Shown here: one piece after another, positions 1 to 64,000 of the stretch | How the letters are laid out: the number at the start of each line of letters is the position of its first letter | How positions within the stretch are numbered: position 1 is the first letter of the stretch | Assembly (NCBI GenBank): GCA_000961575.1 | Contig: LADP01000024.1 | Span: 62,001-126,000, forward strand | Length of the DNA: 64,000 nt | DNA from: Peptococcaceae bacterium BRH_c8a | GTDB taxonomy: Bacteria > Bacillota > Desulfotomaculia > Desulfotomaculales > Desulfallaceae | Direction: 5' to 3' | Notes under the pieces: generated by a model | The model's database searches: none | Told to the model about the DNA's origin: nothing | Seen by the model: the letters and a program-made list of their open reading frames with translations, nothing else | Position numbers and translations under genes: made by a program

Positions 1-1
1 C

Positions 2-82
2 GGAACTATGATCTACTTCTCAACCGGCAGCAGCACTATGTATGGGCTGAAGGGCAGAGGCATGACCGAGGATCCGGAATAG
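2..82 (+). CDS. C-terminal end of an unidentified protein, cut by the window start
   Basis: Only the last 26 codons are present: an open frame from base 2 ends at TAG 80-82. An intrinsic terminator follows within 15 bases, which is the main reason to believe this is a true gene end. The tail is rich in Gly, Ser and Thr (STGSSTMYGLKGRG). I do not recognise the family, and no start, domain or motif is visible. Confidence 0.45.
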   Translation, partial: GTMIYFSTGSSTMYGLKGRGMTEDPE

Positions 83-96
83 AAACATGCAACACC

Positions 97-135
97 AGAG
101 GTTGCCGTCCGTGTTGGATGGCAACCTCTTTTTTT
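97..135 (+). terminator. Intrinsic terminator
   Basis: A perfect 10-bp stem (AGAGGTTGCC 97-106 with GGCAACCTCT 120-129) encloses a 13-nt loop and runs into seven Ts. It ends the transcript of the gene cut by the window start. Confidence 0.9.
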
Positions 136-137
136 AA

Positions 138-385
138 AGACAGAAGTCAGGAGTCAGAAGTCAGAAGACAGAAGACAGGATCAGAATAAACTACCATACA
201 GTTACGTGCTGATGGGAAGAATGAAAACATCGTTTTAATGTCATTCTGAACGCAGTGAAGAATCCTGGTTATATCCTTCGCTTACGCTCAGGATGATATT
301 CAAGGGTAATTTTCGAGGATAAAAGAATGGTTTATCTTGTAGTTATTCTGAATACTGACTCCTAACTCCTGAATACTGTATTTTA
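138..385. repeat. Family D element with an embedded family B repeat
   Basis: The left end (138-180) is a run of degenerate AGTCAGAAGTCAG units, and the right end (343-381) carries the complementary CTGACTCCTAACTCCTGA units, so the ends form an imperfect inverted repeat. A family B copy (TTCTGAACGCAGTGAAGAATCC ending in CTCAGGATGA) lies inside at 241-297. The right end stops about 5 bases before the ribosome site of the TPR gene. There is no open frame of note. Confidence 0.6.
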
Positions 386-399
386 GAAAGGCGGATAAC

Positions 400-1020
400 A
401 TGAAAACACCACAAGGTTCCAGAGAGTTTATTGATGAACAAGTACAGATGCTAAACGAAAATCCAGAGTGCGCCAATGCTCAGTACAACCTGGGTGTCAC
501 CGCTATGCAGAGCGGCCAATTTGAAGAAGCGATTCAGTTTTTCGAGGAGGCCATCAACAACAGCGGTCGCATGTTCGAAGCCTGCGTCAATTTGGGGTAC
601 ATTTATTTTAAATTGGGCAACCTGGAACAAGTTGTGGAAGTCAACAAAAAAGCGGTGGTGATTGAACCCCGTTACGCCCGTGGTTTTGCGAACCTGGGGT
701 TTGCCTATTTGGAAATGGTTAAAACCGATGAGGCTATAGAAGCTCTAGGGAAAGCAATTGAGTTGAACCCTGGTATTGCCCAGGCCTGGAGCAACCTAAT
801 CAACGCTTACATTCAAAAGGACGCGCTGGACAAAGCCGTGGAAACCGGTGAAAAAATGCTTAGTGTAGCGCCGGATTTTCCTCTGGGTCTGAATAACCTG
901 GCCTATGCGTATTTTTTGAAAGAAGAATTTAACAAGGCGATTCAATATGTGGACCGGGCAGCAGAACTTGGTTTTGCCGTACACCCCGAATTTATTAAGG
1001 AACTGGAGCGATACCGTTAA
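400..1020 (+). CDS. Tetratricopeptide (TPR) repeat protein
   Basis: This 206-residue protein is built almost wholly of TPR units of 34 residues. Recognisable repeats start near residues 24, 57, 91 and 125, with the usual A-x-x-NLG/AY-x-x-G pattern (AQYNLGVTAMQSGQFEEAI, ARGFANLGFAYLEMVKTDEA). It has no signal peptide, so it is probably a cytoplasmic protein-protein interaction scaffold. The start ATG follows GAAAGGCGG. The next gene begins two bases after its stop, so the two are probably translated together. The partner and role cannot be read from the sequence. Confidence 0.88.
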   Translation: MKTPQGSREFIDEQVQMLNENPECANAQYNLGVTAMQSGQFEEAIQFFEEAINNSGRMFEACVNLGYIYFKLGNLEQVVEVNKKAVVIEPRYARGFANLGFAYLEMVKTDEAIEALGKAIELNPGIAQAWSNLINAYIQKDALDKAVETGEKMLSVAPDFPLGLNNLAYAYFLKEEFNKAIQYVDRAAELGFAVHPEFIKELERYR

Positions 1021-1021
1021 T

Positions 1022-1621
1022 ATGGCCAACTATGAACACCTTTTTGAGGAATACGAAAAACTTGCAGCCAAAGCGGACCGGGCCTTCGATGAAGTCCAAA
1101 AAGAGCACGAACCGTGTGTGAAGTGCGAAGTGGGTTGCTCTGATTGCTGTCACGCCGTGTTTGGTCTTTTCCCCATCGAATCTATGTACCTGAACCACCA
1201 TTTTGGCGCCCTAAAGGACGATATTAAAGAACAAGCTTTAAAACAAGGAAAGACTGCGGATAGTGAACTGCAGGAAATGCAAAAGCAGTTGGAGCAGTGC
1301 GGAGACGACCACGCCAAAATGAACCAGGTAATGGCCCAAACGCGGGTTCGCTGTCCCCTGCTGACGGATGAACACAAATGCCTTATCTACGACCGCAGGC
1401 CTGTCACTTGTCGTGCCTACGGCATCCCCACCAGTGTGGGCGGTCAGGCCCGGGCGTGCTGGAAAGCGGGTTTTGAAAGCGGGAAAACCTACCCCGTTTT
1501 TAACTTGGACGGCGTTTACCGTGAATTACACCGTCTGTCTGGTGAGGCGCTAAAATTGTCCGGAGAAGCAGACCCAGAAAAGGCAGGTTTGCTGGTATCA
1601 GTCTCCCAAGCCATTAAATAA
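1022..1621 (+). CDS. YkgJ-type cysteine cluster protein (putative Fe/Zn chelator)
   Basis: I place the start at ATG 1022, directly after the TPR stop, giving 199 residues. An in-frame start 75 bases upstream would run deep into the TPR gene and lacks a ribosome site. Cysteines are grouped as CVKCEVGCSDCCH near residues 32-44, then CPLLTDEHKCLIYDRRPVTCRAYG near 111-135, and one more at about 145. This pattern is typical of the YkgJ/CxxCxxCC family, thought to bind iron or zinc. The function is unknown. Coupling to the TPR gene suggests that they act together. Confidence 0.82.
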   Translation: MANYEHLFEEYEKLAAKADRAFDEVQKEHEPCVKCEVGCSDCCHAVFGLFPIESMYLNHHFGALKDDIKEQALKQGKTADSELQEMQKQLEQCGDDHAKMNQVMAQTRVRCPLLTDEHKCLIYDRRPVTCRAYGIPTSVGGQARACWKAGFESGKTYPVFNLDGVYRELHRLSGEALKLSGEADPEKAGLLVSVSQAIK

Positions 1622-1625
1622 AAAA

Positions 1626-1656
1626 GTGTGTCACGGGACCGGTTCCCCTGACACAC
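1626..1656 (-). terminator. Intrinsic terminator for the minus-strand HEAT gene
   Basis: An 8-bp outer stem GTGTGTCA (1626-1633) / TGACACAC (1649-1656) with a GGG/CCC extension inside reads on the minus strand into a run of Ts (1621-1625 complemented). It lies 20 bases beyond the minus-strand stop. Confidence 0.75.
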
Positions 1657-1675
1657 CAACGCTTTTAATCGGCTG

Positions 1676-2800
1676 TCACTTGTTTTGTTCCGACGCCTCT
1701 TCCACTATTTCACCCACTGTTTTTCTTACTAATTGCCCGGCCACGTAAATCTGTAACTCACCAGTGTCTTCCCGTAGTTTTTCAAGATCGTCGCGGGTTT
1801 CCCGGGCATTTAGCAGCCCTAAAAGCATCGCGGCGTAGCCACGAGTTTCCGGGTTGTTATCCTGCAGGAAAGGTACAAAATAAGTGGGCCGTTTGGGCAG
1901 CAATTTAGGGTGTGTTTCAGCGACCCGGCCCAGGGCGCGTAACACCCGGGGTTTAAGTGATTCGTCCCCCAGAAACTTGTATAGCTCCGGGATGTAGCCC
2001 GAAAAAATACCGGGTACCGCAGCGATAACCTCTCCGGCGGCGTCCACGGCGCCCCAGCTGGAAGATGCTGTATCCTCCAGGGCGGTAAAAAGCCTGTGCA
2101 GTAATTTGGCCACCGCTCCGGAGTCTCGGCGGGATATTACCGCGGCCGCGTGGCCCAGGGTTTCCGCGGCCCTGAGCCGCAATAATTCATCGCCCGAATA
2201 AATCAGGCGCTGCAGATCCCTGATGATTCTGTTATCAATTGCTGCGAATTCAAGTAACGGTTCCAACCGGTATTCATTTACCAGCTGCGCTACTTCTTGC
2301 TTGGTGAATGACCTCTTTACTATTCCTCTGGCTGGTTTTTTAGATATTTGTTTTACCGGCCTAGCCCGTTCCAGTTTTTTATGAACTCCTTCCTCGGTGG
2401 CCTCGCGGATATCATCATGCAGTCGAATAAAATACAGGGCCCCCGGTATTTTTCGACCTTCAAGGAAACCGTCCGGTACAATGAGGTTGGTTTCGTCGTC
2501 ATAATTCTCTACCAGTGATTCCAGGTAATCATCATCCGGTAGTAGGTTCCAGGCCAAATCCCAGTCCATGTCGCAGCTGAACACCAGGGCTTCTGAAAAT
2601 GCCGAGCCCAGGTTATGTCCGCTGACGTCATAAGCGTATACTGATCCGCAGGAACATGAACCCACCGGCATCTCACCCAGTCTGTGGGTATTCAGTTCAC
2701 TGGGTCTCTCAATAGCCAACCCGCAAAAGGGGCACTTGGCTTTTTCGGTTACATCCCGTCCGAACGGCCCCTTTTCAATGCTATACCTGTTATCTTTCAT
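1676..2800 (-). CDS. HEAT-repeat protein, DVU0298-like
   Basis: The protein has 374 residues. An N-terminal zinc-ribbon-like part holds CPFCG (residues 23-27) and CSCG (about 49-52). A linker follows, then HEAT/PBS-lyase-type helices from about residue 165 to 360 (LLRLRAAETLGHAA, RVLRALGRVAE, TRGYAAMLLGLLNA). The SSWGAVDAAGEVIA stretch resembles the DVU0298 family, which is largely restricted to sulfate-reducing bacteria; I assign it from memory of that family. The role is unknown and probably a scaffold in sulfate metabolism. It overlaps no neighbour and is followed by a terminator. The FmdB-like gene lies 14 bases upstream in the same direction, forming an operon. Confidence 0.75.
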   Translation of the reverse strand: MKDNRYSIEKGPFGRDVTEKAKCPFCGLAIERPSELNTHRLGEMPVGSCSCGSVYAYDVSGHNLGSAFSEALVFSCDMDWDLAWNLLPDDDYLESLVENYDDETNLIVPDGFLEGRKIPGALYFIRLHDDIREATEEGVHKKLERARPVKQISKKPARGIVKRSFTKQEVAQLVNEYRLEPLLEFAAIDNRIIRDLQRLIYSGDELLRLRAAETLGHAAAVISRRDSGAVAKLLHRLFTALEDTASSSWGAVDAAGEVIAAVPGIFSGYIPELYKFLGDESLKPRVLRALGRVAETHPKLLPKRPTYFVPFLQDNNPETRGYAAMLLGLLNARETRDDLEKLREDTGELQIYVAGQLVRKTVGEIVEEASEQNK

Positions 2801-2814
2801 TGATAGCCTCCGGA

Positions 2815-3060
2815 TTAATCGTCCGGCCCCGGCAGTTCAAAGGATGAACAACTGTTGCCCGGGCTGCATGATTTGGTTTCATACTTGGGTTTGGCGGTGC
2901 GACCGCCGGATTTCATTGCATAATTAGTACTGCTGATGACCCTCTCAAAAGTATCTGATTTACATTCGGGGCACTGAAGCTCGACTTTGTCGTCGGCTTT
3001 AACGAATAGTTTTTCAAAAATATGTCCGCATTTTAGGCATCTAAACTCGTATATCGGCAT
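2815..3060 (-). CDS. FmdB-family zinc ribbon protein
   Basis: The protein has 81 residues. It begins MPIYEFRCLKCGHIFE and continues with CPEC, giving the CxxC...CxxC zinc-ribbon knuckles of the FmdB/CxxC_CxxC_SSSS family of putative regulators. The C-terminal tail adds CSPGNSC, an extra cysteine pair common in this family in sulfate reducers. The start follows AAAGGAGT on the minus strand. It is the first gene of a two-gene operon with the HEAT protein. Confidence 0.85.
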   Translation of the reverse strand: MPIYEFRCLKCGHIFEKLFVKADDKVELQCPECKSDTFERVISSTNYAMKSGGRTAKPKYETKSCSPGNSCSSFELPGPDD

Positions 3061-3628
3061 AAAAATCTACTCCTTTTGTTAATGTAAACCTAGGCTGGTG
3101 AACGGTTATCCACACCCCCAAACTTAAGTATAACAGCTTGGTTAATTTATCGTCAAATGCACGCATCTTAAGGATTCAGGATTCCTTACTTTCGTTTAAT
3201 ATAAAAGTAGACAATATAAAGTGATTGTCTCAAAAGGGAAAACGCTGGCATATTGTGCTCGTTGACAGGCTAATCAATGACATGCTAATCTAAAAACGTA
3301 TAGTTGTTAGATTTATTATGCCTTAGACTGCTGTTTAAAGGCGGAAATACAGCTAAAAGGGTCGCAGTTTTAGTGATGCGCGCTTGATATTTATAGTAGC
3401 CGCCGTTCTTTGATGCATTAAAAGCGGCGGTCGTTTTATCGCTGCCATGCTATGGGACAAGGTCCGGCAGATTATGAGCGGTTTAATATAGCCATGAAAA
3501 AATATGCGGCTAGTGCCTTTAGCCGGAAGGAATAATTATGTGGACAACGAATATTTTAAAGGGGATTTATCTGTTTTAGCCCTTTGATATTTTTTTAGGA
3601 CGTTCTGCCCGGGGAGGAGAACCTTTAA
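3061..3628. other. 568-bp non-coding region upstream of the dsr cluster
   Basis: No credible gene is seen. It should hold the minus-strand FmdB promoter and the dsr promoter. A possible plus promoter is TTGACA at 3262 with a weak TAATCT 18 bases later. A GC hairpin CCGCCG (3400-3405) / CGGCGG (3425-3430) followed by TCGTTTTA resembles a weak terminator, so a short transcript of about 140 nt from ~3295 to ~3437 is conceivable. The 3480-3600 stretch has only tiny reading frames. Confidence 0.4.
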
Positions 3629-3868
3629 ATGGGGGGCGGGCTGTCCACAAAGAGAAAAGAATTTTTTAAGGAGGTGAGCCCTATTTTTAAGGTTGCTATC
3701 GATCTAGACAAGTGTGAGGGTTGTGGTGAATGCACTGAATCCTGTCCGGCTGACATTTTGGAAATGCAGGACGGTAAAGCTGCGGTAACCGACCCCGAAG
3801 AGTGTCTTGGTTGCGAAACATGTGTTTCCGTGTGCCCAACCGGCGCCATTACCGTGGAAGAAAGCTAA
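3629..3868 (+). CDS. 2x[4Fe-4S] ferredoxin heading the dsrMK operon
   Basis: This is a bacterial-type ferredoxin with two cluster motifs, CEGCGECTESCP and CLGCETCVSVCP, and is likely to shuttle low-potential electrons to or from DsrMK. Two starts compete. ATG 3629 follows GGGGAGGAG and adds an 18-residue N-terminal tail unlike ordinary ferredoxins (79 residues in total). Alternatively ATT 3683 lies 8 bases after a perfect AAGGAGG (3668-3674) and would give IFKVAIDLDKCEGCGEC..., the usual ferredoxin beginning. Both may be used. dsrM follows after 71 bases. Confidence 0.88.
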   Translation: MGGGLSTKRKEFFKEVSPIFKVAIDLDKCEGCGECTESCPADILEMQDGKAAVTDPEECLGCETCVSVCPTGAITVEES

Positions 3869-3939
3869 CCGAACCGATTTTACTAATTAATTAATACAAC
3901 CTGGACACATAATGGTTATGCTCCGAGGGAGGTGCACTT

Positions 3940-4764
3940 GTGAAATTATTAATCGGACAAATACTACCGTATATTACGGTAACCCTTTTTACCCTGGGGG
4001 TACTTTATCGCCTGGGGCGCTGGGTGGGACCGCGTATAGTCCATAATATTACGCTGTCACCCTGGCCGAAAACCAATACCGAAGTGGCTATCAGGGTTGG
4101 TTCGGAGGCATTCTTGTTCCGCAACTTATTCCGGTTTGATAAAGCCCTGTGGGTTGGTGCTATTATGATGCACCTGGCCCTGCTGAACATTATCGGCGGG
4201 CATGTGGTGGGCTTCGGCTTTTTAGGCGAACAATTTGCTCTAATCCCGGGTCTTGGTATTACCCCGGAACTAAGCACGGAAATGTCTGACATGCTGGGCA
4301 CAGTATTCGGGATCTTGCTGTTTGTTACCCTTCTGTACCTGCTTTTCAGGCGCCTGACTATTCCACATGTCAAGTTGGTCTCCAAGCCTAGTGACAACAT
4401 GTGGTTGATTTACTTGATCGTGCTGGTTGGTGTAGGAAACATCATGCGCTTGTTCCATGACTTTGGCGTTGGATACGAACAAGTACGTGATTACATTGTG
4501 GCGCTGGCCCTGTTCCAGCCTGTCACGCACATGGAACTGCTAAGCAACGGTTTTTTCCTTACTCACTACCTGTTGGTGCAAATACTATTGATCGTTTTCC
4601 CGTACAGCAAACTGATGCACCTGTTCGGCATGTTCGCCGAACGCTGGATCGTCAACCGGGTATACAAGGATCCTGCCCCCGGTATACCTAACATAGATGT
4701 AGCGGCGGCCCGCAAAGCCGGCATCGGTATTCCGTCCGATGACGCTGCAGAAGAGGGGGTATAA
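3940..4764 (+). CDS. dsrM: DsrM: membrane cytochrome b-type quinol oxidase subunit of DsrMK
   Basis: The protein has 274 residues and starts at GTG 3940 after GAGGGAGGTG. It has about five to six hydrophobic segments (residues 5-25, 70-92, 120-137, 150-170, 180-200, 205-228) in a NarI/HdrE-like fold. Conserved histidines lie in the membrane part (IMMHLALLNIIGGHV, MRLFHDFG, FFLTHYLL), as expected for b-heme ligands. It is known to pass electrons between menaquinol and DsrK on the cytoplasmic side. dsrK begins 3 bases after its stop. Gram-positive sulfate reducers are known to have DsrMK without DsrJOP, and DsrJOP is absent here too. Confidence 0.9.
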   Translation: MKLLIGQILPYITVTLFTLGVLYRLGRWVGPRIVHNITLSPWPKTNTEVAIRVGSEAFLFRNLFRFDKALWVGAIMMHLALLNIIGGHVVGFGFLGEQFALIPGLGITPELSTEMSDMLGTVFGILLFVTLLYLLFRRLTIPHVKLVSKPSDNMWLIYLIVLVGVGNIMRLFHDFGVGYEQVRDYIVALALFQPVTHMELLSNGFFLTHYLLVQILLIVFPYSKLMHLFGMFAERWIVNRVYKDPAPGIPNIDVAAARKAGIGIPSDDAAEEGV

Positions 4765-4767
4765 ATT

Positions 4768-6150
4768 ATGCCAGAGTATAAAGGAATGGTACAACCGCTT
4801 AGAGCTACACCGGACGAAATGCGTAAAATATTTGCCGAGCCTGTGCCCGATGAGCAGAAGCCGGAAAAAGCGCTGGAATACCTGGATGAAATCCGTAAAA
4901 AATTCCGTTCCTTCGTGGTGGCCATGGAATCTTGTGTTAAATGCGGTCAGTGTGCGGAAAACTGCCACACTTACCTGGGCACCAGGGATCCCAACAATAT
5001 CCCCGCCAACCGGGCGGAGCTGATTCGCAAAATCTACCGGCGTTATTTTACCCTGGAGGGTCGCTGGTTTGGTAAACTAGTAGGTGCCGAGGATATCAGC
5101 CTGGATGTTATTGAATCCTGGTATTCTTACTTCTACCAGTGCAGCCAATGCCGCCGCTGCGCCCATGTGTGCCCCTTTGGCATTGACACCTGTGAAGTAA
5201 CCTTTATCGGCCGTCAACTCCTGCACTGGCTGGGCATCACGCCCAAGTTGCACGCGGCAGTGGGTGGCGCCATGGAAAAAGTGGGTAACCATACTGGTTT
5301 GCCCAAGCCTGGTATCATTGACACTCTGGAATTCATGTCTGAAGAAATTATGGACGAATTCGGTGTGGAAGTGGAATTTCCCGTTGACAAGCCGGACTCC
5401 GATATTATCTATATCCCGTCTTCGGCTGACTTCCTGTTAAACCCGTACACCCTGATGGGTGCGGGCATGTTTTTCACCTATATTGGCGCCAACTGGTGCA
5501 TTCCCAGTACCGTTACCGAGGCGGGCAACTTCGGCTTGCTGTTTGACCAGTATTATACCCAACGTGGTAACGTGAATAGATTACTGAACGCGGCCCACGA
5601 ACTGAACGCCAAGAAAATTGTCTGGGGCGAATGCGGTCACGGCTGGCGGGCGGCCAAGATGTATGTGCCGTCAATGGCAGACCGCCCGGTACGCTGGCCC
5701 CTTACCCACGTTCATGACGAGGCGGCGGAATTAATTCGCAAGGGCGAACTGAAGCTCAACCCCGAGAATAATCCATACCCCACTACGTTGCATGACCCGT
5801 GCAACTATGTGCGCGCCTGCGGCCTGAACGACAACATGCGCACCATTATCAAGGCCGTAACCGTGGACTTCCGGGAAATGACTCCCAAAGGCGAAGATAA
5901 CTTCTGCTGCGGCGGCGGGTCAGGCATCCTGTTCGACGACCCCGAGATGTATCAGCGCCGGATTCAACTTAGCCAGAAGAAGGCCGACCAGGTGAGGGCC
6001 ACCGGCATCGGCAAAGACGGCCACGGTATCCTGTGCGCACCATGTTCCATCTGCAAGGCCCAACTGTACCCGATGGTAGAAGAGCATGATTTGGGCGTTG
6101 AGGTCAAGGGACTGGTCGACTTGCTGGGCAAAGCCCTGGTCTGGAAGTAA
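4768..6150 (+). CDS. dsrK: DsrK: HdrD-like iron-sulfur subunit of DsrMK
   Basis: The 460-residue cytoplasmic protein carries two [4Fe-4S] motifs, CVKCGQCAENC (about residues 56-66) and CSQCRRCAHVCPFG (about 125-138). Two CCG-type halves follow: the second (HDPCNYVRACG ... NFCCGGGSG ... CAPCSICKAQ) is complete, and the first (WGECGHG) is reduced. CCG domains hold the noncubane cluster that reduces disulfides in HdrD. In DsrK the substrate is the DsrC trisulfide/disulfide. It lies between dsrM and dsrC in one operon. Confidence 0.92.
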   Translation: MPEYKGMVQPLRATPDEMRKIFAEPVPDEQKPEKALEYLDEIRKKFRSFVVAMESCVKCGQCAENCHTYLGTRDPNNIPANRAELIRKIYRRYFTLEGRWFGKLVGAEDISLDVIESWYSYFYQCSQCRRCAHVCPFGIDTCEVTFIGRQLLHWLGITPKLHAAVGGAMEKVGNHTGLPKPGIIDTLEFMSEEIMDEFGVEVEFPVDKPDSDIIYIPSSADFLLNPYTLMGAGMFFTYIGANWCIPSTVTEAGNFGLLFDQYYTQRGNVNRLLNAAHELNAKKIVWGECGHGWRAAKMYVPSMADRPVRWPLTHVHDEAAELIRKGELKLNPENNPYPTTLHDPCNYVRACGLNDNMRTIIKAVTVDFREMTPKGEDNFCCGGGSGILFDDPEMYQRRIQLSQKKADQVRATGIGKDGHGILCAPCSICKAQLYPMVEEHDLGVEVKGLVDLLGKALVWK

Positions 6151-6174
6151 CCAGCGAGTGGAGGTGTATATGCA

Positions 6175-6492
6175 TTGCCCTGCTTAAACGTAAACGGCGT
6201 GGAAATAGAGCTGGACGAAGACGGGTTCATGATTGACCCCGATCTATGGAACGAAGACGTGGCCAGGGCTTTTGCTGCCTCCGAGGGAATAAACGAGCTT
6301 AACGAAGACCACTGGAAAGTGATTAACTACCTGCGGGAATATTTTAAACAGTACCATATTGCACCCATGGTTCGGAAACTGTGCAAGGAAACAGGTTGCA
6401 GTTTGAAATATATCTATGACCTGTTCCCTTCAGGCCCGGCCAAGGGGGCCTGCAAGTTGGCTGGGTTGCCTAAGCCCACCGGTTGCGTGTAG
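6175..6492 (+). CDS. dsrC: DsrC: sulfur-carrier protein of dissimilatory sulfite reductase
   Basis: The protein has 105 residues, the size known for DsrC. The flexible C-terminal arm holds both conserved cysteines, Cys93 and Cys104 (ACKLAGLPKPTGCV), ten residues apart; loss of the first would have marked a TusE-like protein. During sulfite reduction the arm forms a trisulfide that DsrMK reduces. The start is TTG 6175, 9 bases after GGAGGT. The nearby ATG 6170 runs into a stop after five codons. It is the last gene before a terminator. Confidence 0.95.
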   Translation: MPCLNVNGVEIELDEDGFMIDPDLWNEDVARAFAASEGINELNEDHWKVINYLREYFKQYHIAPMVRKLCKETGCSLKYIYDLFPSGPAKGACKLAGLPKPTGCV

Positions 6493-6548
6493 CGAGGCAA
6501 AATTATGTTCCCGCAAGCAGTTTTTTATTTTGGCATTTTCGAAAAACC

Positions 6549-6602
6549 AGGCACAGGTTGCGTCCGGCGCTACGCGTCGGTACCACCGTGCCTGTTATTT
6601 TT
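6549..6602 (+). terminator. Probable terminator after dsrC
   Basis: Outer arms AGGCAC (6549-6554) and GTGCCT (6588-6593) enclose a smaller GC-rich hairpin, and GTTATTTTTC follows. It separates the dsr operon from cbiA. Confidence 0.55.
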
Positions 6603-6609
6603 CAGGTCT

Positions 6610-6637
6610 TGATTATTCTGACTCCTGACTTCTGATT
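6610..6637. repeat. Solo family D end
   Basis: TTATTCTGACTCCTGACTTCTG is the same right-end unit seen at 343-381 and 44270-44315. It again stops just before a ribosome site (GAAAGGCGG of cbiA). No left end is visible. Confidence 0.5.
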
Positions 6638-6655
6638 TTGAAAGGCGGTGAAACC

Positions 6656-8053
6656 ATGAGGCAATGCGGAATACCCCGGCTGGTGATTGCTGCGCCCCAC
6701 GGACGTTCGGGCAAAACCATCACCACCATCGGACTGCTGGCGGCGCTAAAAAAGGCCGGCTACACTGTGCAACCATTTAAAAAAGGACCAGACTTTATCG
6801 ACCCCAGTTGGATGACTAGGATTACCGGGCGATCCTGCCGGAACCTGGACAGCTTCCTGATGAACCGGGAAACCATCCGCGCCTCTTTCGCGCGTAGCGC
6901 CGGGGACGCCGATATCGCCGTAGTGGAAGGGGCTATGGGCCTCTTTGACGGCGTGGATCTGGATGGCAGCGGCAGCACTGCCGAAATAGCCAAGGCCATT
7001 GAGGCGCCGGTGGTTCTGGTAGTAGATACCACCAGGATGACCCGTAGTGTGGCAGCCATGGTTTCCGGGTACCAGCATTTCGACCCCGAAGTACGTGTGG
7101 CAGGAGTAATCCTTAATAAGGTGGCCAGGCCGCGCCATGAACAGATGCTTAAGGGGGCCATTGAGCGTTATTGCGGCATTCCGGTGCTGGGAGTCATCCC
7201 CAAGGGGCATAAAATGGACATTCCTGACCGGCACCTCGGCCTGGTTCCGGCTAAGGAAAGCGATGAGCTGGCGTTAGCTATCGACGAGGCCGGCAATTCA
7301 GTTGGTGAATACCTAGATCTTCCCGCCATCATCGAAGTGGCTCGCAGCGCGGCACCATTGGCAGTTGAACCGCCTAGTCTGGCGGGTCTGACATCAGCCG
7401 AGCCCCGGGCCCGGGTGGCAGTGTTTATGGATCAGGCGTTTAGCTTTTATTACCCGGAAAACCTGGAGGCCCTGGTAGCTGCCGGTGCAGAAATAGTCCG
7501 GGTCAATGCCCTGGCCGACACCTACCTGCCGGATGTGGACGCCGCCTATATCGGCGGTGGTTTCCCCGAGGTTCTGGCCGCCAATTTGGCGGCTAACCAG
7601 GCGTTGCGCAGCGACCTGCGTGGACGTATTGAAGATGGTCTGCCGGTTTACGCCGAGTGCGGCGGTCTGATGTACCTGGGACGTAAAATTTCCTGGCGCG
7701 ACCGGGAATATCCCATGGTAGGTGCGCTGCCGTTCGACGTGGTTATGATGGACAGACCTCAGGGTCATGGTTATATTACGCTGCAGGTGGAAAACGAAAG
7801 TCCCTTCTTCAAGATTGGGGAAAAAGTAAAGGGGCATGAATTCCATCACTCCCGAGTAGAAAACCTGGATCGGGAGCAAATTCGCTATGCTTTTCGGGTC
7901 ACCCGGGGTAACGGCCTGGACGGCCGGCATGACGGAATAATTTATAAAAACGTACTGGCCTGTTACACTCACCTGCACGCCCTGGCCACACCCCACTGGG
8001 CGCAGTGCTTGGTGGCAGCGGGGATAAGACATAAACTTAACCGCCAGGGATAA
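6656..8053 (+). CDS. cbiA: Cobyrinate a,c-diamide synthase (CbiA/DsrN)
   Basis: The protein has 465 residues and starts at ATG 6656, 8 bases after AAAGGCGG. The N-terminal P-loop domain (APHGRSGKTT-like at residues 13-22, KKGPDFIDP, GLFDG) activates the carboxylates. The C-terminal class I glutamine amidotransferase domain has the nucleophile Cys335 in YAECGGLMY. The family amidates ring side chains of cobyrinate. Next to dsr genes the orthologue is known as DsrN and is thought to amidate siroheme for sulfite reductase. Only this one corrinoid gene is present, which favours the DsrN role. Confidence 0.92.
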   Translation: MRQCGIPRLVIAAPHGRSGKTITTIGLLAALKKAGYTVQPFKKGPDFIDPSWMTRITGRSCRNLDSFLMNRETIRASFARSAGDADIAVVEGAMGLFDGVDLDGSGSTAEIAKAIEAPVVLVVDTTRMTRSVAAMVSGYQHFDPEVRVAGVILNKVARPRHEQMLKGAIERYCGIPVLGVIPKGHKMDIPDRHLGLVPAKESDELALAIDEAGNSVGEYLDLPAIIEVARSAAPLAVEPPSLAGLTSAEPRARVAVFMDQAFSFYYPENLEALVAAGAEIVRVNALADTYLPDVDAAYIGGGFPEVLAANLAANQALRSDLRGRIEDGLPVYAECGGLMYLGRKISWRDREYPMVGALPFDVVMMDRPQGHGYITLQVENESPFFKIGEKVKGHEFHHSRVENLDREQIRYAFRVTRGNGLDGRHDGIIYKNVLACYTHLHALATPHWAQCLVAAGIRHKLNRQG

Positions 8054-8120
8054 TCAATAATCAAAATTTCGGAGGGACATCCTGGAGATAACACCAAACC
8101 CTTCGGATAAGAGAATAAGA

Positions 8121-8154
8121 ACGCCGGTATATGCAGCTACCGGCGTTTTTTTTT
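8121..8154 (+). terminator. Intrinsic terminator after cbiA
   Basis: A perfect 9-bp stem ACGCCGGTA (8121-8129) / TACCGGCGT (8138-8146) is followed by eight or nine Ts. The T run and the 3' arm also encode the last codons and stop of the small minus-strand gene. Confidence 0.9.
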
Positions 8155-8241
8155 GCGTGTTTCGGCATAAACGCCGTATAAAAAGGCCGCTGTTCCGGCC
8201 ACAGCCAGAAAAACCAGGAAAGCAATCGTGCTGGTATGCAA
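8137..8241 (-). CDS. Small single-span membrane protein (34 aa)
   Basis: The frame starts at TTG 8241 on the minus strand, 9 bases after GGTGGGGG, and reads MHTSTIAFLVFLAVAGTAAF followed by LYGVYAETRKKKRR and a stop. One hydrophobic helix (residues 5-25) followed by a strongly basic tail suggests an inner-membrane protein with its tail in the cytoplasm. It lies 18 bases downstream of the next minus-strand gene, so the two form an operon. No family is recognised. Confidence 0.6.
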   Translation of the reverse strand: MHTSTIAFLVFLAVAGTAAFLYGVYAETRKKKRR

Positions 8242-8259
8242 AATAAAAACCCCCACCGG

Positions 8260-8529
8260 TTAATGATCGATACCGCTATTGTTTATTTTCCCTTCCTCTT
8301 CCAACATTTCCGTCACCAGGCGCAGCACAGCCACGGTATTGGTGATCAATACTTCATAAAGTAACAAGGGTAGTACATCCTGGATAGTGGCTTTTACCTC
8401 TCCGTCGGCCACTTTTTGTTTGACAATGTCCCCCGCCCGGTTTAGAGCAGTATTCACAAGATATTCAATTTCTCCCTGTCTATTTTTTATAAATTTATCC
8501 ACATCTATTCGCTGGTTCAGGGTTTTCAC
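8260..8529 (-). CDS. Small helical protein of unknown function (89 aa)
   Basis: The start ATG 8529 follows GGGGGTGAAAACC on the minus strand. The product is acidic and predicted all-helical, with a hydrophobic stretch (DVLPLLLYEVLITNTVAVLRLVTEMLEEEG) of heptad-like spacing, so it may oligomerise or lie on the membrane. It ends 18 bases before the 34-residue membrane protein. It is divergent from sleB, with the two sharing a ~190-bp upstream region. I do not recognise a family. Confidence 0.65.
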   Translation of the reverse strand: MKTLNQRIDVDKFIKNRQGEIEYLVNTALNRAGDIVKQKVADGEVKATIQDVLPLLLYEVLITNTVAVLRLVTEMLEEEGKINNSGIDH

Positions 8530-8715
8530 CCCCTTTTGAGATCAGTTTGGTTTTGGGAAAGATCCGAAGCATTAGACGGTTACTTGCTCCTTGCTGCTAA
8601 ATATTCTCGTTTTAGCCTAATAAATCCTTGCTACAAATACTCAAAATATTACACATTAGCACATAGTTTTTTCTTTTCTTCAAAAACTATGAAAAATGAT
8701 CAGGAGGTGCATTTT

Positions 8716-9450
8716 TTGGCCGGCCGGGTAAAACAAAATAAGAGTTTACTTTTAATCCTTGGTGCACTGTTTGTTATAACCTTCGCTATAATTGCTTTCA
8801 ACGGTTACGAGGCCAGTGCCCAGAACAGGACGTTGCACTGGGGCAGTCGAGGCAACGAGGTGTCTACTGTACAACAAAAGTTAAGGCAGTGGGGTTATTA
8901 CCACGGTTTTACTGACGGATTATATGGTTCAGCTACTTACAATGCGGTGCGCGAATTCCAGCGTAAAAACGGCTTGCGGGCGGACGGAGTAGTCGGCAAG
9001 TCCACCTGGGCCGCCCTTGGCTACAGTGCCGCGGCAGCCCAAAAACCCAGTGCACCGGCAGCGGCTAATACCGATGTTTCACGGGGGGTGGTAAGAACCT
9101 CTCAGGATGTTATGCTGTTGGCCCGGGTTATCGAAGGTGAAGCTGCAGATGAACCAACGTCTGGCAAAGTCGCTGTGGGGGCGGTAATCCTAAACAGAAT
9201 CAGGAGTTCAGCGTTTCCCAATACCCTGGCGGGAGTAGTCTACCAGCCTCTAGCTTTTGAATCGGTAGCCAACGGTCAGGTAAACCGGCCTCTCACCAAT
9301 GATTCCATTAGCGCGGCTAGGCAGGCCATGGCAGGTTGGGATCCCACCGGGGGCGCCACCTTCTTCTGGAACCCCTCCAAACGGGTCAGTTCATGGATTT
9401 GGAGCAGGCAGATCATTGCCCGGATCGGTCGACACGTCTTTGCCCGCTAA
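8716..9450 (+). CDS. sleB: SleB: spore cortex-lytic enzyme
   Basis: The protein has 244 residues and starts at TTG 8716, 7 bases after AGGAGGT. Longer frames upstream have no ribosome site. A signal peptide (LLLILGALFVITFAIIAF) ends near ASAQ (residue 36). A peptidoglycan-binding domain covers about residues 40-103 (GSRGNEVSTVQQKLRQWGYY ... DGVVGKSTWAAL). The Hydrolase_2 lytic transglycosylase domain follows from about 130, with the catalytic Glu in RVIEGEAADE and the end WSRQIIARIGRHVFAR. It degrades cortex muramic-lactam peptidoglycan during germination and needs YpeB, whose gene lies downstream. Confidence 0.95.
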   Translation: MAGRVKQNKSLLLILGALFVITFAIIAFNGYEASAQNRTLHWGSRGNEVSTVQQKLRQWGYYHGFTDGLYGSATYNAVREFQRKNGLRADGVVGKSTWAALGYSAAAAQKPSAPAAANTDVSRGVVRTSQDVMLLARVIEGEAADEPTSGKVAVGAVILNRIRSSAFPNTLAGVVYQPLAFESVANGQVNRPLTNDSISAARQAMAGWDPTGGATFFWNPSKRVSSWIWSRQIIARIGRHVFAR

Positions 9451-9481
9451 CACATGGTGTCAGACTTTCAAGACACTATTG

Positions 9482-9534
9482 TGACATTCTAAACGAAGTG
9501 AAGAATCTTTCTCCATAAAAATTATTTTCAGGAT
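9482..9534. repeat. Family B repeat copy
   Basis: GACATTCTAAACGAAGTGAAGAATC and a terminal TTTTCAGGATA match the copies at 241, 40447 and 49268. It lies in the sleB-ypeB gap. Confidence 0.55.
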
Positions 9535-9538
9535 AGAC

Positions 9539-9826
9539 CACCATGCCGCGTTCGGCACCATCAGAAGGATGAAAAACCAGCCTTCGCGGCGATCCGGTGA
9601 TATCCGAAGCGAACGGTGCACCTGGATGCGTTGATTAGCCCGTCATAGCCCCGAATTCAGGCTGCTTAGGGCGTAGCCAAACGGTTAAGCAGTTTGTGCC
9701 ATGCGGTAACAATAACCCGCTCCGATAACAACAATAAGAATTGCAAGAGAGAGCGGAGCGATATCACCGGAGCGCCGCGCCCACTACAACCAACTTTAAT
9801 TATATTTTCAGGATAGGATAGGGTTA
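9539..9826. repeat. Family C repeat interrupted by an inserted element
   Basis: The left part (9539-9587, CACCATGCCGCGTTCGGCAC ... CAGCCTTCGC) and the right part (9778-9826, CGCCCACTACAACCAAC ... TTTTCAGGATA) are contiguous in the copy at 60719-60808. The ~190 bp between them are therefore an insertion. No gene lies in this 418-bp gap. Confidence 0.65.
9588..9777. mobile_element. MITE-like insertion with 20-bp inverted ends
   Basis: The ends CGCGGCGATCCGGTGATATC (9585-9604) and the complement of 9760-9779 agree at 19 of 20 bases. CGC may be duplicated at the insertion point (9585-9587 and 9778-9780). It has no coding capacity, so it would need a transposase in trans. Confidence 0.6.
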
Positions 9827-9867
9827 AGTGGTATGGAATTAATCTGTTCCCGAGGAGTGACTTTTTC

Positions 9868-11235
9868 TTGTACAGAAGATGGATACTACCTATTGGCCTG
9901 CTAACCCTGGCCTTAGTGGCAGGTTACTGGGGTTACTGGCAGCATGATGAGAATCGCCAACTCAGGGTTGCTATCGGCAACAACTACCAGCGCGCTTTTT
10001 ATAACTTATCTGACCACGTGCAAAATGCCGAAGTTATGCTTGGCAAATCCCTCGTATCTACAGACCCCATTCAAAGCCAGAAACTTTACGAGCAAATTTG
10101 GGAGCAGTCCAATCAGGCTCTGGACAGCTTGGGCCAACTACCGGTTGGGGACGCACTTTTGGGCCGGACTGCCAAATTTATCACCCAGCTTGGGGATTAC
10201 ACTCGAACGCTGTCCGAACAGGTAGCCATGGGCAAAGCCACCTCCCAGGAACAGTGGGAGACATTAAACCAGCTATATAACCAGGCTTCCAGCCTGAACA
10301 GTGAGTTGGGCAAAATCCATGCCGCCACCATCGACGGCAGGTTCAATTTTAGTGAACTTGCTGTCAACAGTTCCTATCGACTGGCCCGTGAAGGGCGGAT
10401 GTTGGCCAGCGGAAACTTCCAGACTATTGACCGGCAGATGCAAAAATACCCCACCCTAATTTATGACGGGCCATTTTCCGATCACATGGAACAGGGTAAG
10501 GCGCAGGGCGTCACCGGTGAAAACATATCCCAGGCCCGGGCTAGGGCGGTGGCTATGAAGTATATGGCTCCGGAAGAAAATGAGGATATCATAGCCCGGG
10601 TGACCGGTTCAGTGGATGGAAGTATACCCGCATACCGGGTGGAGATGACCCGCCGAAACGGGGGCAAGGTTGTTGGTGAACCTGCAGTGGCCGATGTTTC
10701 CAAGCAGGGGGGGCACCTGATATGGATGCTCAACCCGCGCAACATCGCCAGTTCGGGGTTAAACCTGGCAGAGGCTCGCCAGAATGCTGCTGCTTACCTA
10801 AAAAAACAAGGCTACAGCCCGATGAAAGAAAGTTATTACCAGCGCAATGATAATACCGTTACTTTTAATTATGCCTATATGCAGGATGGGGTAATTATTT
10901 ACCCTGACCTGGTGAAGGTTATCGTGGCCATGGATACGGGGCGTGTTGTGGGAATTGATGCCCGCTCTTACCTGATGTCCCACCGCAATCGGAACCTGAC
11001 GGAACCCAAGTTGACAGAGAAGCAGGCCCGGGAAATGGTGAGCGACAGGCTAAATGTAGAGGAGCAGGGCAGGCTGGCCCTGATACCTATCGGACCTGAT
11101 AAAGAACAGCTGACCTGGGAATTCAAGGGCACCCTGGATCAGGACACCTACCTGGTGTACATCAACGCCATGGACGGAAGCGAGGTAAACCTGCTCCGCC
11201 TAATTCAAAATAACGACGGAGCCCTGACCTTGTAA
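9868..11235 (+). CDS. ypeB: YpeB: germination protein, partner of SleB
   Basis: The protein has 455 residues and starts at TTG 9868 after GAGGAGTGA. An N-terminal signal anchor (WILPIGLLTLALVAGYWGYW) is followed by the helical YpeB domain (HVQNAEVMLGKSLVSTD...). Three PepSY-like repeats then cover about residues 205-450 (ISQARARAVAMKYM, LAEARQNAAAYLKKQGY, LTEKQAREMVSDRL). The family is needed for SleB localisation and stability in the spore. In most spore formers it directly follows sleB. Here ~420 bp of repeats intervene. Confidence 0.93.
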   Translation: MYRRWILPIGLLTLALVAGYWGYWQHDENRQLRVAIGNNYQRAFYNLSDHVQNAEVMLGKSLVSTDPIQSQKLYEQIWEQSNQALDSLGQLPVGDALLGRTAKFITQLGDYTRTLSEQVAMGKATSQEQWETLNQLYNQASSLNSELGKIHAATIDGRFNFSELAVNSSYRLAREGRMLASGNFQTIDRQMQKYPTLIYDGPFSDHMEQGKAQGVTGENISQARARAVAMKYMAPEENEDIIARVTGSVDGSIPAYRVEMTRRNGGKVVGEPAVADVSKQGGHLIWMLNPRNIASSGLNLAEARQNAAAYLKKQGYSPMKESYYQRNDNTVTFNYAYMQDGVIIYPDLVKVIVAMDTGRVVGIDARSYLMSHRNRNLTEPKLTEKQAREMVSDRLNVEEQGRLALIPIGPDKEQLTWEFKGTLDQDTYLVYINAMDGSEVNLLRLIQNNDGALTL

Positions 11236-11245
11236 GAAAAACCGA

Positions 11246-11319
11246 GGTGCCAGGTGTTGCAACACCTGGCACCAAAGCCTACCAACTTGCAACAAATTCA
11301 ACTTGCAACACCTGGCACC
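11246..11319. repeat. Family A (REP) pair downstream of ypeB
   Basis: A perfect 28-bp palindrome (11246-11273, arms GGTGCCAGGTGTTG) is followed by AAAGCCTACC and a second unit CAACTTGCAACAAATTC ... CACCTGGCACC ending at 11319. It begins 11 bases after the ypeB stop and may end its transcript. Confidence 0.85.
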
Positions 11320-11330
11320 TGGTGTATAAT
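11303..11330 (+). promoter_or_regulatory. Promoter whose -35 lies in a REP copy
   Basis: TTGCAA (11303-11308) inside the REP unit and a perfect TATAAT (11325-11330) just outside it are 16 bases apart. The symporter start is 29 bases downstream. Inferred from base match and position. Confidence 0.5.
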
Positions 11331-11358
11331 TGAAAGCAAGGTGACAGGAGATGATCCC

Positions 11359-12735
11359 TTGCTTTCAGCCGTACATTATCTAAGCTTTATATTTACCCTG
11401 ACTTTGGTTACGGCCGTGGGGGTTTTTTCTTTTTTTAAGGTTAAAAATGCAGATGATTTTTCAGTAGGGGGCAGACGTTTGCTGCCGGCCGGTGTGACCG
11501 GCGCCATTGTGGGTTCCTTTGCCGGTGGCACGGTCACCATTGGTACCGCACAAATGGCTTACTCGCTGGGCTTGGGAGCCATGTGGTTCACCATCGGTGC
11601 CGGCGTATCCTGTTTGCTACTGGCTTTGATTCTGGTTAGGCCGATGCGTGAAAAGGAAGTAGTTACTTTAAACGGGTTTCTAGTGGCCGAATACGGGCCG
11701 TCAATTCGTATGTGGGTGGCCCTTTTTACCGCTTCCGGTATGTTTGTTCAGACAGCGGTGCAAATTATGGCCGCGGTACCGGTTTTAAAGGGTATGCTGC
11801 CGTTATCCTCAGTAACGGCGGCTACCTTGACGGTGTTGTTAATGATCTTATTCGTTGCCGGCGGGGGCATCTGGGGCACCAGTATGGTGGGATTGGTTAA
11901 AGTGATTTTACTCTCGGTAACTCTCTTTGCCGGCGGCTACTACAGCTTTTCCCACTTTTACGGCCCAGGTGGCGTGTTACAAGCCCTACCCGCTGCGCAT
12001 CTACAAAACATGCTGCCCCGGGGTGCCCTGGTTGATCTGGGCGGAGCCTTCTCGGTCATTGTAGGGTTTGCCTCCACCCAGGCCTTTCTGCAGCCCCTAT
12101 TCGCCGCCCGGGATGTGCGATCCGCCCGGCTGGGCGCTGTTTACTCGGCGGCTTTAATCCCATTATACGGGGTGGCGGGGACTGCGGTAGGCCTTTTTAT
12201 GCGCGCCCGGCACCCGGCCATTGAACCTGCTTCAGCATTGCCGGGGTTTATCTTCGCGTATATGGATCCATGGTTGGCAGGTATGGCCGCTGCGACTCTG
12301 TTGGTTTCCCTGGTCTTAACCGCCGGTGCTCTTACCCTGGGGGTCAGCACCGTACTTACCAGGGATGTTTATTGCTGTTTTCGCCCCCACGCCGACGATG
12401 CTAAGTTGCTGCGCCTGAGCAGGGGTTTTATCCCCTTGGCCGGTCTGATGGTACTTTTACTGGCCTTAACTTCTTTGAACACGCTAATTCTGGATTGGAC
12501 CTACTTATCCAATGCCCTGCGGGGCACTGCGGTGTTTTTGCCGCTTTTAGGTGCTGTGCTCTTGCCCGGTCGTTTTAATGCCAAAGGAGTTTATTGGGCT
12601 GTAATTTTGGGTCCGCTGGCCACTCTTCTGTGGGCCGTATTTACGCCCCTGGATGTGCACCCGCTTTTCGTAGGACTGCCCGTAGCTCTGGTATGTATTG
12701 CAGTTGGCCGCAGGGTGCCAGGTGTTGCAAGTTGA
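11359..12735 (+). CDS. Sodium:solute symporter (SSS family)
   Basis: I choose TTG 11359, 8 bases after ACAGGAG (458 residues). The frame stays open back to 11254, but those 35 codons are translated REP sequence and precede the promoter. The product has about 13 hydrophobic segments and the SSS signature region (FSVGGRRLLPAGVTGAIVGS, GGTVTIGTAQMAYSLGLGAM). The substrate is unknown; a location next to an amino-acid catabolic module would fit an amino or organic acid. The last residues (VPGVAS) and the stop TGA are supplied by the REP copy at 12714, so the native C-terminus has been replaced. Confidence 0.85.
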   Translation: MLSAVHYLSFIFTLTLVTAVGVFSFFKVKNADDFSVGGRRLLPAGVTGAIVGSFAGGTVTIGTAQMAYSLGLGAMWFTIGAGVSCLLLALILVRPMREKEVVTLNGFLVAEYGPSIRMWVALFTASGMFVQTAVQIMAAVPVLKGMLPLSSVTAATLTVLLMILFVAGGGIWGTSMVGLVKVILLSVTLFAGGYYSFSHFYGPGGVLQALPAAHLQNMLPRGALVDLGGAFSVIVGFASTQAFLQPLFAARDVRSARLGAVYSAALIPLYGVAGTAVGLFMRARHPAIEPASALPGFIFAYMDPWLAGMAAATLLVSLVLTAGALTLGVSTVLTRDVYCCFRPHADDAKLLRLSRGFIPLAGLMVLLLALTSLNTLILDWTYLSNALRGTAVFLPLLGAVLLPGRFNAKGVYWAVILGPLATLLWAVFTPLDVHPLFVGLPVALVCIAVGRRVPGVAS

Positions 12736-12778
12736 AAGTTGCGTTATTTGCAGCTTTCGAATTGCAACACCTGGCACC
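12714..12778. repeat. Family A (REP) hairpin overlapping the symporter stop
   Basis: GGTGCCAGGTGTTGCAAGTTG and its complement at 12760-12778 form a long imperfect hairpin; the inner arms GAAAGTTGC / GCAGCTTTC pair too. The first 22 bases are coding and hold the stop. Confidence 0.85.
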
Positions 12779-12824
12779 AAAGCCTACACCCAATATCTAC
12801 AAATAACCAATTAACTATACATTA

Positions 12825-12854
12825 TTGACACCTGCCCACAAACCATGCTAATAT
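12825..12854 (+). promoter_or_regulatory. Promoter of the T-box transcript
   Basis: TTGACA (12825-12830) and CTAATAT (12848-12854) are spaced 17-18 bases, placing the start of transcription near 12861, about 20 bases before the T-box. Confidence 0.6.
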
Positions 12855-12877
12855 TGTTTTGATTTTTTAAATTAACA

Positions 12878-13140
12878 GTTATGAAGGGGAATAAGGGTCG
12901 TTTAGTCCAGCAGCGAGCCGGGGAGGGTGTAAGCCCGGCGGATGACAATGCCTCGTGCCGCCCCGGAACTGCGGGCTCAAAAGCGCTATAGCGCCCATTA
13001 AGCCATGCCGGCTGCCTCCGTTAAAGGCTCCGAGAGGATCGTTTGCAATCCCGGTATGTAATGCCGGCGGTTAATGGGAGCGGTCAATTAGGGTGGTACC
13101 ACGAGCATATACCTCGTCCCTTTTCAGGGGCGGGGTTTTA
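12878..13140 (+). promoter_or_regulatory. T-box riboswitch leader
   Basis: The layout is classical. Stem I holds the CAGCGAGCCGGG ... GGTGTAAGCCCGGC arms (12911-12939). The T-box antiterminator sequence AGGGTGGTACCACG is at 13090-13103. A terminator hairpin CCTCGTCCC (13112-13120) / GGGGCGGGG (13127-13135) is followed by TTTTATTATT. Uncharged tRNA would stabilise the antiterminator and let the regulator and aminotransferase genes be transcribed. I could not assign the specifier codon safely; GCC (Ala) near 12957 is one possibility by spacing to CCCCGGAAC. Confidence 0.9.
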
Positions 13141-13173
13141 TTATTCCTTTAAAAAGGGAAAAGGGGTGAAATA

Positions 13174-13665
13174 ATGGACGATTTAACCAAGCAGATACTG
13201 GAACTTCTAGAGGATAACGCCAGGCTTACCGCCAAAGAGATATCCGTTATGCTGGATGTTGACGCGGCCGAAGTACAGTCTGTAATCAGAAGCCTGGAAG
13301 ATAAAAAAGTTATTTTGAAATACTTGACCCTAGTTAATTATGAAAGGCTAGGGGAAGAAAAGGTCAGTGCGCTAATTGAAGTGCGCATTACCCCCCAGCG
13401 TGATGTTGGTTTCGACGGTGTGGCCGAGCGGATTTACCGGTTCCCGGAAGTACGCAGCATGCGCCTGATGAGCGGTACTTACGACCTGGCGGTTTTTGTT
13501 GAAGGCCGTAGTATGAAGCAAATATCTCACTTTGTATCCACTAAGTTGTCCACCATTGAAGGCGTAATTAGTACTACTACTCATTTCGTCCTTAAAGCCT
13601 ATAAGCAAGACGGTGTAATTCTGGAAGACGGCGAGGAAGACAGGAGGCTGATGATTTCACCATGA
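13174..13665 (+). CDS. Lrp/AsnC-family transcriptional regulator
   Basis: The protein has 163 residues. An N-terminal winged helix-turn-helix (LTKQILELLEDNARLTAKEI ... VQSVIRSLEDKKVI, residues 3-50) is followed by the RAM ligand-binding domain (about 68-145, VSALIEVRITPQRDVGFDGV ... MSGTYDLAVFVEG). Family members sense amino acids as dimers or octamers. The start ATG follows AAAAGGGGTG. It is the first gene after the T-box, and its last codons overlap the aminotransferase start (ATGA), so the two are co-translated. It probably controls the amino-acid module downstream. Confidence 0.9.
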   Translation: MDDLTKQILELLEDNARLTAKEISVMLDVDAAEVQSVIRSLEDKKVILKYLTLVNYERLGEEKVSALIEVRITPQRDVGFDGVAERIYRFPEVRSMRLMSGTYDLAVFVEGRSMKQISHFVSTKLSTIEGVISTTTHFVLKAYKQDGVILEDGEEDRRLMISP

Positions 13666-14915
13666 CCATAACCCGCACAGACTGGTCGGAAAAAATTAAT
13701 CCCACAGTACAAAACATTCCGCCCTCGGGAATCAGAAGATTTTTTGACTTGGTCACTGAAACCAAGGGTGTCATCTCCCTGGGTGTTGGTGAACCCGATT
13801 TCGTTACCCCCTGGCATGTTCGGGAAGCCTGCATTTATTCCCTGGAGAAGGGTTACACCATGTATACCTCCAATTCCGGCCTCCTTGAACTACGTGAGGC
13901 GTTGGCAGTCGACCTGGATAATACCTATCATGTCAAGTACAACCCCCGTACTGAACTGCTGATTACCGTGGGGGTAAGCGAAGCGCTGGATCTTTGTATG
14001 CGGACATTATTGCAGTCCGGTGATGAGGTACTGATCCCGGAGCCTTCTTATGTGTCCTACGCCCCATGCACCGTCCTTGCAGGCGGGGTGCCTGTGTTTA
14101 TGTCCACCGGTATGGATGATAGTTTTCGCATTACTGCAGACCTAGTGCAAAGTTCCATTACCCCCAGAACCAAGGTATTGCTGCTGTGCTACCCCAACAA
14201 CCCCACTGGTGCGGTAATGGATCGGGATGAACTGGAGAAAATCGCCGAAGTGGCGGTGGAGCATGACTTAATAGTTATTTCCGATGAAATTTATGATCGA
14301 CTTACTTATATTGGCAAGCATACCTGCATGGCCGCGCTGCCCGGCATGAAGGATCGCACCCTGCTGTTGAACGGGTTCAGCAAGGCCTACGCCATGACCG
14401 GTTGGCGGGTGGGCTATGTGGCCGGCAACCCTGATTTCATTGCTGCCATGACCAAGATTCACCAGTATTCCATGCTTTGTGCCCCCATCACCGGGCAAAT
14501 GGCAGCGCTGGAAGCGTTGAAAAACGGTCAACCCGGTATGCGCCGCATGGTAGAACATTATAACCGGCGTCGTAACATGGTGGTGCAGGCTTTTCGCGAC
14601 ATGGGCCTGCCCTGCTTCGAGCCCGGTGGAGCTTTTTATGCCTTTCCGCAGACTTCGGTTACCGGCCTGTGTTCCGAGGATTTTGCCGAAGAATTATTAA
14701 AGGAAGAACAGGTGGCAGTGGTTCCTGGTAATGTCTTTGGAACTTCCGGTGAGGGATTCGTACGGGTATCCTACGCCGCATCACTGGATGACCTCAGCGA
14801 AGCCTTCCGCCGCATGGGACGGTTCGTGCGAAGACGCGGTGTTCGTTCCCGATTGATCTCTGCTCCGATCAAAATTCAGCGTCCTGAACGGGCAGGAATA
14901 AGTCAAAGTTTGTAG
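13662..14915 (+). CDS. PLP-dependent aminotransferase, class I/II
   Basis: The protein has 417 residues. Fold-type I features are visible: GVSEALDLCMRTLL, the YPNNPTGAV substrate/PLP segment, the DEIYDRL Asp, and the Schiff-base lysine in NGFSKAYAMTGWRVGYVAG. The sequence resembles aromatic or aspartate-type aminotransferases of Firmicutes. With phenylacetate-CoA ligase and IorAB following, an aromatic aminotransferase making arylpyruvates fits best; alanine or aspartate remain possible. A basic C-terminal tail (RFVRRRGVRSRL...) exceeds the usual length by about 25 residues. Confidence 0.9.
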   Translation: MTITRTDWSEKINPTVQNIPPSGIRRFFDLVTETKGVISLGVGEPDFVTPWHVREACIYSLEKGYTMYTSNSGLLELREALAVDLDNTYHVKYNPRTELLITVGVSEALDLCMRTLLQSGDEVLIPEPSYVSYAPCTVLAGGVPVFMSTGMDDSFRITADLVQSSITPRTKVLLLCYPNNPTGAVMDRDELEKIAEVAVEHDLIVISDEIYDRLTYIGKHTCMAALPGMKDRTLLLNGFSKAYAMTGWRVGYVAGNPDFIAAMTKIHQYSMLCAPITGQMAALEALKNGQPGMRRMVEHYNRRRNMVVQAFRDMGLPCFEPGGAFYAFPQTSVTGLCSEDFAEELLKEEQVAVVPGNVFGTSGEGFVRVSYAASLDDLSEAFRRMGRFVRRRGVRSRLISAPIKIQRPERAGISQSL

Positions 14916-15011
14916 AATAAATATTAGATTAATTTGTAGTATGGGAGAATGGTTAAAGCCGGGGTAGTTTGGTTTTTGCCGCCCTGGTTATTTTATTTTA
15001 CCTCACTCCTT

Positions 15012-15105
15012 TGGTGTTGGTGCACCTGGCATCAACACCAAAGCCTACCACTCAGCCATACTCTTATCAGGCTAGTTTTCTAACTAGCACCTGGCACCAG
15101 TAGAT
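15012..15105. repeat. Degenerate family A (REP) copies
   Basis: TTGGTGTTGGTGCACCTGGC ... CACCAAAGCCTACCA and a second end AGCACCTGGCACCAG keep the REP core but have drifted. They lie between the aminotransferase and paaK genes. Confidence 0.6.
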
Positions 15106-15125
15106 TAAAAGGAGTGTAAGCTAGA

Positions 15126-16418
15126 ATGATTTGGGATCCGAAGCATGAAAGCATGGACAGAGAGGAACTGCGCTCACTGCAGTTGGACAGGCTAAAAAAA
15201 ACGGTGACCCTGTTATACCAGCGGGTTCCCTATTATCAAAAGGCCATGGACGAGGCAGGGGTACGACCGGAAGACATCCATTCCCTGGGCGACGTATCCA
15301 GGCTGCCTTTTACAGATAAAACCGCCTTGCGGGATAATTATCCCTACGGGCTTTTTGCCGTACCCAAAAAAGAAATAAACCGACTGCACGCCTCCTCCGG
15401 CACCACCGGCAAGCCTACTGTGGTGGGCTATACCAAGCAGGATTTGGAGACATGGGCTGAACTGGTGGCCCGTGTAGCCACTATGGCCGGGGTAACCGAT
15501 GAGGATGTGGTACAGATTACCTTCGGTTACGGTTTGTTTACCGGCGCCTTCGGGCTGCACTACGGTCTGGAGAAAGTGGGCGCTACCATCGTGCCCGCCT
15601 CGGTGGGCAATACCGGTCGTCAGATTATGCTAATGCAAGATTTTGGTGCCACCGCCCTAGTAGGCACTCCTTCGTACGCCCTACACCTGGCTGACACAGC
15701 CCGGGCTATGGAGATAGACCCGGCTGACTTGGGTATTCGCAGGGGACTCTTCGGAGCTGAAGCCTGGACCGAAAACATGCGCGCCGAGATGGAACGCACC
15801 TGGAACATGAAGGCCACCGACAATTACGGTCTCAGCGAGGTGATGGGCCCTGGTGTTTCCGGCGAATGCACGCATGCCGCGGGTCTGCACATCAACGAAG
15901 ACCACTTCCTGGTAGAGATAATCAACCCGGTAACGGGTGAACCGCTGGGGCCGGGGCAGGAAGGGGAACTGGTCATCACTACTCTGACCAAGGAAGCTAT
16001 TCCCATCCTGCGTTACCGAACCAGGGATATAACCGTCATCAACGAGGACAAGTGCGCCTGTGGGCGCACCACCGCCCGAATGCGCAAAGTGTGTGGACGC
16101 ACGGACGATATGCTGATTATATCCGGGGTCAACGTATTCCCATCCCAAATTGAAACTGTACTAATGAATATAGCTGGACTGTCACCGCACTACCAAATCC
16201 TGGTCAGCAAAAAGGGTTATCTTGATGTCCTGGAAGTACAGGTGGAACTGACCGACGAAATGTTCACCGGCTCGTTCAGGGATCTGGAAGCTCTGGAAGT
16301 TATGCTGCGGCAGAAAATATTCAGCGTGCTTTCGCTGAATTGCCGGGTGCGCCTGCTGGAACCCCGCTCACTGGCCCGCAGTGAAGGTAAAATCAAACGT
16401 GTTATTGACTCCCGCTAA
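15126..16418 (+). CDS. paaK: Phenylacetate-CoA ligase
   Basis: The 430-residue AMP-forming ligase has the family's usual length. The adenylate-forming motifs are present: P-loop LHASSGTTGKPT (about residues 90-101), Y-G-x-S-E as NYGLSEVMGPG (about 235), and the C-terminal hinge YRTRDITVI with GRTDDMLIISGVNVFP. It joins phenylacetate, or an indole or hydroxyphenyl analogue, to CoA; in anaerobes it may also run toward ATP synthesis from the acyl-CoA made by IorAB. The start ATG follows AAAGGAGTG. A REP pair follows the stop after 8 bases. Confidence 0.93.
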   Translation: MIWDPKHESMDREELRSLQLDRLKKTVTLLYQRVPYYQKAMDEAGVRPEDIHSLGDVSRLPFTDKTALRDNYPYGLFAVPKKEINRLHASSGTTGKPTVVGYTKQDLETWAELVARVATMAGVTDEDVVQITFGYGLFTGAFGLHYGLEKVGATIVPASVGNTGRQIMLMQDFGATALVGTPSYALHLADTARAMEIDPADLGIRRGLFGAEAWTENMRAEMERTWNMKATDNYGLSEVMGPGVSGECTHAAGLHINEDHFLVEIINPVTGEPLGPGQEGELVITTLTKEAIPILRYRTRDITVINEDKCACGRTTARMRKVCGRTDDMLIISGVNVFPSQIETVLMNIAGLSPHYQILVSKKGYLDVLEVQVELTDEMFTGSFRDLEALEVMLRQKIFSVLSLNCRVRLLEPRSLARSEGKIKRVIDSR

Positions 16419-16426
16419 GCTTGCTA

Positions 16427-16492
16427 GGTGCCAGGTGTTGCATGTTGAAAGTTGCGTTATTTGCAGCTTTCAACATGCAACACCTGGCACCA
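16427..16492. repeat. Family A (REP) hairpin after paaK
   Basis: GGTGCCAGGTGTTGCATGTTG and its exact complement at 16472-16492 flank a smaller GAAAGTTGC/GCAGCTTTC pair, very like the copy at 12714-12778. It may act as a terminator. Confidence 0.85.
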
Positions 16493-16529
16493 TAGCCTAC
16501 CGCTTGACTTTACTCACAAAGTGGTTTAC

Positions 16530-16574
16530 AACTTGCAACAAATTCAACTTGCAACACCTGGCACCAAAGCCTAC
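16530..16574. repeat. Family A (REP) unit before iorA
   Basis: CAACTTGCAACAAATTCAAC, CACCTGGCACC and AAAGCCTACC match the end of the copy at 11274-11319. The iorA ribosome site begins six bases later. Confidence 0.8.
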
Positions 16575-16594
16575 CAAAAACGGAGGGGAAAAAT

Positions 16595-18349
16595 TTGAAA
16601 GAACTGCTTTCCGGTAACGCCGCTATTGCCCGCGGCGCCATTGAAGCCGGTGTTACGCTGGCCTCCGGTTATCCGGGAACACCAAGTACCGAGATACTGG
16701 AAAATCTATCTCGCTGCAAGGATGTTTACAGCGAATGGGCACCCAACGAAAAGGTAGCCCTGGAAGTGGGCGTGGGTGCCGCCATGGCCGGGGCACGGAC
16801 ACTGGTCACTATGAAGCACGTGGGGGTTAACGTGGCTGCCGACCCGCTTTTTACTGCGGCCTACACCGGTGTAACCGGCGGTCTGGTGCTGATTTCCGCC
16901 GACGACCCGGGTATGCACAGCTCGCAAAACGAGCAGGACAACCGCCATTACGCGCGGTTTGCCAAAGTGGCCATGTTGGAACCGTCCGACAGCCAGGAAG
17001 CCAAGGATATGGTGGCCCTGGGTCTGGAAATTAGCGAAAACTTTGATATTCCCGTCATGTTGCGCATCACCACCCGGGTGGCCCATTCCCAGGGCATGGT
17101 GGAACTTAACGAACCCCTGCCCAGGGAAATAAAACCATACAGCAAGGACGTTAAAAAATACCTGATGGTACCCGCTTTCGGGCGGCTGCGCCGGCTTAGC
17201 CTGGAAGAAAGGCTGACCCGGCTTAAAGAGTACAGCGAAACCACCCGGGTAAACTTTATCGTGCCTGGGGATAACAAGGTGGGCATAATCACCAGCGGTA
17301 TCAGTTACCAGTACGTGCGGGAAGTGTTGCCCGGTGCGTCGGTGCTGAAGCTTGGCCTGACCAATCCCCTTCCTGTTCAACTAATTAAACAATTTGCCGA
17401 GCAGGTGCAAACCCTGTACGTGGTAGAGGAATTGGAACCTTTCTTGGAAGAACAAATTCGTATGCTGGGCATTAAGGTGACCGGTAAGGAGATGTTCCCG
17501 GCCACGGGTGAGTTTAGCCAGGGCTTGCTGCGGAGCAAGTTTGCCGAAGCCGGTCTACTGACGGCCCAGCCCCGGGAAGATTGGGCCACGGGACTGCCCC
17601 AGGCGCCGCCCCGCCCGCCGGTGTTGTGCCCGGGTTGCCCCCACCGCGGGGTATTTTTCACCTTACGCAGCATGAAACTCACCGTTACCGGTGACATCGG
17701 CTGCTACACCCTGGGCGGCCTGCCACCACTTGAGGGCATCGACTGCTGCGTATGCATGGGGGCCAGCATCAGCATGGCCCACGGTATTGACAAAGCAGTG
17801 CCCGGGTTAAAGGAAAAAACGGTAGCCGTTATTGGCGACTCCACTTTCCTGCACTCTGGAATCACTTCGCTGTTAAACGCGGTATACAACAGCAGCGATA
17901 TTACGGTGCTGATTTTGGATAATCGCACCACCGCTATGACCGGACACCAGGACCATCCCGCCACCGGGCGCACCCTAATGGGCGGCGAAGCCCCCGAGGT
18001 CGATCTAGAAGCACTATGCCGGGCCTTGGGCGTCAAACAGGTGGAGTTGGTGGATCCACTGGACATGGCCGCGGTAAAAGAAGCCGTTAATACCGGGCTG
18101 GCGGCAAAAGGCCCGTCGGTGATTATCGCCCGGCGTCCCTGTGTGCTGCTGAAGCGGGAATCCAAACCCGTGGTCACCGTGGATCAGGAGACTTGCAACG
18201 GCTGTAAGGTATGCCTTAAACTCAGCTGTCCGGCCATTTCGGTCAGCGATAAGAAATCATCTGTGGATAAAACTCTCTGTGTGGGCTGCAATCTGTGCGT
18301 ACAGGTATGCAAAACCGGAGCTATGAAAGGTGGTAACGCCGATGCTTAA
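16595..18349 (+). CDS. iorA: Indolepyruvate ferredoxin oxidoreductase, alpha subunit
   Basis: The 584-residue catalytic subunit oxidatively decarboxylates aryl-2-oxoacids (indolepyruvate, phenylpyruvate) to aryl-acetyl-CoA, reducing ferredoxin. It shows the N-terminal pyrimidine domain (SGYPGTPSTEILENL), the thiamine diphosphate site (GDIGCYTLG ... GDSTFLHSGITSL...NAVYN), and two C-terminal [4Fe-4S] motifs, CNGCKVCLKLSCP and CVGCNLCVQVC. The start is TTG 16595 after GGAGGGG. iorB overlaps its end by 8 bases. Confidence 0.95.
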   Translation: MKELLSGNAAIARGAIEAGVTLASGYPGTPSTEILENLSRCKDVYSEWAPNEKVALEVGVGAAMAGARTLVTMKHVGVNVAADPLFTAAYTGVTGGLVLISADDPGMHSSQNEQDNRHYARFAKVAMLEPSDSQEAKDMVALGLEISENFDIPVMLRITTRVAHSQGMVELNEPLPREIKPYSKDVKKYLMVPAFGRLRRLSLEERLTRLKEYSETTRVNFIVPGDNKVGIITSGISYQYVREVLPGASVLKLGLTNPLPVQLIKQFAEQVQTLYVVEELEPFLEEQIRMLGIKVTGKEMFPATGEFSQGLLRSKFAEAGLLTAQPREDWATGLPQAPPRPPVLCPGCPHRGVFFTLRSMKLTVTGDIGCYTLGGLPPLEGIDCCVCMGASISMAHGIDKAVPGLKEKTVAVIGDSTFLHSGITSLLNAVYNSSDITVLILDNRTTAMTGHQDHPATGRTLMGGEAPEVDLEALCRALGVKQVELVDPLDMAAVKEAVNTGLAAKGPSVIIARRPCVLLKRESKPVVTVDQETCNGCKVCLKLSCPAISVSDKKSSVDKTLCVGCNLCVQVCKTGAMKGGNADA

Positions 18350-18917
18350 ACCAATTAACGTTTTTATGGTAGGCGTGGGCGGCCAGGGAACCATCCTGGC
18401 CAGCAAGGTGCTGGCGGCTGTCGCCCTAAAAATGGGCTATGATATAAAGGTATCGGAAATTCACGGTATGGCCCAGCGGGGCGGCAGCGTGGTTACCCAG
18501 GTACGGTTGGGTGAAAAAGTGTATTCCCCGGTTATCTCTGAAGGCGAGGCCGATGTAATCCTAGCCTTCGAAAAGTTGGAAGCGTTGCGCTGGCTTTCCT
18601 ATCTCAAGCCTGGCGGCACCGTGATCATCAACAGTCAGCAAATCTCCCCTGTGCCCGTACTAGCAGGCGCGGCCGAGTATCCCGAAGATATTACCGGTAA
18701 AATCAAAGAGCGGGTGGCTGACTTACAGGTGCTGGACGCCCTGCAAATAGCGCTGGAATGCGGCAACGCCAAGGCCGCCAACGTAGTACTTTTAGGCGCC
18801 ATGGCCAAAAAACTCCCGGTAGACGAAAAAATCTGGCGCGACGCCCTGGCCGACACCGTCCCGCAGCGTCTATTAGAAGTAAACAATGCTGCCTTTACAG
18901 CCGGCTTTAGCGCCTAG
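18342..18917 (+). CDS. iorB: Indolepyruvate ferredoxin oxidoreductase, beta subunit
   Basis: The protein has 191 residues and the gamma-type 2-oxoacid oxidoreductase fold (GVGGQGTILASKVLAAVA ... SEIHGMAQRGGSVVTQVR). I choose ATG 18342, 8 bases after AAAGGTGG and overlapping the iorA stop. An in-frame GTG at 18330 sits within the ribosome site. It pairs with IorA to form the heterodimer. The REP transposon begins 4 bases after the stop, so the insertion spared the gene. Confidence 0.94.
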   Translation: MLKPINVFMVGVGGQGTILASKVLAAVALKMGYDIKVSEIHGMAQRGGSVVTQVRLGEKVYSPVISEGEADVILAFEKLEALRWLSYLKPGGTVIINSQQISPVPVLAGAAEYPEDITGKIKERVADLQVLDALQIALECGNAKAANVVLLGAMAKKLPVDEKIWRDALADTVPQRLLEVNNAAFTAGFSA

Positions 18918-18921
18918 CCCT

Positions 18922-19987
18922 GGTGCCAGGTGTTGCAAGTTAGTTTTGTTGCAAGTTGCTGGCAAATTTTACCAAACGTTGCTCAACCTGGGGAGGCACA
19001 TCTTTATTTGCCCATTTTTCCATCACCCTGGTTACCTGGGATCGGTTTTTATCCAAAAACACGGCGACATCACTGCGCTTGATGCCCGCCTCCCCAACGG
19101 CTATTCTAATTAACAGGCTTCTTGCCTCAGTTACGTGGCGCTGCTGCAAATTGCTAATCATTTCGGTTAATGTAACTCCGGTTTCTTTAATTACCCACTC
19201 GGTAATCTGATTAATTGTTAATGGTCTGGGAATTTGATTTTTCTTTGGTTTAATCCTGGGTTGCTCAATATGACTATTAAATGGCCTGAGGTGCCATTTT
19301 TCTTTTTGCTGCTTTTTGTTGAAATCCGGATTTTCAGCAGCCTTTTGCTGTTGATCAATTCCTTCCCGGGTGAAACTGATCAATTCATGTCTGGCCTTCG
19401 TAGTTTCGGGGCTGAAATTACTCAGTAAAAAAGAAGTGTTCAGGATCGTGTTTTCGTGACCGCAGTAGCCGGGAAAACTGCTCCAGGGATAGTGGTTTAC
19501 TTCGCTAACCAATCCCGCCCGAATAGGGTTTAAATGAATATACCGTGCTAGTACCAGCAGGTAACTGTCCGTGTCGCAGATTATTGATTTATATCGGTCT
19601 TGAAACAAATGCCCCACCCGTTCGTGTCGGTGGTTAAACCATTTCGCATAAGTACTGTGCATACGGTGCATTATTTCCCACAGGGGAGTCAGTCCGGTTT
19701 TAAGCAACCAATGCACGTGGTTGGGCATCAATACATAGGCGTAAACCTCAAAATCCATTTCCGCCTTATACTTATGCCATAAATCAAGGTACTTAAAGTA
19801 ATCATGGTTGTCCAAAAAAATATCCTGACGATTATTCCCGCGACATATTACATGATATACTGTATCTGGTGTTGGGTAATTACGGGAAGGACGACCCATA
19901 ATAAGCACCCCCAATTTGATTTTATATCCTAATTTTACATATTTATCCCTCAACTTGCAACAAAATTAACTTGCAACACCTGGCACC
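18922..19987. mobile_element. Complete REP-associated tyrosine transposase (RAYT) element
   Basis: Two 37-bp ends, 18922-18958 and the complement of 19951-19987, match at 36 of 37 bases. Each end has the two-part family A layout (GGTGCCAGGTGTTGCAAGTT, then TTTTGTTGCAAGTTG). Between them is one intact HUH transposase gene. The element lies between iorB and argS and is the probable source of the REP copies across the window. Confidence 0.88.
18940..19899 (-). CDS. REP-associated tyrosine transposase (Y1 HUH family) with DnaA-like C-terminal HTH
   Basis: The protein has 319 residues and starts at ATG 19899 on the minus strand, after GGGGGTG. The Y1 domain (about residues 1-150) has the HUH histidines His61 and His63 in PNHVHWLL and the probable nucleophile Tyr120 in LARYIHLNP; all catalytic residues are intact. 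Residues about 235-305 (LTINQITEWVIKETGV ... RSLLIRIAVGEAGIKRSDVA) resemble the helix-turn-helix of DnaA domain IV, a likely DNA-binding add-on. The last five codons and the stop are formed by the left element end. Such enzymes cut and join single-stranded REP hairpins. Confidence 0.93.
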   Translation of the reverse strand: MGRPSRNYPTPDTVYHVICRGNNRQDIFLDNHDYFKYLDLWHKYKAEMDFEVYAYVLMPNHVHWLLKTGLTPLWEIMHRMHSTYAKWFNHRHERVGHLFQDRYKSIICDTDSYLLVLARYIHLNPIRAGLVSEVNHYPWSSFPGYCGHENTILNTSFLLSNFSPETTKARHELISFTREGIDQQQKAAENPDFNKKQQKEKWHLRPFNSHIEQPRIKPKKNQIPRPLTINQITEWVIKETGVTLTEMISNLQQRHVTEARSLLIRIAVGEAGIKRSDVAVFLDKNRSQVTRVMEKWANKDVPPQVEQRLVKFASNLQQN

Positions 19988-20004
19988 AAAGGAGGTTGGA
20001 TATA

Positions 20005-21687
20005 ATTAACATTGTAGATAAGATGCGTGCCTGTTTAAGGCAGGCTATGGAGGAATCGGTGGCCGGGGCGGTGGCGGCGGAACAGTTGCCGCCGGTGGAA
20101 CTGCCCGAATTTTCGGTGGAGGTGCCCCGGGAGCGGGACCATGGGGATTTTGCTGTCAACCTGGCGATGTTGTTGCCCAAGCAGGCCCGCATGGCGCCTA
20201 AAAAAATTGCCGAATTGCTGGTTGAAAATCTGCCCCACCAGATTCAGTGGCTGGAACGGGTTGAAGTGGCCGGGCCGGGATTCATCAATTTTCATCTGGA
20301 TCCCCGCTGGGTGCTGGAAGCTGTGCCCCTGGCGGTAAAGCAGCAGGCTGATTACGGCAGGCTAACGCTGGGTGAAGGTCAAAAGGTGCAAGTGGAATTT
20401 GTCAGCGCCAATCCCACGGGACTTTTACATATGGGTAATGCCCGGGGGGCGGCATTGGGTGATAGTATAGCGGCTATTCTGGACTTTGCCGGTTGGCAAG
20501 TTGCCAGGGAGTACTATATAAATGACGCCGGCAACCAAATTGAAAACTTTGCCTTATCCTTAGAGGCACGGTTTTTTCAGTTACTGGGCCGGGAAGGTGA
20601 GATACCCGAGGGCGGCTATCACGGGCAGGACATTACCGACACGGTGCGCAGTTTTATTGATGAGCACGGGGATAGCCTGCTCCAGGCGCCGCAGCGCACC
20701 AGGCTCGATACCCTGGCCCGTTATGCCCTGGCGGAAAAAATTGGCGGCATCAAGGAAGCCCTGGCTGAGTTTGGCGTAAAATATGATGTATGGTTCTCCG
20801 AACAGTCGCTGCACGAAAATGGCCAGGTAGATGAGGCTATCAACCTGCTTAAGGAGCGGGGACATATTTACGAACACGAGGGAGCCCTGTGGTTTAAAGC
20901 CAGTGCCTTTGGTATGGAAAAGGACGAGGTGGTGGTGCGCAAAAACGGCATTCCCACTTACTTCGCCGCTGATATTGCCTACCACATGGACAAGTTTCAG
21001 CGGGGCTTTAATTGGGTGATTAACATCTGGGGGGCTGACCACCACGGGCACGTGCCCCGGATGAAGGGGGTCATGGATGCCCTGGGTTACAACCCCGACG
21101 CCCTGCACGTAATCCTGATGCAATTGGTGCGTTTATTCCGCGGCGGTGAAATTGTACGTATGTCCAAGCGTACCGGCCAGTTTGTCACCCTGCAGGAGTT
21201 GATGGAAGAAGTGGGGCTGGACGCCGCCCGCTATTTCTTTGTGATGCGCAGTGCCGACAGCCATTTGGACTTCGACCTCGACCTAGCCCGTACCGAGTCC
21301 AACGACAACCCGGTATACTATGTTCAGTATGCTCATGCCCGTATCTGCAGCATCTACCGGCAGTTGGCTGAGCAGGGGCGGGCGATGCCGGCACCCGCAG
21401 AAGTTGATCTAAATCTGCTTAAAGAAGAGACGGAGTTGGTCCTGGCCCGGCGCCTGGCAGATTTCCCGGAGGAAGTAGCCATGGCGGCCCGTCAGTTGGC
21501 CCCACACCGCATTGCCCGGTACGTGCACGAAATGGCCGGGTTGCTGCATAGCTTTTATTATGCGTCCCGGGTGATTACCGATGATGCCGGGTTGAGCAAT
21601 GCCCGGCTTCTACTTGTGGAAGCCACCCGGGTGGTGCTGAAAAACGCCCTTGACCTACTCGGCGTTCGGGCACCCGAAAAAATGTAA
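20005..21687 (+). CDS. argS: Arginyl-tRNA synthetase
   Basis: The 560-residue class Ia synthetase charges tRNA-Arg. It has the N-terminal tRNA D-loop domain (residues 1-110), the HIGH-like motif SANPTGLLHMGNARG, and the KMSK-like MSKRTGQFVTL, ending with the DALRD anticodon domain (LLGVRAPEKM). The only start with proper spacing is ATT 20005, 9 bases after GGAGG (19991-19995), giving NIVDKMRACLRQ, a normal ArgS beginning. TTG 19996 overlaps the ribosome site and ATG 20023 is 27 bases away. The right end of the REP transposon abuts the ribosome site. Confidence 0.95.
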   Translation: MNIVDKMRACLRQAMEESVAGAVAAEQLPPVELPEFSVEVPRERDHGDFAVNLAMLLPKQARMAPKKIAELLVENLPHQIQWLERVEVAGPGFINFHLDPRWVLEAVPLAVKQQADYGRLTLGEGQKVQVEFVSANPTGLLHMGNARGAALGDSIAAILDFAGWQVAREYYINDAGNQIENFALSLEARFFQLLGREGEIPEGGYHGQDITDTVRSFIDEHGDSLLQAPQRTRLDTLARYALAEKIGGIKEALAEFGVKYDVWFSEQSLHENGQVDEAINLLKERGHIYEHEGALWFKASAFGMEKDEVVVRKNGIPTYFAADIAYHMDKFQRGFNWVINIWGADHHGHVPRMKGVMDALGYNPDALHVILMQLVRLFRGGEIVRMSKRTGQFVTLQELMEEVGLDAARYFFVMRSADSHLDFDLDLARTESNDNPVYYVQYAHARICSIYRQLAEQGRAMPAPAEVDLNLLKEETELVLARRLADFPEEVAMAARQLAPHRIARYVHEMAGLLHSFYYASRVITDDAGLSNARLLLVEATRVVLKNALDLLGVRAPEKM

Positions 21688-21701
21688 ATGGGGGGATTCC
21701 C

Positions 21702-21866
21702 TTGCGCGAAGTGTTACTGGCCACCCTGGCAGGTTTAGTTGTCGGGCTGCTGTTTGCCCGTTTAAAACTGCCTATCCCGGCGCCGCCGACAGTGGCGGGG
21801 TTAATGGGCATAGTGGGCCTCTTTCTAGGCTATGTTATAGCCACACGCTGGTTCGGCTGGGATTGA
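21702..21866 (+). CDS. XapX-domain small membrane protein (54 aa)
   Basis: The start TTG 21702 lies 5-6 bases after GGGGGGA and 14 bases after argS. The sequence MREVLLATLAGLVVGLLFAR ... PIPAPPTVAGLMGIVGLFLG matches the XapX (DUF1427) pattern: a hydrophobic helix, a short Pro-rich turn with PIPAP, then a second helix. XapX proteins are about 50 residues long, as here. The function is unknown. A family H repeat overlaps its stop codon. Confidence 0.82.
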   Translation: MREVLLATLAGLVVGLLFARLKLPIPAPPTVAGLMGIVGLFLGYVIATRWFGWD

Positions 21867-21897
21867 CATTCCTCGACCCATTAACAGAGGTGTGTCC
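21865..21897. repeat. Family H repeat overlapping a stop codon
   Basis: GACATTCCTC (21865-21874) and GAGGTGTGTC (21887-21896) are the arms also found at 24855-24884. The TGA of the XapX gene is partly within it. Confidence 0.5.
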
Positions 21898-22063
21898 GTT
21901 TTTATTGATGACTTGTTGGTATGGCAGAAAGCGCAATTTGTTTATACCAGCGGCGAATATGCGGAGGGATTTCGTAAACGCAATGCGAAATAGAAGCATA
22001 TCCCGGGATATTCTTGAATTCTAAAGCACTGAATTCCGAATACCTAAATAGTCCTTAATTGTA

Positions 22064-22091
22064 TTGACATGCAGTTTCAACATGATAGAAT
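22064..22091 (+). promoter_or_regulatory. pyrG promoter
   Basis: TTGACA (22064-22069) and TAGAAT (22086-22091) are separated by 16 bases, 45 bases before the pyrG start. I see no attenuator or C-tract start (GGGC) that would suggest the Bacillus-type reiterative control, although the run of six As and GG follows closely. Confidence 0.75.
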
Positions 22092-22108
22092 AAAAAAGGA
22101 TTTTTTAA

Positions 22109-23740
<1,632 letters not shown>

Positions 23741-23793
23741 ACGTTATAGAAGTTTAATAGGTCTATAATTTAAAATGCTCAACGTAAACATTC

Positions 23794-23821
23794 AGCTTTG
23801 GGATATTCCAAAGCTTTTTGT
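23794..23821 (+). terminator. Intrinsic terminator after pyrG
   Basis: Stem AGCTTTGG (23794-23801) / CCAAAGCT (23808-23815), 6-nt loop, then TTTTTGTTT. Confidence 0.85.
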
Positions 23822-23901
23822 TTAGGAATTATCGCTACAAAAGCCATTGTAGGAGGTTTTCTAAAACCTAACCAAGACTTCTGAAAGGCAGTGAGAGACA
23901 T

Positions 23902-24816
23902 TTGAAACGCAAACTGATAGCCGGTATCATCATTGGGGTAGCGATGCTATCCCTGGTGGTTGCCGCGGTATTCCAACCGCGCGACGGCGCTACGTCCGCC
24001 CGGGGGGATGGCGGAAACGCCGTAGGTGTGATTAATATTTCCGGCACGATTGTGTCCGGTTCAAGTTCCGGCGGGTTATTAAACACAGTGGCCGGCTCGG
24101 ATACCATCATGGCCCAGCTGCGCCAGGCAGCCGAAGACCCATCCATTAAGGCAGTGGTGTTGCGACTGAACACACCCGGCGGCACTACGGCGGCTTCCCA
24201 GGAAATTGCCCTGGAGGTGGATCGTCTGAGGGCTTCCGGCACAAAGGTAGTGGCTTCCATGGGCGATGTGGCCGCATCGGGCGGTTACTGGATCGCGTCC
24301 CGGTGCGACCGGATTGTGGCCAATCCCGGCAGTATCACCGGCAGCATCGGAGTAATTATGGAAACCACTGACATGCAGGGGTTATATGAAAAAATAGGTT
24401 TAGACCCCACAGTGTTTAAAAGCGGCCCGCACAAGGACATGGGTTCACCGGCCCGTGACGTTACATCCAATGAACAGGCTATTTTCCAAAGCATGGTTGA
24501 TGACATTTACCAGCAATTTGTGAACACAGTATCCCAGGGACGAGGAATGGATTTAGAACAGGTAAGCAAAATAGCGGACGGTCGAGTTTTTACAGGTAGC
24601 CAGGCACTGGAAAACGGTCTTGTGGACGAAATGGGTAATTTTTATGATGCACTGAGAGTGGCATCCCAGATGGCTGGACTTGGTGACGAAGCCAATGTTG
24701 TCGATCTGTCTCCCAGACGTCCTTTCTGGGAGACATTCAGCGGTGTCAACCTGGGGATTAGCGGGCCGGCATTATATCCAGCGGCCTGGTTGCTGTATGC
24801 GCCGGTCACCGAATAA
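23902..24816 (+). CDS. sppA: Signal peptide peptidase SppA (short form)
   Basis: The protein has 304 residues and starts at TTG. One N-terminal transmembrane helix (LIAGIIIGVAMLSLVVAAVF) anchors a ClpP-like domain outside the membrane. The nucleophile Ser is in GDVAASGGYWIAS and the general-base Lys in KSGPHKDMGSP, as in the Bacillus SppA that cleaves leftover signal peptides. The short, single-domain length fits the Gram-positive type. It stands alone between pyrG and the Yip1-like gene. Confidence 0.93.
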   Translation: MKRKLIAGIIIGVAMLSLVVAAVFQPRDGATSARGDGGNAVGVINISGTIVSGSSSGGLLNTVAGSDTIMAQLRQAAEDPSIKAVVLRLNTPGGTTAASQEIALEVDRLRASGTKVVASMGDVAASGGYWIASRCDRIVANPGSITGSIGVIMETTDMQGLYEKIGLDPTVFKSGPHKDMGSPARDVTSNEQAIFQSMVDDIYQQFVNTVSQGRGMDLEQVSKIADGRVFTGSQALENGLVDEMGNFYDALRVASQMAGLGDEANVVDLSPRRPFWETFSGVNLGISGPALYPAAWLLYAPVTE

Positions 24817-24854
24817 AGAAGACTTGGTTCAGGTGGGGTTTTGACCCATACGTT

Positions 24855-24884
24855 GGGGACATTCCTCCGAGGAGGTGTGTCCCC
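24855..24884. repeat. Family H repeat copy
   Basis: GGGGACATTCCTCC (24855-24868) and GAGGTGTGTCCCC (24872-24884) form a near-perfect hairpin downstream of sppA. No T run follows. Confidence 0.6.
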
Positions 24885-24960
24885 TGACCGCTAAACCTTA
24901 GTCGCACTTATTTCGAGCTTGCAGGCTGTGCGAAGATAATTTATCGGGGAGGGCTGTGTT

Positions 24961-25776
24961 TTGGAAGGCCAGGATAAAAATGATCAGGGACACACCTCAA
25001 TCTCCAATGAGGATGTCCCTAATGAAATTATTCATAGTGATAATGTAAATGTCCCTAGTGATGTATATACAGGGGCTTTAGGGGAAAGTATCAGTAATGC
25101 GGCAAGGGAAGACGGAAGCTGGGATAACCCGTATGAAACCCGGAACAAAGAAGGTATCCTGGAACTGGTTTACGGAGTACTGTTTGAACCGGTGCGCACC
25201 TTTGCGGGGCTAACCAGGCAACCGCCTGTTTTGTCCGCGGTGGTTATAGTGGTACTTCTCAACCTGGCGGAAGCTCTGATGGGGCTTTTTACTACGCCGC
25301 AATACATGCGGGGATTGCAATTGCCCAACCTGCCGGAATTGGATGTGCTGTATTCAATGCTAATTCCGCTGGTTGCGGTAGGTGGCTTTTTCTTCGGTTT
25401 TGCCAAGTGGTTTTTAATGGCCGGGGTTTTGCACTTGCTGGCGGAACTTTATGGCGGTAGGGGCAGTGCCCGGAGCGTTTTTACCGTTTATGGATTGGCC
25501 GGCATTCCAGCTGCATTAATGATTCCGGTACAGCTTTTAGGGGTTTTCTTTGCATCCAGTGCGGCGTTCAACACTATTACCGGACTTTTAAGCTTAGCAG
25601 TATTTATTTGGTCCGTGGTACTTCTGATAATCGGTATTCGCGAGGTGCACGGGTTTGGTACCGGTAAAGCGGCGTTGACCGTTTTCACCCCTGCTCTGGC
25701 AATTGTTTTAATGTTTATTGTCGGGTTAATCATGTTTGGTTCCGTTATATCTACCATCCCTGACCTAAAGTTTTAA
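24961..25776 (+). CDS. Yip1-family membrane protein
   Basis: The protein has 271 residues and starts at TTG after GGGAGGGCTG. A hydrophilic, acidic N-terminus of about 75 residues precedes five hydrophobic segments (about 92-112, 130-160, 180-202, 208-225, 240-262). The family (Yip1/DUF1282) is of unknown bacterial function. Part of the N-terminal region (24987-25019) is a translated family H repeat, encoding GHTSISNEDVP, so the tail is probably poorly conserved. The next gene is spo0F after 112 bases. Confidence 0.75.
   Translation: MEGQDKNDQGHTSISNEDVPNEIIHSDNVNVPSDVYTGALGESISNAAREDGSWDNPYETRNKEGILELVYGVLFEPVRTFAGLTRQPPVLSAVVIVVLLNLAEALMGLFTTPQYMRGLQLPNLPELDVLYSMLIPLVAVGGFFFGFAKWFLMAGVLHLLAELYGGRGSARSVFTVYGLAGIPAALMIPVQLLGVFFASSAAFNTITGLLSLAVFIWSVVLLIIGIREVHGFGTGKAALTVFTPALAIVLMFIVGLIMFGSVISTIPDLKF
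24987..25019. repeat. Family H repeat inside a coding region
   Basis: GGGACACACCTC and GAGGATGTCCCT match the copy at 24855-24884 in opposite orientation, and here are read as protein. Confidence 0.5.
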
Positions 25777-25888
25777 ATTTTTTTCTGCGAACATGGGTAT
25801 AAGAATACCAGAACAGAAGGGAATTTAACCCCATTGGCGAAGTATATCTTGGAGGTTCTGCAGTCTTGACCTTCAAGGAGGAAGGCAT

Positions 25889-26287
25889 ATGGCGATTAAC
25901 TCGGGAGATTTACTTATTGTAGACGACCAGATGGGCGTACGCAGATTAATTAGCGAGGCGCTGCTTGAAAGAGGATACGTTGTTGATCAAGCCTCCTGCG
26001 GTAGGGAAGCACTAGAGATGCTAAAAGGAAAAAAATACCATTTAATTATATTGGATGTCAAAATGCCTGGTATGAGCGGTATAGAAACTCTGCATGAAAT
26101 CAGGAAAATAAACCCTGGTGTGTCGGTAGTACTGATGACGGCTTACGAGGAGCTGGATGTCGTAGAAGAGGCCGGAAAATTAGGAGTAAAGCACTACCTG
26201 TGCAAACCCTTTGACCTTAACGAATTACGTTCACTGGCACAGCAATTAATTCCCTCTTCGGATGCAATTCCGGCGCCTGTGCAATAA
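25889..26287 (+). CDS. spo0F: Single-domain response regulator, Spo0F-like
   Basis: The 132-residue receiver domain has no output domain. The acidic pair DD is in LLIVDDQMG, the phosphoacceptor Asp in LIILDVKMPGMSG, the Thr in LMTAYEEL and the Lys in HYLCKPFDL. In spore formers Spo0F relays phosphate from sensor kinases to Spo0B/Spo0A. Its place between pyrG and fba matches Bacillus and supports that name. The start ATG follows AAGGAGG. The PAS kinase at 35719-37677 is a possible donor. Confidence 0.88.
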   Translation: MAINSGDLLIVDDQMGVRRLISEALLERGYVVDQASCGREALEMLKGKKYHLIILDVKMPGMSGIETLHEIRKINPGVSVVLMTAYEELDVVEEAGKLGVKHYLCKPFDLNELRSLAQQLIPSSDAIPAPVQ

Positions 26288-26326
26288 TTGAGACCGGCTT
26301 ATCACCCGGCAGTCTTAAAAAAGGAT

Positions 26327-26355
26327 TTGACAAACAGGTGTCGAATTGCGATAAA
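26327..26355 (+). promoter_or_regulatory. Promoter with an embedded 0A-box-like site
   Basis: TTGACA (26327-26332) and GATAAA (26350-26355) are 17 bases apart. TGTCGAA at 26339-26345, the Spo0A box consensus, lies between them, where bound Spo0A would block transcription. The downstream gene is the zinc-ribbon protein. Confidence 0.45.
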
Positions 26356-26440
26356 GAGCTACTGTTACGGTTTTGTTGACAGACAGAGTTTTTTATACCA
26401 GGACTTTTGGTCGCTGCACTAAAATGGCAGGAGGTAAGCC

Positions 26441-27124
26441 ATGATCATTGAAACCGGTGCGCTTCTGGCCATGCGTTGCCCAGAATGCGGCAAACTAGAT
26501 TATCATAAACTTTCAAGATTCGAATTTGGCCTGCGTAAAAAGGTGGAAGTAGCCTGTAAATGCGGGTTTATTAAGCTTGTTGTAAATACCAAGGATCGCA
26601 AGGATTACATGCTACAGGTGCCGTGTGTAGTTTGCGAGTCCAAACATATGCGTTCTATTAGCAGCAGAAGATTTTGGTCAGATGATGTTAACTACCTGTT
26701 TTGTCAAGAAACCGGCCTGGAACTGGGTTACCTGGGTCCAGAGGAAGAGGTCCGGGAATTGGCCGAAGCCCAGGAAGAGAGTATTGAGTCCCTGGCTACC
26801 GAATTCGAAGGTGAGGACAGGTATTTTAATAACTCCGAAATCATGTACGAGGTGCTTAACCGTCTGCATGACATTGCCGAGCAGGGAGCCCTTTACTGTC
26901 AGTGCGGCAACCTGGATGTTGAAGTGGACATATTCCCTGACCGGTTAGAACTGCACTGCAAGGAATGCGACAGTATAAATATTATTTATGCTGAGACTGA
27001 AGATGACCTTAGAGTGATTAAAGATGTAGAAACCATTGAGCTTACCCGCAACGGATTTGGGTACCTGGACAGCCTGGCCAACATGGACAAGACAGGCAAA
27101 AAAACCAAGCGGAAACGGAAATAA
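26441..27124 (+). CDS. Zinc-ribbon protein of unknown function
   Basis: The protein has 227 residues. Three cysteine sites occur: CPECGKLDYH (residue 12) with CKCG (about 44), CVVC (about 65), and CQCG (about 151) with CKEC (about 172). These give two likely zinc ribbons at either end. The middle is acidic and helical (GPEEEVRELAEAQEESIESLATE), and the C-terminus is strongly basic (KTGKKTKRKRK), which could contact nucleic acid. I recognise no named family. It sits between spo0F and fba behind a promoter with a 0A-like box. Confidence 0.7.
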   Translation: MIIETGALLAMRCPECGKLDYHKLSRFEFGLRKKVEVACKCGFIKLVVNTKDRKDYMLQVPCVVCESKHMRSISSRRFWSDDVNYLFCQETGLELGYLGPEEEVRELAEAQEESIESLATEFEGEDRYFNNSEIMYEVLNRLHDIAEQGALYCQCGNLDVEVDIFPDRLELHCKECDSINIIYAETEDDLRVIKDVETIELTRNGFGYLDSLANMDKTGKKTKRKRK

Positions 27125-27132
27125 ATTAGGGG

Positions 27133-27163
27133 TACACCCTGTATAATGGGTGTATAATATTTT
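27133..27163 (+). terminator. Probable terminator
   Basis: Stem TACACCC (27133-27139) / GGGTGTA (27148-27154) is followed by TAATATTTTA. Two TATAAT sequences lie in and after it, so it could also hold the fba promoter. Confidence 0.5.
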
Positions 27164-27198
27164 ATAAAGTATATCCAAATCAAGGAGGATTCGGGTAA

Positions 27199-28053
27199 AT
27201 GGGTTTGGTTCCGATCAGCGACTTGCTCAAAGATGCTGAGGCTGGCGGGTATGCCGTTGGCGCGTTCAATTGCAATAACATGGAGATAGTGCAGGCCATT
27301 GCTGCTGCAGCACAGGCGGAACGGTCGCCCGTGATTATGCAGGCCAGCCAAGGTGCTATAAAGTACGCCGGTATTGAGTATATCACTGCCATGGCCAATG
27401 TGGCCGCATCTATGGTGGATGTACCGGTGGCACTGCACCTGGATCACGGCACCAGTTTCGACCAGGTGATGCGCTGTATCAGGTCTGGTTTTTCTGCTGT
27501 TATGATTGATGGTTCCAAGTTGACTCTGGACGACAACATTGCCCTGACCAGACAGGTAGTGGCGGCGGCCCGGCCGGTGGGGGTATCCGTAGAAGCTGAA
27601 CTGGGTAAAATAGGCGGTACCGAGGACGATATTCATGTGGATGACGCCGACGCTTTTTTCACCGACCCGGAAGAAGCCAGGCGGTTTGTTGAAGAAACCG
27701 ACGTAGATGCCCTGGCCATTGCCATTGGCACTGCCCACGGTCAGTATAAGGGTGAACCTAAGCTTGATTTCGCCCGGTTGGAAAAAATTCGTTCCCTGGT
27801 AAGCATCCCCATCGTATTGCATGGTTCTTCCGGTGTGCCGGACGAAGCGGTGCGGGAGGCTATTCGCCTGGGGGTGCGTAAGGTGAACATTGACACCAAC
27901 ATCCGTGAAGCTTTTGTGGACGGTTGCCGGCGGGTAGTAGCAAACAGCCCCGACGAAATAGATCCCCGCAAAATCCTGGGCCCGGCCCGGGAAGCAGCGG
28001 TAGCACTAATCAGAGAAAAAATCCGGGTTTTCGGCAGTTCCGGCAGGGCGTAA
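27199..28053 (+). CDS. fba: Class II fructose-bisphosphate aldolase
   Basis: The 284-residue zinc enzyme of glycolysis/gluconeogenesis has the zinc and catalytic motif ALHLDHGTS (about residues 79-87), EAELGKIGGTEDD, the zinc His in AIGTAHGQY, and the phosphate-binding HGSSGVPD and KVNIDTNIREA. The length and N-terminus (SDLLKDAEAGGYAVGAFNCN) match Bacillus FbaA. ATG follows CAAGGAGGATT. A 64-bp perfect palindrome begins two bases after its stop. Confidence 0.96.
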   Translation: MGLVPISDLLKDAEAGGYAVGAFNCNNMEIVQAIAAAAQAERSPVIMQASQGAIKYAGIEYITAMANVAASMVDVPVALHLDHGTSFDQVMRCIRSGFSAVMIDGSKLTLDDNIALTRQVVAAARPVGVSVEAELGKIGGTEDDIHVDDADAFFTDPEEARRFVEETDVDALAIAIGTAHGQYKGEPKLDFARLEKIRSLVSIPIVLHGSSGVPDEAVREAIRLGVRKVNIDTNIREAFVDGCRRVVANSPDEIDPRKILGPAREAAVALIREKIRVFGSSGRA

Positions 28054-28054
28054 G

Positions 28055-28118
28055 GGAAGCAAGGGGACGGTTCTCCTGCTTCCTCATGAGGAAGCAGGAG
28101 AACCGTCCCCTTGCTTCC
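28055..28118. repeat. 64-bp perfect palindrome after fba
   Basis: The left arm 28055-28086 (GGAAGCAAGGGGACGG, then TTCTCCTGCTTCCTCA) and the right arm 28087-28118 are exact reverse complements, with the turn at CCTCA|TGAGG. The RNA would fold into a 30-bp hairpin. There is no T run, so it is more a repeat or mRNA end-protector than an intrinsic terminator. Confidence 0.9.
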
Positions 28119-28123
28119 AAACA

Positions 28124-28160
28124 CAACTTGCAACAAAATCAACTTGCAACACCTGGCACC
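28124..28160. repeat. Family A (REP) unit upstream of transaldolase
   Basis: This 37-bp copy equals the right end of the RAYT element except for one base in the middle (CAACAAAATC for CAACAAAATT). Confidence 0.88.
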
Positions 28161-28172
28161 CTGTAATATAAT
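28144..28172 (+). promoter_or_regulatory. Promoter of tal, -35 supplied by a REP
   Basis: TTGCAA (28144-28149), inside the REP, and a perfect TATAAT (28167-28172), just outside, are 17 bases apart. The tal start is 37 bases further on. Confidence 0.55.
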
Positions 28173-28208
28173 GTAATAAGTGGTTTATCTTTCCCGGAGG
28201 TGTTAGCG

Positions 28209-28856
28209 ATTAAACTGTTTATTGATACCGCCAATGTTAAGGAGATTAAGGACGCTGCCGAACTGGGTGTAATAAGTGGCGTCACCACCAACCCGTCTCT
28301 GATAGCCCGGGAGGGCCGTGATTTCGTTGAAGTAGTCCGTGAAATCACCACCATTATAGATGGCCCGATTAGTGCCGAAGCGGTCAGTATTGAAGCCGTG
28401 CCCATGATTGAGGAGGCCAGGGTGCTGGCTGCTATTCATGAGAATATTGTGGTCAAAATACCTATGACGGCAGAAGGGCTAAAAGCGGTGAAGGTTTTAT
28501 CCCAGGAAGGAATCAAAACCAATGTTACCCTGATATTTTCTGCTAATCAGGCCCTTTTGGCCGCCCTGGCGGGCGCTACTTACGTAAGCCCCTTTGTAGG
28601 TCGCCTGGATGATGCCGGTCAAGAAGGCATGACTTTGATAGATGAAATAGTCTCCGTATTTGACCTGCATCAACTGGATGCGCAAATAATATCCGCCAGT
28701 ATCAGGCACCCGCTGCATGTAACCCAATCCGCCCTTGCAGGTGCGCATATCGCCACTATTCCCTACAAAGTACTAATGCAGATGATTAACCACCCTCTCA
28801 CCGACCTGGGCATCGAAAAGTTTCTAGCTGATTGGGCCAAAGTGCCCAAGAGTTAA
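28209..28856 (+). CDS. tal: Transaldolase (TalC/MipB type)
   Basis: The 215-residue short transaldolase of the pentose phosphate pathway has the Schiff-base Lys in NIVVKIPMT and the motifs [21 protein letters not shown] and [11 protein letters not shown]. The start is ATT 28209: the protein then begins (M)KLFIDTANV, the universal beginning of this family, 8 bases after GGAGG (28196-28200). The only other in-frame start, GTG 28200, is part of the ribosome site. It is followed by the DUF2062 gene after 15 bases. Its location after fba matches Bacillus (ywjH). Confidence 0.95.
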
Positions 28857-28871
28857 GGAGGACATGCATAA

Positions 28872-29342
28872 TTGAATCTAGTAGGGCGCCTGAAAAATCA
28901 TTGCAGCCGTGTAATGGACATTCCGGATGCGCCCCAAAAAATAGCCCGGGGTGCAGCGATTGGGCTGGCCCTGGATTTCTTGCCCCTTCCTTTAATCAGT
29001 ATTCCCATTGCCTATCTAATTGCCAGACTGGCAGGCGGCAACGGACTTGCCGCTGCCCTGACGGCCGCCCTTTTTAAACTGGCGGTACCTTTTTTCTACG
29101 TCTTGAACATGGTCACAGGTGGCTTAATGCTGGGTTACAATGATTTTGACAGCGTTGAGCAGGTGGCGGAGGTTTTCTCCCAAACCCAGGTCGGTTGGCT
29201 GGTAAAGTTTACCCTTCTTGGCTATCCCTTTATGCTCGGGGCGTTTCTTAATGCAGCCCTGGTTCTTGCTATCGTTTACATGGTTCTCCTCAAAGTGCTT
29301 CTGTTAAGGCAAAAACGCCGGCAAACCACTAAACAGGTATGA
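28872..29342 (+). CDS. DUF2062 membrane protein
   Basis: The protein has 156 residues and starts at TTG after AAGGAGG. Three hydrophobic segments (about residues 28-46, 52-75, 112-140) and the motif DIPDAPQKIARGAAIGLALDFLPLP are typical of DUF2062, small membrane proteins found beside glycosyltransferases or alone. The role is unknown. The C-terminus is basic (LRQKRRQTTKQV). It fills the place held by murA/glpX between tal and rho in Bacillus. Confidence 0.82.
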   Translation: MNLVGRLKNHCSRVMDIPDAPQKIARGAAIGLALDFLPLPLISIPIAYLIARLAGGNGLAAALTAALFKLAVPFFYVLNMVTGGLMLGYNDFDSVEQVAEVFSQTQVGWLVKFTLLGYPFMLGAFLNAALVLAIVYMVLLKVLLLRQKRRQTTKQV

Positions 29343-29400
29343 ACCCGCAAGGCCATGGCAATAAATCTAATACAATTAATTGTCAAAAGGGGGTTAACCC

Positions 29401-30687
29401 TTGAACCATACGGACTTAGAAAGTAAAACGCTGGCTGAGCTTTATGCCATGGCCAAAGAATTGGACTTGACCGGGTATTCGAGGCTGCGTAAAAAGGAAC
29501 TTGTGGCGGAGATAATCAGAGCTCAGGCCGAAAAGAGTGGGCTGCAGATCTCAAGCGGTGTGCTGGAGATCCTGCCGGACGGTTACGGTTTTTTAAGACC
29601 TTATCACTTTTTGCCCAGTTACGATGATATTTATGTTTCATCGTCCCAGATCAGGCGGTTTGACCTGCGTAGCGGAGACCTGGTGGCCGGGCAGGTGCGC
29701 AAACCCAAGGACAGCGAACGCTACTCGGCATTGCTGCGCGTGGAAAAGGTAAACGGTACCAACCCGGATGATTCTCCCAAGAGGCTGCACTTCGAAGGAT
29801 TTACTCCCCTGTTTCCCCAAGAGCGAATTTCTCTGGAAACCGATAAGGATAAATTGGCCGCCCGGATCATAGACCTTATTTCACCGATCGGCAAAGGCCA
29901 GCGGGGTTTGATAGTGTCCCCACCCAAAGCTGGTAAAACATTATTACTAAAGGCCATTGCCAATAGTATTTCTGTTAACCATCCTGAAATCAGCCTGATT
30001 GTGCTGTTGATTGACGAGCGGCCGGAAGAGGTTACCGATATGGAAAGGTCGGTTAACGGCACAGTAATCAGTTCTACATTCGACGAACCGCCGGAAAACC
30101 ACGTCCGGGTGGCGGACATGGTGCTGGAACGAGCCAAGCGACTGGTGGAACACGGCCGGGACGTGGTCATTCTTATGGACAGCATTACCCGACTAGCCAG
30201 GGCACATAACCTGGTGGTGCCTCCCAGCGGACGCACTTTGAGCGGCGGTGTTGACCCGTCATCTCTGCACAAGCCCAAACGCTTTTTTGGTGCCGCCCGC
30301 AACCTGGAAGAAGGGGGTTCGCTCACCATTCTGGCTACTGCCCTGGTGGAAACCGGCAGTCGAATGGACGATGTTATATTTGAGGAATTCAAGGGCACCG
30401 GTAACATGGAATTAATCCTGGATCGGCGCTTGGCCGAACGAAGGTTATTCCCCGCAGTAGATGTGTCGCGTTCCGGCACCAGGCGTGAAGACTTGCTCCT
30501 TAGCAAGGATGAGATGGAAGTCAACTGGTACTTCCGGCGGGCCACCACAAATATGCATTCAGCAGAAGCGCTGGAGTACATGCTGGAAAGGCTGAAAAAA
30601 ACCCGTTCCAATGCGGAATTGGTTACGGCCTATCAGAATATCAAACGCAGTAATGGCAACAAACATCAACAAGCCGATTTACCTTAA
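29401..30687 (+). CDS. rho: Transcription termination factor Rho
   Basis: The 428-residue hexameric RNA helicase starts at TTG after AAGGGGG. The Rho_N SAP-like helix pair is at residues 4-45 ([29 protein letters not shown]). The cold-shock RNA-binding domain with GYGFLRP is at 50-120. The RecA-like core has Walker [13 protein letters not shown], Walker [15 protein letters not shown], and the Q/R-loops with [22 protein letters not shown] terminator follows. Confidence 0.97.
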
Positions 30688-30706
30688 AGCATACTAAATC
30701 AAACAG

Positions 30707-30752
30707 GACAGGCCTGCGGTTCGCTCTGTGAACCGAGGCCTGTCTTTTTTTT
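30707..30752 (+). terminator. Intrinsic terminator after rho
   Basis: Stem GACAGGCCT (30707-30715) / AGGCCTGTC (30736-30744), extended inside by CGGTT/AACCG, then a run of eight Ts. Confidence 0.93.
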
Positions 30753-30861
30753 CGCATTATGAATTTTTGGGTAGTAATGGTTCCGGAGGTATATTAATAG
30801 CCCCGGGCGGGTATAATTTAAGGTGGAATGCCTTGTTTAATAATGGCAGAGGTGGAAAATT

Positions 30862-31797
30862 ATGAACTTTACAAAATTAACATTTAAAAATCGGTTTAAG
30901 CCGGCCCTAAGTAAGATAATCTGTTTTTCAGTGGCAATGTTGCTTCTAACAAGTTGGGCACTGGCTGAACCATACCCGGTTCAGGCCAGGTTGGATGAAC
31001 TGGTTAGGGTTGATGCCCCGTATCCAGCCCCACCCGCTAAAGAGCCGCAATTAGAATCCGGCAGGTCGGTGGCAGAAGCGTCCACCCGGGTGTATATCGT
31101 GCGCCAGGGTGATACCCTGGGCGCTATTGCACGGCGGTATGGCTTCAGTGAAGAAAAACTGGCTCAGTCGAATCACTTGCGAGACAGCAACCATATCTTC
31201 GAGGGACAAGCTTTGATGATCCCGGGCACCGTACTGCAATACCGCGTTAGCGGCGGTGAAACCCTTAGTGCTATCGCGCATAAATTTGGTGTAAATAGTA
31301 TAGAATTAGCCCGCATGAACGGACTAACCGACCCGGATCACCTGCGGGAAGGACAGCAATTATCTATTCCTGCAGGACAAGGCGGGGGTAGTCTGCAAGT
31401 TTCACGGGCCTTACCGCTGGATCAACTTATTTGGCCGGTACAGGGCTGGATTAGTTCCCATTACGGTATGCGTGACGGTGCCATGCACGAGGGTATTGAT
31501 ATAGCCGCCGACCAGGGTCAGCCAGTCAGGGCAGTAAAAGACGGCCGGGTGGTGTTTGCCGGTCCTCGGGGTACCTATGGTGAAACTGTGATTATCGACC
31601 ATGGCAACGGTCTGCGCACCCTTTATGCGCATAATTACCGCCTACTGGTGAGCGAGGGGCAGCGAGTGCTGGCCGGGCAGTCCATTGCCCGAGTTGGCAG
31701 TACCGGCCGGTCTACCGGTCCACACCTGCACCTGGAAGTGCTATTAAACGGTGTGCCCTTTGACCCGCTGCTCTGCCTGCAGCGCACCTACGCCTGA
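30862..31797 (+). CDS. Secreted LysM / peptidase M23 (LytM) endopeptidase
   Basis: The protein has 311 residues. The signal peptide (FSVAMLLLTSWALA) is cleaved near residue 35. Two LysM domains lie at about 76-122 (VYIVRQGDTLGAIARRYGFS) and 125-170 (YRVSGGETLSAIAHKFGVN). The M23 domain (about 195-300) has zinc ligands in HEGIDIAAD and HLHLE, so it should be an active peptidoglycan endopeptidase. It acts in the cell wall, either in growth or sporulation. ATG follows GAGGTGG. It stands alone between two terminators. Confidence 0.92.
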   Translation: MNFTKLTFKNRFKPALSKIICFSVAMLLLTSWALAEPYPVQARLDELVRVDAPYPAPPAKEPQLESGRSVAEASTRVYIVRQGDTLGAIARRYGFSEEKLAQSNHLRDSNHIFEGQALMIPGTVLQYRVSGGETLSAIAHKFGVNSIELARMNGLTDPDHLREGQQLSIPAGQGGGSLQVSRALPLDQLIWPVQGWISSHYGMRDGAMHEGIDIAADQGQPVRAVKDGRVVFAGPRGTYGETVIIDHGNGLRTLYAHNYRLLVSEGQRVLAGQSIARVGSTGRSTGPHLHLEVLLNGVPFDPLLCLQRTYA

Positions 31798-31866
31798 CAC
31801 GAGCAATGATGTCCTATTTGGCGTAATTTAAAAACAACCAGTGTCCCGGTTAGCCGTGGCGCTGAA

Positions 31867-31896
31867 GACGGGGCCTAAAAAACCCTGTCTTTTTTA
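31867..31896 (+). terminator. Intrinsic terminator
   Basis: Stem GACGGGG (31867-31873) / CCCTGTC (31883-31889), with one G-T pair, then TTTTTTA. Confidence 0.75.
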
Positions 31897-32039
31897 TGCA
31901 ATAAGCGTTCAAGTCAAGACCGTCCCCAACTTGAATAGTGGTGTGCTTTTGATTACTGTGATGCAAAGTTGAGAGCACAATGATAAAATAGATTAATCAT
32001 CACCAGGCTAACACCTTGGTATTTGGAGTGTTGCTAACA

Positions 32040-33284
32040 GTGTACAGATCACTGTATGCCGACGGACAGGGGCGTATGTTCGATTTCGCCATGGGGGCGG
32101 TGGGACGCACCGGGGATCGGTTGGTAGAAATATTAGACGAGGATGTTACTCCGCTGCCTCAGGGGGCTTCGCTGGTTTTATTGCCCGGTAGTACTCCGGT
32201 GGGCATAACCGGCAATGGGGCATTTAAACTGCTGGAACAGGCGCCCGCAGGCGGCCCGGCCCGGGCTGTTGGGGCACTGCTGCCCCAGGGGTACACCCGC
32301 ACCCTGCTGCCCGGTTACCGCCGGCAGGAAACCCGACCGCTACCCCTGATGGGCTATGCAGCGGTGGCTTGGCGAGAAGGCAAGGTTTATGTCGCCGCCG
32401 TCCGCACTGATAACCCCGACCCCTGGGATCCCGGGCATTACAACTCGGAAGATCTTAATATATTAGTCCGGGAACGCCTGGAGTCAGCGCCGAAGAATCG
32501 CCTTCTAAGGCATCTGGCCCACTGTGCCCTGGATTACAGTTGTTATACTGCCCAGAATGTTTTTTATACCCGCTGGGAAGGGGGGCTGCCCATTTCACCA
32601 ACGTGCAATGCGCGCTGTCTGGGCTGCATATCACTACAGCCGGCCGAGTGTTGCCCTTCCCCCCAGTCCCGTTTGGATTTTCGCCCTACCCTGGAAGAGG
32701 CCGTTGAGGTGGCCAGGTATCACCTGCGGCACGCCCCCGAAGGCATAATCAGCTTTGGCCAGGGTTGCGAGGGGGAACCCGCGCTGGCAGCGGAGAAGAT
32801 AGCCGCGGTGATTAAAACGGTGCGCCAGGAAACTGGCCAAGGCACCATCAATATGAACAGTAACGCCGGGTATACCCGGGGTATTGAAAATATTTGTGCC
32901 GCCGGACTTGATTCTCTGCGGGTAAGTATAATCAGCGCCCGAGAAGATGTTTACAACGCCTACTACCGCCCCCGGGATTACCGCCTGGCAGATGTGGCCC
33001 GGTCCGTCAGGTCGGCCCGGAAGCGGGGCGTATATGTCTCTTTAAACTTGCTGGTATTGCCGGGTTTGAACGACCTGGACACCGAGCTGCAAGCACTAAC
33101 GAAATTTATTACACAAAATGATGTTAACCAGGTGCAATTGCGCAACCTGAACATCGACCCGGAATATTTTTGGAACCACATTAGCGCAGAGGGAGAAATA
33201 CTGGGTATTTCGCGTTTTGTTGGTGAGCTGAAGAATATACAGGGACTGGCGGTGGGTAATTTCACCAAACCGGTGGGAAAATGA
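32040..33284 (+). CDS. Radical SAM protein of unknown substrate
   Basis: The protein has about 414 residues from GTG 32040, 11 bases after TTTGGAG. In-frame TTG codons at 32016 and 32031 are alternatives. The N-terminal ~175 residues have no known domain but include a Pro-rich beta-like region. The radical SAM motif CNARCLGC (C-x3-C-x2-C) follows in ISPTCNARCLGCISLQ, then SFGQGCEGEPAL, MNSNAGY and LDSLRVSI strands of the TIM barrel. Extra Cys residues (AHCALDYSCY, ECC) could bind a second cluster. It stands between rho and rpmE. Confidence 0.82.
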   Translation: MYRSLYADGQGRMFDFAMGAVGRTGDRLVEILDEDVTPLPQGASLVLLPGSTPVGITGNGAFKLLEQAPAGGPARAVGALLPQGYTRTLLPGYRRQETRPLPLMGYAAVAWREGKVYVAAVRTDNPDPWDPGHYNSEDLNILVRERLESAPKNRLLRHLAHCALDYSCYTAQNVFYTRWEGGLPISPTCNARCLGCISLQPAECCPSPQSRLDFRPTLEEAVEVARYHLRHAPEGIISFGQGCEGEPALAAEKIAAVIKTVRQETGQGTINMNSNAGYTRGIENICAAGLDSLRVSIISAREDVYNAYYRPRDYRLADVARSVRSARKRGVYVSLNLLVLPGLNDLDTELQALTKFITQNDVNQVQLRNLNIDPEYFWNHISAEGEILGISRFVGELKNIQGLAVGNFTKPVGK

Positions 33285-33302
33285 TTACGCCTATATTAAT
33301 TC

Positions 33303-33331
33303 TTGCCTGTAAAAAACCGTTATGCTATAAT
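33303..33331 (+). promoter_or_regulatory. rpmE promoter
   Basis: TTGCCT (33303-33308) and a perfect TATAAT (33326-33331) are 17 bases apart, about 75 bases before the rpmE start. I see no Zur-type operator. Confidence 0.7.
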
Positions 33332-33407
33332 ATTTAAGTGTCTATGCCAAAAAACCAAGGCGTGACCTGTATTTTATACACGCTTAAATAGGAAAGAGGT
33401 GAACCCC

Positions 33408-33608
33408 ATGAAGGAAAAAATTCATCCCCAATACCACGAGACCAAAGTGTCTTGTGTGTGCGGTGAAAGCTTCGTCACCAGTTCCACAAAAAAAGAACTT
33501 AAAGTAGAGATTTGTTCCAAGTGTCACCCATTTTATACCGGTTCCCAGCGTAGTATAGAAACCGGCGGCCGGGCAGAGAAATTCCGCAAGAAATACGGCA
33601 TGAAGTAA
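33408..33608 (+). CDS. rpmE: Ribosomal protein L31 (zinc-binding type)
   Basis: The protein has 66 residues and starts [19 protein letters not shown] at ATG 33408, 9 bases after AAAGAGGTG. It keeps the zinc-ligand cysteines (CVCG ... CSKCHPF), marking it as the C+ form used when zinc is plentiful. The downstream order rpmE-prfA-prmC is conserved in Bacillus. Confidence 0.96.
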
Positions 33609-33629
33609 ATTTTTGCAATAAGCTGGATG

Positions 33630-33657
33630 GCAGGGCGGGCGCTCTGCTTTTATTTTA
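33630..33657 (+). terminator. Probable terminator after rpmE
   Basis: GCAGGGCG and GCTCTGC pair with one wobble around a very small loop, and TTTTATTTTA follows. Confidence 0.55.
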
Positions 33658-33686
33658 TGCTTGGAAAATGGTAAGTTTAATTATGC

Positions 33687-33738
33687 CCCCACAATTTAGG
33701 TCTGGCGGCCAGGCCGTCATCTAAGGGGTTATGTGGGG
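33687..33738 (+). ncRNA. Candidate structured leader before prfA
   Basis: Arms CCCCACA (33687-33693) and TGTGGGG (33732-33738) pair exactly, enclosing TTAG/CTAA and a GGCC-rich inner hairpin. It lies 30 bases upstream of the prfA start. The role is unknown; a cis-regulatory leader is a guess. Confidence 0.35.
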
Positions 33739-33770
33739 TACCGTGCGCAAGGGCGACAGGGGTGAAGTCG

Positions 33771-34838
33771 GTGTTAGATAAACTGGATCGGTTGGAAAGA
33801 AAATATGACGAACTAAGCGAAATGATTGGCGATCCCGAAGTTATGGGCGATCAGGTTCGTTGGCAGCAGTACGTCAAATCTCACTCGGATATTAGTGAAG
33901 TAGTGGGTGTTTACCGCGATTATAAAAAAACGTCGGCTGAACTGGCGGACGTTAAGCAGATGCTGCAGGACAAACTGGACTCCGAAATGCATGATTTGTT
34001 TGAACTGGAAGCAGATGAGCTGACGGAGCAAAAGGAACAGTTGGAGCAAAAGCTGAAGTTTTTACTGTTGCCTAAAGATCCCAAAGACGATAAAAACGTA
34101 ATTATGGAGATCCGGGCCGGCACAGGTGGAGAAGAGGCGGCCTTGTTCGCATCAGACTTGTTTCGGATGTATACCCGGTTTGCAGAAATTAAGGGCTGGC
34201 GTACCGAAATTTTGGAATCAAATTTAACTGACTTGGGCGGTGTAAAGGAAGTTGTTTTTCTAATCGAGGGACGCGGCGCATACAGCCAACTGAAATTTGA
34301 AAGTGGCGTGCACCGTGTGCAGCGGGTACCCTCTACCGAATCCGGCGGACGCATTCACACCTCTGCTGCTACGGTGGCGGTGCTGCCCGAGGCCGAGGAT
34401 GTAGAGGTGGACATCAACCCCAACGAACTTCGGGTCGATGTATTTTGTTCCACCGGTCCGGGCGGGCAATCGGTTAACACAACCCAGTCGGCGGTACGCA
34501 TTACCCACTTGCCCTCGGGTATCGTGGTGTCCTGCCAGGATGAAAAGTCACAGCACAAGAACAAGGATAAGGCCATGCGCGTAATGCGGGCCCGTCTTTT
34601 GGATCAGGCCCAGCATGAACAACAGCAGGAAATGGCCAGTGCCCGCAAATCACAGGTGGGCTCTGGTGATCGCAGCGAACGGATCCGCACCTACAACTTC
34701 CCGCAGAACCGGGTTACCGACCACCGCATCGGCCTGACCCTGCACCGATTGCAGGATGTTTTAATGGGCAACCTGCAGGAAGTGGTGGACACACTAAACA
34801 CCACCGACCAGGCGGACCGGCTGCAGCAGGTGGACTAA
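33771..34838 (+). CDS. prfA: Peptide chain release factor 1
   Basis: The 355-residue factor reads UAA and UAG. GTG 33771 gives the standard beginning [14 protein letters not shown], 6 bases after AGGGGTG. The GGQ tripeptide that triggers peptide release is in [15 protein letters not shown], and the codon-recognition PxT equivalent is in [16 protein letters not shown]. The methylation target Gln in GGQ is the substrate of PrmC, encoded 4 bases downstream. Confidence 0.96.
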
Positions 34839-34842
34839 AACA

Positions 34843-35706
34843 ATGCCGAGGAGAACTTTGGGGGAAGCCGTTAACCAGGCGTCTCGCCTGTTACAAAAAA
34901 AAGGTATTGCTTCACCAAGGCTGGACGCTGAAGTGCTGCTGGCTCACGTGCTGAACCAGGACCGGGTCTACCTGTACCGGGAAGCAGGGAGCCGGTTGGG
35001 CACGGGTGCTGCCGGTCAGTACAGTAACCTGCTGGAGCGGCGGGCCACGGGTGAACCGGTGGCTTATCTAACCGGGCACCAAGAATTCATGGGGCTTGAC
35101 TTTTTAGTCGGGCCCCGTGTTTTAATTCCCCGGCCTGAAACCGAGCTGATGGTGGAATACGCCCTAGGTTTACTGAAGGGGTGGAGCGGCCTGCCGGTTG
35201 CCGTGGATGTAGGTACGGGTAGCGGGGCGGTGGCTGTGAGCCTGGCTCGGCTGGCGCCGGGTTGCGCAGTGTACGCCACTGATGTTTCGCTAGAAGCTCT
35301 GGTGGTGGCCCGGGAAAACGCCAACCGACACGGCGTTCAGGTTTATTTTGGTCACGGAGATCTGTTGGGCCCACTACAGGGAGTGCTGGAACCCGGTGCG
35401 GCGGCAGTTATTGCAGCCAATCTGCCTTATATACCCAAAGGTGACATACCCGGTCTGCCCCGTGATGTGCGGGGTTTCGAACCCCACGAAGCTCTGGACG
35501 GCGGCTCGGATGGCCTGGAACTTTACCGCCGCCTGGTGCCCCAGGCACTGGTTCTCCTGGCTCCAGGTGGACATTTACTCATGGAAATTGGCCCCGACCA
35601 GGCGCAGGAAGTATTGCATTTGACGGCGGTTAACCACCTTTGGGATACCAGGGTATTGCCTGATTTGGCCGGCCGCCTGCGACTGGCAGTAGCGCGTAAA
35701 AAATAA
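34843..35706 (+). CDS. prmC: Release factor glutamine methyltransferase
   Basis: The 287-residue SAM-dependent enzyme methylates the GGQ glutamine of release factors. The N-terminal helical domain (residues 1-85) is followed by the Rossmann domain with motif I VDVGTGSGAVAVSLA. The substrate-binding NPPY motif reads NLPYIP here (AANLPYIPKGD), a deviation in the second position; the position after the SAM domain still fits PrmC. It overlaps no gene. The kinase gene on the other strand ends 12 bases away with no visible terminator between. Confidence 0.93.
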   Translation: MPRRTLGEAVNQASRLLQKKGIASPRLDAEVLLAHVLNQDRVYLYREAGSRLGTGAAGQYSNLLERRATGEPVAYLTGHQEFMGLDFLVGPRVLIPRPETELMVEYALGLLKGWSGLPVAVDVGTGSGAVAVSLARLAPGCAVYATDVSLEALVVARENANRHGVQVYFGHGDLLGPLQGVLEPGAAAVIAANLPYIPKGDIPGLPRDVRGFEPHEALDGGSDGLELYRRLVPQALVLLAPGGHLLMEIGPDQAQEVLHLTAVNHLWDTRVLPDLAGRLRLAVARKK

Positions 35707-35718
35707 AACTGCCCACCT

Positions 35719-37677
35719 TTAGATCGATAGGTCTTGATCATTTCCCGAAGCATGCTCATCTGTAAAAGGCGGTAAATCTACATTAAACCTAGCTCCCTGG
35801 CCGGGAGTGCTTATAACGTTGATAGAACCGTTATGATCGTGTACTATTTTACTGGTGATAGCCAAACCAAGCCCGGTGCCCTCATCTCTAGTCGTAAAAT
35901 AGGGATCAAAAATACGTGACTGCAGAGATTTATCTATTCCCGGGCCGTCATCCTCCACCGACAGTCTGGCTCCATTCTTGTACCTAAGGGTGTTAACCCA
36001 CACTGTGCCCTTGGGGCCGGCAGATTGGATAGCGTTATTGGTCAGGTTGATAACTAACTGTTTAATCATGTCGGCGTTGCCAGTTACCGGGGGCAGGCCG
36101 GGATCCTGAAATCTGGACATTTTAACTTCCCGCAGCACAGCTTCATTATGTAGCAAGTCCCATATAGAATCAATAATTTCATTAAGGTTAACCCGCTGCA
36201 TCTTCATTTTCCCGGGGCGGGCCAGTTTAAGAAATTCCACTACAATGGCGTTAATGCGGTCTACCTCGGACAATATAATTTTAAAATAGTTTTCCATGTC
36301 TCCAATGCGGTTTTCCTTCTTTTCCTTCATTAGTTGTAAAAAACCCCGTATAGAAGTAAGGGGGTTTCTTATTTCATGGGCGGTTCCGGCGGCCAGTTCG
36401 CCAATGGCTGAAAGGGTGGCTGAGCGCTGCATTTTTCGCTCTATTTCTTTTCGATCACTGATATCGTTAATAATGCAAACATTGCCGATAATTCCCCCAC
36501 TCTTGTTGCAAAGATCCGCGCAATTGATTAGTAATACCCGATCCCCCGACTCCATTTCATAATTATCAGACTTAAACGGCCCGGCGGGTCTTCCACCCAT
36601 GCGGCCCAGGTATTCCGGCAGGTTTTGATTTAGCACTTGCTGTCTGGTCGTGCCCAGTAGGCATTCGGCCTGTTGGTTCAATTCTATAATACTGCCCGAG
36701 GCATCAGTAAGAATTACCCCGGCGTTAATAAAATTAATAAAATAACTGGTAAGAACCTTTTCTTGTTCCAATTTTTGAGACAAGGAAATGTCGTGAATAC
36801 ATATAAAGGTGCTGCCATCACTATCCAACCCGAAATTAACCGGGTACACAATGCATTGAACAGGGATCAACCGTCCCCGGCTGTCCACAGCCTGCCCGAA
36901 AACCGTGTTAGGACCATAATTTTCGTTCCGGGATTGAAAACTGTCCGTGTTGATGAAGGGCAGGTGCCTGGCTGTGATTTCGGAAATTTGTTCGTCCCCT
37001 TCAATATCTGCTTTAATAAGCTCACTAAAACGCTGGTTACTGTGAAAAACCCGGCCCCGGTGATCTACGTGCAGGGTGGCGATGCCCAGGTTGTTCATGG
37101 TTTGCTTCAGATGTTTATCGCTAGACCAAAGATGGTAAAAAAGGGTTTTTGTATACTCAAAAGACTGGCCAATGAACCATGCGGTTGTAGTTAGCAAGGC
37201 CAGAAGTAGGATCTGTTCGGTGATATAATTGGTATTAATACCGGTTTGTATAATGCCGGTTGTAATTGTGGATAGCGACATCACAAGGGCTGTAGCCATG
37301 CCGTAAACAGTTCCACAGACAATGGAAGTTAGTATAACAGGTACAATGGTAAGTATACTAAGTTCCGTCGTAGCGATTACCCCGGTAATGATAGGTACAT
37401 ATATGGCACAGATGGTGAATGTATACAATGATTTATAGATGTGCAGGTGCTGATGATCTCTATGAAAGGTTTTAGAGATTATTTTATGCTGGGCAGGTAC
37501 CAGGGCCAGGGCGGCGAGCATGCATATAAACCAGAGCAGGTTGTATCCGTCGGCCAGCTGCATTTGGGTAGTCCGCAGCCATCCTACCAAGCAGGTAGCG
37601 GTTAATATGCAATAGGTAAGATGGGCGAAAATGTAACAATCCTTTAGACGGTTTAATCCTGCTTCCAAGTTCTTCAT
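35719..37677 (-). CDS. Membrane PAS sensor histidine kinase (Agr-like or sporulation kinase)
   Basis: The protein has 652 residues and starts at ATG 37677 after GGAGGGC on the minus strand. About six hydrophobic segments fill residues 14-175. Two PAS domains follow (about 185-300 and 310-430). The HisKA domain has His434 in GTAHEIRNPLTS. The ATPase domain has N-box NLTNNAIQ (~544), DDGPGID (~576) and GTGLGLA (~601). The layout resembles sporulation kinases such as KinB/KinC rather than AgrC, which lacks PAS. As the last gene of the agrBD operon it is the best candidate receptor for the peptide, and Spo0F is a possible target because no response regulator gene is adjacent. Confidence 0.88.
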   Translation of the reverse strand: MKNLEAGLNRLKDCYIFAHLTYCILTATCLVGWLRTTQMQLADGYNLLWFICMLAALALVPAQHKIISKTFHRDHQHLHIYKSLYTFTICAIYVPIITGVIATTELSILTIVPVILTSIVCGTVYGMATALVMSLSTITTGIIQTGINTNYITEQILLLALLTTTAWFIGQSFEYTKTLFYHLWSSDKHLKQTMNNLGIATLHVDHRGRVFHSNQRFSELIKADIEGDEQISEITARHLPFINTDSFQSRNENYGPNTVFGQAVDSRGRLIPVQCIVYPVNFGLDSDGSTFICIHDISLSQKLEQEKVLTSYFINFINAGVILTDASGSIIELNQQAECLLGTTRQQVLNQNLPEYLGRMGGRPAGPFKSDNYEMESGDRVLLINCADLCNKSGGIIGNVCIINDISDRKEIERKMQRSATLSAIGELAAGTAHEIRNPLTSIRGFLQLMKEKKENRIGDMENYFKIILSEVDRINAIVVEFLKLARPGKMKMQRVNLNEIIDSIWDLLHNEAVLREVKMSRFQDPGLPPVTGNADMIKQLVINLTNNAIQSAGPKGTVWVNTLRYKNGARLSVEDDGPGIDKSLQSRIFDPYFTTRDEGTGLGLAITSKIVHDHNGSINVISTPGQGARFNVDLPPFTDEHASGNDQDLSI

Positions 37678-37694
37678 GCTGCCCTCCGCAATGT

Positions 37695-37733
37695 CAAATA
37701 TAAGGCACGGCTGATTACCGTGCCTTATATTTG
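37695..37733 (-). repeat. 16-bp perfect hairpin between operon genes
   Basis: CAAATATAAGGCACGG (37695-37710) and its exact complement (37718-37733) flank a 7-nt loop. It overlaps the stop of the 171-residue membrane protein and precedes the kinase ribosome site. There is no T run in the reading direction, so it may slow or protect the mRNA rather than end it. Confidence 0.7.
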
Positions 37734-38240
37734 TGTAGTTTGCGAACCTATTAATGGTTTGTCGGACGAATTATTTCTTCCCTGCAGATACCAGTTTGAA
37801 CGTGAGATTACTAAGGCAGTCAAGCATAAAAGGATAATTTTAATCCAGGCAAAAATTATCCAATAAAACATATTTTGCGCCAAGTCTTTTATATCCATTT
37901 CAAAGATATATTTAATTACTACAAATCCGAACAATTCAAAGCTGTTTAGAAATAGTAACCCAACAACAGTGGCAATCAAACTTGCTAACTTGGGGACTTT
38001 AAAAAAATGAGCTATCAACAGGGCCATTATTATTATAGCTGCAGCTGTATGAATACCGGTAATGAGTAATTGTATGCGAAAAATTAACACTATTGTGGCA
38101 GTAATGGCACCAATGGCAACAATAATGCTCCATTTATACTTGATTCTTAATAGGGTAACCGTAAGTAAAGCCATAACAATACCTTCTGGTAGACCAATGG
38201 TTAGTAAGTTAAATAACTCGTTAGAGATGTTATCGATCAT
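37725..38240 (-). CDS. Membrane protein of the agr-like operon (171 aa)
   Basis: About five hydrophobic segments (residues 12-30, 35-57, 60-80, 85-112, 125-146) and a hydrophilic C-terminus of 25 residues. The start ATG 38240 overlaps the agrD stop (ATGA), so it is translated with the peptide gene. It resembles the sensor-less membrane part of AgrC-type kinases, and could be a split receptor, exporter or immunity-like factor. I do not recognise a named family. Confidence 0.7.
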   Translation of the reverse strand: MIDNISNELFNLLTIGLPEGIVMALLTVTLLRIKYKWSIIVAIGAITATIVLIFRIQLLITGIHTAAAIIIMALLIAHFFKVPKLASLIATVVGLLFLNSFELFGFVVIKYIFEMDIKDLAQNMFYWIIFAWIKIILLCLTALVISRSNWYLQGRNNSSDKPLIGSQTTQI

Positions 38241-38356
38241 CTCATTGCCTCGGGCACTTCGGGTTCATACCACTGGACAAAACATGCTGATGCCGCACTT
38301 ACTTGTGCGATCCACAGCAGTGCAGTAGACAGTAGCACTATTAATACCTTTTTCAC
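38237..38356 (-). CDS. agrD: AgrD-like cyclic autoinducer peptide precursor (39 aa)
   Basis: The start GTG 38356 lies 6 bases after GGGGGG on the minus strand. The product begins MKKVLIVLLSTALLWIAQ, an amphipathic leader, then ASACFVQWY, then an acidic tail EPEVPEAMR. This three-part plan is typical of clostridial AgrD: leader, Cys-started ring, and a charged EPxVPE tail removed by AgrB. Cys25 would form the thiolactone, with a predicted ring of five or six residues ending at Trp29 or Tyr30. agrB lies 98 bases upstream. Confidence 0.85.
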   Translation of the reverse strand: MKKVLIVLLSTALLWIAQVSAASACFVQWYEPEVPEAMR

Positions 38357-38454
38357 TATAATCCCCCCTTTCTTGATTATAATTTAATAACATTGGTAAA
38401 TCTAGGTTTTTCATGTAGCAAAATGCCCTGTTGCTGGGTAAAGCTGATAGAAAA

Positions 38455-39051
38455 TCAACTGTTTTGGCTAAATTTGTAAGGTAGTATAAACAAAGACTGA
38501 ACGACCAGCCCTGCTGTTACGCCCAGCGGTAGTATAGGCTGATCGAAAATCCCATGCAGCGGCGCGAATGCTATGGTGGCCCAAAAAACCACTACTGCTA
38601 CGGCCGCCATTTTTAACTGCCGCCTTTTAGATGGCGTAAATTGTTTACTGGAAATGGTTACCGGGGCGCTGGTGATCACCGTAAAAAGAGCCAATACCAA
38701 CCCCAGAGCGGTGATTAGCAGAACGTATTCGCCTGTTGCCCGGGCAAAGGTATTTACTAAAAAACCTAGCATGGTAAACACCCCAACCGTAAGGATCCAG
38801 CATGTCATTGGCCCGGATTGATGACGTCCGCCCGCGAAAAGGCGCAGGGAAAAAGCCGCCGCCCAAATGAGGACGCTGGTATGCAGTGAGCCCAGCAACC
38901 AGGAAAATAATATAATTCCGGCTAACGCTGTGGCATTTAGCACCAGCACCTTTATGGCATAGGCATAAACCTCGGCAGTATGGCCCGCACCGGCAGTATA
39001 ACAGTTTTCACTGGCTAATCGCCGGGAAAGACTTTGTATTGAATGCGTCAT
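38455..39051 (-). CDS. agrB: AgrB: accessory gene regulator membrane endopeptidase
   Basis: The 198-residue integral membrane cysteine protease cleaves the C-terminal tail of AgrD and closes the thiolactone ring. The catalytic pair His77 and Cys84 lies in FAGGRHQSGPMTCW, at the same numbers as in Staphylococcus AgrB. About five to six hydrophobic segments fill the rest. The start ATG 39051 follows AAGGGTGG on the minus strand. It leads the operon agrB-agrD-membrane protein-kinase. Confidence 0.93.
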   Translation of the reverse strand: MTHSIQSLSRRLASENCYTAGAGHTAEVYAYAIKVLVLNATALAGIILFSWLLGSLHTSVLIWAAAFSLRLFAGGRHQSGPMTCWILTVGVFTMLGFLVNTFARATGEYVLLITALGLVLALFTVITSAPVTISSKQFTPSKRRQLKMAAVAVVVFWATIAFAPLHGIFDQPILPLGVTAGLVVQSLFILPYKFSQNS

Positions 39052-39135
39052 TGGAAACCACCCTTCTTTTTAATGTCGTTAAATATGTATTTTTGTTCGT
39101 TTTGTAAAAATCTAAGACTTTAATGGAACAATTTG

Positions 39136-39195
39136 TACAAATAATTGCAAAAACCTGCCTAAAAATGCAAAAATATTCCTACAAATAAATGCAAA
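39136..39195. promoter_or_regulatory. Triple A/T-rich direct repeat upstream of agrB
   Basis: TACAAATAATTGCAAA (39136) and TACAAATAAATGCAAA (39180) differ at one base, and AAAATGCAAA lies between (39162). The TGCAA cores are at 39146, 39166 and 39190, 20 and 24 bases apart, close to two helical turns. It is probably a regulator-binding site for the agr promoter or for ywlC, which diverges. Confidence 0.4.
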
Positions 39196-39294
39196 TTCCG
39201 AAATATTTCGAGCCTTTGCTGCCGTGCCGCCGTTTCTTTTAAGCCGGCTTCCTTTGTGATATACTACCTGAGAGAAACTGGAGCGTGGTAATAC

Positions 39295-40368
39295 ATGGAA
39301 CAGGGGCGTTTGCCCACCCGGGTTATGGTGGTGAAATCGGGTGAAGAAGATAGCCCGACAGTAATGGAAGCCGGTGCGGTGCTGCGGGCGGGAGGGCTGG
39401 TGGCCTTTCCCACTGAAACTGTTTACGGATTGGGAGCCAGCGCCCTGGACGAGCAGGCAGTGGCCGGCATATTTAAGGCTAAAGGCAGGCCTACAGATAA
39501 TCCATTAATTGTACATATAGATTCCTTCGCCAGCCTGGGCCAATATTTCCAGCGGGTTCCGGAACGGGCTCGGCTTTTGGCAGCGCATTTTTGGCCCGGG
39601 CCTTTGACGCTGGTTTTAAGGGACGATAACAGGTTTCCCGCCGTAGTATCGGGCGGGCTGGGCACAGTGGCCGTTCGGGTGCCCGCTCATCCAGTTGCCC
39701 TGGCTTTACTTAGAGCCGCCGGAGTGCCCGTAGCTGCTCCCAGTGCTAATGCTTCAGGAAGGCCCAGTCCCACCACGGCTGCTCATGTGCTGGACGACCT
39801 GGATGGTCGCATCGACCTGGTGCTGGACGGCGGGCCTGCAGGACTGGGAGTGGAATCTACAGTGTTGGATCTTACTGGTGAACAGCCGGTAATCCTACGA
39901 CCTGGCGGGGTAACCCCGCGTCAGTTGGAAGCACTACTGGGTCCGGTAAAACTGGATCCGGCCGTAAATGGTGCGGCAGGGGACGAAAAGCCGCGTTCTC
40001 CGGGCATGAAATATACCCATTATGCTCCCCAAGCGCCGGTGATGCTTTTTGACGGGAATGACAGTGCCCGTATGGCGAAACGGATTTTGGCCGAAGCAGA
40101 AAGACTGGCGGTCCGGGGGCAGCGGGTAGGCATTTTGGCCTGCCGGGATAATGAGTCAATGTATCAGGGCAAGGGATACGCTGTGGTTACTACCGGGTGG
40201 CGGGATGAACCGGGAACCATTGCCGCTGCACTATATGAATCACTGCGCTGTTTCGACCGGCAGTCGGTGGATGCTATTCTGGCCGAAGGTGTGTCTACCG
40301 AGGGGTTGGGCCTGGCGGTAATGAATAGACTGCTCCGGGCTGCCGGTGGAAACGTGGTTAAGATATGA
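39295..40368 (+). CDS. ywlC: L-threonylcarbamoyladenylate synthase (Sua5/YwlC)
   Basis: The 357-residue enzyme makes threonylcarbamoyl-AMP for the t6A37 modification of ANN-reading tRNAs. The YrdC domain (about residues 20-205) has KGRPTDNPLIVHI, VPAHPVALALLRAAGVPVAA and SANASGRPSPTTAAHV. The C-terminal Sua5 domain (about 235-350) follows the linker SPGMKYTHYAP. The full two-domain length marks the Sua5 type rather than TsaC. ATG 39295 follows TGGAG. Confidence 0.95.
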   Translation: MEQGRLPTRVMVVKSGEEDSPTVMEAGAVLRAGGLVAFPTETVYGLGASALDEQAVAGIFKAKGRPTDNPLIVHIDSFASLGQYFQRVPERARLLAAHFWPGPLTLVLRDDNRFPAVVSGGLGTVAVRVPAHPVALALLRAAGVPVAAPSANASGRPSPTTAAHVLDDLDGRIDLVLDGGPAGLGVESTVLDLTGEQPVILRPGGVTPRQLEALLGPVKLDPAVNGAAGDEKPRSPGMKYTHYAPQAPVMLFDGNDSARMAKRILAEAERLAVRGQRVGILACRDNESMYQGKGYAVVTTGWRDEPGTIAAALYESLRCFDRQSVDAILAEGVSTEGLGLAVMNRLLRAAGGNVVKI

Positions 40369-40446
40369 TGCAGTGAACAGTCATTTTGAGGATTATCATC
40401 CTTGAGCTTGCATAAATATTTGATAAGCATACCGGGACAACTTTAC

Positions 40447-40505
40447 GGCATTCTAAATGAAGTGAAGAAATCTTAAGATCCTTCGCTACGCTCAGGATGA
40501 CATTC
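40447..40505. repeat. Family B repeat copy
   Basis: GGCATTCTAAATGAAGTGAA, then GATCCTTCGCTACGCTCAGG and ATGACATTC. This is the fullest copy; its two halves are partly complementary (GTGAAGAAATCT with GATCCTTCGC), giving a hairpin between ywlC and mntP. Confidence 0.6.
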
Positions 40506-40638
40506 CCGAATCCTTTTTTCAAAATAAACGTGAGGTTTTTTTAATAGATAAGCATTGAACTTAATGACTTCTATCTTCTATCCAGAAACGTTATGGGGAA
40601 AATGCATTTGGCGCATATTTCTTGACGGGGGAATGATA

Positions 40639-41184
40639 TTGGGTATTTATACGATCTTTGCCCTGGCGGTGGCCTTGGGAACCGACGCATTTTCCATGTG
40701 TTTGGGCCTGGGTATTGCCGGAGTCACGATCCGCCAAATTTTGTTGATTAGCTTTACTGTACTTGTTTTTCATATTCTGATGCCCCTGGTGGGCTGGTAT
40801 GCCGGCGGATTTGCCGGTGCACTAGTGGGCCGGGCGGCCGCCATTGCCGGCGCCCTGCTGCTGCTATACCTGGGGGTGAAAATGATTCGCTCGTCCCTAA
40901 GCGGCGGAGATGCCATGGATCCCAAGGTGGTGCTGGTGAACACCTGGGGTTTGCTGTTGCTGGCGGCCAGTGTGAGCATGGACGCGCTCAGCGTGGGTTT
41001 TTCGCTGGGAACCAGACAGGTTAACCTGCCCCTGACCGTCGGTGTCATCGGTCTGGTGGCTGGTGTGATGACTGCTGCCGGGTTGTTGTTAGGCCGGTTT
41101 GTGGGCATAAAAGTGGGCGAACGTGCCGTGCTGGGCGGCGGTATCCTGCTGGTAGCCATTGGGGTGCGAATGATCATACCTTAG
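40639..41184 (+). CDS. mntP: Manganese efflux pump MntP
   Basis: The protein has about 181 residues. TTG 40639 is 7 bases after GGGGGA and gives MGIYTIFALAVALGTDAF; ATG 40633 is two codons upstream. Six helices are visible, with the acidic motifs ALGTDAFSMCLGLG and AASVSMDALSVGFSLG, the paired repeats that bind Mn(II) in this family. The frame extends further upstream without a ribosome site. The same place is held by ywlD in Bacillus. Confidence 0.92.
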   Translation: MGIYTIFALAVALGTDAFSMCLGLGIAGVTIRQILLISFTVLVFHILMPLVGWYAGGFAGALVGRAAAIAGALLLLYLGVKMIRSSLSGGDAMDPKVVLVNTWGLLLLAASVSMDALSVGFSLGTRQVNLPLTVGVIGLVAGVMTAAGLLLGRFVGIKVGERAVLGGGILLVAIGVRMIIP

Positions 41185-41258
41185 TCAGCTATATTTTTTA
41201 ATAAGTTGGACAAGCATACGTTTTGATTACTAAAATCCTCAAGGAGTCTGAACCGGGA

Positions 41259-41759
41259 ATGACATTAAAGCGTTTAATTAAAAAGAAAATACTTTTTGTT
41301 TGCACCGGCAACACTTGCCGCAGCGTCATGGCCGCAGCCCTGGCCCAAAGGGCTTTGGCAGGCATGTCCCTAGAAGGGATGCAGGTGGAGATTGCTTCGT
41401 CGGGCCTGGCAGCCATGCCGGGGGACAGCGCGTCCCCGGGTGCCGTAACAGTAATGCGGCAGAAGGGGATCGATTTAAGCGATCACCGAGCAGCGTTGCT
41501 AACCAGACGGGATGTTGAGGATGCGGACTTGGTACTGACTATGACATCCGGTCACCAGGAAGCGTTATGCCGGTTGATACCTTCCTGCACGGGTAAAATC
41601 CACACTCTGGCCCGGTACGCCGGCGCCGTTGGTGATGTGTCCGACCCGTTTGGTCAGAGTGACCATATTTACCGCCAGGTGGCTGCTGCGTTAGAGGAAT
41701 TGGTGGCGTCCGCGTTGCAACGTTTTGGGGATGAATGTAGCGGCATAAAAAGACTATAA
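41259..41759 (+). CDS. ywlE: Low-molecular-weight protein arginine phosphatase (YwlE-like)
   Basis: The protein has 166 residues from ATG 41259, 12 bases after AAGGAGT. The P-loop CTGNTCRS near the N-terminus (KILFVCTGNTCRSVMAAALA) fits CX5R(S/T). The Thr in the loop, in place of the usual Leu/Ile of tyrosine phosphatases, is the feature that gives YwlE preference for phosphoarginine. The general-acid Asp is in VSDPFGQSDHIYR. It is the predicted antagonist of McsB marking in heat-stress proteolysis. rpiB follows. Confidence 0.9.
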   Translation: MTLKRLIKKKILFVCTGNTCRSVMAAALAQRALAGMSLEGMQVEIASSGLAAMPGDSASPGAVTVMRQKGIDLSDHRAALLTRRDVEDADLVLTMTSGHQEALCRLIPSCTGKIHTLARYAGAVGDVSDPFGQSDHIYRQVAAALEELVASALQRFGDECSGIKRL

Positions 41760-41846
41760 TTTCATAACCCATAACAGGAACTGCCGCGAATTATGTAGAA
41801 TACTCCTGGTTATGGTTTCAATAATTGCGACAGGGAAGTGTTGACA

Positions 41847-42296
41847 TTGCGAGTAGCCATAGGAAGTGACCATGGCGGATTCAATTTGAAATCGGAAATA
41901 ATAAATTACCTTAAGGAACAAAACATTGCTTATCATGATTTTGGCACCTACTCCACCGACTCGGTAGATTACCCTGATTTTGCTGCGGCAGTGGCCGGGG
42001 CGGTAGTCGGGAGTGATTTCAAACGGGGTATTTTGTGCTGTGGCACCGGTATCGGTGTTAGTATAGCGGCTAACAAGGTGCCGGGCATCAGGGCAGCCCT
42101 GTGCCATGATACATTCTCCGCTCGGATGGCCAGTGAACATAATATGGCAAATATCATCACCCTGGGGGAACGGGTAATTGGGCCGGGCCTGGCCAGGGAT
42201 ATTGTCGGCGCTTGGCTTGGTACTGATTTCGCCGGGGGCAGGCATGCCCGGCGATTGGAAAAAATAACCGCTTTGGAGAATAAATGCGGCAAGTAA
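41847..42296 (+). CDS. rpiB: Ribose-5-phosphate isomerase B
   Basis: The protein has 149 residues from TTG 41847, 8 bases after AGGGAAG, giving MRVAIGSDHGGFNLK. It interconverts ribose- and ribulose-5-phosphate in the pentose phosphate pathway. The active-site Cys is in GILCCGTGIGVSIAANKVPGIR and the phosphate-binding His in AALCHDTFSARMASEHN. It links functionally to the transaldolase gene upstream. Confidence 0.95.
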   Translation: MRVAIGSDHGGFNLKSEIINYLKEQNIAYHDFGTYSTDSVDYPDFAAAVAGAVVGSDFKRGILCCGTGIGVSIAANKVPGIRAALCHDTFSARMASEHNMANIITLGERVIGPGLARDIVGAWLGTDFAGGRHARRLEKITALENKCGK

Positions 42297-42403
42297 ATTT
42301 AGCGTCTGGTTATGCGCAGTTGTATCCCGGGCCACGCAGCAAATAGCAAGATCTTTATTTTACGGCAGCCGGAAACTGTTAAACTACTTGGGAGGAAAGA
42401 AAA

Positions 42404-43681
42404 ATGACTTTTTACCGCCCCCTGGAAGAAGTTGATCCTGAAATAAGCCGGGCTGTCCAGCGGGAACTGGACAGGCAGCGTAACACCCTGGAACTTATCG
42501 CTTCCGAAAATATTGTCAGCCGGGCCGTTATGGAGGCCCAGGGTTCAGTACTAACTAATAAATATGCCGAAGGACTACCGGGACGGCGTTATTATGGCGG
42601 CTGTGAGCAGGTGGATGTTGCTGAAGTATTAGCTATCGAGCGGGCCAAAAAACTTTTCGGTGCCGAACATGCTAATGTCCAGCCCCACTCCGGTTCCCAG
42701 GCCAACACCGCGGCGTATTTTGCCTTGATTGAGCCGGGTGATACAATTTTGGGCATGAACCTGTCCCACGGTGGTCACCTGACCCATGGCAGCCCGCTGA
42801 ATATATCCGGTCGATATTTCAAGGTGGTCTTTTACGGGGTGGAAAAAGAAACCGGCATGATTGATTACGACAAAGTCCTGGCCGCGGCCCTGGAATGCAA
42901 GCCCAGGCTAATCATGGCCGGAGCCAGCGCGTACCCCAGGGAGATAGACTTTGCCAGGATGGGGGAAATAGCCCGCCAAGTCGGGGCCTACCTGGTGGTG
43001 GACATGGCGCACATTGCCGGCTTAGTTGCGACGGGGCTGCATAACAGCCCGATACCCCATGCCGACGTGGTCACCACCACCACACATAAGACGCTGCGCG
43101 GACCTCGGGGTGGTTTAATCCTGTGTAAAGAAAAGTATGCTGCCAAAATTGACAAAGCGGTATTTCCGGGTATTCAGGGTGGACCGCTAATGCACGTAAT
43201 CGCCTCCAAGGCTGTGGCCTTCGGCGAGGCTATGCAACCCGGTTTTAAAGAATATCAGCAGCAGGTCGTTAACAATGCCGGGGCCTTGGCCTCAGCACTG
43301 GTAAAACGCGGATTTGAACTTATTTCCGGTGGTACCGACAACCACATGATGTTGGTGGATCTGCGTAACAAAAACATCACCGGTCGGGACGCTGAAAAGA
43401 TCCTGGATCTGGTGGGGATTACAGTCAACAAGAACGCTATTCCCTTTGACCCGCAGCCGCCAGTAGTTACCAGTGGTATCCGCATCGGCACCCCGGCGGT
43501 AACCACCAGGGGACTAAAAGAGCCGGAAATGGATCAAATAGCAGAAATGATACACCTGGCTATCAGCTTCGGCGAGGACGGGCCTGGCCGCAAGCAAGCC
43601 GCAGATATGGCTGCCGGGCTATGCCGTCGGTTCCCGATTTACGAAGAAGGTGGAGTATATGCCTCGTCCCGCCTGGGATGA
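42404..43681 (+). CDS. glyA: Serine hydroxymethyltransferase
   Basis: The 425-residue PLP enzyme converts serine and tetrahydrofolate to glycine and methylene-THF. It has the Schiff-base lysine in [15 protein letters not shown], the [21 protein letters not shown]-terminus, and [18 protein letters not shown] follows GGGAGGAAAG. Its last 23 bases overlap the dCMP deaminase gene, so the two are translated together and both feed thymidylate synthesis. Confidence 0.97.
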
Positions 43682-44111
43682 TTATTTTATAGAAATAACC
43701 GGCCTGGTGGCCAAACGTTCCACTTGCCTGCGACGCAATGTGGGGGCCATTATCGTGCGGGACAACCGCATCCTTACTACTGGATATAACGGCGCTCCCT
43801 CCGGCCTGGCCCACTGTTTGGATATCGGCTGTATGCGCCAGCGCCAGGGTGTCCCTTCCGGGGAACGGCACGAACTGTGCCGCGGTCTGCACGCCGAGCA
43901 AAACGCCATCCTGCAGGCCGCGGTGCATGGTATTACCATTGCTGGAGGCACCTTTTACGTCACGCATCAACCCTGCGTGCTGTGCGCCAAAATGATGGCC
44001 AACGCCCGGATTAAAAGGGTGGTCTACCAGGGCGGTTACCCCGACCCGCTGGCCCTGGCCATGCTGGAAGAAGCCGGCATCGAGTTTATCCCCTTTGGTG
44101 CCAGGTGTTGA
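43659..44111 (+). CDS. dCMP deaminase (ComEB-like)
   Basis: The 150-residue zinc enzyme makes dUMP from dCMP. ATG 43659 lies in the glyA end, after AAGGTGGAG. The zinc motif is HAEQNAI with PCVLCAKMM, and the extra zinc-binding CxxxxxH region ([20 protein letters not shown]) is typical of dCMP deaminases. Its last four residues (GARC) and stop come from a family A repeat, so the native C-terminus has been altered. Confidence 0.92.
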
Positions 44112-44132
44112 AAGTTGATTTTGTTGCAAGAT
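44097..44132. repeat. Family A (REP) copy overlapping the dCMP deaminase stop
   Basis: GGTGCCAGGTGTTGAAAGTT followed by GATTTTGTTGCAAGAT. The first 15 bases are coding and end in TGA. Confidence 0.85.
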
Positions 44133-44137
44133 GCCTC

Positions 44138-44332
44138 ACAGTAGTCAGTAGTCAGTAATCAGAATGAGATAAACGCTATAACATACATTGGGAATTTCCT
44201 TGACCCAAAAGCCTGACCAATAATCAGAGATTTGAAAAATATGAGACCTAACGGTTTATGGCATTTAGAATTCTGACTCCTGAATTCTGATTACTGATTA
44301 CTGATTACTGAATTAAGGCCTGACCCCCTTTA
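44138..44332. repeat. Family D element (copy upstream of the MazG-like gene)
   Basis: Left end CAGTAGTCAGTAGTCAGTAA (44140-44160); right end CTGACTCCTGAATTCTGATT and further ACTGATTACTGA units to 44315, then GGCCTGACCCCC. The middle (TTCCTTGACCCAAAAGCC) also matches the element at 44698-44920. No gene is seen in the 237 bases. Confidence 0.65.
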
Positions 44333-44348
44333 GGAAGCTGGTGAAACA

Positions 44349-44672
44349 GTGCAAAAAAAAATCGTGGCTTTGCCCAGACTGAATAACCTCACTCCCACCA
44401 TGGAATCTACCGCTCTTAAACTGATGGAAGAGGCCGGTGAACTGGCCCAGGCCATCGGTAAGTTGCGGGGCATGAGCGGAGAACGTTGCGAATTTAACGA
44501 GGGGGAAGCGCTGGATCGGATTACCAGGGAACTGCTGGACGTGGCCCAAACCGCCGTCTCCATGATGTTCGTGCTGGAAGAACACTACGGGGTGAATATT
44601 GAAAAAGCCCTGGATGAACACATCGAAAAGCTAATCCAAAAAGGTTATTTGGTGCCAGGTGTTGAAAGTTAA
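44349..44672 (+). CDS. MazG-like nucleotide pyrophosphohydrolase
   Basis: The protein has 107 residues and starts at GTG 44349. The all-alpha NTP pyrophosphatase core is visible: LMEEAGELAQAIGKL supplies the EExxE magnesium ligands and RELLDVAQTAVSMM the second acidic helix (ExxD). Such enzymes remove unwanted dNTPs; its position after dCMP deaminase suggests a role in nucleotide balance. The last six residues (VPGVES) and the stop are REP-derived, as in the symporter gene. Confidence 0.85.
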   Translation: MQKKIVALPRLNNLTPTMESTALKLMEEAGELAQAIGKLRGMSGERCEFNEGEALDRITRELLDVAQTAVSMMFVLEEHYGVNIEKALDEHIEKLIQKGYLVPGVES

Positions 44673-44687
44673 GTTTGTTGCAAGTTG
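44651..44687. repeat. Family A (REP) copy overlapping the MazG-like stop
   Basis: GGTGCCAGGTGTTGAAAGTT, then AAGTTTGTTGCAAGTTG. The stop TAA (44670-44672) lies inside. Confidence 0.87.
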
Positions 44688-44697
44688 CGGGCAGGGT

Positions 44698-44920
44698 TCA
44701 GGCGTCGGACGTCAGGCGTCAGGAGTCGGGAATGAGAAAAATGGCGTAAACATACTTTAGGGACATTCCTTGACAAAGCCCAACCAATTTGGCTGAAGGC
44801 GCACTAGTACGTGCTTTCGGTTATCGTCCATCCAAGTGTTTCGAAAAGTGTGTTATAACAGTTTATAGCATTCTAAATTCTAATTACTAAATTCTAATTA
44901 CTAAATTAAAGTCTGACCCC
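44698..44920. repeat. Family D element (copy upstream of wecB)
   Basis: Left end TTCAGGCGTCGGACGTCAGG (44698) with further GTCAGGAGTC units; right end ATTCTAAATTCTAATTACTA (44871), then AAGTCTGACCCC. The middle (ATTCCTTGACAAAGCCCAAC) parallels 44190-44220. No gene is seen. Confidence 0.6.
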
Positions 44921-44939
44921 GTGGGGGTGTTTTGTTTTT

Positions 44940-46079
44940 ATGAAGGTTTTAGTTGTGTTTGGCACCAGGCCGGAGGCCATTAAAATGGCTCCCCTGGTAA
45001 AGCTGCTACAGAAGGATGACGCCCTGGACTGCCGGGTGGCGGTGACCGCCCAGCACCGGGAGATGTTGGATCAGGTGCTGCAGTTGTTTAATATTCGGCC
45101 CGACCATGACCTGGATATTATGCGGGCGGGACAAACCCTGTTCGATATCACCGCCCGCGCCCTAAACGGTCTAAAGCCCGTGTTGGAAAAGGAAAAACCG
45201 GACCTGGTGCTGGTACACGGTGACACCACCACCACCTTCGTAGCCGCGCTGGCCTCTTATTATATGCAAATACCAGTGGGGCACGTGGAAGCGGGACTGC
45301 GCACCGGTAACAGGTATTCTCCGTTTCCCGAGGAAATGAACCGCCGCCTGACCGGGGGGTTGGCCCAGTGGCATTTTGCCCCTACTACAGGCGCACGGGC
45401 CAATTTGCTGCGGGAAGCCGTGGATCCCGAACACGTCTTTGTCACCGGCAACACTGTGATTGACGCGCTGTTGACCACAGTGCGCAAAGACTACCGGTTT
45501 GGCGCCCCGCTGCTTGATCAGATGGATTTTGACCGGCACCGGGTGTTACTGGTAACCACACACCGCCGGGAAAACCTGGGTGATCCAATGCGGGATATTT
45601 ACCTGGCCCTGCGGGATATCATGGAACAGTTTCCCGATGTGCGGGTAATTTTTCCCGTGCATAAGAACCCGGCGGTGCGCCGGGTGGTGAACGATGTGCT
45701 GGGCGATTCAGACCGAGTGCACTTGCTGGAACCGATGGATTATGAACCATTTGTTAACCTAATGTCCCGCTGTCACCTGGTGCTTACTGACTCAGGCGGT
45801 ATGCAGGAGGAAGCACCCTCGCTGGGTAAACCGGTGCTGGTGCTGCGTAATACCACCGAACGGCCCGAGGCGGTGGATGCAGGTACCGTGCGCCTGGTGG
45901 GCACCGACCGCGGCGCGGTGCGGGATGAAGCAATTCGCCTTCTTGCCCACGAAACCTATTACCGTTCCATGGCTGAAGCAGTAAACCCCTATGGCGACGG
46001 TAGGGCTTGTAAACGAATTGTGCAGGCTGTCAAATACGCTTATAAGATTGCCCTGGAAAAGCCGCCGGAATTTATGTGA
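44940..46079 (+). CDS. wecB: UDP-N-acetylglucosamine 2-epimerase (non-hydrolysing)
   Basis: The 379-residue GT-B fold enzyme makes UDP-ManNAc for teichoic-acid linkage units or capsule. It opens with VVFGTRPEAIKMAPLV and has VHGDTTTTFVAALA, HVEAGLRTGNRYSPFPEEMN, THRRENLG and SDSGGMQEEAPSLGKPVLVLR, all conserved family motifs. ATG follows GGGGGTG at 11 bases. The homologue mnaA also lies shortly after glyA in Bacillus. Confidence 0.96.
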   Translation: MKVLVVFGTRPEAIKMAPLVKLLQKDDALDCRVAVTAQHREMLDQVLQLFNIRPDHDLDIMRAGQTLFDITARALNGLKPVLEKEKPDLVLVHGDTTTTFVAALASYYMQIPVGHVEAGLRTGNRYSPFPEEMNRRLTGGLAQWHFAPTTGARANLLREAVDPEHVFVTGNTVIDALLTTVRKDYRFGAPLLDQMDFDRHRVLLVTTHRRENLGDPMRDIYLALRDIMEQFPDVRVIFPVHKNPAVRRVVNDVLGDSDRVHLLEPMDYEPFVNLMSRCHLVLTDSGGMQEEAPSLGKPVLVLRNTTERPEAVDAGTVRLVGTDRGAVRDEAIRLLAHETYYRSMAEAVNPYGDGRACKRIVQAVKYAYKIALEKPPEFM

Positions 46080-46169
46080 TGCAAAAATGCAGTTATTTAA
46101 CGCCGCTAATATAAAGACATGCTTGGTTAGTTTGGCAAAAATGCATCGGTAATGCATTTTATCATCAGC

Positions 46170-46191
46170 AAAGACTCCGCCGGGAGTCTTT
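46170..46191 (+). terminator. Hairpin terminator after wecB
   Basis: Stem AAAGACTCC (46170-46178) / GGAGTCTTT (46183-46191) with a four-base loop. A second inverted repeat CTATGTTTGA (46192-46201) / TCAAACATAG (46212-46221) follows directly and could be an operator for the acyl-CoA dehydrogenase gene. Confidence 0.7.
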
Positions 46192-46264
46192 CTATGTTTG
46201 AATTAAATCTGTCAAACATAGTATTTATTTGACTTGGGGCGGTTTTTAACGCCCAGCATGCTTA

Positions 46265-46280
46265 TGGCATGGATATTGCA
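46265..46280 (+). promoter_or_regulatory. Sigma-54 promoter of the acyl-CoA dehydrogenase gene
   Basis: TGGCATGGATATTGCA matches the -24/-12 consensus TGGCACG-N4-TTGCW at all but one or two positions, with the required ten bases between GG and GC. The start codon is 70 bases downstream. Half-sites AAAATGCAT / ATGCATTTT (46137-46160), about 105 bases upstream, could be the activator site. A sigma-54 activator gene lies in the same cluster. Confidence 0.65.
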
Positions 46281-46349
46281 ATGTGTATTCTTGTAAGTTG
46301 CCAAAAGGGCTGTTTAAGCCTGGAAAATAAGCAAGGGGGTTTATAGTAA

Positions 46350-47507
46350 ATGGATTTTGGCTTAACAGAAGAACAACAAATGGTACAGGATATGGCTCGT
46401 AATTTTGCCGAAAAGGAAATTGCTCCTTTTGTTGAAGAGGATGAAAAAAACCATTACTACCGCAGAGAGATATTAACTAAAATGGGTGAATTGGATCTGT
46501 TGGGTTGGAGCCTGCCCGAGGAATACGGCGGAAATGGCATGGGTTGGATGGAAGGTTGTATAGCACTCTATGAAATAGCCAAGGTTCATACTTCCTGGAG
46601 ACTTGCAATCAGCGGTAACAACTGGGGCCCGGCAATGACCATTAATGAATATGGTACTGAAGAACAAAAACAGAAATATATCCCTGGACTGTTAGATGGG
46701 TCAGCGGTAGGTAGCTTTGCTATGACCGAGCCTAATACCGGTTCCGATGTAGCCAGCATGAAGACCTTTGCTGAAGATAAGGGTGACCACTGGTTGCTCA
46801 ATGGTACCAAGACGTGGATATCCGGAGGGCACACTGCCGATACTGGTCTACTCTATGCTGTAACTGAAAAAGGCGCCGGTGCTAAAGGGTTATCCTGTTT
46901 CGTGATTGACTATAACAATACCCCCGGCGTTACCAGAATTCCTATTCACGAGAAAGTCGGTATGTTCTCTGCTCCGACTTCGGAACTAATTTTCGAGAAT
47001 GCAGTGGTTCCTAAAGAAAATCTTTTAGGCCCATTAAACAAGGGCTTCTATGTTTGTATGTGGCAATTGAACAATACCCGCATGGGTTGTGCCACTGGTG
47101 CTGCAGCTCTTTCCAGGGCCTGCCTGGATGGTGCTGTTCAATATGCTAATGAACGCATCCAGTTTGGCAAGCCAATCGGTAAACATCAAATGATTCAAGC
47201 TCAGATTGCTGAAATGATATTAGAAGATGAGGCAGCCCTAAATCTCACTTATCGCGCTGCATGGTTAAAAGATAATAAACTACCCAGCCAGCAGGCAACT
47301 TCTATTGCTAAACTAGCAGCTTGTAATGCAGCTGTTCATGGTGCCAACTTAGCAATGAAAATTTACGGTTCATACGGCTATTCCACTGAGTATCCTTGTG
47401 GCAGATGGCTTCGCGATTCTAAACAGTTTGAAACCCTGGAAGGAACATCCAACATGCATCAGCAGATCATCGCCAACATTGAACTTGGTTACGCGCCCAA
47501 CCGCTAA
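46350..47507 (+). CDS. Acyl-CoA dehydrogenase, possibly non-decarboxylating glutaryl-CoA dehydrogenase
   Basis: The 385-residue FAD enzyme has the family signatures FAMTEPNTGSDVASMKT, WISGGHTADTGLLYAVT, RIQFGKPIGKHQMIQAQIAEM and GSYGYSTEYPCGRWLRDSKQ. The catalytic base Glu is probably in QFETLEGTSNMHQQIIA, the position used by most short-chain enzymes and by glutaryl-CoA dehydrogenase. The Na+-decarboxylase that follows and the glutaconate CoA-transferase nearby point to glutaryl-CoA to glutaconyl-CoA; butyryl- or other acyl-CoA cannot be excluded. ATG follows AAGGGGG. Confidence 0.88.
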   Translation: MDFGLTEEQQMVQDMARNFAEKEIAPFVEEDEKNHYYRREILTKMGELDLLGWSLPEEYGGNGMGWMEGCIALYEIAKVHTSWRLAISGNNWGPAMTINEYGTEEQKQKYIPGLLDGSAVGSFAMTEPNTGSDVASMKTFAEDKGDHWLLNGTKTWISGGHTADTGLLYAVTEKGAGAKGLSCFVIDYNNTPGVTRIPIHEKVGMFSAPTSELIFENAVVPKENLLGPLNKGFYVCMWQLNNTRMGCATGAAALSRACLDGAVQYANERIQFGKPIGKHQMIQAQIAEMILEDEAALNLTYRAAWLKDNKLPSQQATSIAKLAACNAAVHGANLAMKIYGSYGYSTEYPCGRWLRDSKQFETLEGTSNMHQQIIANIELGYAPNR

Positions 47508-47557
47508 TACAAAAGTATCCTTAATGGCTAACTAGCAGACCCAAAAACCAGGTAACA

Positions 47558-47640
47558 TAAGTCTAAAGTCCAAAGTCAAAGATTAGCCGAACAATATTGC
47601 AGTCCGGTTAAAATACTTTGACTTTTGGAAAGTAGACAGA
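47558..47640. repeat. Family D-like element
   Basis: AAGTCTAAAGTCCAAAGTCA (47559-47578) faces TACTTTGACTTTTGGAAAGT (47612-47631), an imperfect inverted pair of AAAGTC units. It is a diverged version of the elements at 44138 and 54656 and again precedes a gene start. Confidence 0.45.
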
Positions 47641-47715
47641 ATAGTTCCAGGGTACGCTAAGATAAGGTTAGTGCGATATCATTTAAAAAAAGTGACACAT
47701 TCAGGGAGGTTCAGT

Positions 47716-49260
47716 ATGAGTAAGAAATACGAAGATTTTAAGAACAGGAAAGAAACAATTTATCAAATGGGCGGCGAAAAAGCCGTTGCCAAACAGCATA
47801 AGGACGGTAAACTTACAGCCCGTGAAAGGGTGGAGTATTTTTTTGACCCCGGTACTTTTACCGAAATCGGTACTTTTGTAAAACACCGCATAACCAATTT
47901 CGGCATGGAGAAAAAGAATGTTCCCGCTGAAGGGGTTGTATGCGGGTACGGTAAAGTTAACGGCAGAATGGTTATGGTGGGTGCCGAGGACTATACCGCT
48001 ATGGCCGGAACTTTCGGTGAATACCATGGTAAAAAGTTTGCCGCAGCCATCGACATGGCCAAGGATATGGGCATTCCCTTTATTGGCATGAACGATTCCG
48101 GCGGTGCCAGGTTGCAGGAAGGTATTGACACCCTGCAAGCTTACGCTTGGCTGTTTAAGTCCCAGAATCTAGCTTCGGGGATTATTCCCCAGTTGGCGCT
48201 GCTTTTGGGCCCCTGCCTGGGCGGGCAAGCTTACCACCCCGTGATGCAGGACTTTGTCATTCAAAGCCGGGACCACGGTTATATGGGCATCGCCGGCCCC
48301 GCCTTCGTTAAAGCCCAGCTGGGCATTGATATCGACCTGGAAACCCTGTGCGGCGTTGAGGCGCATGCTGTAAAATCCGGCTGCACGCACATTGTTGCCG
48401 GAGACGATAAGGACTGCCTGGACAAGACCAAAGAACTACTAGCCTATCTGCCTCAGAATAACATGGAAAAGCCTGCCCGGGTAAACACCGGTGACGATGC
48501 CACACGCCTGGTACCGGAAATGGACGGCATGATTCCCGAACAAACCAATATCCCTTACGACATGCACGAAGTTATTTATAAGCTCGTTGATAACGGTGAA
48601 TTCCTTGAAATTATGCCCGACTTTGCCAAAAATATAATTGTTGGTTTTGCGCGGTTCGACGGGCGCAGCACTGGTATCGTGGCCGCCCAGCCCAACTGGA
48701 TGGGTGGAGTTATTGACTGCAACGCAGCAGACAAGGTGGCTAGATTTGTCCGGTTCTGCGACCTGTTCAACATTCCGCTGGTGAACCTGCATGACACACC
48801 GGCTTATATGATTGGCCCCGACCAGGAATGGAAAGGTATTCTGAGACATGGTGCCAAGATGCTATTTGCTTATATCGACGCCACCGTACCCAAAATTACG
48901 GTTATCATGCGCAAGTCCTTTGCCGGCGCTTACCTGGGTATGTGCTGTAAAGATACCGGCGCGGATATAGTATACGCCTGGCCTGAAGCCACCATTACCA
49001 TCGTGGGGGCTGAAACCGCCGCCAGCGTAATATTCGCCAAGGAAATTAGAAACGCCGAAAACCCGGACGAGGTTAGGGCCCAAAGGATCAAGGAATACAG
49101 CGAACTTTACGAAAATCCCTACCATGCCGGTGAGCGCGGTTATGTCGATGACATTATCCTGCCTTCGGAAACAAGGAAAAAGATTTGCGCCAGCCTGGAT
49201 CTGCTAGAGAACAAAAAAGTGGCCAGACCCTGGAGAAAATTCTCCAACATCAATATGTAA
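47716..49260 (+). CDS. Na+-translocating acyl-CoA decarboxylase, carboxyltransferase (alpha) subunit
   Basis: The 514-residue protein from ATG 47716 follows GGGAGGT. It has the two crotonase-like halves of the PCCB/MmdA family (ARLQEGIDTLQAYAWLF; LVNLHDTPAYMIGPDQEWKG; MRKSFAGAYLGMCCKDTGAD). It moves CO2 from the acyl-CoA to biotin on the carrier subunit. The length matches methylmalonyl-CoA decarboxylase MmdA rather than the longer GcdA (about 587). The neighbours favour glutaconyl-CoA as the substrate, but methylmalonyl-CoA is a real alternative. Confidence 0.9.
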   Translation: MSKKYEDFKNRKETIYQMGGEKAVAKQHKDGKLTARERVEYFFDPGTFTEIGTFVKHRITNFGMEKKNVPAEGVVCGYGKVNGRMVMVGAEDYTAMAGTFGEYHGKKFAAAIDMAKDMGIPFIGMNDSGGARLQEGIDTLQAYAWLFKSQNLASGIIPQLALLLGPCLGGQAYHPVMQDFVIQSRDHGYMGIAGPAFVKAQLGIDIDLETLCGVEAHAVKSGCTHIVAGDDKDCLDKTKELLAYLPQNNMEKPARVNTGDDATRLVPEMDGMIPEQTNIPYDMHEVIYKLVDNGEFLEIMPDFAKNIIVGFARFDGRSTGIVAAQPNWMGGVIDCNAADKVARFVRFCDLFNIPLVNLHDTPAYMIGPDQEWKGILRHGAKMLFAYIDATVPKITVIMRKSFAGAYLGMCCKDTGADIVYAWPEATITIVGAETAASVIFAKEIRNAENPDEVRAQRIKEYSELYENPYHAGERGYVDDIILPSETRKKICASLDLLENKKVARPWRKFSNINM

Positions 49261-49583
49261 AGATTGGATTGTCAATCTGAACGTAGTAAAGGGTCTCTAC
49301 CTAAACTAACGTTCAGGATGACAGCTTGACCCCAATGTAGGGGCAGGTTCCTGTGCCTGCCCGGGCAATCACAGGAATCTGCCCCTACAAGTATTTTCTC
49401 AATAGAACACCATGCCGCTATGCGGCTACCATCAGAGGATTAGAATCTGCTGCATTGTCATTCTTAACGAAGCAGGATCACATCTTTAAAGTATATTTTC
49501 TTTGTATTACAGTAGGTTGCAGGTATTATTCAGCATATGTCGAAATTTCGATTTTAGACTGAATACATCAGGAGGTAAACAAA
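49261..49583. other. 323-bp repeat-rich gap inside the decarboxylase operon
   Basis: It holds a family B copy (49268-49322), the family E inverted pair (49336-49389), a family C fragment (49408-49440, CACCATGCCGCTATGCGGCT) and a second family B fragment (49455-49480). No credible gene is seen. The next ribosome site, AGGAGGT, is at 49570. Confidence 0.65.
49336..49389. repeat. Family E inverted repeat
   Basis: TGTAGGGGCAGGTTCCTGTG (49336-49355) and the complement of 49370-49389 agree at 19 of 20 bases. Similar GGGGCAGG/CCTGCCCC repeats are widespread in bacterial genomes. The hairpin may act on the mRNA. Confidence 0.7.
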
Positions 49584-49739
49584 ATGGTTGACTGGGGTGC
49601 AGCTACAACGGTGGCCGTGTCAGGAATACTATCTGTTTTTGCGGTACTAATGATACTGCAAATATCAGTGCAAACCACCGGTTGGGTCGTTACCAGCTTG
49701 GATAAAAAAAAGCAGGAAAAATCAAAAGCAACTAATTAG
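49584..49739 (+). CDS. Small membrane subunit of the Na+-decarboxylase (OadG/MmdD-like, 51 aa)
   Basis: ATG 49584 follows AGGAGGT by 7 bases. The sequence MVDWGAATTVAVSGILSVFA continues with VLMILQISVQTTGWVV and a charged tail SLDKKKQEKSKATN. One membrane helix, then a Lys-rich tail, and a place just before the biotin carrier fit the gamma/delta subunits that assemble the complex. It lacks the long C-terminal part of OadG. The next gene begins 14 bases later. Confidence 0.75.
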   Translation: MVDWGAATTVAVSGILSVFAVLMILQISVQTTGWVVTSLDKKKQEKSKATN

Positions 49740-49753
49740 GAGGTTGTATAATT

Positions 49754-49966
49754 ATGGTGCAAATTTGCGCTCCCATGGTAGGTAAAGTGGTTTCGGTAGA
49801 CGCAAAGGTGGGCGACCAGGTAAAGAAAAACGACGTGGTAGTAACCCTGGAAGCTATGAAAATGCAAATTAAAGTCTATGCCCCGTCAGATGGGGAAGTG
49901 GCCGAGGTTAACATTGGTGCCGGTGATGTGGTCAGCACGGAAACCGTACTAGTAGCGCTGAAGTAG
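49754..49966 (+). CDS. Biotin carboxyl carrier subunit of the Na+-decarboxylase
   Basis: The 70-residue protein is just a biotinyl domain. The target lysine is in LEAMKMQIKV, the consensus biotinylation motif, and the flanking half-domains (APMVGKVVSVDAKVGDQVKK; APSDGEVAEVNIGAGDVV) are symmetric as in the known fold. No Ala/Pro linker is present, so the domain is free rather than tethered. It lies between the small membrane subunit and the beta subunit. Confidence 0.95.
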   Translation: MVQICAPMVGKVVSVDAKVGDQVKKNDVVVTLEAMKMQIKVYAPSDGEVAEVNIGAGDVVSTETVLVALK

Positions 49967-50093
49967 TAGCAAGTTCCCCCTTAAAAAACAGGATGCCGGG
50001 GTTTGGTATTATCGGAAGAGATTACACCAAACCCCTCACCAGGACTTAATCAGGAAGCACTACCTACTATAAAAACATAAAAGGAGCAAAGGT

Positions 50094-51206
50094 ATGGATC
50101 AGCTGTTAGAAATTTTTATGAGCATTGGGGTATTCAGCCTGACCCCTGGCAACGTCGCAATGTGGCTGATCGCCTTTGTCCTCTTTTACCTGGCGATCAA
50201 AAAAGGAGTTGAGCCGCTGCTGCTGTTGCCCATTGGGTTTGGCATATTCGCGGCCAACTTCCCTCTGACCGGCCTTACGGAAGAGGGCGGGCTATTTTAT
50301 ATTTTCTATCATTACGGCATTGAAACAGAACTAATACCACCCCTAATTTTTCTGGGGCTGGGGGCGATGACAGACTTTGGTCCGGTAATCGCGAACCCCA
50401 AAACATTACTGTTGGGAGCCGCGGCCCAGGTTGGTGTATACGGAGCATTCCTCGGCGCACTCCTGATGGGCTTTACCATTAACGAGGCAGCCACCATAGG
50501 TATTATTGGTGGTGCGGACGGGCCTACATCGATATTCCTATCCGCCAATCTGGCCCCGCACATGATGGGCGCTGTATCAGTGGCCGCATATTCTTATATG
50601 GCCCTGGTGCCCGTAATCATTCCGCCCATTGCCAAAGCGCTTACCACAGCCAAGGAGCGGGCCATGGTAATGACGCAAATGAGAATGGTCAGCAAGACGG
50701 AAAAAATAATCTTTCCTGTTGCCACTTCCATTATTATTATGTTATTAGTTCCCAAGTCTGCACCGCTGATTGCCATGTTTATGCTGGGCAACCTGTTCAT
50801 GGAGAGTGGCGTAGTGGAAAGACTAACCAATACCAGCCGCAATGAACTAATGAACATCGTGACCATTATACTGGGTGTTGCCGTTGGCTCTACCATGAAT
50901 GCAGAGACTTTCTTAACCTGGAAAACTATCGGCGTATTTGCCATGGGTGTTGTGGCTTTCGCTTTCGCCACCGCCAGCGGTGTTATGCTGGCCAAATTTA
51001 TGAACCTATTTGTCAAGAACAAAGTGAATCCGCTAATTGGGGCCGCTGGTGTATCCGCAGTTCCCATGGCGGCTCGGGTGGTACACAATATGGGGACGGA
51101 AGCCAACCCGCAAAACTACCTCATGATGCACGCCATGGGGCCCAACGTGGCCGGGGTTATCGGTACCGCAGTAGCGGCCGGTGCATTCATCGCAGCTATA
51201 CTTTAG
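50094..51206 (+). CDS. Na+-translocating decarboxylase, membrane (beta) subunit
   Basis: The 370-residue integral membrane protein of the OadB/MmdB/GcdB family has about nine to eleven hydrophobic segments. The ion-path motif TIGIIGGADGPTSIFLSANL with its conserved Asp and the second GAAGVSAVPMAARVVHNMG region are present. It decarboxylates carboxybiotin and exports Na+. ATG follows AAAGGAGC. A long terminator hairpin lies 11 bases after the stop. Confidence 0.95.
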   Translation: MDQLLEIFMSIGVFSLTPGNVAMWLIAFVLFYLAIKKGVEPLLLLPIGFGIFAANFPLTGLTEEGGLFYIFYHYGIETELIPPLIFLGLGAMTDFGPVIANPKTLLLGAAAQVGVYGAFLGALLMGFTINEAATIGIIGGADGPTSIFLSANLAPHMMGAVSVAAYSYMALVPVIIPPIAKALTTAKERAMVMTQMRMVSKTEKIIFPVATSIIIMLLVPKSAPLIAMFMLGNLFMESGVVERLTNTSRNELMNIVTIILGVAVGSTMNAETFLTWKTIGVFAMGVVAFAFATASGVMLAKFMNLFVKNKVNPLIGAAGVSAVPMAARVVHNMGTEANPQNYLMMHAMGPNVAGVIGTAVAAGAFIAAIL

Positions 51207-51217
51207 AGCAAAGATAC

Positions 51218-51297
51218 GGGGTCAGGCCTCAAATAATTAACTTATTGGCAAAATAAAAGCCAATAAGTTAATTATTTGAGGCCTGACCCCCTTTTTT
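51218..51297. terminator. Bidirectional terminator with a 32-bp perfect stem
   Basis: The left arm 51218-51249 (GGGGTCAGGCCTCAAATAAT, then TAACTTATTGGC) and the right arm 51259-51290 are exact complements around AAAATAAAA, followed by CTTTTTT. It separates the convergent beta-subunit and activator genes. The GGCCTGACCCC end also occurs at the family D element before 44332, so this may be a repeat as well. Confidence 0.88.
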
Positions 51298-53407
51298 ATA
51301 TCTCGTAACCTTCCTGTTTGATGCGGTTTATTTTCCTGACAATGGTGGACTGGTCTACGTGCAGTGCTTTGGCAGCCTTATATGTGCTGCCCAATTGTTT
51401 AATGGCGGAGCCGATAAGCTGGCGTTCCAACTGAATTTGCGCCCTTCGCAGGGGAATGATACCGTTAACGGTTACCTCGCTGTAATCCGACTGCGGCTGG
51501 GGGGTAATATCACTTGGTATTTCAGCGATATCAATATTTTTACCCGGGGTAGTAACTAACAGTCGTTCTACCACATTTTTAATTTCCCTCACGTTGCCGG
51601 GCCAGGGATAATTCTGCAGAGCCTGGTATGTCTTGGACGAAAAGTCCTTTTCTAATCCGTACACCTGTTCAAATTGCTTTTTAAAAAAATACACCAGTGG
51701 TATGATGTCGTCTCTTCTTTCTTTGAGTGACGGTACCCTTATAGGAACCACGTTTAGCCTGAAATACAAATCCTCTCGAAACTTACCCTGTTCGACCAGC
51801 TCTTTTAGCCTCTTGTTGGTGGCAGCTATGAAACGCACATTTATGGAGCGGGGCTTTATGCCGCCCACCCGGGTAATTTCTTTTTCCTGGATAGCCCGCA
51901 GTAATTTAACCTGGAAAGAGAGGGGCAGGTCTCCTACTTCGTCCAAGAAAAGGGTGCCGTTATCGGCCAGTTCAAACATGCCGGGTTTTCCTTCCTTGTT
52001 GGCACCGGTAAAGGCGCCTTTGTCATAGCCAAATAACTCTGATTCCAGCAAGTTTTCGGGTATAGCGCCGCAGTTAACCGTAATAAACGGTCCTTCGCGT
52101 CGCTTGCTGTGCCGGTGAATGGTCTTGGCCACCACTTCCTTGCCCACACCTGACTCGCCAAGCAGGAGCACTGAAGAGTCCACCTGACCCAGGCGCAATG
52201 CTACGTCCATAACTGTTTTCATAATTGCAGATTTAACCACTACGCCGTCCTGATCCAGGAACCTGCTGCGCAGCTGGGTTAGTTCGCCATGGTATCGTTC
52301 GCTAAGGGCCAGGCTTTCTTCAAGCTGGTTTTTAAGGTTGTTCAAGTCAGTCATATCACGGATGTTGATTACCACCCGTACTATCTCTCCCTGTTGGTTA
52401 ATCACCGGACTCCCGGTGATTAACAGGTCATTGTTGTCAGCTGTTTGCTCCGATACGGTTACAACTTCTCCTTTGTCGATCACGCTCTCCACGACCGAAT
52501 TGGTATACACCTGTTTGTCAACCAAATCCTGAATGGTCATATCCTGCAGAGCATCCCGTGGTATACCGGTAATTCTTTCGTTAGCCCGGTTAGCGCGGAT
52601 TATTTTACCGCTGTAGTCGGTAATCAGGATCCCGTCATACGAAGATTCGATAATGGTTTCTAATTCCTTGTTTAATTGTTTTACCGAGTTCAGTTCCTCA
52701 GAGATGAATTCGAATTCGGAAATATCCTGGAATACGCCGATGGCGCCTACAACCTTGCCGTTTTCTACAATGGGGGTACGGTTGGTCAGGTAGGTGTGGG
52801 TGCCCGAAGAGAATTCGACGGTAAACTTTAAATGTGATTGGTATAGGCCTTCCCTAAGTACGTCCAGTAAGCCCTGGGGAACAATTACCTCGGATAGGTG
52901 GCGTCCCATAGCCTCGCTTTTTCCTCGCCGGGTGATTTTTTCCGCGGCCTGATTGAACATGGTGACAATGCCGTTTTCATCAACGGCGACAATGCCGTTA
53001 TGGGCCGCATCCATAATGGTATCTATCTTCTGAAACATGCGACTGGCTTCTCTGAATAGGGCCCGCCCCACGTCTGAACGATCCAGGACCCCGGTAGTAC
53101 GCCCCTTGTCGTCAACCACAGGAAAAACGTTGTTCGGCATAGTCCAGGAGTCGGATATGGGTGTATTCTCTTTTAGAACCATTACGTCACTGCACATGAT
53201 GGATTGAACAGATATTACGCCCGTAAGTGCGTGGGGGCCGGCCTGAATAATTTCATCTTGGGAGACGATACCCACCACCTGCTCATACTGGTCGGTTATC
53301 GGTACGCCGGGCAATTTGGCGCTAATAATAATATCCCATGCTTTAAGTGCGTAATCATCTTGTTTTAGTGTTAACTCGCTTTTAATCATGATGTCTTTAA
53401 CCAGCAT
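51296..53407 (-). CDS. Sigma-54-dependent activator with CBS and PAS sensor domains
   Basis: The protein has 703 residues; ATG 53407 follows GGAGGCG on the minus strand. A CBS pair (1-118) is followed by two PAS domains (about 128-235 and 250-355), and the AAA+ domain has Walker A GESGVGKE (417-424), GAFTGA (464-469) and Walker B LFLDE (486-490). The C-terminal helix-turn-helix is TyrR-like (STYKAAKALHVDQSTIVRKI, ~675). The intact GAFTGA means it can contact sigma-54. CBS domains suggest control by adenine nucleotides or acyl-CoA state. It is the natural activator of the sigma-54-like promoters at 46265 and 62685. Confidence 0.95.
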   Translation of the reverse strand: MLVKDIMIKSELTLKQDDYALKAWDIIISAKLPGVPITDQYEQVVGIVSQDEIIQAGPHALTGVISVQSIMCSDVMVLKENTPISDSWTMPNNVFPVVDDKGRTTGVLDRSDVGRALFREASRMFQKIDTIMDAAHNGIVAVDENGIVTMFNQAAEKITRRGKSEAMGRHLSEVIVPQGLLDVLREGLYQSHLKFTVEFSSGTHTYLTNRTPIVENGKVVGAIGVFQDISEFEFISEELNSVKQLNKELETIIESSYDGILITDYSGKIIRANRANERITGIPRDALQDMTIQDLVDKQVYTNSVVESVIDKGEVVTVSEQTADNNDLLITGSPVINQQGEIVRVVINIRDMTDLNNLKNQLEESLALSERYHGELTQLRSRFLDQDGVVVKSAIMKTVMDVALRLGQVDSSVLLLGESGVGKEVVAKTIHRHSKRREGPFITVNCGAIPENLLESELFGYDKGAFTGANKEGKPGMFELADNGTLFLDEVGDLPLSFQVKLLRAIQEKEITRVGGIKPRSINVRFIAATNKRLKELVEQGKFREDLYFRLNVVPIRVPSLKERRDDIIPLVYFFKKQFEQVYGLEKDFSSKTYQALQNYPWPGNVREIKNVVERLLVTTPGKNIDIAEIPSDITPQPQSDYSEVTVNGIIPLRRAQIQLERQLIGSAIKQLGSTYKAAKALHVDQSTIVRKINRIKQEGYEI

Positions 53408-53796
53408 TATATCGCCTCCAATATTTCACTACGCGAAACTCGGATTTTTATTTTCATAAATCATAATGTATATGCACCTGCCATATATTTGGGAAAAAAT
53501 CAATAAATAATGGCTGGTAGTTGAATTGAATGATCTGGTGTAATTTTCGTATGTGAGGGGCTTTACGTTACTATTAAGTCTAATTTAGCCTTAATTTAAA
53601 GTAAAATCAATCTTTTTAATAATATCAATTTTTAAAATGCCTTACATATCTTAACAACGTTGGATTTGTTAAATAAAAAAAATTCAAAATATACTCAACA
53701 TTAAAAGGATTTTCAAGATTTGCGTTTAATCTAATTAATTAAATTTTATGAAAAGACAGTTTTATCTGATGAAACAATTAGGGGGAGGCGACTCTG
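53408..53796. other. 389-bp AT-rich divergent promoter region
   Basis: Lies between the sigma-54 activator (minus) and the IclR regulator (plus). No gene is seen. It is unusually A/T-rich compared with its surroundings. I found no -24/-12 motif with correct spacing, so both regulators are probably transcribed by the housekeeping polymerase. Confidence 0.5.
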
Positions 53797-54639
53797 TTGA
53801 GAGATCTTGACTCATCAACGGAAGGTAAGTCTGCTTCAGGCGTACGGGCAGTGGAGCGGGCCGCCGATATTCTAGTCAGCCTAGGCGAAGGGGAAAAAAC
53901 TTTAACGGAAATCAGCAACGGGCTGAACCTCAATAAAACGACCGTTTACAGGCTGCTTGGCACATTGCAAAAAAAAGATTTCGTTCTGAAGGACGCTGAA
54001 AACGGAAAATATTACCTACACTGGGGCTTGATTGGATTGTTTCACACCGGTTTGGAAAGGAGTCAGGGGTTAGTACAAAACGCTTATCCCTACATGGAAA
54101 AATTATGGAAGTTAACTGGTGAGACAGTTACGCTGTACATAAAAAAGGGGTATTACCGAATTTGTGTGTCTGAAATAGTAAGTGAGCACCCGCTTAAATT
54201 TGCTGTGGGGGTAGGAACAGTGGTGCCGATAAATGCGTATACCGGTTCGCCTGGCAAACTGTTCTTAGCTTATATGACCAGGGAAGAAGTAAGCGATGTT
54301 CTGAATCATGAGAAGACAAGCCATGGTTTTAAAATCACCGATCAAGGCTTGCTGCTTAAAGAACTGGGTGAAATAAAACAGAGGGGGTGGGCTGTCAGCT
54401 ACGGGGAAAGGATTAAGGGTGGATCCAGTCTGTCGGTTCCCATATGGAACAGGCAGGGGGATGTAGTATCGTCACTCAACATACTGGGGCCCTATGCCAG
54501 GCTGAACGAAGATGTTTTACTTGGGTACCTTGATTTGTTAAAGGAATGTGCGCGGGCTGCTTCGGTTCGACTTGGCGGTGCACCGGACAAAATCTGGGGA
54601 GGTGAGGACGAGAATATCAGCTTTTACACGCAGAGATGA
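53797..54639 (+). CDS. IclR-family transcriptional regulator
   Basis: The protein has 280 residues and starts at TTG after GGGGGAGG. An N-terminal winged HTH (residues 18-75, GVRAVERAADILVSLGEGEK ... NLNKTTVYRLLGTLQKKDFV) is followed by the IclR effector domain (about 90-260, ending with INAYTGSPGKLFLAYM and KGGSSLSVPIWNRQGDVVSS). Such proteins bind organic acids or their CoA esters. Its place just upstream of the TRAP transporter and CoA-transferase suggests control of those genes by their substrate. Confidence 0.92.
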   Translation: MRDLDSSTEGKSASGVRAVERAADILVSLGEGEKTLTEISNGLNLNKTTVYRLLGTLQKKDFVLKDAENGKYYLHWGLIGLFHTGLERSQGLVQNAYPYMEKLWKLTGETVTLYIKKGYYRICVSEIVSEHPLKFAVGVGTVVPINAYTGSPGKLFLAYMTREEVSDVLNHEKTSHGFKITDQGLLLKELGEIKQRGWAVSYGERIKGGSSLSVPIWNRQGDVVSSLNILGPYARLNEDVLLGYLDLLKECARAASVRLGGAPDKIWGGEDENISFYTQR

Positions 54640-54655
54640 GCGTCTGAGCTAAACT

Positions 54656-54757
54656 AAAAGTCCAAGGTCAAAAGTCGAAAGTCGCAGATTCTATTAAGTA
54701 AGTACTAATCTTAGACATTAGTCCTTGACCTTAGACGAAATTACTAAATTAATTCAG
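54656..54757. repeat. Family D-like element before the TRAP genes
   Basis: AAAGTCCAAGGTCAAAAGTC (54657) faces TTAGTCCTTGACCTTAGACG (54718-54737), an imperfect inverted pair. It stops about 15 bases before the ribosome site of the binding-protein gene. Confidence 0.5.
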
Positions 54758-54767
54758 GAGGGAAAAC

Positions 54768-55805
54768 ATGTTACGTTTAAAGAAATCTAACCTTTTTACC
54801 GTGGTGTTGATGGTTGCTTTACTGTCCCTGTCCCTGGTTGTAGCAGGTTGTGGCGGAGGCGGCGGCGATGAGAAAAGCGGTGATGGCGGCTCCGCCAAGC
54901 TAGAAAGAATCTCCATTGCTACCGGCGGCACCGGCGGCACCTACTACCCATATGGTGGTGCACTGGCAGGCATAATCAACAACAAGGCCGAGAACGTTGA
55001 AGCGACTGCTGAAGTAACCGGGGCCTCCGTTGAAAACGCCAGGCTGCTTGATAGCGGTGAGGCACAACTGGGCCTGTTGATGAACGATGTAGTGTTCCAG
55101 GCTTACAATGGTGAAAACCAATTTGACAAACCCATTGAACTACGTACCTTTTTGGGTATGTACGCCAATGTTATGCACGTAGTTGCCCTAGAGGGCAGCA
55201 GTGCCCAGGGCATTGCAGACATTAAAGGCAAGAAGGTTTCAGTTGGCGCTCCGGGCAGTGGCACCGAGAACATGGCCAACCAGGTTCTGGATGCATTAGG
55301 TATCACTTATGATGACATCGACGAATTCCGCCTGTCTTTCGGTGAGAATACCGAAGGTTTACGCGACCATGTTATTGATGTTGGTATATGGTCGGTGGGT
55401 GCTCCCACTTCATCCATCATGGATTTGGCTACAACCCACAAAATTAATATCATCCCCTTTACCGACGAAGAAATGGCCACAATTACTGCTAAATACCCAT
55501 ACTATAACGCCACAACTCTTCCTGCCGGCACCTATTCCGGATATGACGTGGAAGTTAAGACCCCCGCTGTTTGGAACAGCGTTGTAGTGCACAAGGATAT
55601 GTCCGAGGAACTGGCCTACAAGTTAGCTAAAACAGTGTTTGAAAGCAATGCCGATCTGGTAGCCGTTTATGCCGGCGCCATCGAAAGCACGCCTGAAAAT
55701 ACCATCGCCAGTGCCGTTGTGCCCCTGCACCCCGGCGTAATTAAGTACTTCGAAGAAATCGGTGTGGATGTTCCTGACGAACTGATTCCTCCTGAAATGA
55801 AATAA
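54768..55805 (+). CDS. TAXI-type TRAP transporter solute-binding lipoprotein
   Basis: The protein has 345 residues. The lipoprotein signal ends in LVVAGCGGGG, so Cys28 is lipidated and the protein is held on the outer face of the membrane. The mature part opens with RISIATGGTGGTYYPYGGAL, the typical TAXI start, and has VGAPGSGTENMANQVL. It delivers an organic acid or amino acid, probably a C5 dicarboxylate such as glutarate, to the fused permease two genes on. ATG follows CAGGAGGG. Confidence 0.94.
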   Translation: MLRLKKSNLFTVVLMVALLSLSLVVAGCGGGGGDEKSGDGGSAKLERISIATGGTGGTYYPYGGALAGIINNKAENVEATAEVTGASVENARLLDSGEAQLGLLMNDVVFQAYNGENQFDKPIELRTFLGMYANVMHVVALEGSSAQGIADIKGKKVSVGAPGSGTENMANQVLDALGITYDDIDEFRLSFGENTEGLRDHVIDVGIWSVGAPTSSIMDLATTHKINIIPFTDEEMATITAKYPYYNATTLPAGTYSGYDVEVKTPAVWNSVVVHKDMSEELAYKLAKTVFESNADLVAVYAGAIESTPENTIASAVVPLHPGVIKYFEEIGVDVPDELIPPEMK

Positions 55806-56327
55806 ATGAACAATGCATTGCGGTCCGCCCGGCCTATAGAAAAGATATTTTCTAGGCCGGGCCGCCCCTTTTTTTTATTTGCCGCAGTCTTATTTATTAT
55901 CGCATTCATTGCCTGGGGGACGGCCAACCGGGATGTTCTGGTTGTTCGGGACAGTAAAACTGGGCACACGCTTGAAATTGGTCCCATATCCGAGGGAGAA
56001 ACATTTGAGCTACACTTTATGCATTCGGTTGATCACCTCCCCGTGCAAGATTTTTTTGTCTACCGCAACGAGGGGCTGGTTTTAGATCAAACCAGGTGTA
56101 TTTCTTTCGGGGCAGGTCTGGGATATGCCGGGCAGGGGAAATTAAAGGGCGAAAACGGTTGGAACATTATTGATAACATGAACAGGCAGGTGGGAACTTT
56201 GCCTCTGCGGGTGGGAACCATAGCGAATCACAGGATTATTTACAGAGGTGAGGAATTTCGCCTGGCTCAGTACTTTGCGCCTAAGTCACTGGTACTAATA
56301 GGAGTTGAACATAAATGGCGTTTTTAA
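55806..56327 (+). CDS. DUF1850 protein of TAXI-TRAP operons
   Basis: The protein has 173 residues. The start ATG touches the previous stop (TAAATG) and no ribosome site is evident, so it needs reinitiation. One N-terminal membrane helix (FFLFAAVLFIIAFIAW) precedes an outside domain with FMHSVDHLPVQDFF, the conserved DUF1850 signature. DUF1850 genes sit between TAXI binding protein and permease in many genomes; the role is unknown. A terminator-like hairpin lies within its first 24 codons. Confidence 0.88.
   Translation: MNNALRSARPIEKIFSRPGRPFFLFAAVLFIIAFIAWGTANRDVLVVRDSKTGHTLEIGPISEGETFELHFMHSVDHLPVQDFFVYRNEGLVLDQTRCISFGAGLGYAGQGKLKGENGWNIIDNMNRQVGTLPLRVGTIANHRIIYRGEEFRLAQYFAPKSLVLIGVEHKWRF
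55827..55879 (+). terminator. Terminator-like hairpin inside the DUF1850 gene
   Basis: Perfect 10-bp outer arms GCCCGGCCTA (55827-55836) / TAGGCCGGGC (55853-55862) with GAAAA/TTTTC inside, then CGCCCC and eight Ts. It could end part of the transcripts after the binding-protein gene. The T run is six bases from the stem. Confidence 0.6.
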
Positions 56328-56341
56328 AGGGGGAAAGTAAA

Positions 56342-58258
56342 ATGAATAGTGACAACGTAGGGAAAACAAATGACGGGCCAAGTAAGAAAAGACTTACCCC
56401 CGCTTTGATTTTAATTACAGCGATGTCATTAACTTTATTCCACTTATACACCGCCGGGGTGTCAATGTTTGGGGCCTGGATTCAGCGCGATGTTCACCTG
56501 ACTTTAATCCTGGTAATAGTTTTTTTGATTTTCCCAATGACCCGCAAGGGCACTAAGGAAAAGGCATCTGTTATTGACTATTGTCTGGTGCTGCTTGCTT
56601 TGGCATCAGGGTCGTATATTGTCCTCTTTTATCAGCAAATTGTGTTGAGAGCCGGTGCCGCCACCACCATGGATCTGGTTTTCGGCGGCATCCTAATCCT
56701 GCTTATTCTGGAGGCCACCCGGCGGGCTACAGGCTGGGTGCTGGTGGGGATAGCAGGCGTATTTCTATTGTACAATTTTATCGGGCCATACATACCGGGC
56801 CTATTGGGGCACAAGGGTTATTCGCTGGGCCGGGTAATCTCCCAGATGTACCTCACCACCGAGGGTATTTTCGGCGTGCCACTGGGTGTCTCAGCCAGTT
56901 ATATATTCCTGTTTATATTCCTGACTTCCATGCTGGAAAGGTTGGGGATGGGCCAATTTCTTCTGCAACTCGCCATGGCGTTAATGGGTCGGTATACCGG
57001 CGGGCCGGCTAAAGTGGCAGTTATGGCCAGCGGCTTTATGGGTTCTCTTAACGGTAGTGCGGTGGCCAATGTGGTGGGCACGGGTACTTTTACCATACCA
57101 CTAATGAAAAATAACGGTTACCGGCCACACTTTGCCGGCGCAGTGGAATCTTGCGCTTCGTCCGGCGGTCAGTTGATGCCTCCCATTATGGGTGCTGCCG
57201 CATTTATAATTGCTGAATTTTTGGGCATCCCATATATCCAAGTGGTGGTGGCAGCTATTATCCCGGCCGCACTTTATTACCTCTGCGTTCTTTTTGGGGT
57301 CCATTTTGAAGCCAGCAGGCTTGGCTTGGTAGGGCTGCCCAAAGCGGAATTGCCATCGGCCAGGGCGGTACTAAAAGATGGCTGGTATTTCCTGCTCCCT
57401 TTGTTCGTGCTGGTGTTTTTCCTGGCGGTGTTGCAATACACCCCCATCAGATCTGGTTTTTATGCCATTATCAGCATGTTTATCATTTCTTTTGTCAGCA
57501 AGGACAGCCGCATCAATTTCGAACGATTTAAAGATGGCGCCATAGTAGCATCACGCAACACCGTGACAGTTGCGCTGGCTTGCGCCGCCGCCGGCCTGGT
57601 CATCGGCAGCATTAACCTCACCGGTGCCGGTTTGAAAATCTCCGCCGCTATAGTAGCAGCCTCAGGTGGCGTTCTTTGGCTGGCCCTGCTGCTGACGGCC
57701 CTGGTGGCCCTTTTAATGGGTATGGGACTGCCAACGACGGCGGCCTATATTGTTACCGGCACCATGGCTGCACCCGCTCTAATTAATATGGGGGTACTGC
57801 CACTGGCCGCCCACCTGTTTGTGTTCTATTTTGCCATAATTTCCGCCATTACACCTCCGGTGGCTTTGGCCGCCTACGCGGCATCCGGCATAGCCAAGGA
57901 GGATCCGATGAAGATAGGTATTACTTCTTGCAAATTGGGTTTGGCCGCTTTCATTGTACCTTTCCTATTTGCTGTCGAACCAGCCCTTATTGGCGTGGGT
58001 GACGGCATGCATATTGCATGGGCATTTACTACAGCCGCTATTGGCGTAATGGCTTTGGCGGGCGGAAATATCGGTTATGTAATTACCAAAGCAGTTTGGT
58101 GGGAAAGGTTATTGCTAATAGGCGGGGCGTTGTTATCGCTGCACCCACAATTCTATACTGACATTGCCGGCCTGACAATGATTGCAGTTGCCTTGGTGGC
58201 CAATTTTACCAGGGGCAAAAAGCCAGGGGCGGCGATTTTATCAGAAGTTAAAGCTTAA
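56342..58258 (+). CDS. TRAP transporter, fused DctQM permease
   Basis: The protein has 638 residues from ATG 56342, 4 bases after AAGGGGGAAAG. The frame opens nine codons earlier within the DUF1850 gene. It has about 17 hydrophobic segments: the small Q domain (first ~170 residues), then the large M domain with the repeated motifs GSLNGSAVANVVGTGTFTIP and LLMGMGLPTTAAYIVTGTMAAP, typical of TAXI-TRAP permeases. Transport is Na+-driven, which suits a cell that exports Na+ by decarboxylation. Confidence 0.95.
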   Translation: MNSDNVGKTNDGPSKKRLTPALILITAMSLTLFHLYTAGVSMFGAWIQRDVHLTLILVIVFLIFPMTRKGTKEKASVIDYCLVLLALASGSYIVLFYQQIVLRAGAATTMDLVFGGILILLILEATRRATGWVLVGIAGVFLLYNFIGPYIPGLLGHKGYSLGRVISQMYLTTEGIFGVPLGVSASYIFLFIFLTSMLERLGMGQFLLQLAMALMGRYTGGPAKVAVMASGFMGSLNGSAVANVVGTGTFTIPLMKNNGYRPHFAGAVESCASSGGQLMPPIMGAAAFIIAEFLGIPYIQVVVAAIIPAALYYLCVLFGVHFEASRLGLVGLPKAELPSARAVLKDGWYFLLPLFVLVFFLAVLQYTPIRSGFYAIISMFIISFVSKDSRINFERFKDGAIVASRNTVTVALACAAAGLVIGSINLTGAGLKISAAIVAASGGVLWLALLLTALVALLMGMGLPTTAAYIVTGTMAAPALINMGVLPLAAHLFVFYFAIISAITPPVALAAYAASGIAKEDPMKIGITSCKLGLAAFIVPFLFAVEPALIGVGDGMHIAWAFTTAAIGVMALAGGNIGYVITKAVWWERLLLIGGALLSLHPQFYTDIAGLTMIAVALVANFTRGKKPGAAILSEVKA

Positions 58259-58312
58259 ATATTAACTTAATGCGTGATCACTGAAAGCTCATCATTGGGG
58301 GAGGAACTGGGT

Positions 58313-59233
58313 TTGAATGGCAATAATAATGCAAACAAGCAGATGACATTAAAAGATGCCATAGGAAAGTTTGTAAAAGACGATTGCAGTATCACTTTCG
58401 GCGGGTTTATCGGCAGGGACTGTGTCGCTGCCGTGCATGAAATAATCAGGCAGGGCATTAAAAACCTTACGGTTATCGACGACAGTAAAACAGATATGAT
58501 GGATTTACTGGTGGGAGCCGGCGCGGTTAAAAGGTGGGAAGGTGCCTATCTGGGTTACGGAGCCATTGGCTTAGCTCCTAACATCAGACGGTCGGTGGAA
58601 AAGGGGATTCCCGCCAAGATCGAAATGGAAGACTGGTCCAATGCGGGAATCAGCATGCGTTACCTGGCCGGCAGCTTGAACATACCGTTTATGGCTACCA
58701 AATCAATGCTGGGTACTGATATCGTCAAGTACAACCAGCGGATTAAAATCATTAACGATCCTTATGAAGGCGAGCCGGTGGCTCTGGTGCCGGCTGCTCA
58801 TCCGGACGTTGCCATTATCCACGTGCAGCGGGCGGACGCCATGGGCAACGCCCAGGTATGGGGTTTTACCGGCAATGACGAAAACAAGGCCCGGGCCGCC
58901 AAACATACTATAATTACTTGTGAGGAAATTGTTTCCACAGATGAAATTAGGCGCCAGGGCAACATGACTTTAATCCCCTTTTATTGTGCCGACGCTGTTG
59001 TACAGGTGCCTTATGGCTGCCATCCGCAGTCCTGTTATGGCTATTACGCCTACGATGTGCTGTTCTGTGGCGACTACCACGAATCAGCCAAGGACAGGGA
59101 CCAATTTCTGCGCTGGCTGGATCGTTATGTTTTCGGATCAGCAGACCATGCCGATTACTGTGCCAAAGTGGGCTGGAGCCGGCTGCAGAATCTGATGACC
59201 ATGGAACGCCATTTCAACCGTATCCCGGGTTAA
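58313..59233 (+). CDS. gctA: Glutaconate-type CoA-transferase, subunit A
   Basis: The protein has 306 residues from TTG 58313, 8 bases after GGGGAGG; a GTG 39 bases upstream has no ribosome site. The class I CoA-transferase alpha fold shows in MTLKDAIGKFVKDDCSITFG, VAAVHEIIRQGIKNLTVI and VAIIHVQRADAMGNAQVWG. With GctB it moves CoA between acetyl-CoA and glutaconate or glutarate. It is the first CoA-loading step for imported diacid. subunit B follows after 11 bases. Confidence 0.88.
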   Translation: MNGNNNANKQMTLKDAIGKFVKDDCSITFGGFIGRDCVAAVHEIIRQGIKNLTVIDDSKTDMMDLLVGAGAVKRWEGAYLGYGAIGLAPNIRRSVEKGIPAKIEMEDWSNAGISMRYLAGSLNIPFMATKSMLGTDIVKYNQRIKIINDPYEGEPVALVPAAHPDVAIIHVQRADAMGNAQVWGFTGNDENKARAAKHTIITCEEIVSTDEIRRQGNMTLIPFYCADAVVQVPYGCHPQSCYGYYAYDVLFCGDYHESAKDRDQFLRWLDRYVFGSADHADYCAKVGWSRLQNLMTMERHFNRIPG

Positions 59234-59244
59234 GGAGGATCAAG

Positions 59245-60093
59245 ATGGGCAATCAAAAATACACGGCATCTGAATTAATGGCCATAATGACCGCTAAAGA
59301 ATTCAGGGACTGGGAAGTGGCATTCGTTGGAATAGGCATACCCTTGGTAGCCGGCATCACCGCCAAGCGTTTTCACGCCCCCAACTTGAATATAGTCTAT
59401 GAATCCGGCTGCATTGGGCCGCAAAAATACAGGGTCGATTTTAACGTGGGTGATTCCTCGGCTGCTGACGGAGCACTGTGCCTTACCTCTGAATGGCGGG
59501 TATTCAGTGACATGCAGTGCGGTTACTATAACGTGGGCGTGCTTGGCGCGGCTCAGGTGGATAAATACGGTAACCTCAATACCACAGCCATCTTTGGCGA
59601 CCAGGACTATCACTCGCCCAAAGTGCGTTTGCCGGGCAGCGGTGGCGGGAACGACATCGGTTCCAATATCGGCCGCGTAGTGGTGATGCTTAGATTGGAG
59701 CCTTTGCGGTTTGTCGAAAAGGTGGATTACCTTACCACCCCGGGTTTCCTGGACGGGTCGCCGAATGCTAGAAAGAAGGCAGGCCTTTTGGGCAGCGGCC
59801 CTGCGGCAGTGGTTACTGATAAGGCGCTGTTTAGATTTGATACATCTACTAACGAAATGTACCTGGATACCATTTATCCGGGGGTAGATGTCCAGGATAT
59901 TAAATCCCTGGTGGGCTGGGAGCTCAAAATTGCTCCTGACCTAAAGGTGGCCCCGGAGCCTACCGATGAAGAACTTGCCGCAGTACGGGCGTCAGATCCG
60001 GCCAACCTGATTATGGGCGGGGTTGCCGCCCGAAAAAGGCTGTCGGGTCTGGATGAATATATTGAGATAACCATCAAGAACTCAGGCAAATAG
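59245..60093 (+). CDS. gctB: Glutaconate-type CoA-transferase, subunit B
   Basis: The protein has 282 residues from ATG 59245 after TAAGGAGG. The catalytic Glu lies in NIVYESGCIGPQ, matching the ExG motif of the GctB family whose Glu forms the acyl-enzyme and glutamyl-CoA intermediates. The oxyanion-hole region PGSGGGNDIGSNIGRVVVM follows. A terminator ends the operon TAXI-DUF1850-TRAP-gctA-gctB. Confidence 0.9.
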   Translation: MGNQKYTASELMAIMTAKEFRDWEVAFVGIGIPLVAGITAKRFHAPNLNIVYESGCIGPQKYRVDFNVGDSSAADGALCLTSEWRVFSDMQCGYYNVGVLGAAQVDKYGNLNTTAIFGDQDYHSPKVRLPGSGGGNDIGSNIGRVVVMLRLEPLRFVEKVDYLTTPGFLDGSPNARKKAGLLGSGPAAVVTDKALFRFDTSTNEMYLDTIYPGVDVQDIKSLVGWELKIAPDLKVAPEPTDEELAAVRASDPANLIMGGVAARKRLSGLDEYIEITIKNSGK

Positions 60094-60103
60094 TGAGAAG
60101 TTG

Positions 60104-60136
60104 GAGGTCAGGCTCTTAAAAGCCTGACCTCGCTTT
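60104..60136 (+). terminator. Intrinsic terminator after gctB
   Basis: Stem GAGGTCAGGCT (60104-60114) / AGCCTGACCTC (60121-60131), loop of six, then GCTTTT. Confidence 0.85.
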
Positions 60137-60456
60137 TACCATGATCACGTATTTTTAATGATCGATATTTAATGTCCATTGACATTTATTTAATGCTATA
60201 TGGCATTATTCATTAAAGTAGTGGCTGACTGCTTGGCATAGTTTTGCGTAATAATGTAAATGCCCATATGCATTATATCTTTAGCCTGGCGTGTTAATAC
60301 TAGCTTTTTTCATGTTCTCGGAATAGTGCAGGTAGTAGTTTTTATAGTAGTTTTTACTGGTACTCTGCCGTGATTATGGAAAGGATGCGTTTTAGTGGTA
60401 ATGGATACATAAGTACTAGGCTTAATAGAAGAAAATACTTGTGGAAGTGATGGATT
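60137..60456. promoter_or_regulatory. Regulatory region with three TAATGC-N6-GCATTA-like operators
   Basis: Inverted repeats lie at 60170-60187 (TAATGT-N6-ACATTT), 60191-60208 (TAATGC-TATATG-GCATTA, perfect) and 60258-60275 (AAATGC-CCATAT-GCATTA). The first two are 21 bases apart centre to centre, on the same face of the helix. TTGGCATAGTTTTGC at 60233-60247 resembles a sigma-54 promoter, but has nine rather than ten bases between GG and GC. The region is A/T-rich and without genes. Confidence 0.55.
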
Positions 60457-60717
60457 ATGCATGATACCCAAAACTTTACCGTAACAGTTGACTTGGGCAT
60501 AGCTTTGGCCAGGCATGTTACCGTTGAACAATACAAGCAAGCTAAAATAAATATGCAGTTGCAGCAGCCAATTACGCTGCAACAATTAATTATGCGGCTA
60601 GGCATTCCCCCCGCATACATTGGTTTTATAGCCGTCAACGGCGAAAGGCGCAGTTGGGATGTCTTGCTGGAACCAAACGATTCCATCGTTTTAATTCCGT
60701 ATATCACCGGAGGATAG
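60457..60717 (+). CDS. MoaD/ThiS-like ubiquitin-fold protein ending in Gly-Gly
   Basis: The protein has 86 residues. A beta-grasp pattern is suggested by FTVTVDLG, ITLQQLIMRLGIP, IGFIAVNGER and DVLLEPNDSIVLIPYITGG. It ends exactly in GG, the C-terminus that is adenylated and thiocarboxylated in MoaD and ThiS. MoaD-like proteins often accompany tungsten aldehyde oxidoreductases. An oxidation of glutarate semialdehyde would be such a step, but no oxidoreductase gene is in the window. The ribosome site is weak (GGAAGTGATGG). Confidence 0.8.
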   Translation: MHDTQNFTVTVDLGIALARHVTVEQYKQAKINMQLQQPITLQQLIMRLGIPPAYIGFIAVNGERRSWDVLLEPNDSIVLIPYITGG

Positions 60718-60718
60718 A

Positions 60719-60808
60719 CACCCATGCTGCTAACGCGGCACCAGCAAAATATGAAAAACTAGCCTTCGCCCACTACAACCAACATTAAAAGTATTGTCAG
60801 GCAAGACA
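60719..60808. repeat. Family C repeat, uninterrupted copy
   Basis: ACCCATGCTGCTAACGCGGC, then AAACTAGCCTTCGCCCACTA, then CAACCAAC and TTGTCAGGCA. It is the empty-site version of the copy at 9539-9826. It lies between convergent genes. Confidence 0.65.
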
Positions 60809-60818
60809 TAGCTGCAAA

Positions 60819-60850
60819 AATAAAGCCCGGGAGTTACCCCGGGCTTTATT
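60819..60850. terminator. Bidirectional intrinsic terminator
   Basis: Stem AATAAAGCCCGGG (60819-60831) / CCCGGGCTTTATT (60838-60850) with a six-base loop and A/T tracts on both sides. It serves the MoaD-like gene and the minus-strand permease. Confidence 0.9.
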
Positions 60851-60868
60851 TTATATAAAAGGCCGTGC

Positions 60869-62272
60869 TTATGAATTATCACGTACCTTTTCATTCAACA
60901 ATCGGTCTGCCTCATTACCATGTTTCATCTTGGCAAAGATATAAAATACCACGCCCAGCGCCATCCAGCCCAAAACTATGACCCATTCATATGGCCACAC
61001 CAGTGCCGACGGGCTTCCGGGCAGGTACATAATGGCCATGCCGATACTCATTAATACGGCAATAAAACCGACCAGTTTACCGTTGGAAACTGTAAAAGGT
61101 CTGGGCATATTGGGCTCCCTATACCTAAGTACCAGGAAGGATAACGCCACTGCCAGGTAAGCTACTACAACACCAAGTCCGCCGGCATCTACCAGCCAAA
61201 CTAACATACTTCTTCCGAAAAGGGGTGCTATTGAGGATATAACGCCGATAAGAATAATTGCATTGTAAGGGGTTTTATACTTCGGGTGCAGCCGGCCCAA
61301 AAATTCGGGCAGCATCTTGGCCTGGGACATAGCGTAGAGCAGGCGACTGGCCCCAATATAAAAGCCGTTCCAGCTGGTTACAATGCCGGCAATGCCGGCC
61401 AACACCAGAAGTTTTCCGGCCCATGCTCCGCCAAAAAGAGCCGTCATGGCGTCCGCCGTGGCCAAACCCGTGGTTTCCAGTTCGGCAGGGCTTAAAGCCC
61501 GGGACACGCCAAAAATAATTAAAACATACCAAACTGACGCCATTAAAACCGAGGCAATTAAAATTCTACCAATGGTTTTATGCGGAATATCCATTTCCTC
61601 CGCAGCCTGGGGGATAACGTCAAACCCCACAAACATAAATGGAGTCATAATTAATACTGTAAAAATACCGGCCATGCCTCCGGTGAATAGCGGTTGCATG
61701 TCAGCCGTGCTGCCGTTAAAAAGGCTGCCTGTGATAAGCATGATACCGCCGGCGGCAATAAAAATCGTGAATACAGTTTGCATGAAAGCCGCCATTTTAA
61801 CACCCACGTAATTAACAATACAAAGCACAATGGAACCGGCTATGCCCACCAGTGCCCAGCTGGCGTATACATCCCACCCCGCCACTGTCCAAAGGTAACC
61901 TTGCTTGTACCCGGGGAATAGGTATTCAACCACGGTAGGCAGCGCCACGGCTTCAAAGGATACCACCGAAATGTAACCTAATACGATGGTCCAGGCACAT
62001 ATAAATGAGGGCAAAACCCCCAAGCCGCGGTAGCTGTACAACAATTCCCCACCGGCTTTGGGCATTGCGGAAGCCAACTCGGCATAGGTTAATCCAACAA
62101 AGGTAACTAAAATTCCGCCGACTACAAACGCAATCATAGCTCCGACTGAACCCGCAGCACGAATCCATTCTCCGGCCAGTACCACCCAACCCCAGCCGAT
62201 CATGGCACCAAAAGCCAGGGCCAGGACGTCGCGCCTTGACAACACCCTTGCAAAACCTGAATTATTAGACAA
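60869..62272 (-). CDS. Amino-acid permease (APC superfamily)
   Basis: The protein has 467 residues from TTG 62272, 8 bases after AAGGAG on the minus strand; ATG 62290 lies before that ribosome site. Twelve hydrophobic segments are visible. The first has the substrate-binding kink AFGAMIGWGWVVLAGEW and the sixth region is MTPFMFVGFDVIPQAAEEM, as in APC transporters of amino acids, GABA or polyamines. Divergence from the class III aminotransferase gene suggests they share a substrate such as GABA or 5-aminovalerate. Confidence 0.9.
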   Translation of the reverse strand: MSNNSGFARVLSRRDVLALAFGAMIGWGWVVLAGEWIRAAGSVGAMIAFVVGGILVTFVGLTYAELASAMPKAGGELLYSYRGLGVLPSFICAWTIVLGYISVVSFEAVALPTVVEYLFPGYKQGYLWTVAGWDVYASWALVGIAGSIVLCIVNYVGVKMAAFMQTVFTIFIAAGGIMLITGSLFNGSTADMQPLFTGGMAGIFTVLIMTPFMFVGFDVIPQAAEEMDIPHKTIGRILIASVLMASVWYVLIIFGVSRALSPAELETTGLATADAMTALFGGAWAGKLLVLAGIAGIVTSWNGFYIGASRLLYAMSQAKMLPEFLGRLHPKYKTPYNAIILIGVISSIAPLFGRSMLVWLVDAGGLGVVVAYLAVALSFLVLRYREPNMPRPFTVSNGKLVGFIAVLMSIGMAIMYLPGSPSALVWPYEWVIVLGWMALGVVFYIFAKMKHGNEADRLLNEKVRDNS

Positions 62273-62522
62273 AAAACTCACTCCTTCCATTAGAATAACT
62301 AGGCATGTACATTACTACAACAGTTTTTTGGCATTGTTTTGACCTTTAAATTCCTATTCATTAGTTTTTTTGTCCACCGCCTCCCTGTTATAATTGTCTA
62401 AAAATAAAATAAATTCTTTTGAATATTGTTTCAAATTACATGCCAACAAATTATTACATTGATCGACATTAAGTTTAAGGATTTGACTTTTCAGCGGCTA
62501 ATCCCAAGGGCATCTCAAACTT

Positions 62523-62542
62523 TTAATGCATCTATGCATTAA
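62523..62542. promoter_or_regulatory. Operator palindrome upstream of the aminotransferase
   Basis: TTAATGCAT-CT-ATGCATTAA is a perfect inverted repeat that contains TAATGC-ATCTAT-GCATTA, the same layout as 60191-60208. It is about 145 bases upstream of the sigma-54-like promoter, a usual distance for an activator site. Confidence 0.55.
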
Positions 62543-62684
62543 TCTAGAGATCTATATCCGTTTAAGCAGGTTAGACAACGGTTTTTATTACCAATACGGC
62601 TGTCTACTGGAAACAATCTTGACTATCTGCCATATTAATGGACTTTCTAATGTCACCGCTTGGTGCATGGGCTTTTTACAATTC

Positions 62685-62700
62685 AGGTAACGATTTTGCA
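62685..62700 (+). promoter_or_regulatory. Candidate sigma-54 promoter of the aminotransferase
   Basis: AGGTAACGATTTTGCA keeps the GG and GC with ten bases between and a good TTTTGCA -12 box, but the -24 box (AGGTAAC for TGGCACG) is weak. The start codon is 87 bases downstream. Confidence 0.45.
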
Positions 62701-62786
62701 TGTATAATTTAAAATATAAAGACAGTTCCGTTAAAAGTAAAAACACCTTGTACTAAAAGGTAATATTAACGACGGAGGTAAAAAAG

Positions 62787-64000
62787 ATGACTAGAACCAA
62801 TGATGAACTGTTAGCCAGGAAGCAGCAATTAATAGCCAGAGGTATTTCCAACACAACCAACATATTTGTCAAAGAGGCCAAGGGTGCATCCATCATCGAC
62901 GTGGAAGGTAACGAATATATTGATTTTTACGCCGGAATCGGTACTTTAAACGCCGGCCATTGCCCGCCCCCGGTGGTAGAGGCCATTAAAAACCAAGCGG
63001 AGAAACTGCTGCATACCTGTTTTATGGTTACCATGTATGAACCTTACCTGGACCTGGCGGAGAAATTGATTGCCATTTCGCCAGGCAGTTACGACAAACG
63101 GGCCATGTTTATCAACAGCGGCGCCGAGTGTGTGGAAAACGCAGTAAAAATAGCCCGGGCTTACACCAAACGTACGGGTGTTATCTCATTTGAGTGCGCC
63201 TTCCACGGTCGGACGTTGATGACCATGACCCTGACCAGTAAAGTGAAGCCCTACAAGTTCGGGTTTGGGCCTTATGCGCCGGAAGTATATAAAATACCAT
63301 CGGCTTACTGCTACCGCTGTTACTATCGCTCCACCTACCCCGGTTGCGGTATGCACTGTTTAGAACAGTTTGATCGCATGTTTGCCGCCGAAGTGGCACC
63401 CGAGAACGTGGCAGCGATGATCATCGAGCCTGTACAGGGTGAAGGCGGTTTCATTGTGCCGCCCAAAGAGTTTCTGCCCGGGCTGCAGGAAATTTGCCGC
63501 AAGCACGGCATAGTCTTTATCTCCGACGAAGTACAAACCGGTTTCGGACGCACCGGCAAAATGTTTGCCAGCGAGCACTGGGGACTAGAGCCTGACCTGA
63601 TGACTGTGGCCAAGTCCATTGCCTCCGGCATGCCGCTGAGCGGTGTTGTGGGCCGGGCGGAAATCATGAACGCACCCGAACCCGGACACGTTGGCGGCAC
63701 TTATGGCGGCAACCCTGTTTCCTGTGCCGCGGCGCTAGCAACTATTGATTATATGGAAAAAGAAAACCTGGTTGAACGCGCCCGTCAGATTGGCGAAAAA
63801 ACGCGCGCCCGCATGCTTGAGATGAAGGATAAATACCCGGTCATTGGTGACGTACGCGGACTGGGTGCCATGAATGCTATTGAACTGGTTAAGAACCGTG
63901 AAACCAAAGAACCGGCCAAGGATGAGGCGGCTGCCGTATCCAAGTACTGCATTGAAAACGGTGTCATTGTAATCGGCGCGGGCATTTTTAGTAACGTCAT
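62787..64000 (+). CDS. Class III aminotransferase (4-aminobutyrate / 5-aminovalerate type), 3' end cut
   Basis: 404 codons are present before the window ends. ATG follows GGAGGT. The omega-aminotransferase features are clear: FYAGIGTLNAGHCPP, INSGAECVENAVKIARAYT, AFHGRTLMTMTLTSK, ISDEVQTGFGRTGKMFA and the Schiff-base lysine in TVAKSIASGMPLSG. An unusual cysteine-rich stretch YCYRCYYRSTYPGCGMHC (about residues 173-190) is shared with some clostridial GABA transaminases. With the glutarate genes nearby, 5-aminovalerate (DavT-like) is as likely as GABA. Confidence 0.92.
   Translation, partial: MTRTNDELLARKQQLIARGISNTTNIFVKEAKGASIIDVEGNEYIDFYAGIGTLNAGHCPPPVVEAIKNQAEKLLHTCFMVTMYEPYLDLAEKLIAISPGSYDKRAMFINSGAECVENAVKIARAYTKRTGVISFECAFHGRTLMTMTLTSKVKPYKFGFGPYAPEVYKIPSAYCYRCYYRSTYPGCGMHCLEQFDRMFAAEVAPENVAAMIIEPVQGEGGFIVPPKEFLPGLQEICRKHGIVFISDEVQTGFGRTGKMFASEHWGLEPDLMTVAKSIASGMPLSGVVGRAEIMNAPEPGHVGGTYGGNPVSCAAALATIDYMEKENLVERARQIGEKTRARMLEMKDKYPVIGDVRGLGAMNAIELVKNRETKEPAKDEAAAVSKYCIENGVIVIGAGIFSNV

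Follow-up and report, generated by a model that had tools for sequence, protein, structure and literature searches.

RAYTs are described as single-copy, vertically inherited Y1 transposases that replicate their own REPINs (PMC8049555, available part), and the cleavage of canonical REP sequences is covered in the available part of PMC8266576. IS200/IS605 elements have no terminal inverted repeats (TIRs), as stated in the accessible text of PMC2817692, and use subterminal hairpins (PMC6006769, available part). TIRYTs and their TIRtrons, as far as the text of PMC3733652 describes them, combine a Y1 transposase, in most members with an HTH at the C-terminus, with long flanking TIRs, and their TIR families occur as singles, dimers and clusters. 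The accessible part of PMC6006769 states that the TIRYTs probably correspond to Y1 subclass 2.1; its authors saw no REP-like sequences close to genes of this subclass and did not settle what the DnaA-like domain does. The motif GGGGWSAS is found in "some TIRs" according to PMC3733652 and in the majority of them according to PMC6006769 (both in the parts available); it is common, not defining. The available part of PMC3686654 contains nothing on TIRYTs, and the literature that we searched, with few subscription papers and with figures excluded, yielded no paper on iterons in TIRYT ends.

The transposase unit and its closest described relatives

The window (the whole 64,000-nucleotide stretch of DNA analysed here, from the genome designated G000) contains a transposase unit of 1,066 bp (18922-19987; Table 1). 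Its 37-bp inverted ends align with a score of 71, compared with a maximum of 26 among 40 shuffles, and each end is laid out as GGTGCCAGG, TG, TTGCAAGTT, seven bases, TTGCAAGTT and G. The first-pass annotation had called the ends two-part, which is true in that two TTGCAAGTT boxes stand behind each tip. The ORF is intact and was matched by the Y1_Tnp profile (PF01797) with E 2.6e-15 (57.1 bits, cut-off 23), while all 35 aligned tip-type proteins, the unit's own among them, share H61, H63 and Y120 (319-aa numbering); family membership and an alignment to TnpAREP 4er8 lead us to infer that these are the catalytic residues. An intact transposase between matching ends, with its HUH and Tyr residues preserved, had been annotated from the beginning, and our analyses agree. 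On one side the unit is followed by iorB (18330-18917, indolepyruvate oxidoreductase beta) and on the other by argS (from 19996), both named by NCBIfam, and the flank at the gene's 5' side falls, as judged by eye, within the argS Shine-Dalgarno sequence. A search of the G000 genome found two Y1 genes in total, the unit's own being one of them.

Table 1. Positions in the window of the transposase unit's parts and of selected repeats
Feature	Position	Strand	Remarks
Y1 (HUH/Tyr) transposase ORF	18940..19953	-	337 aa with TTG as start codon, 319 aa with the internal ATG at 19899
TIR, gene's 5' side	19951..19987	-	tip GGTGCCAGG and two TTGCAAGTT boxes 16 bp apart; CTTT precedes
TIR, gene's 3' side	18922..18958	+	36/37 bases identical to the reverse complement of the opposite end
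ORF part coding the DnaA domain IV-like C-terminal domain	19000..19215	-	residues about 229-300 (319-aa numbering), limits approximate
28-bp palindrome and one full unit	11246..11319	.	one edge of a segment absent from G001
65-bp inverted dimer	12714..12778	.	other edge of the 11246 segment; G001 has a dimer where the flanks join
65-bp inverted dimer	16427..16491	.	A-to-T change common to the two arms; borders the iorAB segment absent from G001
Single full unit	16530..16565	-	repeat match
Single full unit	28125..28160	-	common to G000 and G001
TTGAAAGTT-type unit, a type found in other genera (possible relic)	44097..44116	+	
TTGAAAGTT-type unit (possible relic)	44651..44670	+	

Certain features place the unit with the TIRYTs, namely the Y1_Tnp domain with HUH and Tyr, the C-terminal HTH and the flanking TIRs. 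The terms REP and RAYT, under which it was first annotated, did not stand in the strict sense: GT[AG]G is absent from the hairpin foot of the flanking units, where the tip is GGTGCC, single units are not significantly folded, and the NCBIfam model REP_Tyr_transpos scored 77.9 bits, a near miss of its cut-off of 80. Beside the catalytic Tyr, where RAYTs have NP(L/V)(R/K)xG, the gene at this locus reads NPIRAG in G000 and G001, NPVRAG in G005 and G008, NPVKAG in G004 and NPVRSG in G009. The unit also differs from the TIRYTs of PMC3733652, as far as its text without the figures allows the comparison: its TIRs have the tip GGTGCCAG in place of GGGGWSAS (which the TIR of the second Y1 gene, GGGGTCAG, does fit) and contain two direct repeats, while the gene's single locus is fixed within the family and the dispersed copies match the TIR variant of the gene. 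Like the RAYT/TnpAREP systems described in the available parts of PMC2817692 and PMC8049555, it joins a single-locus, vertically inherited Y1 gene to non-autonomous repeats, many of them inverted pairs, that co-vary with the transposase, but the GT[AG]G foot and a significant single-unit hairpin are missing and a DnaA-like domain is added. Since the ends lack GT[AG]G and the single units lack a stable fold, TIRYT appears the better name than canonical RAYT; the closest described systems are the TIRYTs, the life style is RAYT-like, and the unit would therefore best be filed, by its features, as a TIRYT (subclass 2.1) with a REPIN-like population.

The HUH/Tyr catalytic core is also common to the unit and IS200/IS605 elements such as IS608, but the 37-bp TIRs and the lack of a significant single-end hairpin separate it from that class. 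The CTTT preferred beside one end of the G000 unit is reminiscent of the IS608 target rule, and IS200/IS605 proteins are not known to have an HTH domain. Rolling-circle plasmid initiators work with a "bind" site and a "nic" site. A likeness in working to these initiators and to DnaA with its 9-mer boxes (PMC7561715, available part) may be seen in boxes for one domain and a nick site for the HUH domain; however, the G000 boxes are unlike the DnaA box, and the likeness is read from sequence, not from replication.

The argS locus and its dispersed repeats

The first 20 bases of the unit end were found 13 times in the window at <=3 mismatches, both unit ends counted, with 0.02 expected, and 143 times in the 4.17-Mb genome, where the reversed pattern gave no match. 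The dispersal first noticed in the window was thus confirmed there and genome-wide, and the sites that had been named were matched, except 15012, which is only a diverged palindrome and no copy of the unit. Our sample of repeats, comprising the window and stretches around exact matches (844,582 bases, about a fifth of G000), contains 139 units at <=4 mismatches and 136 at <=3, of the 143 in the genome. Among the 139, 47 head-to-head pairs were called; 22 have a length of 65 bp, and one of 79 bp, which overlaps with another of 42 bp, is probably a false call. The clusters avoid genes, as 31 of 83 midpoints lie within an ORF of at least 150 aa on either strand, compared with 81% of bases. Moreover, the arms of the pairs co-vary: 780 arm positions in 39 pairs hold 12 left and 15 right changes, and the four changes at the same position in both arms are all identical, with 0.23 expected. 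Hairpin recognition of a single unit was considered and rejected, as three family units (z -1.65, -0.41 and -1.11 against shuffles) and one end of the second Y1 gene have no significant fold. The dimers are perfect or near-perfect palindromes, and the one that was folded does so significantly better than shuffles (z -13.4). With the 31 ends of the main 65-bp type excluded, the base before the tip is T in 73 of 91 ends and CTTT stands there in 30 of 91; in the main 65-bp type (21 copies, one truncated), CTTT precedes the tip in 18 copies and TTAC follows the other end in 12, or 13 if the copy in opposite orientation is counted.

Searching the proteins of 60 genomes of the order, G000 included, we obtained homologues in 45, and the initial remark that RAYTs are best known from proteobacteria may reflect sampling. 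By tblastn of the argS locus, the gene is present in G000, G001, G004, G005, G008 (where a stop takes away about 32 codons) and G009, and remnants lie there in G002, G006, G011 (weak, E 0.003), G012 and G013; at E<=0.05 the locus held no trace in G003 (a short contig), G007, G010, G014 and G015. In other families of the order (L137, L138, L139, L143 and L150), iorB and argS are adjacent without the gene. The six argS-locus genes, which come from several related genera, form one clade with a support of 100/100 in a tree of 70 proteins, built from homologues of the order only and with one short protein omitted. Because a single clade sits at argS and remnants are found at the same place, the gene seems to have been inherited by descent at a fixed position, with decay; single-copy, fixed and inherited in this way, it resembles a domesticated transposase. 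Recent mobility of the gene itself was rejected because of this synteny. The second Y1 gene of G000 (L040:994-1872; G000:C21, Y1 domain at about 82.3-82.7 kb), with GGGGTCAGGCCC-type TIRs, sits between uvrC and uvrA; 10 members of its clade, from 10 genomes of the family, are flanked by these two genes (one uvrA match being cut by a contig end), and the uvrC/uvrA interval is a second fixed Y1 locus.

We compared copy numbers at <=2 mismatches in 16 family members and 44 genomes outside the family. Genomes with the gene have 133 (G000), 62 (G001), 19 (G004), 14 (G005), 52 (G008) and 8 (G009) copies; those with a remnant have 12 (G002), 0 (G006), 8 (G011), 0 (G012) and 68 (G013); the five family genomes without a trace of the gene have 0, 1, 0, 1 and 0. 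Outside the family, 42 of 44 genomes have none and two have one each. The copies follow the local ends. The TIR box reads TTGCAAGTT in G000 and G001, TTGAAAGGT in G004, and TTGAAAGTT or GGT in G005 and G008; all 22 dispersed copies in G004 are TTGAAAGGT like its own TIR, all 61 in G008 have A at the variable base (own TIRs TTGAAAGTT and GGT), and in G005 A was found in 10 of the 10 matches listed, from 14 in total. Six of the 139 G000 units also have A at this base (one of them at 4 mismatches) and may be relics. Copy number does not simply depend on the gene, since G013 has a remnant and many copies and G006 and G012 have remnants and no copies; G009 also fits poorly, having nine copies and a long ORF for which no TIR exceeded the threshold. 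The 120 TTGAAAG-type repeats of G013 (L132, L172), whose variable base is A among the matches listed, form an orphaned population in a genome whose argS-locus gene is only a remnant.

Copies of the 65-bp type with the AAAATACGC core number 21 in G000 and two in the congener G001, and G002 and G003 have none; within the sampled 0.84 Mb, 13 copies share the same 65 bp, and none of the three testable G000 sites is occupied in G001. Some of the repeats thus seem to have been amplified recently. Inverted two-unit pairs, 47 in all, of which the one that was folded forms a long hairpin, and a 21-copy core apparently amplified as a unit give the population its REPIN-like character. The system had been considered recently or currently active, which may hold for the amplification of repeats, and not for the transposase unit, which stayed at its argS locus. 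The positions of the copies in G001 are also divided, as most testable clusters lie at orthologous places and would be older, while the 21-copy dimer would be recent. By script, 20 of 27 testable G000 clusters have a counterpart in G001 (21 after one correction by eye) and 23 of 25 G001 clusters have one in G000 (24 after one correction); as most of the G001 stretches were selected for their repeats, this shared fraction is inflated. The cluster at window position 19975 was scored absent, yet is found in G001 with one tip change, and that at L197 9162 was scored absent, yet is found in G000 in a degenerate form. As many copies are common to both genomes, much of the family is not recent. The intergenic DNA of G000 and G001 is mostly too diverged for base-exact junctions of empty sites. 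At two sites empty in G001, a GGTGCC or GGCACC scrap remains; hence, loss in G001 fits these sites as well as gain in G000.

Repeats are also found at the edges of indels. In the collinear part of the window (0.4-30.8 kb), the comparison of G000 with G001 shows two indels that reach 1 kb or more (11320-12713 and 16447-18914), both edged by repeats on both sides. The former lies within a sodium:solute symporter ORF (PF00474, 70.6 bits), whose last codons are in the repeat, and the latter comprises iorA and iorB. We found iorA in the examined argS stretch of 11 of the 12 family members outside the genus (the contig of the twelfth, G015, ends before), and a 60% identical symporter near paaK in G010, the sole outgroup where one was seen. 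Therefore, loss in G001 is likely for iorAB and possible for the symporter. The best match to iorB elsewhere in G001 is only 47% identical, so the gene was not simply moved. The examined stretch of G002 also lacks iorA, and paaK comes there directly after the gene remnant. These edges suggest that the repeats may mediate gene loss and thereby shape gene content.

Tips, direct repeats and the DnaA-like domain

TIRs over the threshold were obtained for 59 of 71 homologues of the order, the 12 others being outside the TIR counts. By pattern, the tip GG[GT]G[TC]C[AG]G is present in 35 TIRs and absent from 24, and GGGACG occurs in 19 of the 24 compared with two of the tip-type TIRs. An 8-base direct repeat (p<0.05 from 200 shuffles, either arm) was found in 19 of 35 tip-type and 4 of 24 other TIRs, while both arms hold hairpins of at least six pairs in 9 tip-type and 12 other TIRs. 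After regrouping by eye (L203 and L224 leave the tip group, L232 and L048 enter it, and the groups are again 35 and 24), direct repeats stand at 20 of 35 vs 3 of 24 (Fisher p 0.0009); the p-values for direct repeats and groups are optimistic, because they come from 200 shuffles with either arm allowed and from homologues that are related. Regrouped tip-type proteins are 275-417 aa long (median 293) and the others 252-299 aa (median 257). Longer proteins thus go with TIRs that have a GGKGYCAG-like tip and, in many cases, two direct repeats ("iterons") behind it, and the shorter ones mostly with GGGACG ends. Bac_DnaA_C (E<=0.05) was detected in 23 of the 35 tip-type proteins and had no match in 12; for the 24 other proteins it was absent among the best 25 of 27 families. 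A significant direct repeat is lacking in 16 of the 35 tip-type TIRs.

For 34 tip-type loci (one of the 35, without an anchored tip, was dropped; 26 remained after thinning), partial Mantel analyses showed that, in all five settings, similarity between tips goes with similarity between catalytic domains (r 0.36-0.37, p 0.001); it does not go with the HTH (r -0.10 to -0.17). Inner similarity showed no correlation with the Y1 domain (r -0.08 to 0.02, p 0.37-0.89) and a weak one with the HTH (r 0.09-0.19; p 0.018, 0.094, 0.006, 0.005 and, after thinning, 0.13). The latter is supported by three of five settings and is gone (p 0.13) once eight near-duplicates are removed; inner similarity may thus track the HTH, weakly and not robustly.

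The DnaA-like HTH that was first annotated is weak in the G000 protein alone, where Bac_DnaA_C scored 14.9 bits (cut-off 31.5) and the C-terminal HTH matches (Bac_DnaA_C / HTH_23 / HTH_28 type) are all below their cut-offs, and is firm from the family profile and the model. The family profile matches DnaA (E 2.6e-6) and TnpAREP 4er8 (E 1.2e-5), and the modelled C-terminus superimposes on 1j1v (DnaA domain IV bound to its box) with a target-normalised TM of 0.83 and on 3pvp with 0.82 (E 5.9e-4). The underlying two-sequence AlphaFold model is poor overall, usable at about residues 229-320 and unreliable in the Y1 part (mean pLDDT 48.9); as modelled there, the C-terminus is a DnaA domain IV fold. 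In the 1j1v alignment, with residues numbered by our count, D433 and H439 of DnaA, which contact the box according to the available part of PMC7561715, align with N285 and R291 of the G000 protein. The two positions are N and R in G001, D and K in G004, G005 and G008, and E and K in G009, so that their change accompanies the A-to-C difference in the box, as one event only.

Origin of the repeats and reading of the ends

We consider it probable that a TIRYT-type Y1 transposase, inherited vertically and residing at one fixed locus, has the dispersed repeats as its non-autonomous substrates. The fixed locus, the matching TIR variants, the recent amplification of one inverted dimer and the DnaA domain IV fold are the parts that sequence and model comparisons support. 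The gene would stay put, persist by descent and decay in some lineages, and what moves would be the end sequence, the copies carrying their own genome's TIR variant. The catalytic domain would read and nick the GGTGCC tip beside a CTTT-like flank on single-stranded DNA, the C-terminal domain would bind the two TTGCAAGTT boxes, and inverted dimers, by analogy with the REPINs of canonical RAYTs, would be the efficiently copied form. Repeated insertions of a truly mobile, IS-like element into one attractive site upstream of argS could also account for TIR ends around an intact ORF, for CTTT before the unit and before 30 of 91 dispersed ends, and for a 5'-side flank within the argS Shine-Dalgarno sequence, but six locus genes in a single 100/100 clade among 70 homologues, remnants at the same site in five more genomes, only two Y1 genes in G000 and a second Y1 clade likewise fixed between uvrC and uvrA in 10 genomes make this very improbable. 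Somewhat less improbable, and still unlikely, is that the repeats are old host-selected sequences (terminators or nucleoid/topology sites) unrelated to the transposase's activity, of which the gene merely carries two. The many copies at orthologous places in G001, the palindromic dimers lying mostly outside genes and the 120 copies kept in G013 beside a dead gene would be expected then; against it, the copies carry the local TIR's base in the genomes checked, no more than one copy was found in each of the five family genomes that have neither gene nor remnant, and one dimer type grew to 21 near-identical copies in one species.

How the ends are read is a more tentative matter. Possibly, this Y1 branch recognises them by double-stranded iterons and not by a hairpin: a DnaA domain IV-derived domain may read two direct 7-10 bp boxes per TIR and the HUH domain the GGKGYCAG tip, with box and domain co-evolving, which would let each host lineage carry a private repeat population run by one domesticated gene. 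That the C-terminal domain does not read the TIR at all is a slightly weaker but serious possibility; it agrees with boxes that, by eye, are unlike the DnaA box TTWTNCACA given in the available part of PMC7561715 and with the fragile correlation between inner similarity and HTH, but TIRs contain direct repeats more often in the group with domain-bearing proteins, inner similarity has no partial correlation with Y1, and single TIR units form no significant hairpin. The division of labour between tip and iterons would be the novel part, and a swap-testable model of how the class finds its ends. Our findings add about 140 repeats, a locus fixed in the family and TIRs of a tip and two boxes where the available part of PMC6006769 reports no repeats and leaves the domain's role open, and the G000 system can be regarded as a Firmicutes-type counterpart to the REPIN-RAYT systems.

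Other repeats were also observed in G000. A longer repeat with the core AAACGAATACAACTTTCTGGTTGGGC has 15 matches at <=5 mismatches in the sampled DNA and stands directly before, or a few bases from, the tips of several unit kinds (L082, L086, L090, L093, L095, L098, L101, L104, L107 and others). Beside the 28125 unit, window positions 28063-28110 contain two GGGGACGGTTC motifs (0.06 expected), the hallmark of the order's other TIR type, to which neither of the two G000 Y1 genes belongs. Four GGGGTCAGGC tips, the TIR type of the second Y1 gene, lie at 44318, 50137, 51218 and 51281 of the window, with 0.24 expected.
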